Origin: Clostridia bacterium | GTDB taxonomy: Bacteria > Bacillota > Peptococcia > Peptococcales > BICA1-8 | Assembly (NCBI GenBank): GCA_012800195.1 | Contig: JAAZJU010000063.1 | Coordinates: 1-34,233 of the forward strand | Length of the DNA stretch: 34,233 nt | Reading direction: 5' to 3' | Shown here: positions 1 through 34,233 of the stretch, in pieces | How positions within the stretch are numbered: the first letter of the stretch is position 1 | Layout of the letters: each line of letters begins with the position of its first letter | Notes under the pieces: generated by a model | Databases searched by the model: none | Seen by the model: the letters and a program-made list of their open reading frames with translations, nothing else | Told to the model about the DNA's origin: nothing | Position numbers and translations under genes: made by a program

Positions 1-972
1 ATTCAGCGTTGTGCTGCTGATCATGTGGCTGAAACCACTGTATCTGTTGTAGCTTTGCCTAACGATGAAATGAAAGGTAGAATAATTGGTAGAGAAGGTC
101 GCAATATCAGGACTTTAGAAACTATGACTGGAATTGACCTGATTATTGATGATACACCCGAAGCTGTTATTTTATCTGGCTTTGACCCGATAAGAAGGGA
201 AGTTGCCAGAGTTGCCTTAGAAAAGCTAATTTTAGATGGTAGAATTCATCCAGCTCGCATTGAGGAAATGGTTGAAAAAGCCCAAAAAGAAGTAGAACAG
301 AAGATACGGGAAGAGGGAGAACAAGCTACCTTCGATACTGGTGTCCATGGCTTACACCCAGAAATTATTAAATTGTTAGGCCGGTTGAAATTTAGGACAA
401 GTTATGGTCAAAATGTTCTTAAACACTCTATTGAAGTTGCTCATTTAGCAGGGGTGATGGCCTCTGAATTAGGATTAGATGTTAATTTAGCCAAACGGGC
501 TGGTTTGCTCCATGATATTGGTAAAGCAGTGGACCATGAAGTAGAAGGCCCCCATGTCACAATAGGTGCTGATTTGGCTAAAAAATATAAAGAAAGCCGT
601 GAAGTTATTAATGCTATTGAAGCCCATCATGGGGATGTAGATCCTATGACTGTAGAAGCAGTTTTAGTGGCAGCGGCTGATGCTGTTTCTGCTGCTAGAC
701 CAGGGGCAAGGAGAGAAACCTTAGAGGTATATTTGAAACGTTTAGCTAAACTAGAGGAAATAGCTAATTCCTTTGATGGAGTGGATAAGTCTTTTGCTGT
801 TCAGGCTGGAAGAGAAATTAGAATAATTGTTAAGCCTGAAAAGGTAGATGATTTGAGTTTGGTTAAGGTTTCAAGAGATATCGTAAAACGTATCGAAAAT
901 GAGCTGGATTATCCTGGACAAATTAAGGTTGTTGTTATTAGGGAAAATCGCTCTGTTGATTATGCGAAATAA
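1..972 (+). CDS. rny: Ribonuclease Y, 3' part (5' end outside window)
   Basis: RNase Y is a membrane-anchored endoribonuclease that starts mRNA decay in Firmicutes. The reading frame is open from base 1 (IQRCAADH...), so the GTG at 25 is an internal valine and the gene begins upstream. About 323 of the usual 510-520 residues are present. The KH RNA-binding domain is visible ([12 protein letters not shown]), followed by the HD phosphohydrolase domain with its His-Asp pair in LLHDIGKA (codons 511-516) and a downstream AHHGD. The missing part would be the N-terminal membrane helix and coiled coil. A terminator follows, and ymdB is next, as in B. subtilis. A Ric-family gene, whose B. subtilis relatives adjust RNase Y activity, lies further down at 17399. 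Identification is secure. Confidence 0.97.
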
Positions 973-989
973 AAAACATTGGAAAGCTA

Positions 990-1018
990 GCGACCTTGTT
1001 CATAAGGTCGCTTTTCTT
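990..1018 (+). terminator. Rho-independent terminator after rny
   Basis: An 8-bp perfect stem, GCGACCTT (990-997) with AAGGTCGC (1004-1011), has a 6-nt loop and is followed by TTTTCTT. It lies 17 nt after the rny stop and would separate rny from ymdB. Confidence 0.88.
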
Positions 1019-1082
1019 AATCTCAATGGATATAATAATATTAATACATAAATTGATTTGGGAACTTTAGACGGAGGCAGAA

Positions 1083-1865
1083 ATGATTAATGTGCTAATG
1101 ATTGGTGATATAGTAGGTAATACTGGAGTAAAAGTTGTCAAGGAACTTTTACCTGCTTTAATTGAAAAATATGATGTTGATTTTGTGATTGCTAATGGTG
1201 AAAATGCAGCAGATGGTAATGGTATTACCTATGAAATTGCTGATGAATTGTTTAGTTTTGACATTCAAGTTATAACTATGGGAAACCATGTTTGGGACAA
1301 AAAAGAAATTATCAATTTTATAGATAGTGAGCCTCGTTTAATAAGGCCTGCTAATTATCCACCTGGTACTCCAGGAAAAGGATATATTATCTATGAGCTT
1401 GAAAAAGGTATCCAAATAGGGGTAATTAATTTAGCAGGTGTAGTTTTTTTACATTCACTGCAATCTCCCTTTTTAATAGTTGATAAATTAATTAAAGAAA
1501 TTAAAGAAATTACTCCCTTAATTATTGTAGATTTTCATGGAGAAGCTACCTCTGAAAAAGTTGCCATGGGTTATTATTTAGATGGAAAAGTGACAGGTGT
1601 TTTAGGGACTCACACCCATATTCAAACAGCAGATGAAAGGATATTGCCGAAAGGTACTGCCTATATCACTGATGTGGGAATGACTGGACCTAGGGATTCG
1701 GTATTAGGGGTAAAAAAGGAACTTGTAATTAAAAAGTTTTTAACCCAAATGCCTATAAGATTTGAAGTGGCTACTGGTATAGGCCAATTTAATGGAGTTG
1801 TGCTAAAAATAGATCCATCTTCAGGAAAAGCCATAAATATTACTAGAATTCAAGAATATTATTAA
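1083..1865 (+). CDS. ymdB: YmdB-family metallophosphodiesterase
   Basis: This is a 260-residue calcineurin-like phosphoesterase of the YmdB family (TIGR00282), a cytoplasmic dinuclear-metal enzyme. The B. subtilis protein hydrolyses 2',3'-cyclic nucleotides and affects biofilm formation and motility. The metal-site residues are all visible: Asp9 (GDIVG), Glu40-Asn41 (NGEN), Asn68-His69 (GNHVWD), His152 (DFHGEATSEK), and His177 and His179 (GTHTH). Length is normal. GGAGG at 1073-1077 supports the ATG at 1083. It follows rny after a terminator, so it probably has its own promoter; a TATAAT at 1031-1036 is a candidate -10 without a good -35. The neighbourhood rny-ymdB-spoVS matches Bacillus. Family assignment is certain, while the physiological role here is by homology. 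Confidence 0.95.
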   Translation: MINVLMIGDIVGNTGVKVVKELLPALIEKYDVDFVIANGENAADGNGITYEIADELFSFDIQVITMGNHVWDKKEIINFIDSEPRLIRPANYPPGTPGKGYIIYELEKGIQIGVINLAGVVFLHSLQSPFLIVDKLIKEIKEITPLIIVDFHGEATSEKVAMGYYLDGKVTGVLGTHTHIQTADERILPKGTAYITDVGMTGPRDSVLGVKKELVIKKFLTQMPIRFEVATGIGQFNGVVLKIDPSSGKAINITRIQEYY

Positions 1866-1901
1866 TTCAAAATTAAAATATAGCTATAATTAGTTTATAA
1901 A

Positions 1902-1928
1902 AAAGGAATTTTTTTTAAAATGTAGAAT
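1902..1928 (+). promoter_or_regulatory. Sigma-H-type promoter of spoVS
   Basis: AAAGGAATT at 1902-1910 fits the sigma-H -35 consensus RNAGGAWWW at every position. GTAGAAT at 1922-1928 fits the -10 core RNNGAAT, with an 11-nt spacer, the usual sigma-H spacing. B. subtilis spoVS is known to be transcribed by sigma-H, which supports the reading. Start of transcription would fall near 1935, about 50 nt before the gene. Confidence 0.75.
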
Positions 1929-1985
1929 AGATAAGTATCAAAGCACTTAAATTTTCCATTTCGAATTAGAGGAGGTAACATTTTG

Positions 1986-2246
1986 ATGGAAGTATTGAAA
2001 GTTTCAGCAAAATCTAGTCCAAATTCTGTTGCAGGAGCATTAGCAGGGGTTATCAGGGAACGGGGTTGTGCGGAGATTCAAGCAATAGGTGCAGGTGCAC
2101 TTAACCAAGCTGTTAAAGCGGTAGCAATTGCCAGAGGTTTTGTAGCACCAAGCGGGATTGATTTAATATGTATTCCTGCTTTTACTGATATTATAATCGA
2201 TGGTGAAGAAAGAACGGCAATAAAATTAATAATAGAACCCAGATAA
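1986..2246 (+). CDS. spoVS: Stage V sporulation protein S
   Basis: SpoVS is a small Alba-like nucleic-acid-binding fold protein needed for spore coat assembly and late sporulation in Bacillus. The protein is nearly identical to the well-conserved family along its whole length (MEVLKVSAKSSPNSVAGALA ... RTAIKLIIEPR). I start it at ATG 1986, giving 86 residues, the typical family length. A TTG at 1983 would add one residue. GGAGG at 1971-1975 serves either start. A sigma-H-type promoter lies at 1902-1928 and a strong terminator follows, so it looks monocistronic and switched on at entry into sporulation. It occupies the same place after ymdB as in B. subtilis. Confidence 0.97.
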   Translation: MEVLKVSAKSSPNSVAGALAGVIRERGCAEIQAIGAGALNQAVKAVAIARGFVAPSGIDLICIPAFTDIIIDGEERTAIKLIIEPR

Positions 2247-2271
2247 TAAATAATTGTAATATTATAATTAT

Positions 2272-2312
2272 GCCTGTTTATTCTTATTTAAGAATAAACA
2301 GGCTTTAATTTA
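2272..2312 (+). terminator. Strong terminator after spoVS
   Basis: A 14-bp perfect stem pairs 2272-2285 (GCCTGTTTATTCTT) with 2290-2303, closed by an ATTT tetraloop and followed by TTTAATTT. Confidence 0.9.
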
Positions 2313-2340
2313 CTTTCAAGCTTGTAAAGGGAGGAAAAAG

Positions 2341-3282
2341 GTGAGGTATCTAATTGCTGATAGTCATTGTGATTCGATTTTAGATGTTGCTAGCGGAAAA
2401 CGAAGCCTAGCTGAAGAAACAAATACTGGTCATTTAGACTTTCCACGGATGATGAAGGGGCAGATAGCTTTACAGTTTATGGCCCTTTTTATTGAACAGC
2501 ATTACAGACCCCATGGGGTTTTAATGCGTACCCTGGAGTTAATAGACCTAATAAAAAATGAAATAAATAAAGTGGATTATATTGATCTGGTATTAAATAA
2601 AAATGATTTAAATGAGTTTGTTTCCAACAAACCAAAAATTTTGTTGGCCATTGAAGGTGGGGAGGCTATCTGTGGTAGCCTAGGAGTATTAAGATGTTTT
2701 TTTAATTTAGGCATCAGAAGTATGACCTTAACCTGGAATTATCGAAATGAAATTGCCGATGGTTGTGGAGAAGAACCTTTCGGACAAGGATTATCTAAGT
2801 TTGGCCAAGAAGTTGTAAGAGAAATGAATAGATTGGGCATGCTTATTGATGTATCCCATTTATCCGAAAAAAGCTTTTGGGATGTTTTAAAATATACAGA
2901 ACAACCTGTTATTGCCTCTCACTCTTGTTGTAAAGCCTTGAGTGATCATAAAAGAAATTTATCTAATGAACAGATGAAAGCGTTAGCAGAAATGGGTGGG
3001 GTATTAGCTATCAATTTTTACCCTCCTTTTTTAAACCTTACTGATGAGGCGACCATAGAGGATGTTGTTAACCATATAACCTATGCTAGTGAAATAATGG
3101 GCGTTGAACATGTAGGTCTAGGTAGTGATTTTGATGGCATTGAAACAGTTCCAACAGGGTTAGAGAATATAGAATATTTACCTAGATTAATCGATACCTT
3201 AGAGAATAAAGGATTCTCATCAGAGGAAATCGCAAAGATTATGGGTAATAATATTATAGGGTTGTTAAAAAGGGTGTTATAA
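2341..3282 (+). CDS. Membrane dipeptidase-like enzyme, peptidase family M19
   Basis: This is a 313-residue zinc peptidase of the renal (membrane) dipeptidase family M19, expected to hydrolyse dipeptides, in bacteria often with a D-residue at the C-terminal side. The full set of zinc ligands can be placed: His9 and Asp11 (DSHCD), Glu105 (AIEGGE), His173 (VSHLS) and His194 (IASHS), plus the late GSDFDG motif. No signal peptide is visible, so it should be cytoplasmic despite the family name. The start is GTG 2341 with GGGAGG at 2329-2334. The PHP gene follows after only 2 nt, so the two are almost certainly co-transcribed and translationally coupled. Whether it acts on peptidoglycan D,D/L,D-dipeptides or another substrate cannot be told from sequence. 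Confidence 0.93.
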   Translation: MRYLIADSHCDSILDVASGKRSLAEETNTGHLDFPRMMKGQIALQFMALFIEQHYRPHGVLMRTLELIDLIKNEINKVDYIDLVLNKNDLNEFVSNKPKILLAIEGGEAICGSLGVLRCFFNLGIRSMTLTWNYRNEIADGCGEEPFGQGLSKFGQEVVREMNRLGMLIDVSHLSEKSFWDVLKYTEQPVIASHSCCKALSDHKRNLSNEQMKALAEMGGVLAINFYPPFLNLTDEATIEDVVNHITYASEIMGVEHVGLGSDFDGIETVPTGLENIEYLPRLIDTLENKGFSSEEIAKIMGNNIIGLLKRVL

Positions 3283-3284
3283 AA

Positions 3285-4127
3285 ATGGCAAAGTATGCTG
3301 ATCTACATCTCCATACCAATGCTTCTGATGGTGAATATAGTCCACAAGAGGTAGTTAAAGCAGCTTATAAACAAGGTTTTAGCGCCATTAGTATCACTGA
3401 TCATGATACTTTAAGTGGGATAGAGGAAGCGCGAGAAGCCTGTCAGAAACTAGGCATAGAATTTATCAGTGGTATTGAGATAAGTACCGTTTGGGAAGGG
3501 AAAGAAATTCATATTTTAGGATATTTTCTAGAAAAGGCCGATAGAGATTTTTTAGAAAAGTTAACTGAAATGAAAGATTCTCGTAAAGAACGGATTAAGA
3601 AGATGGTTAAAAGGTTGAATGACTTAGGCTATAATATTTCCCTGGATAAAGTCCAGGAAATTGCAGGGGAAGGTGCTATTGGCAGACCCCATGTAGCAAA
3701 AGCTTTGCTAGAAAAAAACTATGTAAAATCTATTAAGGAAGCCTTTATTAAATTATTAAGTCCAGGCTGTCCGGGTTATGTTCCAAGGTACAAAATAAAT
3801 CCTTTTGAGGCCATTGAATTAATTAAGGGCATCTCTGGTATACCTGTAATTGCGCACCCAGGCATAAATAACGATGAAGATCTTATTTATAAATTGGTGA
3901 AAGCGGGTTTATTGGGTATTGAAGTGTGGCATCCAGAGCATAATGAGTTGTTAACAAACAAATATTATCAACTAGCTAAAGAATATGACCTTTTAATCAC
4001 GGGAGGTTCCGATTGGCATGGTCATAATAAGGAAGATACTGCCTTAGGTATAATCAAATTAGATTATAAATATATAGAGAAATTAAAAAGAAAGAAAAAG
4101 GAGCTCTCACTTATTACCTTTACTTGA
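3285..4127 (+). CDS. PHP-domain phosphoesterase (YciV/RNase AM-like)
   Basis: This 280-residue protein has a polymerase-and-histidinol-phosphatase (PHP) domain. Metal-ligand motifs are present in order: His8 and His10 (DLHLHT), Asp15, Asp39-His40-Asp41 (ITDHDT), Glu65 (GIEIS), His76 (EIHILGY), then AHPG and GSDWHG near the C-terminus. The family includes enzymes that hydrolyse 3',5'-nucleoside bisphosphates or trim 5' ends of RNA (E. coli YciV/RNase AM). The arrangement PHP, insert, PHP fits that group better than histidinol phosphatase HisK, and no his genes are nearby. The ATG at 3285 lies 2 nt after the dipeptidase stop, and a terminator follows at 4185. Exact substrate is inference. Confidence 0.9.
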   Translation: MAKYADLHLHTNASDGEYSPQEVVKAAYKQGFSAISITDHDTLSGIEEAREACQKLGIEFISGIEISTVWEGKEIHILGYFLEKADRDFLEKLTEMKDSRKERIKKMVKRLNDLGYNISLDKVQEIAGEGAIGRPHVAKALLEKNYVKSIKEAFIKLLSPGCPGYVPRYKINPFEAIELIKGISGIPVIAHPGINNDEDLIYKLVKAGLLGIEVWHPEHNELLTNKYYQLAKEYDLLITGGSDWHGHNKEDTALGIIKLDYKYIEKLKRKKKELSLITFT

Positions 4128-4184
4128 CCTGAAATTAACAAATTGTTAAGATAATAAGGGACATAAAATATCGCACCAAAAAGT

Positions 4185-4213
4185 CCTTTAGCGAGATTGC
4201 TAAAGGTTTTTTT
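4185..4213 (+). terminator. Terminator closing the dipeptidase-PHP unit
   Basis: CCTTTAGC (4185-4192) and GCTAAAGG (4199-4206) form an 8-bp perfect stem with a 6-nt loop, followed by seven T. Confidence 0.9.
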
Positions 4214-4219
4214 ATACAA

Positions 4220-4249
4220 TTGTTCAATTTTTGCCACTCAGAATATAAT
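4220..4249 (+). promoter_or_regulatory. Possible sigma-A promoter of the cobamide cluster
   Basis: A perfect TATAAT at 4244-4249 has TTGTTC (4220-4225) 18 nt upstream. The -35 matches only three of six consensus positions. It lies between the PHP terminator and the coiled-coil gene that precedes cobU. No cobalamin riboswitch (B12 box) is seen in the 186 nt between PHP and the coiled-coil gene. Confidence 0.4.
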
Positions 4250-4313
4250 AAAGCCACCTAGAATATACTATATGGTAATAATGTCTAAATTAAGTATTCT
4301 TTGGGGGCAAAAA

Positions 4314-4574
4314 ATGATGTATGAAAAAATGAGCAAAGAGTTTTTGATAAATAGAATAAAAGACCTAGAGGAACAGGTAGAACATTTAAGAATTAGTAGA
4401 AGGGTCTTAATGAATTTAATAGAAAAAATTGAAAAGGAAAAAAGATTTTATCTCGCAAAATTAGAAAATGAAAATAAAAGATTGCAAAAGAACAACAGTA
4501 AATATGCCCAGTGGCTCTGGCAAAAGAATAGAAAATTAATTGAGCTTGAAACAAAGGTAGAACAGAAAAGTTAG
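4314..4574 (+). CDS. Small coiled-coil protein of unknown function
   Basis: I do not recognise a family. The likely start is ATG 4314, preceded by GGGGG at 4303-4307, giving 86 residues (MMYEKMSKEFLIN...). Upstream in-frame codons run into the PHP terminator, so a longer version starting near 4197 is unlikely. The protein is highly charged (Lys, Glu, Arg, Asn) with regularly spaced Leu/Ile, and residues of roughly 10-80 look like one long coiled-coil helix. There is no signal peptide and no cysteine. It ends 11 nt before cobU, so it should be the first gene of the cobamide transcript or be read with it. The link to cobamide synthesis is by position only. Confidence 0.65.
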   Translation: MMYEKMSKEFLINRIKDLEEQVEHLRISRRVLMNLIEKIEKEKRFYLAKLENENKRLQKNNSKYAQWLWQKNRKLIELETKVEQKS

Positions 4575-4585
4575 GGGGCTTCAGA

Positions 4586-5140
4586 ATGTCTTTAATTCTA
4601 GTAATGGGAGGCACTAGGAGCGGGAAAAGTGCTTTCGCAGAGAAACTTGTAGACAAGCTAGCGGATAATGTAGCTTATTTAGCAACAGCCCAATCCTTGG
4701 ACCAAGAAATGGAGGAAAGGATTAACCTTCATAGGCAAAGAAGGCCTGGTAATTGGACAACCTATGAAGAGGCCTTCGAGATTCCTACTATTATTAACAA
4801 TATTAAGAATAAACATAATGTTATTCTTTTAGATTGTATAACTATGTTGGTCACTAATTTGCTACTAAAAGATTTAGATTTTGAAAGAGTTAACAATGAA
4901 ATACTACTGGAAAAAGAGGAATTTGTGTTAAATGAAATAAAAAAAATAATTGACTGTGTAGTAGAGGATGAAGAATGCACTTTGGTAGTTGTCTCTAGCG
5001 AAGTAGGCCTTGGTTTGGTTCCTCCAGATACAATTAGTAGAGCCTATAGGGATATTAATGGGAAGTGTAATCAACTACTGGCAGAGAAAGCTGAAAAAGT
5101 TTTTGTTGTTTGGGCTGGTTTGCCAGTTCAGATAAAGTGA
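4586..5140 (+). CDS. cobU: Adenosylcobinamide kinase / adenosylcobinamide-phosphate guanylyltransferase
   Basis: CobU is a cytoplasmic bifunctional enzyme. It phosphorylates adenosylcobinamide and then transfers GMP from GTP, giving AdoCbi-GDP for CobS. The P-loop GGTRSGKS is at residues 8-15. The histidine that carries GMP is probably His49, in the conserved context RINLHRQRRPGNW, and the family's VSSEVGLGLVP and YRDINGKCNQ motifs follow. At 184 residues the length is normal. The ATG at 4586 has GGGGG upstream at about 4573-4577, overlapping the end of the coiled-coil gene. It is the first recognisable cobamide gene in the cluster. Confidence 0.96.
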   Translation: MSLILVMGGTRSGKSAFAEKLVDKLADNVAYLATAQSLDQEMEERINLHRQRRPGNWTTYEEAFEIPTIINNIKNKHNVILLDCITMLVTNLLLKDLDFERVNNEILLEKEEFVLNEIKKIIDCVVEDEECTLVVVSSEVGLGLVPPDTISRAYRDINGKCNQLLAEKAEKVFVVWAGLPVQIK

Positions 5141-5147
5141 TCTCTAA

Positions 5148-5171
5148 CAGTAGGGCTTTCAGCCCGTACTG
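5148..5171 (+). other. Intercistronic hairpin between cobU and cobQ
   Basis: CAGTA-GGGCT (5148-5157) pairs with AGCCC (5161-5165) and TACTG (5167-5171), with a 3-nt TTC loop and a single bulged G at 5166. No U tract follows, so it is not a classic terminator. It may be an RNA-processing or stability element. No second copy was noticed in the window. Confidence 0.5.
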
Positions 5172-5242
5172 GTAAGTTCTAAAAAATCTAATTTAAAAGG
5201 AAACTTTCAATTAGATATCTAGCAAATGAAAGGTAGGATATA

Positions 5243-6781
5243 ATGGCTAAAACAATAATGCTTCAGGGAACTGGATCTCATGTAGGAAAAAGTGTTTTAA
5301 CGACTGCTTTATGTAGAATTTTTTTTCAGGATGGTTATAGTGTAGCGCCCTTTAAAGGACAAAATATGGCGTTAAATTCCTATGTAACAGTTGATGGAGG
5401 AGAAATGGGGGGAGCTCAAGCTATTCAAGCTGAGGCTTGTAAAATACAGCCAGATGTTTTAATGAATCCTGTATTGTTAAAACCTACCCAGGACTCTGCT
5501 TCCCAAGTTATAGTTTTGGGTAAACCCATGGGTAATCTTTCTGCAAAAGATTATCATGTCCAATATAAAGATAAAGCTTGGCAAGTTATTAAAGATAGTT
5601 TATATAAATTGGCTGATAATTATCAAGTCCTTGTAATCGAAGGAGCAGGAAGTCCTGCAGAGGTTAATTTGAAAGAAAATGATGTAGTTAATATGAGGGT
5701 TGCTAAGGAAATAGGAGCACCTGTATTATTAATTGCTGATATTGATAGAGGAGGGGCCCTAGCCTCAGTAGTGGGTACTTTAGAGCTATTGGACCAAGAG
5801 GAGAGGGATCTGGTTAAAGGAATAATTATCAATAAATTCCGGGGAGACATAAATCTCTTAAAGCCTGCTCTAGACTTTTTAGAAGCTAAAACAGGCAAAC
5901 CAGTGGTAGGGGTAATGCCTTATTTCCAAGGTTTTAGAATACCAGAAGAGGATTCTATAGCTACAGAAAATCTTAACACGGTCTCCACTAGCCAGGATAA
6001 ACTGGATATAGCTGTTATTCATTTACCCTATATTTCTAACTTTACGGATTTTGATGCTTTAACTGGCGAAACCGATGTTGACCTTAGATTTGTTAAAAAA
6101 GGAGATGTTCTAGGCAACCCTGATTTAATAATTATTCCTGGCAGTAAAAATACCCTTCAAGACCTAGAATATCTGGAGAAATCCGGTTTGATTCAGGAAA
6201 TTAGAGATGCCTCTAACATAAATAAGATACCTATTATTGGAATAAGCAGTGGTTTCCAAGTTTTAGGGTCAAAAATTATTGTGTCAGAAAAAAATAAAGA
6301 CTTAGTAGAATATCAAGGTTTAGGACTATTAAACACAGAAACTGTAATTGATGCTAAAGAAATTACCACTCAAGTAAAGGGCAAAGTCATAGTCAATGAT
6401 GGTATTTTAAAGAATTGTCAGAATATGCAATTGGAAGGTTATGAAATACATACAGGAAGGACAACCCTAATCGGAGAAGAGGGCAATTCTCCTTTCCTTT
6501 TAACAGAACGCTCTGATCAAGAAATAAACTTTTTAGACGGAGCTATTGGTCAGTCAGGTCAGGTTTTTGGGACACATTTGCATGGTATTTTTGATAATGA
6601 TGTTTTCCGCAGACAGGTTCTTAATAATTTAAGAGAAGCCAAGGGTTGGGAACCTCTTGATATGCCTACCGTAAATACAACTCTTCTCAAAGAAGAAGCT
6701 TATAATAAATTAGCTCAGGTCGTAAGGGAAAATATTAATTTACCATTACTTTATAAGGTGATGGGATTAAAAGATGAGTAA
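5243..6781 (+). CDS. cobQ: Cobyric acid synthase, with Ser at the usual glutaminase Cys
   Basis: CobQ (CbiP) amidates the b, d, e and g carboxyls of adenosylcobyrinic a,c-diamide using ATP and ammonia, normally taken from glutamine. It has 512 residues, a normal length. The N-terminal dethiobiotin-synthetase-like ATPase domain begins LQGTGSHVGKSVLTTALCR (8-26) with FKGQNMALNS (38-46) after it. The C-terminal half is a class I glutaminase-like domain with PGSKNT (299-304) and the catalytic-type histidine in GTHLHGIFD (His447). At the nucleophile position, where the family has GICGGY, this protein reads GISSGF (333-338), so Ser335 (AGC at 6245-6247) replaces Cys. The frame is otherwise intact. 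The cbiB start overlaps the stop by 8 nt. Confidence 0.95.
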   Translation: MAKTIMLQGTGSHVGKSVLTTALCRIFFQDGYSVAPFKGQNMALNSYVTVDGGEMGGAQAIQAEACKIQPDVLMNPVLLKPTQDSASQVIVLGKPMGNLSAKDYHVQYKDKAWQVIKDSLYKLADNYQVLVIEGAGSPAEVNLKENDVVNMRVAKEIGAPVLLIADIDRGGALASVVGTLELLDQEERDLVKGIIINKFRGDINLLKPALDFLEAKTGKPVVGVMPYFQGFRIPEEDSIATENLNTVSTSQDKLDIAVIHLPYISNFTDFDALTGETDVDLRFVKKGDVLGNPDLIIIPGSKNTLQDLEYLEKSGLIQEIRDASNINKIPIIGISSGFQVLGSKIIVSEKNKDLVEYQGLGLLNTETVIDAKEITTQVKGKVIVNDGILKNCQNMQLEGYEIHTGRTTLIGEEGNSPFLLTERSDQEINFLDGAIGQSGQVFGTHLHGIFDNDVFRRQVLNNLREAKGWEPLDMPTVNTTLLKEEAYNKLAQVVRENINLPLLYKVMGLKDE

Positions 6782-7727
6782 CTTTACAATATTATTAGCC
6801 TATATAGTTGATTTAATTGTGGGGGATCCTCCAAGGATACCCCATCCTGTAATTATTATAGGTAAATTAATTTCTAAGCTAGATGGTTTTTTTTATCGTA
6901 GTGACCAATCAAATAGGTATAAGCTATTTTCCGGTGGTTTAGTGGTACTATTAATTCTCTTAGCAACCTATGGTTTTACCTATAGCCTTATTTACTTTCT
7001 AAATACTATCCATCCCTGGTTAAGCTGGTTAGCAAGTATTTGGCTGATTTCAACAACAATCTCTGCTAAAGGATTAAAGGATGTAGGTTTAGAAATTCAA
7101 AAATTATTGAAAGAAAAAAACCTCCCTGAGGCTAGGAAAAAGGTGGGCTATATTGTGGGCCGAGATACGGACAATCTGGATGAAAAAGAGCTTAGCCGAG
7201 CCACAGTGGAAACAATTGCTGAAAATATTGTTGATGGAGTAACCAGTCCTCTATTTTATGCTTTTATTGGGGGTGCACCCTTGGCCATGACTTATAGGGC
7301 TGTTAATACTATGGATTCTATGTTAGGGTATAAAAATGATAAGTATTTATATTTTGGTAGAATAGCAGCAAGAACGGATGATGTGTTTAATTTTATACCA
7401 GCAAGGCTAACTGGATTAGCCATTGTTTTGGTAGCTCTATTATTACCCCAATTTTCAGGACGAGAGGCTTTAAAAATATTTTTAAGGGATAGCAAAAACC
7501 ATCCTAGTCCCAATAGTGGGTATAGTGAAAGTGCTGTAAGTGGCGCTTTAAGAATCCAGCTAGGTGGAATTAATTATTATCAAGGTAAAAAATCAGTTCG
7601 ACCTTACATGGGAGAGCCTATTAATGAGCTAAATCATATCATGATACCCAATACCATAACAATCATGCTTGCAGCCAGCTTTTTCTGGGCTTTAATTTTG
7701 ACTCTAATAAATTTTTTAGGCTTTTAA
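6774..7727 (+). CDS. cbiB: Adenosylcobinamide-phosphate synthase
   Basis: CbiB (CobD in Pseudomonas nomenclature) is an integral membrane enzyme that joins aminopropanol phosphate to adenosylcobyric acid. The protein has 317 residues with the N-terminal signature DLIVGDPPRIPHPV (13-26) and hydrophobic segments near residues 5-20, 50-75, 80-97, 210-225 and at the C-terminus. Conserved cytosolic motifs such as GRDTDNLDEKELSRATVETI and NSGYSESAVSGAL are present. The ATG lies inside the last codons of cobQ (8-nt overlap), so translation is coupled. Its substrate arm is made by the PduX and CobD proteins encoded downstream. Confidence 0.96.
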   Translation: MSNFTILLAYIVDLIVGDPPRIPHPVIIIGKLISKLDGFFYRSDQSNRYKLFSGGLVVLLILLATYGFTYSLIYFLNTIHPWLSWLASIWLISTTISAKGLKDVGLEIQKLLKEKNLPEARKKVGYIVGRDTDNLDEKELSRATVETIAENIVDGVTSPLFYAFIGGAPLAMTYRAVNTMDSMLGYKNDKYLYFGRIAARTDDVFNFIPARLTGLAIVLVALLLPQFSGREALKIFLRDSKNHPSPNSGYSESAVSGALRIQLGGINYYQGKKSVRPYMGEPINELNHIMIPNTITIMLAASFFWALILTLINFLGF

Positions 7728-7759
7728 ATTTTTACTATATTCTTATTTAGGGTGAAGTT

Positions 7760-8494
7760 ATGAAAGGATTTATTATTGCCTTACAATTTATGACTAGGAT
7801 TCCTTTATTCATCACAATAGAAATGGATAATAAAGATTTTGGTCGTTCTAGTAGATTTTTTCCCTTAGTTGGACTTGTCATAGGGACAATTCTTGCTTTG
7901 GCATATTATTTTGCAAATTGGTTTTTCCCACCATTGGTATTAGGGGCTTTAATCTTAATTTTAGAAATAATAATTACCGGTGGTATACATTTTGATGGTT
8001 TTATTGATACAATGGATGGGATATTATCGGCTAGACCTAGGGAACGGGTTTTTGAAATTATGAAAGATAGTAGGGTTGGGGCCCATGGAGTTACAGCCTT
8101 ATTATGTTTAGTTTTATTAAAGTTTTCTTTACTAGTTTCTTTATCATCAAGTTATATTCTTTTTATTTTATTATTAATGCCCGTGTTAGGCAGATGGGCC
8201 ATGGTTTTTTGTTTAGCTTTCTTTCCTTATGCTAAACCTGAAGGTTTAGGAAAGATTTTTTGGGAAGAGACAGATAAAGTCCAATGGTATTTAATAACTG
8301 GTTTGATTTTTTTATTATCTTTTATTTTCTTGCCTAATGTATTTTTAATAATTTTTGTAATAACATTATTGGTAGCCTTAACGCCAATGCTTTTAATCAA
8401 TAAAAAGCTACAGGGCCATACAGGGGATACATATGGAGCAATAAATGAAATTACCGAAGTTATTTTCCTTTTAATCTGCTTACTAGTTCTTTAG
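7760..8494 (+). CDS. cobS: Adenosylcobinamide-GDP ribazoletransferase (cobamide synthase)
   Basis: CobS is an integral membrane enzyme that condenses AdoCbi-GDP with alpha-ribazole or alpha-ribazole phosphate, making the complete cobamide or its 5'-phosphate. The 244-residue protein has the family's acidic metal motif HFDGFIDTMDGILSARPRER, with Asp79, Asp83 and Asp86, then MKDSRVGAHG (Asp103), and ends in GHTGDTYGAINEITEV. There are about six hydrophobic segments. The start ATG 7760 is preceded by AGGGTG. It sits 32 nt after cbiB, so the two membrane-bound assembly steps are encoded side by side. Confidence 0.95.
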   Translation: MKGFIIALQFMTRIPLFITIEMDNKDFGRSSRFFPLVGLVIGTILALAYYFANWFFPPLVLGALILILEIIITGGIHFDGFIDTMDGILSARPRERVFEIMKDSRVGAHGVTALLCLVLLKFSLLVSLSSSYILFILLLMPVLGRWAMVFCLAFFPYAKPEGLGKIFWEETDKVQWYLITGLIFLLSFIFLPNVFLIIFVITLLVALTPMLLINKKLQGHTGDTYGAINEITEVIFLLICLLVL

Positions 8495-8520
8495 ATCTAA
8501 TATCCAATGAGGTGTTTAAC

Positions 8521-9441
8521 ATGAAAAGTACTTTCCGGGCTCCAGGAGCATGTGGAGAATTAGTTCAAGGTACAATTAATAACATTAATTTTCTTATTAC
8601 TTGTCCTATAAATATATTTTCTTATGTTACTGTTGAATTAAATAAGCAAGATTTTATTACCATTAATGATCCCAAAAGGAAAAAGGTAATTAAAGCTGTT
8701 AATTCAACCATGTCCCATATACTGGGGAAAAGGCAAGGAGCTACAATTACAGTCAATAGTGAAATACCAATAGGTAAAGGTCTGGCTAGTAGTACGGCGG
8801 ATATTACAGCCGCTTGTGTGGCAACGGCTCATGTTTTAAATTATAAGATTAGTTATGAAGAAATAGCCAAAATAGCCCTAAGTATAGAACCTACTGATGG
8901 GCTTTTTTATCCTGGAATAGTTGCTTTTGATCATGTTAAAGGAAACTATTATCAAAAAATAGGCGATGCTATTCCCATAGACATCTTAATCTTTGATTTT
9001 GGTGGTACTGTAGATACCATTGCCTTCAATCAAAGGAAAGATTTAGGAGAAAAAAATCAAAGCAATGAAAAACAAATTAAACATGCATATGAGCTGATTA
9101 GAAAGGGCTTAATGGATAAAAACCCTGCCTTAGTTGGGGAAGGTGCTACTATAAGCTCCTTACTAAATCAATCTATTTTATATAAGCCCCATTTAGAAGA
9201 TATTGCAGATTTAGTTATTAATTTGGGAGCTTTAGGCATAAATGTTGCTCATAGTGGGACTATATTTGGGATTTTATTAGAAAAAAATAAGTTAAATCCA
9301 AAAGATATAATAGGTAAAATCCAAAAGAAATACCCCTCTCTAAAATATTTAGGGGAATATACTTTGATAAATGGCGGAATAGCAAGGGAATTAGAGGAGG
9401 AAACTCTATGGTTCAAATCAGAAAACATGGCGGCAACTTAA
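8521..9441 (+). CDS. pduX: L-threonine kinase, GHMP family
   Basis: PduX phosphorylates free L-threonine to L-threonine O-3-phosphate, the substrate of CobD. This is a GHMP-kinase-fold protein: N-terminal FRAPGACGELVQG (5-17) is typical of PduX, and the ATP-binding motif PIGKGLASSTAD is at 83-94. With ATG 8521 it has 306 residues. A GTG at 8512 lies inside the Shine-Dalgarno sequence GAGGTG (8509-8514), so I reject it as the start. The end overlaps cobD by 34 nt, implying coupled translation. Other GHMP kinases such as homoserine kinase are less likely given the cobamide context and the PduX-like N-terminus. Confidence 0.88.
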   Translation: MKSTFRAPGACGELVQGTINNINFLITCPINIFSYVTVELNKQDFITINDPKRKKVIKAVNSTMSHILGKRQGATITVNSEIPIGKGLASSTADITAACVATAHVLNYKISYEEIAKIALSIEPTDGLFYPGIVAFDHVKGNYYQKIGDAIPIDILIFDFGGTVDTIAFNQRKDLGEKNQSNEKQIKHAYELIRKGLMDKNPALVGEGATISSLLNQSILYKPHLEDIADLVINLGALGINVAHSGTIFGILLEKNKLNPKDIIGKIQKKYPSLKYLGEYTLINGGIARELEEETLWFKSENMAAT

Positions 9442-10493
9442 AAGAGGCTAGTGAAAAATACAAAATTCCTGTAGAAAAATTTATTGATTTTAGTGCTAAT
9501 ATAAATCCTTTAGGACCACCAGAGGGAGTTTTTGAAGTTATAAAAGATAATCTGGAAAAAATAACTCAATATCCTGATAGTAGAAATTTAGAAATAAAAA
9601 AAGCTTTGGCCTATTATCTTAATGTGGATATTAATAGTTTAATTTTGGGTAATGGAGCATCAGAGCTTATTTTTTTAATAGTAAATAATTTAAGACCGAA
9701 AACTGCTTGGTTGCCAGTGCCCACTTTTTCAGAATATGAAATAGCTTCTAGAGCAGCTGGAGCTAATATTATACAAGTACCACTACAGGGTGAAAAATTT
9801 AATAAATTCACCATAGACCAGTTAGAAGGTCTAGCTAAAGGGGATATACTCTTTATTTGTAATCCTAATAATCCAACTGGACAATTATATGATGTAAAGT
9901 TATTAAATCACATTTTACAAGCCACTAATGATACTGAAGCTTATCTTGTAATTGACGAATCTTTTTTAGATTTCATTAAAGAACGGAAGGAAGTATCTTT
10001 TATAGAAAAAATCAAGGAATATCCTAGGTTAATAATTCTTTATTCCTTGACTAAATTTTTTGCTATACCCGGTTTAAGATTAGGAGCTATGATTGCCAAT
10101 CCCAAATTGATAGAACAATTCGAATTAGGACGGGATCCTTGGAATGTAAATATTTTTGCTCAATTAGCTGGGAAAGTAGCTTTAGAAGATAAGGAATTTA
10201 TTGAGAAAACCCTAGATTACTTTGAAAATGAAAAAAAGTTTTTCTATACAGAGTTACAACAAATTAAAGGTTTAATTCCCTATGAACCAAAAGCCAATTA
10301 TATCTTTATTAAGCTCTTAGAGCCTAATAATTCTAGTGAAGTTTGTGATCTACTAGCTAGGGATGGCTTCTTAGTTCGTAATTTAAACACTTATCCACTT
10401 TTAGGGGAAAATTATATTAGAGTGGCGATTAAAACTAGGAAAGAAAATTTAATGTTAATTCATTCATTAAAAAAATGTATTAGGGGAATATAA
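9408..10493 (+). CDS. cobD: L-threonine-O-3-phosphate decarboxylase
   Basis: CobD (Salmonella nomenclature) is a PLP enzyme of the aminotransferase class I/II fold that decarboxylates L-threonine phosphate to (R)-1-amino-2-propanol phosphate. The 361-residue protein begins near the conserved HGGN (7-10) and has FSANINPLGPP (28-38), CNPNNPTG (151-158), Asp183 for the PLP nitrogen, and the Schiff-base Lys216 in SLTKFFAIPGLRLG. A histidinol-phosphate aminotransferase is the usual confusion, but the HGGN start and the cobamide neighbours argue for CobD. ATG 9408 has GAGGAGG upstream within the pduX frame, and the gene overlaps pduX by 34 nt. Confidence 0.94.
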   Translation: MVQIRKHGGNLKEASEKYKIPVEKFIDFSANINPLGPPEGVFEVIKDNLEKITQYPDSRNLEIKKALAYYLNVDINSLILGNGASELIFLIVNNLRPKTAWLPVPTFSEYEIASRAAGANIIQVPLQGEKFNKFTIDQLEGLAKGDILFICNPNNPTGQLYDVKLLNHILQATNDTEAYLVIDESFLDFIKERKEVSFIEKIKEYPRLIILYSLTKFFAIPGLRLGAMIANPKLIEQFELGRDPWNVNIFAQLAGKVALEDKEFIEKTLDYFENEKKFFYTELQQIKGLIPYEPKANYIFIKLLEPNNSSEVCDLLARDGFLVRNLNTYPLLGENYIRVAIKTRKENLMLIHSLKKCIRGI

Positions 10494-10494
10494 A

Positions 10495-11106
10495 ATGACT
10501 AGAATAATTTTTGTCAGACATGGTCAAACAATTTGGAATAACCTGGGTAAATATCAAGGGCATACCGATATACCCTTGAGTACTGTTGGTATCATTCAAG
10601 CCCAAAAGACAGCTCAAAGGTTAGCTAAGGAAAATATTGTTGCCATTTATTCTAGTGACTTAATGCGGGCTCGCCAAACTGCTGAAATTATAGGTTCCAA
10701 ACATAATCTAGCTATAAATTATAGTAAAGACTTAAGAGAAATTAATTTTGGCCATTGGGAAGGAAAAACCTATCAAGAAATAGAGAAGGAAGATCCACAA
10801 TTGCTTCAACAGTGGATAGAAGATCCAGAAAAACTAAAAATACCTGATGGGGAGACCTTTAGTGAATTAAGAGATAGGGCCTTTAGGGTTATAAATGATA
10901 TTTTGGCAAAGCATGATCAAGAAACGGTTTTAGTAGTTGCTCATGGGGGTACAATTTCCACTATTTTATGTAAGGTCTTAGGTATGGATTTGAAAAACAT
11001 GTGGCAGATTAAACAGAGTAACTCAGCCATAAGTATTATTGAATTTTACGATAAAAAGGGTATAGTAACATCATTTAATGATACTTATCATTTGGATGTG
11101 TGTTAA
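10495..11106 (+). CDS. cobC: Alpha-ribazole phosphatase-like histidine phosphatase
   Basis: This is a 203-residue member of the histidine phosphatase (phosphoglycerate-mutase-like) superfamily. The phospho-accepting His9 is in VRHGQT, the RARQTAEII motif follows, and a second histidine lies in VVAHGGT. In a cobamide cluster this is best read as CobC, which removes the 5'-phosphate from alpha-ribazole phosphate or adenosylcobamide phosphate. It starts one base after the cobD stop (TAA at 10491-10493, then ATG at 10495). From sequence alone a general phosphatase is possible; context raises the CobC call. Confidence 0.85.
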   Translation: MTRIIFVRHGQTIWNNLGKYQGHTDIPLSTVGIIQAQKTAQRLAKENIVAIYSSDLMRARQTAEIIGSKHNLAINYSKDLREINFGHWEGKTYQEIEKEDPQLLQQWIEDPEKLKIPDGETFSELRDRAFRVINDILAKHDQETVLVVAHGGTISTILCKVLGMDLKNMWQIKQSNSAISIIEFYDKKGIVTSFNDTYHLDVC

Positions 11107-11108
11107 AA

Positions 11109-11399
11109 ATGGTAAAAAAACGGTTTCCCTCAAAAAGGATTGTCAAATTCAAAAGAATGATGAAATCAATCCCTATGGTTTGGAAACTATTGCAGGATAA
11201 AAGAGTGGCTTTTAAAAATAAAGCTATATTTATAGGTACATCACTACTTTATTTTTTAATTCCTTATGATTTAATTCCCGATTTTCCTATTATAGGTCAT
11301 ATAGATGATTTTTTTATCTTTCTCTTTTTGATTAACTGGTTTTTAAAGCAAATTCCTTCTAATGTATTGGAGGATTATAATCTTAAAGATCAGGATTAA
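11109..11399 (+). CDS. DUF1232 (YkvA-type) small membrane-associated protein
   Basis: A 96-residue protein with a very basic N-terminus (KKRFPSKRIVKFKR) and the DUF1232 hallmark segment: a hydrophobic stretch running into YFLIPYDLIPDFPIIGHIDD, then a second hydrophobic segment (FFIFLFLINWFL). The family is widespread and has no settled function; the protein is probably membrane-associated. I use ATG 11109, 2 nt after cobC; a GTG at 11100 overlapping cobC by 7 nt is an alternative. Neither has a strong Shine-Dalgarno sequence, so translation is probably coupled to cobC. Nothing ties it to cobamide synthesis except being the last gene of the run. Confidence 0.8.
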   Translation: MVKKRFPSKRIVKFKRMMKSIPMVWKLLQDKRVAFKNKAIFIGTSLLYFLIPYDLIPDFPIIGHIDDFFIFLFLINWFLKQIPSNVLEDYNLKDQD

Positions 11400-11421
11400 A
11401 AATAAACTTGAGTTTTTATAA

Positions 11422-12934
<1,513 letters not shown>

Positions 12935-12976
12935 AATACACAGTTCAATTATAACCAAGTGGTAAGGAATAACATT

Positions 12977-13020
12977 GAAATGCGCGCATTTAAGGAAATG
13001 CGCGCATTTCTTATTATTAT
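12977..13020 (+). terminator. GuaB terminator built from two identical palindromes
   Basis: A 15-bp perfect stem pairs 12977-12991 with 12996-13010 around an AAGG loop, followed by a T-rich TTATTATTAT. Each arm contains AAATGCGCGCATTT, a 14-bp self-palindrome, at 12978-12991 and 12996-13009, so the element is also a tandem repeat of two palindromes. Confidence 0.8.
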
Positions 13021-13067
13021 ACTGAATATATTTTATTATTATAATTAATTGGAGAGGATGAAAAATA

Positions 13068-13862
13068 ATGGCAAAGGTTTTTGTAATCTCCAAAAGGAGT
13101 CTATCGCAAATCCTCTTGGGGTTAACGGTGGTTTTATTGTGTTTTGGAGTTTTTCAAACATCTTTCTTTGGTACTGCCAGTGAAGCTGTTAATGTGCTTG
13201 TTTCCAACACAAAATTAAAACCTATTTATTATGTTGATACCCAAGAAAAGAAAATAGCAATAAGCTTTGATGCCACCTGGGGAGCTGAATACACACCAAA
13301 AATTTTAGAAATCTTAGAACAAAACAACATAAAGACTACATTTTTTCTTACTAATATCTGGCTAAAGGAATATCCTGATGTTGCTAAAACAATTAGAGAA
13401 AAGGGTCATGAAATTGCAATGCATAGCGTAACTCACCCTCATCTCAATAGTCTTAGTGAAGCTCAAATTCTAGAAGAATTACAAGGGAATGCTAGGATGA
13501 TTAAGGAAATTACAGATTATGATGCTAAACTCTTTAGACCACCTTTTGGGGAATACAATAATAAAGTAATAAAGGTTATCCAAGATGCCGGGTATATACC
13601 TATACAGTGGAGTGTAGACTCTTTGGATTGGAAAGAAAATATGACTAAACAAGACATAGTTAATAGAGTAACTAATGGGATCCATCCAGGAGCCATAGTA
13701 TTATTTCATAATAATGGAACCTATACAGCTGATGCTTTAGAAGACATAATTAAATTCGCCTTTGAAAAGGGATATCAGATTATACCAGTTTCGGAGTTAA
13801 TTTATAAAGACAATTATTATGTGAATATTCAAGGTGCTCAAAAACTAAAGGGGGCTAATTAA
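13068..13862 (+). CDS. PdaB-like polysaccharide deacetylase, sporulation type
   Basis: A 264-residue protein with one N-terminal membrane anchor or uncleaved signal (about residues 12-35) followed by an extracytoplasmic NodB-type polysaccharide deacetylase domain. Motifs: SFDATWG (66-72), HSVTHPHL with His119 and His123, RPPFGEYN (157-164), WSVDSLDW and IVLFHNN. The usual TFDDG is changed: Asp68, the catalytic base position, is kept, but the metal-ligand Asp is Ala69. That FDxxWG form resembles the YbaN/PdaB group of spore-forming bacteria, whose members matter for spore stability. ATG 13068 follows GGAGAGG at 13051-13057. It stands alone between two terminators. Whether it acts on spore cortex is inference from the family. 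Confidence 0.88.
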   Translation: MAKVFVISKRSLSQILLGLTVVLLCFGVFQTSFFGTASEAVNVLVSNTKLKPIYYVDTQEKKIAISFDATWGAEYTPKILEILEQNNIKTTFFLTNIWLKEYPDVAKTIREKGHEIAMHSVTHPHLNSLSEAQILEELQGNARMIKEITDYDAKLFRPPFGEYNNKVIKVIQDAGYIPIQWSVDSLDWKENMTKQDIVNRVTNGIHPGAIVLFHNNGTYTADALEDIIKFAFEKGYQIIPVSELIYKDNYYVNIQGAQKLKGAN

Positions 13863-13899
13863 TAAAAAAAACATGTTTTTGATTAAAACAGTGTCAATA

Positions 13900-13930
13900 A
13901 AAAAGCAGATATTTTTCTGCTTTTTATTTT
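13900..13930 (+). terminator. Terminator after the polysaccharide deacetylase
   Basis: GCAGA (13905-13909) pairs with TCTGC (13916-13920), and flanking AAAAA/TTTTT extends the stem to 10 bp; TTTTTATTTT follows. The remaining 160 nt to the next gene are AT-rich with nothing further that I can assign. Confidence 0.85.
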
Positions 13931-14090
13931 GCCTAAAATGATAATAAGTCTTAGGTAAGACAAGTATACTTTGTGATATAGTTCAAGTTTCCTAGCTACT
14001 GCTATACAAAATTACTAACTAAAAATATTATTGTAATCTAGAAAAAATTATGTTCTAATATTATCATTGTTGAATTAGGAGGTGGATATA

Positions 14091-15596
14091 ATGCAGCCGC
14101 TAAACCAAGATAAAACCCCATTGTATGATGCTTTGCGGGATTATATTAACGACAAAATAATACCTTTTCATGTTCCTGCGCACAAACAGGGTAGAGGTAA
14201 TAGTGAATTGCTAAAGATTTTTGGGGAAAGTACGGTTCAGATGGATTTAACCAGTATGGAAGATTTAGATAATATTTGTAACCCCCAAGGTGTTATTAAA
14301 GAAGCCGAAAAATTAGCAGCGGCTCTTTATAAAGCAGACAATGCTTTCTTTTTAGTCAATGGAACCACTTCTGGAATTCAAGCTATGATTATGAGTGTTT
14401 GCCAACCTGGCGATAAAATAATATTACCTCGTAATGCTCATAAATCCGCAATTGGTGGGATCATTTTAAGTGGAGCTCATCCTATTTATATTGAACCTGA
14501 AATAGACCCTCTCTTGGGTGTTGCCATGGGAGTTACTGTTGAAAAGGTTAGGGAGATTTTGGAATTACATCCCGATGCCAAAGGTTTATTGATTATAAAT
14601 TCAACTTACTATGGGATTACTTCAAATTTACAGGAAATTGTTAATATTGCCCATGGTTATAATGTACCAGTTCTAGTTGACGAAGCTCATGGTGCCCATT
14701 TTGCCTTTCATGAAGAATTACCTCTATCAGGAATGGAAGCTGGTGCAGACCTGGTAGCTTCAAGTACTCATAAGCTAATAGGCTCTTTAACCCAAAGCTC
14801 CATATTATTGCATAAAGGAAGTTTAGTTTCTTCTAAATATGTAAAGGCAGTATTAAATTTAACTCAAACTACTAGTTCATCTTATATCCTCCTAGCCTCC
14901 TTAGACTTGGCAAGAAGGGATTTTGCTCTTAATGGCAAAGAAAAAATAAATCATGCTCTTCGTTTAGCCACCAAGGCCAAAGAGGAATTAAAAAAGGTTG
15001 AAGGGCTGTATGTGGTAGATCGAGATATTCTTGATAACAATGGTAAATACGACTTAGATCCTATTAAATTAGTAATAAATGTTAGAGATCTTGGATTTTC
15101 TGGCTATGAAGTGGAAAGAATTTTGAGAAGCAAATATAAGATTCAAGTTGAACTTTCAGATTTATATAATATAATTACCATGATTACTATCGGCGATAAT
15201 GAAGAAACTCTAAATACCTTAATTAAGGCTTTAAAAGAAATTGCGCAAAGTAGAGATATACAAAAAATAGTAAGAGTTTCAACTCCCATACCTCATTTAC
15301 CCGAGCAACAGGTATTGCCTAAGGACGCCTTTTATGGAGAAAGTCATTTAATCTCTTTAGCAGAGGCCGAAGGTGAAATAAGTGCAGAGATGATTATGGC
15401 CTATCCCCCTGGGATACCAATAATTTGTCCTGGGGAAAGGATTACCAAGGAAATTGTAGATTATATTCAATTACTTCATAAGGAAGAAGCTATATTGCAA
15501 GGCACCCAAGATCCTCAAGTTAAAAATATAAAAGTTCTCAATTCTAAACTGGCTTTATTACCAAACAATGAAAGTACTCAACTTAATGTAGGATAA
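14091..15596 (+). CDS. Orn/Lys/Arg decarboxylase family protein (SpeA/YaaO-like)
   Basis: A cytoplasmic PLP enzyme of the short group III decarboxylases, 501 residues. N-terminal IPFHVPAHKQGRG (24-36) is the family signature. The PLP site includes DEAHGAH (197-203) and the Schiff-base Lys228 in SSTHKLIGSLTQSS; the C-terminal domain has AYPPGIPIICPGE. It could make agmatine, cadaverine or another amine; the exact amino acid cannot be read from the sequence. I use ATG 14091, since the upstream in-frame GTG at 14082 lies within the Shine-Dalgarno AGGAGGTGG. A terminator follows at once, so the gene looks monocistronic. Confidence 0.92.
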   Translation: MQPLNQDKTPLYDALRDYINDKIIPFHVPAHKQGRGNSELLKIFGESTVQMDLTSMEDLDNICNPQGVIKEAEKLAAALYKADNAFFLVNGTTSGIQAMIMSVCQPGDKIILPRNAHKSAIGGIILSGAHPIYIEPEIDPLLGVAMGVTVEKVREILELHPDAKGLLIINSTYYGITSNLQEIVNIAHGYNVPVLVDEAHGAHFAFHEELPLSGMEAGADLVASSTHKLIGSLTQSSILLHKGSLVSSKYVKAVLNLTQTTSSSYILLASLDLARRDFALNGKEKINHALRLATKAKEELKKVEGLYVVDRDILDNNGKYDLDPIKLVINVRDLGFSGYEVERILRSKYKIQVELSDLYNIITMITIGDNEETLNTLIKALKEIAQSRDIQKIVRVSTPIPHLPEQQVLPKDAFYGESHLISLAEAEGEISAEMIMAYPPGIPIICPGERITKEIVDYIQLLHKEEAILQGTQDPQVKNIKVLNSKLALLPNNESTQLNVG

Positions 15597-15600
15597 TGAG

Positions 15601-15625
15601 AGGCACAGAGATTGTGCCTTTCTTA
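15601..15625 (+). terminator. Terminator after the decarboxylase gene
   Basis: AGGCACA (15601-15607) pairs with TGTGCCT (15613-15619) around a 5-nt loop, followed by TTCTTATTATTT. Confidence 0.8.
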
Positions 15626-15708
15626 TTATTTCTTGCAATATGATAGGAAAGCTTTGATGAATATCAATAAAATCAACAAAATCAACCTTAGTATGGCTAA
15701 GAAGATTT

Positions 15709-15717
15709 TGTTATAAT
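15709..15717 (+). promoter_or_regulatory. Extended -10 promoter for the 61-residue protein
   Basis: TGTTATAAT is an extended -10 identical to those before guaB, 40 nt ahead of the next ATG. No -35 match is seen. Three imperfect 9-bp repeats (TCAAYAAAA-like) occupy 15664-15690 just upstream. Confidence 0.5.
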
Positions 15718-15756
15718 AAGCATATATTCTTTATTCGAATCTTAGGAGGGTTTTAC

Positions 15757-15942
15757 ATGGTAGGTTTAACTAAAAACGAGATAATTAAGTTATTAGATAA
15801 GTATAATCCAGGCGAAACTTTTGATAAGGACCAATTACATGAAGCAATTGCCAAAGCAATAGTTGAAAATAATTATCGAGTATTAGATGATGTTAATGCA
15901 AAGCTAAAAAACAGATTTGATGTCTTTGATTTTTTAAAATAG
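15757..15942 (+). CDS. Small acidic-basic protein of unknown function
   Basis: A 61-residue protein I do not recognise (MVGLTKNEIIKLLDKYNPG...). TAGGAGGG lies about 9 nt ahead of the ATG and an extended -10 lies at 15709, so it looks like a real, independently expressed gene. It is predicted mostly helical and soluble, with no cysteines, signal peptide or membrane segment. It ends in DVFDFLK. It sits between the decarboxylase and miaB, with 83 nt before miaB. No function is proposed. Confidence 0.75.
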   Translation: MVGLTKNEIIKLLDKYNPGETFDKDQLHEAIAKAIVENNYRVLDDVNAKLKNRFDVFDFLK

Positions 15943-15951
15943 GTTAAATAA

Positions 15952-15980
15952 CTGAATGAACATTGATTTTAGGGTATAAT
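15952..15980 (+). promoter_or_regulatory. Possible sigma-A promoter of miaB
   Basis: TATAAT at 15975-15980 has CTGAAT at 15952-15957, with a 17-nt spacer. The -35 matches TTGACA at three of six positions. It lies 45 nt before the miaB ATG. Confidence 0.45.
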
Positions 15981-16025
15981 ACAACTATTGATTGATAAGA
16001 TTGCTTTTAGAAAGGATGCTATAGT

Positions 16026-17363
16026 ATGACCGATAATGCCAAAAAGTACTACATAACAACTTTTGGCTGCCAAATGAATGAAAAGGATTCCGAGGTTTTA
16101 GCAGGTATACTCAGAAAAATGGGATATGTAGCTGCTTCTAAAATAGAGGAAGCAGATTTAATATTATTTAATACCTGTTGTGTTCGAGAAAAAGCCGAAA
16201 ATAAGGTATTTAGTTATATCGGAGAATTACGAGATTTAAAATCCCAAAATCCAGATTTAATAATTGGAGTTTGTGGTTGCATGGTTCAACAAAAGGGTAT
16301 GGCTAAAAAAATTCGCAAGTCTCTACCTCATGTCGACTTATTGTTTGGCACCCATAATACTCATGAACTACCAGATTTAATAGAAAATATTCTAGCCTCT
16401 CGTACCCCGCAAATTTCTGTTTGGGATACGGAGGGGGCAATAAGAGAGGATTTGCCTGCAGAGAGGGAAAATCCATATAAAGCCCTAGTAAATATAATGT
16501 ATGGCTGTAATAATTTCTGTACCTATTGTATTGTGCCCTATGTAAGGGGAAGAGAAAGAAGTAGAAATCCTGAGCATATAGTTAAAGAGATAGAGGAATT
16601 AGTCAATGATGGTGTTGTTGAAATAATGCTTTTAGGGCAAAATGTCAATTCCTATGGCAAGGATTTTCAGGATCGAACCTTTGACTTTGCTGATCTCTTA
16701 AGAGAAATAGATAAGATTCAGGGTTTAAAACGGATTCGTTATATGACCTCCCATCCTAGGGATTTTACTGATAAATTAATAAAAACTATTGCCCAATCAG
16801 ATAAGGTATCTAAACATTTTCATTTACCAGTTCAAGCTGGTAGTAATAGGATTTTAGAGAAGATGAATCGGGGATATACGAGAGAACAATATTTAAATTT
16901 AATTACTAAAATAAGAGAACATAATCAAGATGCTACCATAACTACCGATATAATAGTTGGATTCCCTGGAGAAACTGAGGAAGATTTTAAGGAAACTCTA
17001 GATTTAATGGCAGAGGTTCGCTATGATAGTGCTTTTACTTTTATTTATTCAACTAGAACGGGTACTCCAGCCGCCAAATTTAAAGAACAAGTGCCAATGG
17101 CAGAAAAGAAAGCTAGACTTCAAAGACTTATGGACTTACAAAATGATATTAGTAAGGAAATTAATGAAAGTTATTTAAATAAGGTAGTAGAGGTCTTGGT
17201 AGAAGGTACTAGTAAAACCAATTCCGATATGTTAACGGGGAAAACTGATGGTAATAAAACTGTAATTTTTCCAGGGAGTGATTTGCTAATTGGAAAAATT
17301 GTTAGTGTAAAAATAACTGAACCACAAACTTGGATTTTAAAGGGTGAATTAGAGGAAAAATAG
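16026..17363 (+). CDS. miaB: tRNA-2-methylthio-N6-(dimethylallyl)adenosine synthase
   Basis: MiaB is a radical-SAM methylthiotransferase that adds the 2-methylthio group to i6A37 in tRNAs reading UNN codons. The 445-residue protein has the three N-terminal Fe-S cysteines Cys15 (GCQMNEKDSE), Cys51 (NTCCVREKAENK) and Cys85 (GCMVQQ). The radical-SAM CxxxCxxC is Cys161, Cys165 and Cys168 (GCNNFCTYCIVPYVRGRE), and a C-terminal TRAM domain ends at KGELEE. MiaA, which makes its substrate i6A37, is encoded at 22473. It leads the miaB-ric-mutS-mutL block, the same order as in B. subtilis. GAAAGGATG precedes the ATG. Confidence 0.97.
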   Translation: MTDNAKKYYITTFGCQMNEKDSEVLAGILRKMGYVAASKIEEADLILFNTCCVREKAENKVFSYIGELRDLKSQNPDLIIGVCGCMVQQKGMAKKIRKSLPHVDLLFGTHNTHELPDLIENILASRTPQISVWDTEGAIREDLPAERENPYKALVNIMYGCNNFCTYCIVPYVRGRERSRNPEHIVKEIEELVNDGVVEIMLLGQNVNSYGKDFQDRTFDFADLLREIDKIQGLKRIRYMTSHPRDFTDKLIKTIAQSDKVSKHFHLPVQAGSNRILEKMNRGYTREQYLNLITKIREHNQDATITTDIIVGFPGETEEDFKETLDLMAEVRYDSAFTFIYSTRTGTPAAKFKEQVPMAEKKARLQRLMDLQNDISKEINESYLNKVVEVLVEGTSKTNSDMLTGKTDGNKTVIFPGSDLLIGKIVSVKITEPQTWILKGELEEK

Positions 17364-17398
17364 CTAGAATTATAGAATAATAAGGTGGAGGTGTTTTT

Positions 17399-17773
17399 GT
17401 GGATATTTTTAATAAAGCAAAGGAATTAGCAACAGCCATAGTTCAATCTCAAGAATTAAAAGCTTTACGAGAAAATGAAGAAAATATGATGAATAACCCT
17501 ACTTCCCGACAGTTAATTGAAGAATATCAAAAAATTCAAATGGAAGTAATGCAAGAAGGTATAGAAATTCAGGACTTATCTGAGGACAAGCAATTGGAAA
17601 TTGAAAAGATTGAAAAGGAAATGTCACAAAATCAATATATAGTTGATTACATGGAGGCCCAAGAAAAATTTGAACAAATTTTAAGATCGGTAAATTTAAT
17701 TATCAGTAGTGCTTTAAATGAAAGTGATAGTACCTGCTCTAGTACAGGTTGCTCTGGTTGTGACGGTTGCTAA
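17399..17773 (+). CDS. YlbF/YmcA (Ric) family protein with Cys-rich tail
   Basis: A 124-residue, mainly helical protein of the YlbF/YmcA family (DUF964). In B. subtilis the relatives RicA (YmcA) and RicF (YlbF), with RicT, form an Fe-S-containing complex that modulates RNase Y processing and affects sporulation, competence and biofilms. The C-terminus is CSSTGCSGCDGC, four cysteines at 113, 118, 121 and 124, well suited to bind a metal cluster. By position, between miaB and mutS, it corresponds to B. subtilis ymcA (ricA), but the family alone does not separate RicA from RicF, so I give no symbol. The GTG start at 17399 follows GGTGGAGGTG. A 24-bp palindrome follows the stop. Confidence 0.88.
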   Translation: MDIFNKAKELATAIVQSQELKALRENEENMMNNPTSRQLIEEYQKIQMEVMQEGIEIQDLSEDKQLEIEKIEKEMSQNQYIVDYMEAQEKFEQILRSVNLIISSALNESDSTCSSTGCSGCDGC

Positions 17774-17777
17774 TGAT

Positions 17778-17802
17778 AAAGGAGACTATATAGTCTCCTT
17801 TT
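17778..17802 (+). terminator. Perfect 24-bp palindrome, probable weak terminator
   Basis: Bases 17778-17801 read the same on both strands (half-site AAAGGAGACTAT). As RNA this is a 10-bp stem with a 4-nt loop, but only TTTT follows before AAAA, so termination may be partial and mutS may be read through. Confidence 0.6.
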
Positions 17803-17836
17803 AAAATATCCATAAAATGGAGGAATGGAAATAGAG

Positions 17837-20449
17837 ATGTATGGTAACACACCCATGATGGCACAATATAAGAAAATTAAAGATGAATATCAGGATTGTA
17901 TTTTATTTTATCGGTTAGGGGATTTTTACGAAATGTTTGGTCCCGATGCTACTGTAGCATCACAAATTTTAAATATCGCTTTGACTTCTAGGGAAGCTGG
18001 TAAAGGAAAAAGAATCCCCATGTGCGGTGTGCCTCATCATTCCGCGGAAAATTATATTAGCAAATTAATTGAAAAAGGATATAAAGTAGCTATCTGTGAA
18101 CAGGTCGAAGATCCCAAAGAGGCTAAGGGTATAGTAAAAAGAGAGGTAATTAGGGTTATTACCCCTGGAACCTTATTGGATGGTAACCTTTTAAAGGATA
18201 CTAATAATTATTTAATTGCTGTGGTTACTGATGGTCAAAGGTACGGCTTAGCTAGTGTGGATATTTCTACAGGAGAATATTATGCAACAGAAATAGAGGA
18301 TGCATCAACATTAATCAATGAAGTTTTAAGATATAATCCTGCAGAATGTATTATTGCCGAAGGAAAAGATCAAGTGGATATCTTAGAAAACTTATTAAAT
18401 AATATTAATGAGCTTTATGTTAATAAACACTGGGATTTTGCCTTCCGTTTAGATAATAGTCAGGATTTGCTCTTAGAACATTTTCAAATTCATTCTTTAC
18501 ATAGCCTAGGTTGTCATGACTTTCCTTTGGCTACTCAAGCTGCAGGGGCAATTCTGGATTATCTAATATCCACCCAAAAGACTAAACCAGCAAACTTGCA
18601 TAAACTTAAAATTTATAATGTTCAAGATACGATGCATTTAGATTTTTCTACTCGAAGAAATTTGGAATTAACTAAATCTTTACACACCAATGATAAAAAG
18701 GCATCCCTTTTAGGTTGTATAGATTATACCTCTACTGCCTTAGGAGGGAGAATGCTAAAACAGTGGCTACAACAACCATTGAAAAATAAAGTCCAAATCC
18801 AAGAAAGGCTAGATGCTGTCGAGGAGATTATTGATTATGATTTGCGAAGAAGCATCCAACAACTGCTTAAAGAAATCTATGACTTGGAACGAATTGCTGC
18901 TAGAATTGCTTTTCAAAATGCCAATGCCAAAGATTTGATAGCTTTAAAAAACTCTTTGGCCTTGTTACCAGATATCAAGAAAATACTAATTGAGCGAAAG
19001 ACAGATTACTTGCAAAACCTTGCTACAAATTTGGATACTTTGGAAGATGTTTATAATATTCTAGATAACTCCTTGCTTCTAGATCCACCCTTTTCTTTAA
19101 GGGAGGGAAACTTGATTAAGGATAATTATAATCAAGAGGTGGATGAACTTCGCCTTATTACCAGGGAAGGAAAGCAGTGGATCGCAGATTTAGAGCAAGA
19201 GGAAAAAGAGAAAACAGGTATTAAGTCTTTAAAAGTAGGTTTCAATAAGGTCTTTGGCTACTACATTGAAGTAACCAAAAGTAATTTACAATTGGTTCCC
19301 AATGATTACATTCGTAAACAAACCTTAGCCAATGCAGAAAGGTACATTACTCCTGAATTAAAAGAAATGGAAGCTAAAGTAGTAGGTTCTGATGAAAGAC
19401 TTAAAGATCTGGAATATCAACTTTTTCTTCAGATTCGGGAAGAAATAAAGGATCATCTTGAAAGAATTTTAAATTCTGCAAAAATATTAGGACAATTAGA
19501 TTGTATAACTTCTTTAGCAGAAGCTGCTGTTGATAGAAATTTCATTAAACCTGAAATAGCCAATGATGGGAATATGAAAATCATCCAAGGGCGACATCCA
19601 GTTGTTGAGGAAAATTTAAATGGTCAGTGGTTTATTCCAAATGATGTTTATCTTAATTCCAGTGATCAAAGATTTTTAATCATTACAGGACCCAATATGG
19701 CAGGGAAAAGTACTTATTGTAGAAGTGTGGCTTTAATCAGTATTTTGATGCAGATTGGAAGTTTTGTACCTGCAGAAAAAGCAATATTACCTATTTTAGA
19801 TAGAATATTTGCTAGAATAGGAGCAAGTGATGATTTAAGTACTGGACAAAGTACTTTTATGGTAGAAATGAATGAAGTGGCTAATATTTTAAATAATGCC
19901 ACAGCTGACAGTTTAATTATTCTTGATGAAGTGGGCCGAGGGACAAGTACTTTTGATGGACTTTCCATTGCTTGGTCCTTAACGGAATATATCCATTCTG
20001 AAATTAAGGCCAAAACACTATTTGCTACCCACTATCATGAGCTTACTCAGTTGGAAGAGGACCTTGAGGGAGTAAAAAATTATAGTGTGTCGGTAAAAGA
20101 AAACAATGATAATATTGTTTTTTTACACAAGATTGTTCCAGGGGGAGCAGATAGAAGTTATGGAATTCAGGTTGCTAAATTGGCAGGTTTACCTTCCTCC
20201 CTTATTATTAGGGCTAAGGATATTTTAGCCTATTTAGAGAAAGATGCTAAAAAGAACCAGGGGGAAACTATACCAACTATTAGCGAGCCAGAAGTATTGG
20301 AAGAGCCTACTTTTTCTGATATCGATACTAAGACTCGAGAAAATTCAATTTTACAAGAACTAGCTCAGATTGATTTATTGAATGTTACCCCTTTACAGGC
20401 AATTCAATTATTATATGAATTGCAAAACAAATTAAAACAGGCAAGATAA
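17837..20449 (+). CDS. mutS: DNA mismatch repair protein MutS
   Basis: MutS binds mispairs and, with MutL, starts mismatch repair. The N-terminal mismatch-recognition domain has TPMMAQY and the intercalating Phe30 and Glu32 of DFYEMF. The C-terminal ABC-type ATPase has Walker A GPNMAGKST (618-626), Walker B with DEVGRG (Asp697), and FATHYHELT. From ATG 17837 it has 870 residues, normal length. The start is not certain: GGAGG at 17819-17823 is 13 nt from ATG 17837 but only 1 nt from the in-frame ATG 17825. I prefer 17837 because 1 nt spacing is not workable and family members begin close to TPMM. mutL follows after 65 nt. Confidence 0.97.
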   Translation: MYGNTPMMAQYKKIKDEYQDCILFYRLGDFYEMFGPDATVASQILNIALTSREAGKGKRIPMCGVPHHSAENYISKLIEKGYKVAICEQVEDPKEAKGIVKREVIRVITPGTLLDGNLLKDTNNYLIAVVTDGQRYGLASVDISTGEYYATEIEDASTLINEVLRYNPAECIIAEGKDQVDILENLLNNINELYVNKHWDFAFRLDNSQDLLLEHFQIHSLHSLGCHDFPLATQAAGAILDYLISTQKTKPANLHKLKIYNVQDTMHLDFSTRRNLELTKSLHTNDKKASLLGCIDYTSTALGGRMLKQWLQQPLKNKVQIQERLDAVEEIIDYDLRRSIQQLLKEIYDLERIAARIAFQNANAKDLIALKNSLALLPDIKKILIERKTDYLQNLATNLDTLEDVYNILDNSLLLDPPFSLREGNLIKDNYNQEVDELRLITREGKQWIADLEQEEKEKTGIKSLKVGFNKVFGYYIEVTKSNLQLVPNDYIRKQTLANAERYITPELKEMEAKVVGSDERLKDLEYQLFLQIREEIKDHLERILNSAKILGQLDCITSLAEAAVDRNFIKPEIANDGNMKIIQGRHPVVEENLNGQWFIPNDVYLNSSDQRFLIITGPNMAGKSTYCRSVALISILMQIGSFVPAEKAILPILDRIFARIGASDDLSTGQSTFMVEMNEVANILNNATADSLIILDEVGRGTSTFDGLSIAWSLTEYIHSEIKAKTLFATHYHELTQLEEDLEGVKNYSVSVKENNDNIVFLHKIVPGGADRSYGIQVAKLAGLPSSLIIRAKDILAYLEKDAKKNQGETIPTISEPEVLEEPTFSDIDTKTRENSILQELAQIDLLNVTPLQAIQLLYELQNKLKQAR

Positions 20450-20514
20450 AAAGCTTTTAACATTGCTGAGATAAAGATTTTCCTAGGGATAATTGGAAAA
20501 GAAGGTGAAGCAAA

Positions 20515-22383
20515 GTGGGTAAAATAAAAATACTAGACAGATTTACAGCAAATAAAATAGCAGCTGGAGAGATAGTGGAAGGACCTTATTCAGTGGTGAA
20601 GGAGTTAATCGAAAACTCCTTGGATGCTAAGGCCAATAGTATTGAGGTGGAAATTAAAGAGGGCGGCTTAAGTTTAATCAAAGTTACTGATAATGGTGTA
20701 GGTATGGGAAAAGATGATGCTTTTTTAGCCTTTGAGCGTCATGCAACCAGTAAAATTAGTGATACCAAAGATTTATTCAATATCACCACCTTTGGTTTTC
20801 GGGGAGAGGCATTACCCAGCATAGCAAGCGTTTCTAGTATTATTCTTTCAACTAAGGAAGCTAGTTCCTCTTCTGGCCTGAAGATAAAAATAGTGGGCGG
20901 TATAGTGGAAAGTAGCGAGGAAATTGCCATGAACCAGGGTACCTCTATAGAGGTGCGAAATCTTTTTTTCAATACCCCAGCTCGCAGGAAATTTCTTAAA
21001 GGTATTGGTTACGAAACTGGTAGAATTACAGAACTGGTAACTAAATATTCCTTAGGCCATCCCGGGATTAGGTTTAAATTAATCAGTAACCAACGGGTTG
21101 TATATGATACTGCTGGGTTAGAAAGCGTTGAACTAAGATTAAACAATATATATGGTGAAGAACTTGAAAATAAATTCTTACATGTCACTAAAGAAGATTT
21201 TCAAAAATTTTCTATTGAGGGCTGGTTGGCCCCAGTAAGCTTTAGTCGTAACACCAGAAATCAACAGACTATTTTTGTTAATGGCAGATTGATTAAAAGC
21301 TATGAACTTAGTAGTGCCCTAGATGAGGTTTACCACACTCTTTTGCCCAAAGGAAGATTTCCCATTGCAGTAGTCCATTTACAAGTGGAGAATACTAATT
21401 TAGATGTTAATATTCATCCTGCTAAAATACAAATTAAAGTTTTTAATATTGATCTAATACAAGAAAAATTAATTAATCTGTTTAGGAAAAGGTTATTAAC
21501 TAAGAATATTGATAACTATAGTAGTTATCAAATAAAAAGTCCATATCTCAATAAAGCTTCCTTTATCCCTGAGACTAAAATTGCCGAAATTAAAGAAGAA
21601 AATGCTAATTGGGAAACAATAAAAGATGATAGTTTTATAGAAGATAATTTTCTAAAAGAGGAAATTATTATTAAACAAGAAAAATTCAGTTGGGAACAGG
21701 AATATCCTGAAAAAAATATACAAAGTGTTTCAATTGACAAGTCGTTACCTAAACAGATAGAAGAAAAAGTAAATATAAAAAATATTTTAGAATTAACTCC
21801 CATTGGACAGTTAAACAATTCCTTTATTCTTGCTCAGAACCCTAGTGCACTCTATATAATTGATCAACATACTGCTCACGAACGGGTTTTATATGAAAAA
21901 TTTCTTCGAGAAGAACAGGAAAAAATAATTGTTAAAGAAAATCTCTTAATTCCTGTAATTTTAACTCTTTCTGGCAAACAAGAGGGTATACTATTAAAAA
22001 ACATTTTATTATTAAATGATTTAGGCTTTATCATAGAAAGTTTTGGTTCCAGAACATATTTATTAAGAAGCTTACCCTGGGGTTTAAAAACTGAAAACAT
22101 AGAGCAATTCTTTTATGATCTATTAGATCAATTGGATGGCGAGCCTAATATGTCCTTAGCAAAAATAAAAGAAAAAATTATTATAACTGCGGCCTGTAAA
22201 GGGGCAGTAAAGGCTAATCAAAAACTAACCAATGAAGAAATCATTTATCTTTTCATGGAATTAGCAAAGGTTAACAACCCTCATACTTGCCCCCATGGAC
22301 GACCCATAATTCATAGGATAACCATGCAGGAACTATACAAAGTATTTCAAAGAGGTGAGTTCCAGGGTGGAAAAGAAATGTAA
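20515..22383 (+). CDS. mutL: DNA mismatch repair protein MutL, endonuclease type
   Basis: MutL links mismatch recognition to strand removal. The 622-residue protein has an N-terminal GHKL ATPase with ENSLDA, DNGVGM and GFRGEALPSI. The C-terminal domain has the metal-dependent endonuclease motifs of organisms without MutH: DQHTAHERVLYE (450-461), ACKGAVK (Cys561) and CPHGRP (592-597). The usual motif DQHAxxE is here DQHTAHE, a mild change of Ala to Thr. A poorly conserved Lys/Glu/Ile/Asn-rich linker spans about residues 340-420. The GTG start at 20515 follows GAAGGTGAAG. It belongs to one unit with mutS. Confidence 0.97.
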   Translation: MGKIKILDRFTANKIAAGEIVEGPYSVVKELIENSLDAKANSIEVEIKEGGLSLIKVTDNGVGMGKDDAFLAFERHATSKISDTKDLFNITTFGFRGEALPSIASVSSIILSTKEASSSSGLKIKIVGGIVESSEEIAMNQGTSIEVRNLFFNTPARRKFLKGIGYETGRITELVTKYSLGHPGIRFKLISNQRVVYDTAGLESVELRLNNIYGEELENKFLHVTKEDFQKFSIEGWLAPVSFSRNTRNQQTIFVNGRLIKSYELSSALDEVYHTLLPKGRFPIAVVHLQVENTNLDVNIHPAKIQIKVFNIDLIQEKLINLFRKRLLTKNIDNYSSYQIKSPYLNKASFIPETKIAEIKEENANWETIKDDSFIEDNFLKEEIIIKQEKFSWEQEYPEKNIQSVSIDKSLPKQIEEKVNIKNILELTPIGQLNNSFILAQNPSALYIIDQHTAHERVLYEKFLREEQEKIIVKENLLIPVILTLSGKQEGILLKNILLLNDLGFIIESFGSRTYLLRSLPWGLKTENIEQFFYDLLDQLDGEPNMSLAKIKEKIIITAACKGAVKANQKLTNEEIIYLFMELAKVNNPHTCPHGRPIIHRITMQELYKVFQRGEFQGGKEM

Positions 22384-22472
22384 GTCTTCTTGGTAAGTAT
22401 TATTTATTATATCAGCAAGGAGAACATGGATATTTATGTTTAATTTTACTAATAATAGGAAGGATGATATAA

Positions 22473-23420
22473 TTGAAATTGCTTCCTCTCCTAGTGATAG
22501 TAGGTCCCACAGCAGTAGGAAAAACCGATATAGGGATTAAGCTAGCTAAAAAATTATCAGGGGAAATTATATCAGCAGATTCTATGCAGGTTTATAAGGA
22601 TTTGAATATTGGAACAGCAAAAATTACTCCTCTTGAAATGGAGGGTATTCCCCATCATTTAATTGACATTAAGGAGCCTTGGGAGAGCTTTAGTGTGGCA
22701 GAATTTCAACAGTTGGTGGAAGAAAAAATTGTTGAAATTAATCAACGGAAACATTTGCCCATATTAGTGGGTGGTACAGGTTTATATGTTAATTCAGTTA
22801 TATATAATAAATATAATTTTACCCCAACTGGCGAAATCGGGAACATCAGAAAAAAATATCAAGAAGTAGTCGATAATTTTGGCACTGAGACTATTCATAG
22901 GGAACTGGCCAAAGTAGATCCTATTAGCGCCGAAAAAATCCACCCTAATGACGCCAAAAGAATTATCAGAGCCTTAGAAGTTTATCATACTACTGGTAGG
23001 CCAATATCTTCTTTTGCTAATGATAAAGGAAGTGATAAATATAATTTAGCTCTTATTGGGTTAAATATGGACAGAAAGCTACTCTATGAGCGAATTAACC
23101 GTAGGGTAGATTTAATGCTAGAAAAGGGATGGCTTAAAGAAGTTCAGGATTTATTAAATAGGGGGGTACCCCAAGATAGTCCAGCTTTACAAGGACTAGG
23201 ATACAAACAACTTATCATGTATTTGAATAAGGAAATATCCTACGAAAAAGCTGTAGAAATAATTAAAAGAGAAACCCGTAGATACGCTAAAAGACAAATT
23301 ACCTGGTTCAAAAGGGAAAATCAAATTCAATGGATTGATGTAACCAATAAATCAAAGGATGAAATTATTTTGGAAATTTTACCAAGCATATGCAGGAAAT
23401 TTCAAAGGGAAGTTGAATAG
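22473..23420 (+). CDS. miaA: tRNA dimethylallyltransferase
   Basis: MiaA transfers a dimethylallyl group to N6 of A37 in tRNAs reading UNN codons, making the substrate of MiaB. The 315-residue protein has the P-loop GPTAVGKT (11-18), SADSMQVYKDLNIGTAK, HHLID, VGGTGLYVN, KRIIRALEVY and the C-terminal YAKRQITWFKRE. It starts with TTG at 22473 preceded by AGGAAGG at about 22457-22463; no in-frame ATG lies near the conserved N-terminus. hfq follows after 60 nt, as in many bacteria, and the two may share a transcript. Confidence 0.96.
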   Translation: MKLLPLLVIVGPTAVGKTDIGIKLAKKLSGEIISADSMQVYKDLNIGTAKITPLEMEGIPHHLIDIKEPWESFSVAEFQQLVEEKIVEINQRKHLPILVGGTGLYVNSVIYNKYNFTPTGEIGNIRKKYQEVVDNFGTETIHRELAKVDPISAEKIHPNDAKRIIRALEVYHTTGRPISSFANDKGSDKYNLALIGLNMDRKLLYERINRRVDLMLEKGWLKEVQDLLNRGVPQDSPALQGLGYKQLIMYLNKEISYEKAVEIIKRETRRYAKRQITWFKRENQIQWIDVTNKSKDEIILEILPSICRKFQREVE

Positions 23421-23480
23421 AATTGTTTAGCAGATAAAATTACATCACAAAAAACAATAAATAATGCGCGGAGGTAACAT

Positions 23481-23720
23481 ATGTCTAAACAACAAATAAA
23501 TTTACAAGATACTTTTTTGAATTTGGTTAGGAAAGATAATATCCCAGTTACTATTTTCTTAGTAAATGGTTTTCAAATAAAGGGCCTAGTTAAAGGCTTT
23601 GACAATTTTACAGTGGTTTTAGAAGTAGATAATAAACAACAGATGATTTATAAACATGCAATTTCTACAATTTCTCCCTTAAAAAATGTGAACTTAGCTC
23701 AAGAAAACAAAACCCTCTGA
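23481..23720 (+). CDS. hfq: RNA chaperone Hfq
   Basis: Hfq is a hexameric Sm-fold protein that binds sRNAs and A-rich mRNA. The 79-residue sequence has the Sm1 region ([20 protein letters not shown]) and the Sm2 motif YKHAIST (57-63). The C-terminal tail is short, as in Firmicutes. ATG 23481 follows GGAGG. Its last codons form the left arm of the terminator, and the TGA stop runs into the hairpin loop. MiaA-Hfq is a classic gene pair. Confidence 0.97.
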
Positions 23721-23735
23721 TTAGAGGGTTTTTCT
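23711..23735 (+). terminator. Terminator overlapping the end of hfq
   Basis: AACCCTCT (23711-23718) pairs with AGAGGGTT (23723-23730) around a GATT loop, followed by TTTCT. The left arm encodes the last hfq codons. Confidence 0.88.
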
Positions 23736-23800
23736 ATTATACAGGGAATAAAAATAAATGACCTGAAACTCATATAACATATTAATTAGATGGTGAAAAA

Positions 23801-24385
23801 ATGAAAAATATTATATTGAGAATACTAGTAATTTTAATATTAATAGGACTAGCATCCGTGATAATCATTGAAGGGTTAATTTTAAATGAGGGCAGCAAGA
23901 AAGCAACTAATCAGGTAGATTATGTAATAATTTTGGGGGCTAGGTTATATGGTGATATACCTTCACCTGCACTTTTAGAAAGGCTAAAGGTTGCTAAGGA
24001 TTATTTAATTGAAAATAAAGAAGTTAAAGTAGTAGTAACTGGTGGACAAGGGATAGATGAAAAAATACCTGAGGCCCAAGCTATGGCAAAATATTTAGTT
24101 GCTAATGGAATTGAAGAAAATAGGATTATTATAGAAGATAAAGCTACCAATACCTTTGAGAATTTAAAGTTTAGTTTAGATAGACTAAGAGAATTTGATG
24201 ATAAGGAAAATCTTAAGGTGTTAATAGTGACCAATAAACATCATATATTTAGGGCAAAATTCTTAGCCAAGAGACTGGGCATGGATCCTGACGGTCTACC
24301 AGCTAAAATTCCTCCAACAATCATTTTTCAGTCCTATCTCCGGGAGTATTTAGCTGTTATTAAATCATTAATTTTCGATAGATAA
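23801..24385 (+). CDS. YdcF/ElyC/SanA-like DUF218 membrane protein
   Basis: A 194-residue protein with an N-terminal membrane helix (about 5-27) and a DUF218 (YdcF-like) domain outside the membrane: DYVIILGARL, VVTGGQG, EAQAMAKYL, EDKATNTFENL and VTNKHHIFRA are typical. Relatives ElyC and SanA affect envelope integrity and peptidoglycan or polysaccharide metabolism in enterobacteria, but the biochemical activity is unsettled. The start ATG 23801 has only a weak GGTG upstream. It lies between the hfq terminator and a 60-residue hypothetical gene. Confidence 0.88.
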   Translation: MKNIILRILVILILIGLASVIIIEGLILNEGSKKATNQVDYVIILGARLYGDIPSPALLERLKVAKDYLIENKEVKVVVTGGQGIDEKIPEAQAMAKYLVANGIEENRIIIEDKATNTFENLKFSLDRLREFDDKENLKVLIVTNKHHIFRAKFLAKRLGMDPDGLPAKIPPTIIFQSYLREYLAVIKSLIFDR

Positions 24386-24461
24386 ATCCATGAAGTATTT
24401 AATATAGTAGAAGGACAACACTGTGTATTCAGTTCAAAGGAAATAGAAATGGGGAATATAA

Positions 24462-24644
24462 ATGTGGTCAAGAAAAGGTGAGGCAGCAGCAATTGGATTT
24501 ATAGGGATACCAGATGATGCATTTATTAAAAAGCTAGAAAAAGAATTAGGGAAGCCTATTAAAAAGATTGAAAAAGAAGACAAGATTATTTTGCTAATTG
24601 GCAGAGGATTGTTTAAAAAGAAATATGTAATTCCAAAGAAATAA
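24462..24644 (+). CDS. Small basic protein of unknown function
   Basis: A 60-residue protein (MWSRKGEAAAIGFIGIPDD...) with many lysines, especially at the C-terminus (GRGLFKKKYVIPKK). GGGGAA lies about 9 nt before the ATG. I see no signal peptide, membrane helix or cysteine. The pattern of short hydrophobic strands alternating with charged turns suggests a small alpha/beta fold. Family unknown; it is possibly real but could be a spurious ORF. Confidence 0.55.
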   Translation: MWSRKGEAAAIGFIGIPDDAFIKKLEKELGKPIKKIEKEDKIILLIGRGLFKKKYVIPKK

Positions 24645-25025
24645 TCATTGTGCCCATCGAAGCGATTTTAGGATGACAAGGGATCAAGTTATTGACATCA
24701 TATCTTAGAAATGTTGACACAAGCTCGTCCTCTTGGTGCAGGCAATATTAGTGGAGGATTTATAGACTGAGAAAGATGAGTGGTGGAAAGGAAACTAATA
24801 ATCAAAGTTTTTAAAAGTTCGTAGGCGTTCAATAAAGTAGCAGTAATTTCATTGAAGAAACTGTTACTTTTCTTTTTATAATTTATTCGTAGGAAGATTT
24901 TCAGTGAGGGCTAATAATGTTTTTTATAAGTAACAATAATATAAGAACTTAAATAAAAGATAAATAACAATGCAAATTATTTTTAAAATAGTATTTGGTT
25001 AGTTTATTAGGAGGTGAAAGGACAT
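24645..25025 (+). other. Non-coding stretch of about 380 bp, perhaps with decayed coding sequence
   Basis: No gene of convincing size is present on either strand. At 24673-24708 a short frame reads MTRDQVIDIIS before a stop; in another frame 24711-24770 reads MLTQARPLGAGNISGGFID before a stop. The second has a protein-like composition, so a frameshifted gene remnant is possible, but I recognise no family. A terminator lies at 24834-24880. The rest up to the lipoprotein gene is AT-rich leader. Confidence 0.4.
24834..24880 (+). terminator. Terminator in the 24.6-25.0 kb gap
   Basis: AAAGTAGCAGT (24834-24844) pairs with ACTGTTACTTT (24860-24870), 11 bp with one G-U pair, followed by TCTTTTTATA. 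The 15-nt loop can form a small inner hairpin. It would end transcription coming from upstream of the gap. Confidence 0.75.
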
Positions 25026-26852
25026 ATGCGAAAAGTCTTTATCTTTTTAATATTTTCCACTATGTTATTTATGGTAGTTAGTTGTAGTAATAATAATAAT
25101 AATACCTCGGGCGACCAAATTACAACAATTAATGACTTAGTTTATGAACAAAAAAAAATTGTGAACATCGAGATTACCCAGGAACAGAAAGGGACTTTTG
25201 TTTGGAAGCTTATAGACGCAGCGGAAATCCAGGCGTTTTTAGAAACCATATCTAATATTGCTTTGGAGAGATTGCCCTCAGAGCAAGATATAGCCTTTAT
25301 GGACAAAGGGTTAAAATTTGTAGAGCAAGGTCTGTATCGAATAGGTTTTTACGGTGAGGATAAGAACCCTTTAGGTGACTTCCTAATCTGGTCTGATGGA
25401 AAAATATATATTAGGGATAATAATGTACCAGATGGTGAAAAAGTAATATCCTATTTGTCCAAGGTTAATCATCCTGAAATCTATAAAAAAATTATGGATA
25501 AAACGAATGAAATGACTGCAGAGGGTCAGAAGTTGGAGAGGATTAGTGCTACATATTGGCTAGGTGATGAAGGGGAAAAGACCATTGAGTATTATATAAA
25601 AACTGTTGAAGAAGAATTTAAGGACATTCTCAGTGAGAAGGGTGATATTATTCTTTCCGGTTTTGAAGAATATGATCTCATGCTAGAACTTGTCCTTGCT
25701 AAAAAAGAAGGAAAATGGGGCCTTTATGACAATAGAGGCTCAAAGATTTTAGACCATTCCTATGAAGCAATATCTAATCACGAAATGCCCAATGGCTATA
25801 AAGCAAATGGACTTGTGGGTGTAAGGAATAATGGGATGTGGGGAGCCATTGACCAGGTAGGGAAAATTGTTATTCAGCCAGAATTCGAATATATTGATTT
25901 AAACCATTATGAAGAGGTTGAACCATTTATCAAAGTTAGGAAAAACGGCAAATTCGGCTATTTAACCCGTAAGGGCAAAACCCTGGTTGATCCTATATGG
26001 GATACTACCTTTATGGATGTGTTGAATGTGCTGGAAAATATTATTTTTGTCAAGGAGGGTGATAAATGGGGTGGCATCAGAATTAGAGACGAAAAAGCCG
26101 CACCCGTCGACTGGACATTAATACCTCCTGAGGAAGCTCAACTAGCATTCAACAACTGGAAATATGACTATCAACATAATTTTTATGTTCATCAAATAAA
26201 AAATGGGGAAACAAGTATTGCAGCAAGTACTAAAATTTTCTTTAATGAATATTTTAGAAAAAATTCTAGGAGAATTCGCTCTTTGCCAGAGTTCTCACAG
26301 GAACAAAATCCAGATTTTAATGAACTAGCTAAATTTGTCTATGAAAATTCGGAGAATAACCTAGAGGACTGGTCCATTACCAAAGATGACTTCTCCGAGA
26401 CTGTAAAAAGATATTTTGGAGATTTAAATTATATAGATCAAACTAGCACCTATCTGGAGTATATAGATGGGAAATACATTCCCAAAGGCTGGAGTGATCA
26501 CGGCTTTTATATCTATGAACTTACGGATCTTGCAAAGGGGCAAACAAGAGAAGGTAAAGATAGGTGGAAAGCCCAGATAACAGGCTATTACTTCTATGAA
26601 CTTGATGGTGACCCCGATGAAACATATTGGAAGTCACGGAATGCCCAGGTAGTATGGAAAAAAATAAAAGAGGATGTAGAATATAAAGGGCTTAATTTCT
26701 GGCAAGCCTGTGATCGCCTAGCTTGGAATAACCCTGGAGATATCTTAGAGCCGGCTGGGGAATGGCTGATTGAGTTTATAATAAATGATCCAACAGGAGA
26801 TATCTATTTTACATATCTATCCTGTCAGAAAAAAGGTTTTCAAATAGATTGA
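25026..26852 (+). CDS. WG-repeat lipoprotein
   Basis: A 608-residue predicted lipoprotein. The N-terminus is basic (MRK), then a hydrophobic stretch ending in a lipobox, FMVVSC, followed by an Asn-rich linker coded by an AAT/TAA trinucleotide run. In the middle are four WG (beta-barrel) repeats, GKWGLYDNRGSKIL, GMWGAIDQVGKIVI, GKFGYLTRKGKTLV and a degenerate DKWGGIRI, at about residues 235-360. The C-terminal third has Trp/Tyr-rich segments (WKSRNAQVVWKKI) that I cannot assign. WG repeats are thought to bind peptides or surface polymers, but no function is established. ATG 25026 is chosen because AGGAGGTG (25009-25016) sits 9 nt upstream; GTG 25014 lies inside it. It appears monocistronic. 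Confidence 0.85.
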   Translation: MRKVFIFLIFSTMLFMVVSCSNNNNNTSGDQITTINDLVYEQKKIVNIEITQEQKGTFVWKLIDAAEIQAFLETISNIALERLPSEQDIAFMDKGLKFVEQGLYRIGFYGEDKNPLGDFLIWSDGKIYIRDNNVPDGEKVISYLSKVNHPEIYKKIMDKTNEMTAEGQKLERISATYWLGDEGEKTIEYYIKTVEEEFKDILSEKGDIILSGFEEYDLMLELVLAKKEGKWGLYDNRGSKILDHSYEAISNHEMPNGYKANGLVGVRNNGMWGAIDQVGKIVIQPEFEYIDLNHYEEVEPFIKVRKNGKFGYLTRKGKTLVDPIWDTTFMDVLNVLENIIFVKEGDKWGGIRIRDEKAAPVDWTLIPPEEAQLAFNNWKYDYQHNFYVHQIKNGETSIAASTKIFFNEYFRKNSRRIRSLPEFSQEQNPDFNELAKFVYENSENNLEDWSITKDDFSETVKRYFGDLNYIDQTSTYLEYIDGKYIPKGWSDHGFYIYELTDLAKGQTREGKDRWKAQITGYYFYELDGDPDETYWKSRNAQVVWKKIKEDVEYKGLNFWQACDRLAWNNPGDILEPAGEWLIEFIINDPTGDIYFTYLSCQKKGFQID

Positions 26853-27042
26853 TTTTTTCTGAATTTACGCGATATTGTGAAAAACATCAACACCGAGGGA
26901 AAGTTAATAATAATTATTTATAGAATTATATAGAAGGGTGAATATGTAAAGGCCTAGACATGTAAATTTTTTCAAATTCTCACCGTTTTACCTTCTAATG
27001 CATAATACTATAATAGATATTGTGCGGGAGGTGGCAGAAGTT

Positions 27043-27978
27043 TTGGCTTTAAAATATTCCTTTCAGCCAAATAAGAATGGACGAACTAATGTAATACAGA
27101 TTAAAAATCTTAATGAAAAACCTGTAAAATTAACTCCAGTGGATTCTGATTCTCCAAAGGGCGTCCAACAAATATTGAAAGAAATAGAAACTCTTATTGG
27201 ATTAGATAATATCAAGCAATTGCTTTTTGAAATTCAAGCCTATGTTGAAATACAAAAGAAAAGAAAAATGGAGAATCTCCACAATGAACCCATTGTATTA
27301 CATATGATTTTTAAAGGTAATCCCGGAACAGGAAAGACTACTGTCGCCAGGTACATTGGCAAATTATTTAAAGAACTTAATGTTTTAAATAAAGGCCATA
27401 TCGTAGAGATTGAAAGAGCGGATTTAGTAGGAGAATATATAGGTCATACTGCGATTAAAACCAAGGAACAAATACAAAAGGCCCTAGGGGGAGTATTATT
27501 TATTGACGAAGCTTATTCCTTAGCTAGAGGTGGAGAAAAAGATTTTGGTAAGGAAGCCATTGATGTAATCGTCAAAGCTATGGAGGATTATAAAGATCAA
27601 ATTATCTTTATTCTTGCAGGATATAAAGATGAAATGGAATGGTTTTTAAAATGTAATCCTGGCTTAAGGTCAAGATTTCCTATTCATATTGAATTTCCCG
27701 ATTACAGTATAAACGAGCTAGTAAAGATAGCTGAATTGATGTTGAAAAATAGAGAATATATATTAACCAAAGATGCTAAGATTATTTTAAAAAACAAGAT
27801 TCAAGAAAAATTATTTTATGGTCATGAACATAGCGGTAATGCCAGAATGGTTAGAAATCTTATTGAAAAGGCCATTAGACTTCAAGCTGTTAGGCTAATT
27901 GAGAGGAAAAATATTACTAGAGAGGATTTATTATTAATAACTATAGAGGATATTCAAGAAGCAACACGGGCTATTTAA
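27043..27978 (+). CDS. spoVK: Stage V sporulation protein K, AAA+ ATPase
   Basis: A CbxX/CfqX-type AAA+ ATPase highly similar to SpoVK, needed for spore maturation in Bacillus. Walker A GNPGTGKTT is at 92-100, Walker B LFIDEAYSLARGG has Asp155, then ILAGY and the arginine-rich GLRSRFP. I place the start at TTG 27043: GGGAGGTGG at 27026-27034 is 8 nt upstream, and the resulting 311-residue protein (MALKYSFQPNKNG...) matches the short N-terminus of Bacillus SpoVK as I recall it. ATG 26998 would add 15 residues but has no Shine-Dalgarno sequence. Gene order spoVK-hflX-ynbB matches B. subtilis. Confidence 0.93.
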   Translation: MALKYSFQPNKNGRTNVIQIKNLNEKPVKLTPVDSDSPKGVQQILKEIETLIGLDNIKQLLFEIQAYVEIQKKRKMENLHNEPIVLHMIFKGNPGTGKTTVARYIGKLFKELNVLNKGHIVEIERADLVGEYIGHTAIKTKEQIQKALGGVLFIDEAYSLARGGEKDFGKEAIDVIVKAMEDYKDQIIFILAGYKDEMEWFLKCNPGLRSRFPIHIEFPDYSINELVKIAELMLKNREYILTKDAKIILKNKIQEKLFYGHEHSGNARMVRNLIEKAIRLQAVRLIERKNITREDLLLITIEDIQEATRAI

Positions 27979-28097
27979 ATTTTTCTTGTTAACCCCTAGA
28001 GGGATGGGGAAATATTACCCCGTATAATATTTGTGAAAAATGTAATAACTATGGATAAAGTGCATTAATTAGTGATAAATATTTTGTTGGTGATAAA

Positions 28098-28376
28098 ATG
28101 GCCTATCCTAAAAGAAGAGAAAAAAGAAAACAAAAAACAGTTAGCAAAGGTGAAGCTAAACCTCTTCTAACTGTTTTATTTATCATGCTAATTAACTTGC
28201 CATTACTATTATCCAAGAATTTTTTCTTATTAAATTTTTCTGTTCCTGTAACGATTTTTTTTGGCGTGCTTTTTATTAGAAAAAAACAAATACATTTATA
28301 TCGGTTAATTTTAATATTTTTCCTACTATATATATCCTATTTAGAAATATCCTTTCGCCTTTGGGAATTGAATTAA
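28098..28376 (+). CDS. Small membrane protein of unknown function
   Basis: A 92-residue protein with a strongly basic N-terminus (MAYPKRREKRKQKTVSKGEAK) and two or three hydrophobic segments at about 22-41, 45-62 and 68-86. Positive-inside topology would leave the N-terminus in the cytoplasm. GGTG lies before the ATG. A terminator follows at 28397, so it is separate from hflX. I do not recognise a family, and confidence in expression is moderate. The 119 nt upstream hold G/C-run pairs (GGGG...CCCC at 28011-28026) and a TATAAT at 28028-28033 within GTATAAT. Confidence 0.6.
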   Translation: MAYPKRREKRKQKTVSKGEAKPLLTVLFIMLINLPLLLSKNFFLLNFSVPVTIFFGVLFIRKKQIHLYRLILIFFLLYISYLEISFRLWELN

Positions 28377-28396
28377 AGAATATGGTATAATTAATT

Positions 28397-28420
28397 ACAC
28401 TCTTTAGAGAGTGTTTTTTC
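28397..28420 (+). terminator. Terminator between the membrane protein and hflX
   Basis: ACACTCT (28397-28403) pairs with AGAGTGT (28408-28414) around TTAG, followed by five T. Confidence 0.85.
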
Positions 28421-28454
28421 TTTCTTATTATATTAGAAAAAGAGGGATAAAGGA

Positions 28455-30254
28455 ATGAACCAAGTATGGGGAGATGTTTCTTCATTAAGAAACACAGTTA
28501 TCAACGAGCTAGAAGAATTGTATACTTATAAAGTACCCATAGGTTTAATAATTTCCCATGAGTTAATTGAAATACTTAATTATCTTACTATAAAAATAGG
28601 CAAGGAAATCGCTGTGTACATAGATAGAAAGGGAAATGTTAAGTATGTAGCGGTAGGTTCCAATCAACAGGTTACAATACCTGAGATGTGGATCAAAAGG
28701 AAAGAGGGCGGCTTAAACGGATTAAGGTGCATTCATACCCATCCCAATGGTAATAGTAATTTAAGTTCTGCTGATTTAAGTGCTTTAAATAATCTTAAAT
28801 TAGATATGATAGTTGCTCTTGGGGGAGATGAAAAAGGAATTAGATGCAGTTTGGCTTATCTTCAACCAACTAAGGGGGAGCTAACTGGTAATTTTACTTT
28901 ACTTAGTGAATTAGATATTGCAACTTTATTAAAGATACCTTTTTTAGAATTAATAAAAAATATTGAAAAGGAATTGATATATACTGGTTATGCTGTTGGG
29001 CAAAAGGACCAGGAGGAAGTTATATTGGTTTTAGTGGAGATACAAGATAAAGTTGAAACAAATGAAATGGAGGAAGCCATTAACGAATTAACCAGCTTAG
29101 CTGAAACAGCTGGCTTGAAGGTAAGTGGAGTGGTAACCCAAAGAAGAATAAAGCCTGATAATTCTTTCTTTATTGGTAAAGGAAAGATAGAGGAAATCAG
29201 ACTTCTTATTCAACAAAAGAAGCCAGATTGTATTATTTTCAATAATTCGCTGAGCCCTGCACAACAAAACAATCTTTCTGAATTTCTAGGCATTAAAGTG
29301 TTGGATAGAACAGATTTAATTTTGGATATTTTTGCCCAAAGAGCAAGAAGTAGAGAAGGTAAGTTGCAAGTGGAATTAGCACAACTTAATTACCTATTAC
29401 CTCGTTTAATAGGACAGGGTACTATACTTTCTAGATTAGGTGGGGGTGTAGGTACTAGGGGACCTGGAGAAACTAAGTTGGAAACTGATAGAAGGCATAT
29501 TAGGAAAAGGATTAATTATTTAAAGGAACAATTAGCTGAGGTAAAGAAAAACAGGGCTATCCAAACTAAAAACAGAAATAAAAATGCTGTCCCCCAAATA
29601 GCTTTAGTAGGTTATACTAATGCTGGCAAATCCTCACTACTCAATACATTAGCTGATGAAAACATCTTGGCTGAAGATAAATTATTTGCAACCTTGGACC
29701 CTACAACAAGAAGCATCACTCTAGAAGAGGGAATAAGGGTATTGGTAACGGATACAGTGGGTTTTATCAAAGACTTACCCCATCAATTGATAGAGGCCTT
29801 TAAAGCAACTTTAGAAGAAGCCAAAGCTAGTGATTTACTTTTACATATTATAGATATTAGTAATCCAAACTGGGAAAATCAAAAAAACAGTGTAAATAAA
29901 GTTTTAGAACAATTGGAGGTTACTGATAAACCGATAATCTTAGTTTATAATAAAGTGGATTTGTTGCAAGAAACACCAATAATGCCGCCAGAAAGACAGG
30001 AAAACTGTTTTATTTCTACCAAAACTGGGGAAGGAATAGAGCAACTTAAAAACTTAATCAAAGACCATTTTTTTGGACAAAATAAGGTATTAAAATTTTT
30101 TATTCCCTTTGATAAAGGAAATATACTGGATAAACTATATAATTCAGGAAAAGTACTGGAAGTAGTTAATGATTACCAAGGGTACAATGTAATAGTAGAA
30201 ATAAATGAAAAGAATTTTGTTGAAGAATTTAAAAAATATATCATTATGGAGTAG
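28455..30254 (+). CDS. hflX: GTPase HflX with N-terminal JAMM/RadC-like extension
   Basis: HflX is a ribosome-associated GTPase that splits stalled or stress-inactivated 70S ribosomes. The protein has 599 residues against about 420 in E. coli and B. subtilis. The typical HflX part begins near residue 185: FFIGKGKIEEI, LSPAQQNNL, LDRTDLILDIFAQRARSREG, RGPGETKLETDRR, the P-loop GYTNAGKSS (386-394), DTVGFIKDLP (Asp433) and NKVDL. The first 185 residues carry HTHPNGNSNLSSAD: His94, His96, Ser104 and Asp107 match HxHx7SxxD of JAMM metalloproteases and RadC, with Glu51 (GKEIAVYIDRKG) as a candidate upstream glutamate. The frame is continuous with no sign of sequencing-type fusion. ATG 28455 follows AGAGGG. 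The YnbB-like gene starts 6 nt after the stop. Confidence 0.95.
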   Translation: MNQVWGDVSSLRNTVINELEELYTYKVPIGLIISHELIEILNYLTIKIGKEIAVYIDRKGNVKYVAVGSNQQVTIPEMWIKRKEGGLNGLRCIHTHPNGNSNLSSADLSALNNLKLDMIVALGGDEKGIRCSLAYLQPTKGELTGNFTLLSELDIATLLKIPFLELIKNIEKELIYTGYAVGQKDQEEVILVLVEIQDKVETNEMEEAINELTSLAETAGLKVSGVVTQRRIKPDNSFFIGKGKIEEIRLLIQQKKPDCIIFNNSLSPAQQNNLSEFLGIKVLDRTDLILDIFAQRARSREGKLQVELAQLNYLLPRLIGQGTILSRLGGGVGTRGPGETKLETDRRHIRKRINYLKEQLAEVKKNRAIQTKNRNKNAVPQIALVGYTNAGKSSLLNTLADENILAEDKLFATLDPTTRSITLEEGIRVLVTDTVGFIKDLPHQLIEAFKATLEEAKASDLLLHIIDISNPNWENQKNSVNKVLEQLEVTDKPIILVYNKVDLLQETPIMPPERQENCFISTKTGEGIEQLKNLIKDHFFGQNKVLKFFIPFDKGNILDKLYNSGKVLEVVNDYQGYNVIVEINEKNFVEEFKKYIIME

Positions 30255-30260
30255 AGATTA

Positions 30261-31532
30261 ATGGAAAAATTTTTTCAGGAGTTGCTATCTAAATATAATC
30301 TAAAACAAGAAATACATGAAACTTTACAAACAGCTTATAAAGAGGCTCACCAAATATGGGAACCAATAAGTGAGATAACAGCCTTAAACCAACTAAAAAT
30401 ACTACAGGCCTTTCAGAAAAATCGAGCAACGGATTTTCATCTTCATGGATCTACAGGTTATGGTTATGGTGATACTGGTCGAGAGGTTTTGGAGGATGTA
30501 TGGGCAGATATATTTAAAAGTGAAAAAGCTTTAGTACGACCTCAGATAGCCTCGGGCACCCATGCTATTGCCTTATGTCTATATGGAATACTTAAGCCCA
30601 ATGACGAATTTATTTCAATCTCAGGTATGCCTTATGATACTTTACAAAAGGTTATTGGTACTCATGGGGAAACAGGAACTTTATCAGAATTAAATATAGT
30701 CCATAAAACAATTGATCTAAAAGAAGATGGGGATTTTGATTTTGAAGGAATTAGGAAAAGTATTACACCAAAAACGAAGATGATCTGTATTCAACGTTCC
30801 CGAGGATATAGTTGGCGACCCTCTTTGACCATTAAACAGATTTCTAAGGCTATTGATTTTGTCAAAACTATAAATCCTAACATAATATGTTTTGTAGATA
30901 ATTGCTATGGCGAATTTGTAGAACTTGAGGAGCCCACCCAAGTAGGAGCGGATCTAGTAGCGGGATCATTAATTAAAAATCCTGGAGGCGGTATTACTCC
31001 TAGAGGTGGCTATATAGTTGGTAAAGAACATTTGGTTTATCAAGCAGCATGTCGTTTGACTGCACCTGGCATTGCTGATGATGTAGGTTCGGCCTTAGAT
31101 TTTAATCGTCCAGCTTTTCAGGGACTATTCCTCGCCCCTTTGATTGTAGAACAAGCTTTAAAGGGTGCAATTTTCACATCCTTATTATTTAGTAAGTTAA
31201 GATATCAAGTTTCACCAGAGCCAAAGGAATTTAGGACCGACATTATTCAGGCTATAAAACTAGGTTCTGCTGAAAGAATGAGAGCCTTTAGTAGAGGTAT
31301 TCAAAAGGCTTCTCCTTTAGATTCTTATGTTACCCCTGTAGAAAGTTTATTGCCTGGCTATGAAGACTCTGTAATAATGGCTGGTGGAACCTTTGTTCAA
31401 GGCTCTTCCATAGAATTAAGTGTTGATGGTCCTCTTAGAGAACCATATATAATTTATTTGCAAGGCGGATTATCCCTATCTCATGTACTTATAGGTGCAG
31501 TTTTGGCCTTAAAAGAATTAGGATGTGTTTAA
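30261..31532 (+). CDS. ynbB: YnbB-type PLP enzyme (methionine gamma-lyase/aluminium-resistance family)
   Basis: A 423-residue PLP-dependent protein of the Cys/Met-metabolism fold, in the family annotated as methionine gamma-lyase-like or aluminium resistance protein. Motifs: HLHGSTGYGYGDTGRE near the N-terminus, RPQIASGTHAI, FVDNCYGEFVE, and the predicted PLP lysine Lys239 in AGSLIKNPGGGI. The substrate is not established for this family. It starts 6 nt after hflX, the same pairing as B. subtilis hflX(ynbA)-ynbB, and the next gene starts directly after its stop, so the three form an operon. Confidence 0.9.
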   Translation: MEKFFQELLSKYNLKQEIHETLQTAYKEAHQIWEPISEITALNQLKILQAFQKNRATDFHLHGSTGYGYGDTGREVLEDVWADIFKSEKALVRPQIASGTHAIALCLYGILKPNDEFISISGMPYDTLQKVIGTHGETGTLSELNIVHKTIDLKEDGDFDFEGIRKSITPKTKMICIQRSRGYSWRPSLTIKQISKAIDFVKTINPNIICFVDNCYGEFVELEEPTQVGADLVAGSLIKNPGGGITPRGGYIVGKEHLVYQAACRLTAPGIADDVGSALDFNRPAFQGLFLAPLIVEQALKGAIFTSLLFSKLRYQVSPEPKEFRTDIIQAIKLGSAERMRAFSRGIQKASPLDSYVTPVESLLPGYEDSVIMAGGTFVQGSSIELSVDGPLREPYIIYLQGGLSLSHVLIGAVLALKELGCV

Positions 31533-32006
31533 ATGTTTAAAGAAATTTTGTTATTGATTCTTCTGATTATTGGTTTAGCCGGAACCATAATACCCCTATT
31601 GCCTGGTATCCCCTTTATGTTCGTAACAATTTTAATATACGGATTTATTGATAATTGGCAGGTGATAAATCCCTGGTTTGTAATAAGTATTGGTATTATT
31701 ACGGCTATATCTATGTTTATTGATTATTATTCAGGAGTTTGGGGTGCTAAAAAATACGGTGCTAGTAGAGCAGGAACTTGGGGTGCTATCCTGGGGGGAA
31801 TATTAGGAATATTTATTATGGGTCCCTTAGGCTTATTTCTGGGCCCCTTGATTGGTGTTCTTATCGGGGAAGTATTATCAGGTAAATCTTTAGACAAAGC
31901 TATTGATGCGGGTATAGGTACCTTCGTAGGAGTATTGGGTGGAACTGTAATTCGGGTTTTTATTTCTTTAATAATATTATTTTGGACTATGTTTAAAATT
32001 TTTTAA
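31533..32006 (+). CDS. DUF456 family membrane protein
   Basis: A 157-residue very hydrophobic protein with five or six membrane segments. The centre is glycine-rich (GAKKYGASRAGTWGAILGG..., GPLGLFLGPLIGVLIGE), as in DUF456, where glycine-zipper-like helices recur. The ATG follows the YnbB stop with no gap. Function unknown; family members are scattered in bacteria. The last helix ends FISLIILFWTMFKIF. Confidence 0.85.
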   Translation: MFKEILLLILLIIGLAGTIIPLLPGIPFMFVTILIYGFIDNWQVINPWFVISIGIITAISMFIDYYSGVWGAKKYGASRAGTWGAILGGILGIFIMGPLGLFLGPLIGVLIGEVLSGKSLDKAIDAGIGTFVGVLGGTVIRVFISLIILFWTMFKIF

Positions 32007-32089
32007 TAGATTTATACTAGGACGATTTCAATTGGTGTCACTTATGGAAAATACTTACTAATGGGGATTAAAGGAAAGAGGGTGTATTA

Positions 32090-33184
32090 ATGAAAAGAAT
32101 AGTAGTGGGACTTTTATTCGGAGGAAGATCTGGTGAGCATGAAGTATCCTTAAGATCTGCTTCAGCTGTGGCACAAAATCTAGATGATACAAAATATGAG
32201 ATAATACCAATTGGGATAGCCAAGGATGGTAGCTGGTATGGTCCAGTAGCTATTGAGGACATTATAAGCTTTACTCCCGAAAACTATAAAGGTAGCGAGG
32301 TTACAATCTTACCTCAACCTAATAACAAACTATTATTAAATATTAATGATTTTTCTAAATCAATTAAACTTGATGTAGTTTTCCCTATAATCCATGGAAC
32401 ATTTGGTGAAGATGGTACTATTCAAGGCTTATTGGAATTAGCTGACATACCATATGTAGGTGCAGGGGTTTTAGGTTCTTCGGCTGGCATGGATAAAATA
32501 GCTATGAAAAAGATTTTTGCTGATAGTAAGTTACCCCAGGTAAAGTTTGCCCAGGTTTTAAGGAAAGAAATAGAAGAGGATATAGAGAAAGTCTTAGATT
32601 ACATACAAAAAACCTTTACCCTGCCTATCTTTATTAAACCTGCTAACTTGGGTTCAAGTGTAGGGATATCTAAGGTTAAGAAATTTGAAGAATTAGAAGC
32701 TAGCCTTTTAGAAGCAGCCAAATATGATCGGAAATTGATAATTGAAGAAGGACTTGAAGTCAGGGAGATAGAGGTAAGCGTCCTTGGCAATGATGGTCCC
32801 AAGGCCTCTATAGCAGGAGAAGTAATACCCTGTAATGATTTTTATGACTATAAAGCTAAATATGTGGATGACAAATCTATTTTAAAAATACCTGCTGAAA
32901 TAGATGAAACCACAATGAAGAAAGTACAACAATTAGCTATTGAAGCATATAAAGCACTAGACTGTGCAGGCTTAGCTAGAGTAGATTTCTTTATCTGCAA
33001 AAAGACAGGGGAAATTCTCTTAAATGAAATTAATACACTCCCAGGTTTTACATCCATAAGTATGTACCCAAAATTATGGGAAGAAAGCGGTCTTCCTATG
33101 CCTGAACTTTTAGATCAATTGATAAACTTGGCTATTGAAAGATACAATGAAAAGAGTAAGAACTTAACTAGCTTTACTAGCTAA
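32090..33184 (+). CDS. ddl: D-alanine--D-alanine ligase
   Basis: Ddl makes D-Ala-D-Ala for peptidoglycan, using ATP, in the cytoplasm. The 364-residue ATP-grasp enzyme has FGGRSGEHEVSLRSA (10-24), GTFGEDGTIQGLLELADIPY, KPANLGSSVGISK, the omega-loop FYDYKAKY and LNEINTLPGFTSISMYP. The Tyr-Lys omega-loop is typical of D-Ala-D-Ala ligases; VanA-type D-Ala-D-Lac ligases differ there. ATG 32090 follows GAGGGTG. It lies 83 nt after the DUF456 gene and 76 nt before larA, so it could be transcribed with either. Confidence 0.96.
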   Translation: MKRIVVGLLFGGRSGEHEVSLRSASAVAQNLDDTKYEIIPIGIAKDGSWYGPVAIEDIISFTPENYKGSEVTILPQPNNKLLLNINDFSKSIKLDVVFPIIHGTFGEDGTIQGLLELADIPYVGAGVLGSSAGMDKIAMKKIFADSKLPQVKFAQVLRKEIEEDIEKVLDYIQKTFTLPIFIKPANLGSSVGISKVKKFEELEASLLEAAKYDRKLIIEEGLEVREIEVSVLGNDGPKASIAGEVIPCNDFYDYKAKYVDDKSILKIPAEIDETTMKKVQQLAIEAYKALDCAGLARVDFFICKKTGEILLNEINTLPGFTSISMYPKLWEESGLPMPELLDQLINLAIERYNEKSKNLTSFTS

Positions 33185-33260
33185 AAATCTTATAGATAAA
33201 GGATTTATATTGTTTGTGTAGTATTATTAAGTTAAATAAATAAAAAAGCGAGGTGTTAAT

Positions 33261-34233
33261 ATGTATCAGGTAAAAATACCTTACGGTGACAAGTATCTAA
33301 CTGCCGAAGTTCCCCATGAATATAAAAATGTCTCAATATCTGAAGAAACTCTAAGCTATACTAGTAGTGAAGAAATAGAAAGAGCTATAAAAAATCCAAT
33401 AGGAGCTTCTTTTGAAGATTTTAGAGGGGCTAAAAATGTGGTGATTGCTACAAGTGACCTAACTAGACCGGTACCTAATAATCTGATTTTACCACCACTT
33501 TTAGCTCAACTAGAAAAGGTTGGTGTTACAAAAGATAACATAACAATTATTATTGGTACAGGTTTGCATGAAGTTGCAACCGTCGAAGAAATGAAGGAAA
33601 TAATTGGGGAAAGTTATGAAGAATTAAAGGTGATTTCCCATGATGCTTGGGATGATGAAAATTTAGTTTCTCTTGGCCATACTTCTAGAGGTACACCCAT
33701 TATTATCAATAAACATTATATAGAAGCCGATAAGAAAATTCTCTTAGGGGTTATTGACCCTCACCAATTTGCAGGTTTTAGTGGTGGTGCCAAAGGAGTT
33801 AGTATTGCTTTAGGTGGTGATAAGTTAGTTCAAACTAATCACTCTATGTTAACTCATCCTAAAGCTAGCTTAGGAAATATGGATGGTAATCCTATCAGAG
33901 AAGATATAGATGAGATTGGTTCCAAAGTCGGTATTGATATGATTGTAAATGTTGTTTTAAATAGTAAGAAAGAAGTTGTTCATGCTGTAGCTGGTCATTA
34001 CCTTGAAGCTCATAAGGTGGGCGTAGAAAAAGCACAAGAAGTTCTACAGGTTAAATTAGATGAACCAGCGGACTTAGTTATTGCTGGTAGTGGAGGCTTT
34101 CCTAAAGATATTAACCTATATCAAGCTCAAAAGGCACTACTTCATGCAGCAATTGCAGTCAAACAAGGTGGTACTATAGTTTTAGCTGCTGAATGTAGGG
34201 AGGGTGTAGGTTCAGACCGCTTTACCAATACCA
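33261..34233 (+). CDS. larA: LarA-type nickel-pincer racemase, 5' part (3' end outside window)
   Basis: The frame is open from ATG 33261 (GAGGTG upstream) to the end of the window, 324 residues of an expected 420-430. It belongs to the LarA family (DUF2088), racemases or epimerases of 2-hydroxy acids that use a nickel-pincer nucleotide covalently held by lysine. The residues corresponding to Lactobacillus plantarum LarA His108, His174, Lys184 and His200 are His103 (GTGLHE), His168 (DPHQFAGFSG), Lys178 (GGAKG) and His194 (TNHSML), all present. LarA needs LarB, LarC and LarE to make its cofactor; none is in the window. Lactate is only one possible substrate for the family. Confidence 0.88.
   Translation, partial: MYQVKIPYGDKYLTAEVPHEYKNVSISEETLSYTSSEEIERAIKNPIGASFEDFRGAKNVVIATSDLTRPVPNNLILPPLLAQLEKVGVTKDNITIIIGTGLHEVATVEEMKEIIGESYEELKVISHDAWDDENLVSLGHTSRGTPIIINKHYIEADKKILLGVIDPHQFAGFSGGAKGVSIALGGDKLVQTNHSMLTHPKASLGNMDGNPIREDIDEIGSKVGIDMIVNVVLNSKKEVVHAVAGHYLEAHKVGVEKAQEVLQVKLDEPADLVIAGSGGFPKDINLYQAQKALLHAAIAVKQGGTIVLAAECREGVGSDRFTNT

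Follow-up and report, generated by a model that had tools for sequence, protein, structure and literature searches.

The cobQ gene of the window

How does a cobyric acid synthase obtain its nitrogen when the catalytic cysteine of its glutaminase domain is gone? Glutamine amidotransferases are the textbook case of channelled ammonia, and the use of free ammonia by their synthetase halves is often regarded as a test-tube curiosity. The question is raised by the cobQ gene of a Clostridia bacterium, carried by a stretch of 34,233 nucleotides (contig JAAZJU010000063.1, the window), for which a first-pass annotation had read serine in place of the nucleophile and had offered free ammonia or a separate glutaminase as the source of nitrogen. 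The gene was compared with the remainder of its own genome (G000, a draft of 2.01 Mb in 256 contigs, 96% complete) and with 59 relatives (G001-G059), 60 genomes in total. The features of the locus are as follows.

4586..5140, + strand: cobU-like gene upstream of cobQ, named by eye
5243..6781, + strand: cobQ/cbiP, cobyric acid synthase, 512 aa (NF001989, TIGR00313)
5255..5947, + strand: ATPase (synthetase) domain, residues 5-235, kept (PF01656 above cut-off)
6005..6601, + strand: glutaminase domain (GATase_3), residues 255-453, with retained fold and lost active site (PF07685, 156.7 bits)
6245..6247, + strand: AGC, Ser335 replacing the nucleophile Cys (Cys in 105/105 other alignable rows)
6248..6250, + strand: AGT, Ser336 replacing the elbow Gly (Gly 102/105, Ala 3/105)
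6281..6283, + strand: Val347 replacing Asp (Asp 105/105)
6296..6298, + strand: Lys352 replacing Glu (Glu 104/105)
6359..6361, + strand: Glu373 replacing Lys, aligned with GatD R128 (Lys 105/105)
6575..6577, + strand: His445 replacing Tyr, two residues ahead of the catalytic His (Tyr 102/105)
6581..6583, + strand: His447, catalytic His, kept (His 105/105)
6774..7727, + strand: cbiB (cobD)-like gene overlapping the end of cobQ, named by eye
7760..8494, + strand: cobS-like gene, named by eye
8512..9441, + strand: pduX-like kinase gene, named by eye
9408..10493, + strand: threonine-phosphate decarboxylase (cobD/cobC)-like gene, named by eye
10495..11106, + strand: alpha-ribazole phosphatase (cobC)-like gene, named by eye

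The protein passes the curated cut-offs for cobyric acid synthase along its full length, with 608.9 bits for NF001989 (cut-off 273) and 528.3 bits for TIGR00313 (cut-off 309.9). Its predicted model has a mean pLDDT of 90.3 and places residue 335 between strand 331-334 and helix 336-341, which is the position of the nucleophile elbow; the nearest solved folds retrieved with Foldseek are CTP synthases and GatD, and the GATase fold is present. The elbow, for which GICGGY/F is expected, reads GISSGF instead of the G-X-C-X-G of class I GATases. It lies at 6239-6256, two codons away from the 6233-6250 initially reported, and the serine codon itself, the open frame over 512 aa and the retained partner His447 had been correctly read.

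Location of the changes in CobQ

The serine is not shared by the clade, a possibility that had been left to an alignment of relatives: cysteine stands in 26/26 other readable CobQ copies of the 59 relatives, and a wider scan of named genomes found both Cys and His in 80/80 CobQ loci. A joint alignment was made of 108 rows including the window protein, in which the rows of G001 and G045, devoid of a GATase domain, are counted as gaps beside the 105 rows that all carry Cys. A fragment from G040 (L033) belongs to the 26 readable copies and is absent from this alignment, from which low-scoring matches were dropped.

The GATase half is more altered than the first-pass annotation had seen, since G336S, D347V, P348S, E352K, K373E and Y445H accompany the loss of the nucleophile. 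Where at least 95% of the other rows (n = 107) agree on a residue, the window protein departs at 6/32 sites of the GATase part (C335S, G336S, D347V, E352K, K373E and Y445H) versus 0/64 of the ATPase part (Fisher 0.001). Lowering the threshold to 90% adds R57G and P348S, and 1/76 sites of the ATPase part is then changed. The ATPase domain, initially described as intact, is thus unchanged at the stricter threshold, but R57G is not canonical, Arg being found there in 100/107 other rows. The damage to CobQ is restricted to the glutaminase site and the ATPase side is kept.

Residue 373 lies opposite Arg128 of GatD in a profile alignment. In GatD, glutamine is reported to be bound to R128, the R128A, C94A and H189A variants are all inactive, and the corresponding position is mostly Lys in CobQ (PMC5871853). 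Among the class I triad residues, the window CobQ has therefore kept His and lost both the nucleophile Cys and the glutamine-holding Lys equivalent to GatD R128, and as judged from the sequence its use of glutamine is not expected.

A general decay of the whole GATase domain is not supported, as relative-rate counts against four sister/outgroup pairs do not show it evolving faster than the ATPase domain, which suggests that the fold was held while the active site was lost. A rival reading is that the B12 pathway is unused and that the changes represent neutral drift in a dying gene. Indeed, the window CobQ shows the most departures at conserved sites among the 108 rows (6, next highest 4), and R57G sits in the ATPase half. 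However, the frame is open, cobQ is flanked by intact cob genes and a long cbi cluster is found on contig C179; moreover, decay should also strike the ATPase half, where 0/64 sites are changed, and it would leave unexplained why CarA and PurQ, enzymes of arginine, pyrimidine and purine synthesis, have undergone the same loss. Decay is thus a very unlikely explanation.

Other amidotransferases of the genome

A search of G000 for class I GATase domains returned eight PF00117 places and three PF07685 places, overlapping, whose identities were assigned by eye from sequence. The nucleophile is also lost from CbiA (CEGGG, C342G, codon GGT), PurQ (GIGNGF, C87G, codon GGT) and CarA (GIALGH, C240A, codon GCT). 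His is kept in all three and Glu in PurQ and CarA, and few conserved sites beyond the nucleophile are altered in CarA and PurQ. Among the relatives, Cys is present in 44/44 other CbiA places, 47/49 PurQ and 45/54 CarA. The search of G000 yielded no second, intact version of CobQ, CbiA, PurQ or CarA, and a single-site oddity or sequencing error in CobQ was rejected in view of the same loss in the last three. The nucleophile Cys is intact in two GuaA, PyrG, a C26 hydrolase, PurF and GlmS of this genome.

These other losses bear on the idea that Ser335 serves as nucleophile and that glutamine is still used. Serine is chemically close to cysteine and His447 is kept, but Gly or Ala stands at this position in the other three enzymes and is unable to act, and K373E replaces the very residue that aligns with GatD R128. 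Glutamine is reportedly not used by CPS1 with Ser294 (PMC4655335), and PurF with Ser has undetectable glutamine activity (PMC3261824). A catalytic serine appears exceedingly improbable.

A separate glutaminase could alternatively feed ammonia in trans to CobQ, CbiA, PurLS and CarB, and the two GuaA, PyrG and the C26 hydrolase with intact Cys might be put forward for this role. GATases, however, normally act as part of a fixed complex that contains a tunnel. Furthermore, PF00117 and PF07685 revealed no spare or orphan GATase in G000 beyond GuaA (two intact, one degenerate), PyrG and the C26 hydrolase, and weak PF00117 matches of about the size of the latter also occur in G001, G002, G003 and G004, so that the C26 hydrolase is not peculiar to G000. 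This second proposal of the first-pass annotation is not supported and we give it very little credence. A missing glutamine synthetase was also considered as the cause and is ruled out by two full-length GlnA in G000.

Some further observations were made on these families. Contig C242 encodes a third GuaA-like protein (L041:1474-2763, + strand), whose 430 aa include only a shrunken GATase part and lack the nucleophile elbow; G003, which has the ammonium transporter Amt, carries a similar protein of about 455 aa (L317), and the shrunken form was therefore left out of the pattern. A glutamate-synthase-like protein with an FMN domain, recognized by eye, runs off a contig end (L337:16938-17498, + strand) and has no GATase part in the available piece. 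The CbiA of G006 (L115) presents one in-frame TAG within the matched frame.

Carbamoyl phosphate genes

G000 harbors two full-length carB genes. One stands with the Cys-less carA in the arginine cluster, which seems to span contigs C251, C2 and C171. The other belongs to the pyrimidine operon, whose order, read by eye, is pyrB, pyrC, carB and further pyr genes; no carA remnant was found in the approximately 500 bases separating pyrC from carB, whereas the pyrimidine operon of G002 has carA at the corresponding spot. The search of G000 yielded no CarA that retains a nucleophile.

Outside this genome, CarA without the nucleophile Cys was observed in eight other genomes (L078, L149, L076, L074, L158, L055, L147, L153, L157). 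Several of these proteins also lack the catalytic His, and in family f5 this residue is Asn in 3/3 readable CarA copies. Two slightly differing ends of one carB (L322; L338:1-468) suggest that the draft mixes close strains.

Such mixture, together with the 256 contigs of the draft, could be invoked in favor of an artefact of sequencing, binning or strain mixture. But the losses are spread over three contigs, in full-length proteins and with several altered codons in one gene, and the best matches of CobQ, CarA, PurQ and CbiA are in genomes of the same family. An artefact is almost certainly not the explanation. The first-pass annotation would have given up its reading if close relatives all had Cys and the Ser came from a sequencing error; the relatives do have Cys, but a sequencing error cannot account for altered residues at six conserved columns together with nucleophile losses in four genes.

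CobQ without a glutaminase domain

The CobQ of G001 has 279 aa and consists of the ATPase domain and a C-terminal helix, with no GATase domain and the same neighbour genes, and the CbiA of this genome keeps its Cys. Searches of G001, which is 89% complete and in which part of the carB contig is masked, yielded neither CarA nor PurQ. G000 and G001 have in common an extra GlnA (L281, L279), 86.7% identical and grouping apart from the GlnA of the relatives, so G001 is probably the closest available relative of G000. Similarly short CobQ proteins of 277-281 aa occur in at least eight genomes, G001 included (G001, G045, G371, G307, G392, G351, G309 and G237), and G351 encodes a 512-aa frame in addition to the short one. 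The loci of the short form are L329-L334 and L032. The whole glutaminase domain has thus been deleted from CobQ in the sister lineage and in several distant lineages.

Absence of the ammonium transporter

A cell with a constant surplus of ammonia should have no need of the ammonium transporter Amt. Of the first ten genomes, G000, G001, G007 and G008 had no Amt (PF00909), and these are the four with GATase losses. The search was then widened to the 60 genomes, of which 44 have a readable CarA, the nucleophile being lost from any copy in 9/44. Amt is absent from 9/9 genomes with CarA nucleophile loss versus 8/35 with Cys kept (p = 3.4e-5, for related genomes with no full tree correction). The association holds for genomes at least 90% complete (8/8 versus 6/29), for those of at most 3.0 Mb (9/9 versus 6/24), after collapsing by family and state (6/6 versus 3/19, p = 4.7e-4) and in G010-G059 alone, unseen when the idea arose (6/6 versus 8/29, p = 0.0019). 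When loss in any of the four genes is counted, GATase-less CobQ included, the figures are 12/12 versus 18/48. On the contrary, the 8/35 genomes with an intact CarA that also have no Amt are a point against the ammonia reading.

Glutamine analogues such as DON or azaserine attack these cysteines, and selection by such inhibitors would fit the loss of the attacked residue from several targets in one genome. GuaA, PyrG, PurF and GlmS are targets of glutamine analogues too but keep their Cys, and such selection accounts for neither the missing carA, the GATase-less CobQs nor the association with Amt, which makes it highly unlikely.

Free ammonia as the probable nitrogen donor

The best explanation, to which we give a probability of about 0.8, is that the window encodes a working cobyric acid synthase with a dead glutaminase site that would be fed by free ammonia. 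The ATPase domain would carry out its usual phosphorylation of the corrin side-chain carboxylates, which would then be attacked by free cellular NH3 in place of ammonia channelled from glutamine. CbiA, PurL-PurS and both CarB of G000 would likewise run on ammonia, the presumed cause being a lineage never short of it. We infer, leaning on the association with Amt absence, that ammonia supports the activity of these enzymes in the cell and that the lineage is always ammonia-sufficient.

The free ammonia suggested by the first-pass annotation is well supported, albeit indirectly and from genomic evidence: the nucleophile losses of CbiA, PurQ and CarA, the missing pyrimidine carA, K373E, the GATase-less CobQs and the absence of Amt all point to it. 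Against it stand the relative-rate counts, the small number of further conserved sites altered in CarA and PurQ, and the selectivity of the loss, since GuaA (two copies), PyrG, PurF and GlmS retain the nucleophile Cys. GuaA and PyrG could also run on ammonia, and GlmS is strictly glutamine dependent. E. coli PurF with Cys replaced by Ala or Ser is reported still to use ammonia (PMC3261824). Caution comes from the E. coli carbamoyl phosphate synthetase, which is reported to require very high ammonia, a use called likely physiologically irrelevant (PMC6245113).

On balance, and with less confidence than for CobQ itself, we favor a wider reading in which glutamine was dismantled as nitrogen donor across several pathways, namely carbamoyl phosphate (arginine and pyrimidines), purines and the six B12 side-chain amides, in a setting where ammonia was always available. 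The same pressure would have repeatedly stripped the glutaminase of CarA and CobQ elsewhere, so far, among the 60 genomes searched for the transporter, in lineages without Amt.

At least four enzymes of G000 appear to depend on free ammonia. Later stages are seen in related genomes, such as a CobQ from which the glutaminase domain has been cut out entirely. Free ammonia as a real donor in living bacteria thereby becomes testable, as does nucleophile loss as a mark of ammonia-saturated habitats; if the reading is true, such a niche could be recognized in a genome from the state of these cysteines. Profile searches still label these proteins glutamine-hydrolysing (seen for CarA and CarB), so that metabolic models derived from genomes of this kind may misrepresent these steps.

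Comparison with known systems

Synthetases with a dead or missing glutaminase are already known as a kind. The open-licence papers searched did not describe a bacterium in which several amidotransferases have lost the nucleophile, nor a GATase-less CobQ. In G000 four enzymes of a single genome have lost it in parallel, and the absence of Amt provides an independent correlate.

The window protein resembles the CobQ/CbiP family in its two-domain architecture, operon and NCBIfam scores above cut-off, and differs from it by the lack of the nucleophile Cys and of the glutamine-holding Lys. GatD, of the GatD/MurT pair, is with CTP synthase among the solved glutaminase folds nearest to the CobQ model, but it is a separate subunit with active Cys94, His189 and Arg128. 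Type N NadE, the ammonia-dependent NAD synthetase, is similarly a synthetase using ammonia without a glutaminase; it is regarded as ancestral, the glutaminase having been gained later (PMC3376133), whereas in the enzymes of G000 the glutaminase was lost. The archaeal PurF' also has no N-terminal nucleophile Cys, ammonia use being only proposed (PMC3261824), but it is a class II paralogue beside an intact PurF, whereas no intact CobQ, CbiA, PurQ or CarA was found in G000.

Human CPS1 is a parallel in its make-up: it retains a class I GATase domain with Ser294 in place of Cys, its synthetase part is intact and ammonia is the donor (PMC4655335). CPS1 is a single nitrogen-disposal enzyme of the mammalian mitochondrion, whereas G000 has four biosynthetic enzymes affected in one bacterium. 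The window CobQ would thus be similar to CPS1 in its predicted way of working, with the nucleophile lost and the synthetase kept, and not by descent.

Follow-up and report, generated by a model that had tools for sequence, protein, structure and literature searches.

The window, a stretch of 34,233 nucleotides from a Clostridia bacterium, harbours a long form of hflX, whose 599-residue product carries an additional N-terminal domain ahead of a complete HflX (Table 1). The gene begins with ATG, a purine-rich agaggg/aagga lies directly 5' of it and the start region looks normal. The TIGR03156 GTP_HflX model matches residues 190–538 of the 599 with 481 bits against a curated cut-off of 216.75, the Pfam families GTP-bdg_N, GTP-bdg_M and MMR_HSR1 follow one another in HflX order, and the P-loop and GPGE motifs are present alongside ND1, the helical domain and the GTPase. 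Since the GTP_HflX match begins only at residue 190, residues 1 to approximately 186 are additional to HflX, bearing out the first-pass annotation, which had set the first 185 or so residues apart from the canonical GTPase. From its membership of the HflX family we infer that the long form, like its relatives, splits 70S ribosomes.

Table 1. Features of the hflX locus in the window (all on the forward strand)
Feature	Positions	Strand	Evidence and remarks
spoVK-like AAA ATPase, upstream	26998..27978	+	Pfam; frequent hflX neighbour
hflX gene	28455..30254	+	599 aa, N-terminal JAMM domain then complete HflX; ORF, TIGR03156, Pfam
JAMM/MPN domain, residues 1-177	28455..28985	+	AF2, Foldseek, hhalign to RadC
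Glu51, putative catalytic glutamate of the JAMM motif	28605..28607	+	Invariant in 17/17 orthologues
Basic loop, residues 70-92, between strands 2 and 3, with near-invariant Arg91	28662..28730	+	Partly low-confidence in the model
HTHPNGNSNLSSAD, residues 94-107: putative metal ligands His94, His96 and Asp107, plus Ser104	28734..28775	+	
Flexible linker from JAMM domain to HflX ND1, residues 174-186	28974..29012	+	pLDDT <50 at 178-183
HflX proper: ND1 206-294, helical domain 296-374, GTPase 381-500, C-terminal domain	29013..30251	+	Pfam, TIGR03156, Foldseek
ynbB-like / Met_gamma_lyase, downstream	30261..31532	+	Pfam PF06838, E 1.3e-174; frequent hflX neighbour

The genes found beside hflX across loci include spoVK, ynbB, those for a U32 peptidase, NUDIX, YjeF and VanW proteins and others, with no consistent partner. 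In about half of the loci long enough to show it, a ynbB homologue lies directly 3' of hflX; outside this old hflX-ynbB order, no conserved linked gene hinting at a substrate was found in the loci compared, and no ubiquitin-like partner gene was seen beside hflX. The spoVK-like AAA ATPase is no part of the mechanism proposed below. The window also encodes, at 25014-26852 (+), a lipoprotein-like protein of 612 residues with WG beta repeats (Pfam WG_beta_rep).

The N-terminal domain harbours an exact HxHx7SxxD match (HTHPNGNSNLSSAD, residues 94-107) preceded by Glu51, both confirmed on the open reading frame at the positions that the first-pass annotation had given, and the active-site set EX(n)H[ST]Hx7SxxD is complete as E51 with HTHx7SxxD. 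Shuffling the whole protein produces the HxHx7SxxD pattern in 0.017% of cases, and shuffling residues 1-185 in 0.005%; conservation, however, is much stronger evidence that the motif is real. A whole-protein search of 60 relatives recovered many long HflX proteins, and across 17 aligned N-terminal domains, which are 22-47% identical to the window protein, the invariant columns are E51, G60, G68, H94, T95, H96, P97, S104, D107 and G123, essentially the active site of a JAMM enzyme. The first-pass reading would have fallen had the His/Asp residues varied among long HflX homologues, but Glu51, His94, His96, Ser104 and Asp107 are unchanged in all 17. Glu51 is furthermore kept in 116/116 sequences of a set defined by the His/Ser/Asp motif, in whose selection it played no part and where mean pairwise identity of the domain is 36%, while only 9 of 29 motif-less sequences retain it. 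Loss of the glutamate thus tracks loss of the His/Ser/Asp residues (Fisher p 6e-18, not an exact probability as the sequences are related), a coordinated loss that would be expected if catalysis were the selected property.

The fold agrees with the motif. AlphaFold2, run on the 17-member alignment, gives a model of pLDDT 84 with the helix and strand order of an MPN domain (helices 35-48, 105-113 and 163-175; strands 51-57, 61-68, 90-96, 118-125, 128-139 and 142-153). Searched against the PDB with Foldseek, this model has the Jab1 domain of Prp8 as its top match, along with RadC (2qlc), CSN5, PfJAMM1, AMSH, Cap3, an Rpn11 homologue and COP9 chains. The scores are modest (best E 5e-4, TMt 0.55 to PfJAMM1) and the weak matches include deaminases, yet the top matches are mostly MPN/JAMM, and the other refuting outcome named at first pass, a fold unrelated to MPN, did not occur. 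At the level of sequence a profile is needed, a single-sequence search of the PDB having returned noise only. The profile ranks AMSH-type proteases first in the PDB and AfJAMM lower, all weakly (best E 0.02), and in whole genomes the HflX fusions are followed in its ranking by proteins of 220-300 residues at E 1e-5 to 1e-3, of which all 12 that were read are RadC. Alignment of the domain with RadC by hhalign reaches 96.9% (E 1.5e-10) and superimposes the glutamate strand and the HxHP motif, compared with 24% for a short HflX control in which the linker alone is aligned. The Pfam Prok-JAB and RadC models match several members weakly (best E 1.2e-4 among the 17), and on the window protein Prok-JAB scores 16.7 of the 25 bits required, so that annotation misses the JAMM domain; this JAB-clan cut-off is a detection threshold rather than a biological feature. 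Judged by conservation, the AlphaFold2 model, Foldseek and hhalign together, the extension is a genuine JAMM/MPN domain with RadC as its nearest bacterial family, and the RadC-like domain with a full EX(n)HxHx7SxxD set that was originally proposed is upheld.

The arrangement is found well outside the window. Scanned with the pattern GxRCxHTHP, a collection with one genome per species yielded 463 matching stretches, 460 of which encode relatives. The 80 that were fetched come from Clostridia, Negativicutes, other Bacillota and one member of the Gastranaerophilales; the motif is whole in every one, and wherever the open reading frame is complete it joins the domain to HflX. Clostridia, Negativicutes and Melainabacteria all include carriers; far from being the curiosity of one genome, the fusion is old and widespread. 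As the pattern favours motif-bearing sequences, the frequency of motif loss is to be taken from pattern-free surveys, which covered the phylum of the window (399 genomes) and the cyanobacterial phylum (146 genomes). In the former the domain occurs in 73 genomes at E below 1e-13, on HflX wherever the reading frame was read.

The long form is the sole HflX in 51/51 other genomes checked and presumably fills the ordinary HflX role in them. The genome of the window (G000) departs from this in having a second, short HflX (L002:1321-2583 (-), contig C242), which the tree places (100*) alongside the second HflX of the distant genome G066 and not with its relatives, possibly an acquired paralogue or a contaminant contig. 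In Fervidicella metallireducens (contig L065:2255-4064) the long hflX is divided between two overlapping frames, the JAMM motif and then the HflX core, owing to a frameshift or a sequencing error. A different fusion is seen in the f60 family, among HflX proteins of 730-755 residues (L209, L210 and L213, from genomes G093, G166 and G131): the L209 protein has a complete dihydrouridine synthase, an RNA-modifying enzyme, at its C-terminus (Pfam Dus, E 1.4e-97), while L210 and L213 share its genus, length and tree position.

Distances in the JAMM domain and in the GTPase are strongly correlated (Mantel r 0.872, with 0/999 permutations as high); from these sequence comparisons, the two have diverged together and been long co-inherited. 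A single clade of JAMM-bearing HflX is ruled out on the GTPase tree (p-AU 1.4e-6, 115 log-likelihood units). On this tree, much of which is weakly supported, short HflX nests at starred branches inside JAMM-bearing groups, for example within the order and class of the window itself. Nested domain-less clades combined with high correlation between domain and core are read here as one old fusion, repeatedly lost; repeated transfer is a possible alternative history.

Not all carriers retain the metal site. The f50 and f94 families and one f102 genome keep the domain with HxH and the other ligands gone, and 62 of the 146 genomes of the cyanobacterial phylum have the same domain, located on HflX in those read (including L202 and L230-L241). 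The cyanobacterial and Firmicutes versions align as homologues over their whole length (hhalign 99.9%, E 1.3e-34), with the metal site destroyed in most forms of the cyanobacterial phylum; Gastranaerophilales L111 retains an intact site, and L200 a version of it one residue shorter. The MPN domain of cyanobacterial HflX is apparently inactive. Chloroplast HflX groups with green non-sulfur bacteria rather than with cyanobacteria (PMC10784650) and is therefore no heir of the cyanobacterial form. The residues fall into two classes: E51, H94, H96, P97, S104 and D107 are largely lost from forms lacking the site, while Arg58 and Gly60 are kept in every form and Gly68, Leu87, Gly89 and Arg91 in all cyanobacterial ones, which also retain the basic loop (residues 70-92). 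This division points to two functions, catalytic and docking, and retention of the domain by several lineages without a metal site implies a non-catalytic role as well. That cyanobacteria and three Firmicutes families possess it in this state, and close relatives lack it altogether, indicates that catalysis is dispensable to HflX generally. Most likely, the pattern of residues suggests, the domain combines a ribosome-docking role that all carriers retain with metal-dependent amide hydrolysis, which most Firmicutes carriers still have.

In the full-length model pLDDT falls below 50 at residues 178-183 and pTM is 0.63, so that the JAMM domain is tethered to HflX rather than rigidly placed. The HflX part matches the 50S-bound HflX/HflXr structures 8uua, 8a57 and 5ady in Foldseek. 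The N-terminal extension of mycobacterial HflX reaches the region of uL16, H38 and H69-71, according to the available text of PMC12493154, and by analogy the JAMM domain would probably lie on the intersubunit face. The histidines and the aspartate of the motif are zinc ligands in AfJAMM, and Rpn11 and Csn5 owe their isopeptidase activity to the same motif (PMC300881, available text). Taken with the probable intersubunit position, this role of the motif makes an HflX that delivers a JAMM hydrolase the reading considered most likely. We accordingly favour, with somewhat better than even confidence, an ordinary HflX with a tethered, RadC-like JAMM (MPN+) metallohydrolase that docks at the ribosome and cuts an amide-type bond there. 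HflX would bind stalled or idle 70S or 50S particles as in other bacteria, bringing the JAMM domain close to uL16/H38/H69-71 on the large subunit's intersubunit side; there the domain would dock through its conserved non-catalytic surface (Arg58, the basic loop and Arg91). One bound zinc, with Glu51 as general base, would then hydrolyse an amide or isopeptide bond, candidate targets on such ribosomes being a bound protein factor, the tail of a ribosomal protein or a peptide adduct; lineages without the metal site would be left with the docking role alone. A more specific version, which we hold as a tentative conjecture, is a built-in MPN+ isopeptidase or peptidase step in HflX rescue, directed at a proteinaceous mark or factor of stalled or hibernating ribosomes and later converted by cyanobacteria into an MPN- scaffold.

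The main rival to hydrolase delivery makes the metal site dispensable and the domain a docking module, mainly non-catalytic and binding the ribosome or a protein like the Jab1/MPN domain of Prp8 or Rpn8, with any metal in it being structural or regulatory. The cyanobacterial, f50, f94 and f102 forms without ligands, the ubiquity of Arg58 and Gly60, the presence of Arg91 in all cyanobacterial forms and the first rank in Foldseek of the Prp8 Jab1 domain, which is inactive, all agree with this idea. However, Glu51 and Ser104 are catalytic rather than metal-binding residues and would be expected to drift were the site purely structural, yet both are invariant in the 17 orthologues and Glu51 is present in all 116 motif-bearing sequences, which renders the docking module rather unlikely, if still a serious competitor. 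Action on nucleic acid or a nucleotide, such as rRNA or tRNA exposed by splitting, is improbable: RadC is the closest bacterial family, deaminases appear among the weak Foldseek matches and the basic loop adjoins the active site, but the catalytic set is the one found in amide hydrolases, and we know of no JAMM enzyme with established nuclease activity, which counts against it. A chance motif in an unrelated extension, to which the sub-threshold Prok-JAB score might be thought to point, is already refuted by conservation, fold, the RadC profile match and the shuffling test, and its likelihood is negligible.

Ribosome-bound structures of HflX exist for E. coli, Listeria and mycobacteria, and none of these chains has a JAMM domain, so that a putative catalytic module of a near-universal splitting factor has apparently been overlooked in Clostridia, Negativicutes and Melainabacteria, with what looks from its residues to be an inactive descendant in cyanobacteria. 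The presence of this domain on HflX suggests a coupling of ribosome rescue to a cleavage step, and raises the question of what a JAMM hydrolase cuts at the ribosome during splitting. An MPN+ step in HflX, if true, would be a bacterial counterpart of the JAMM deconjugases attached to large machines, while intact, inactive and absent forms of the domain on one GTPase offer a natural comparison series.

HflX, RadC and JAMM proteins are each known, and no description of HflX combined with a JAMM, JAB, MPN, RadC or Prok-JAB domain was found in the open-access literature; the long form is therefore best seen as a new variant on known parts. With canonical HflX/HflXr (E. coli 5ady, Listeria 8a57, 8uua) it shares ND1, the helical domain, the GTPase, the C-terminal domain, the P-loop and GPGE, as well as the downstream ynbB-like gene seen in many Firmicutes, but the solved canonical chains contain about 410-430 residues and no JAMM domain, unlike the 599-residue form. 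Mycobacterial HflX likewise has extra N-terminal sequence, although this comprises 39-58 residues and disorders H68-H71 rather than forming a folded metalloenzyme domain (PMC12493154); the available text of this 2025 review also notes that several Clostridium and Paenibacillus species have extensions, and contains no mention of JAMM. RadC (JAB domain, 2qlc), the closest bacterial JAMM by profile, shares the HxHP..S..D motif, the glutamate strand and the MPN fold, but is a free-standing protein of about 230 residues whose N-terminal region (about 100 residues) has no counterpart in the HflX domain, the hhalign match covering RadC columns 105-197 only. Its signature, HNHPSGDPxPSxxD in the 12 RadC read, differs from HTHPxGxSxLSxxD in long HflX (HTHPNGNSNLSSAD in the window protein), and to our knowledge RadC has no established enzymatic activity. 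The MPN+ isopeptidases AfJAMM, PfJAMM1, AMSH and Cap3 share the fold with the HflX domain, as well as its EX(n)HxHx7SxxD metal site; these act on ubiquitin-like or conjugated proteins, whereas the HflX locus has no adjacent ubiquitin-like gene. The Jab1/MPN domain of Prp8 and other MPN- domains, finally, are parts of the eukaryotic spliceosome and proteasome, unlike bacterial HflX, but present the same MPN fold without a working metal site that is seen in cyanobacterial and some Firmicutes HflX.
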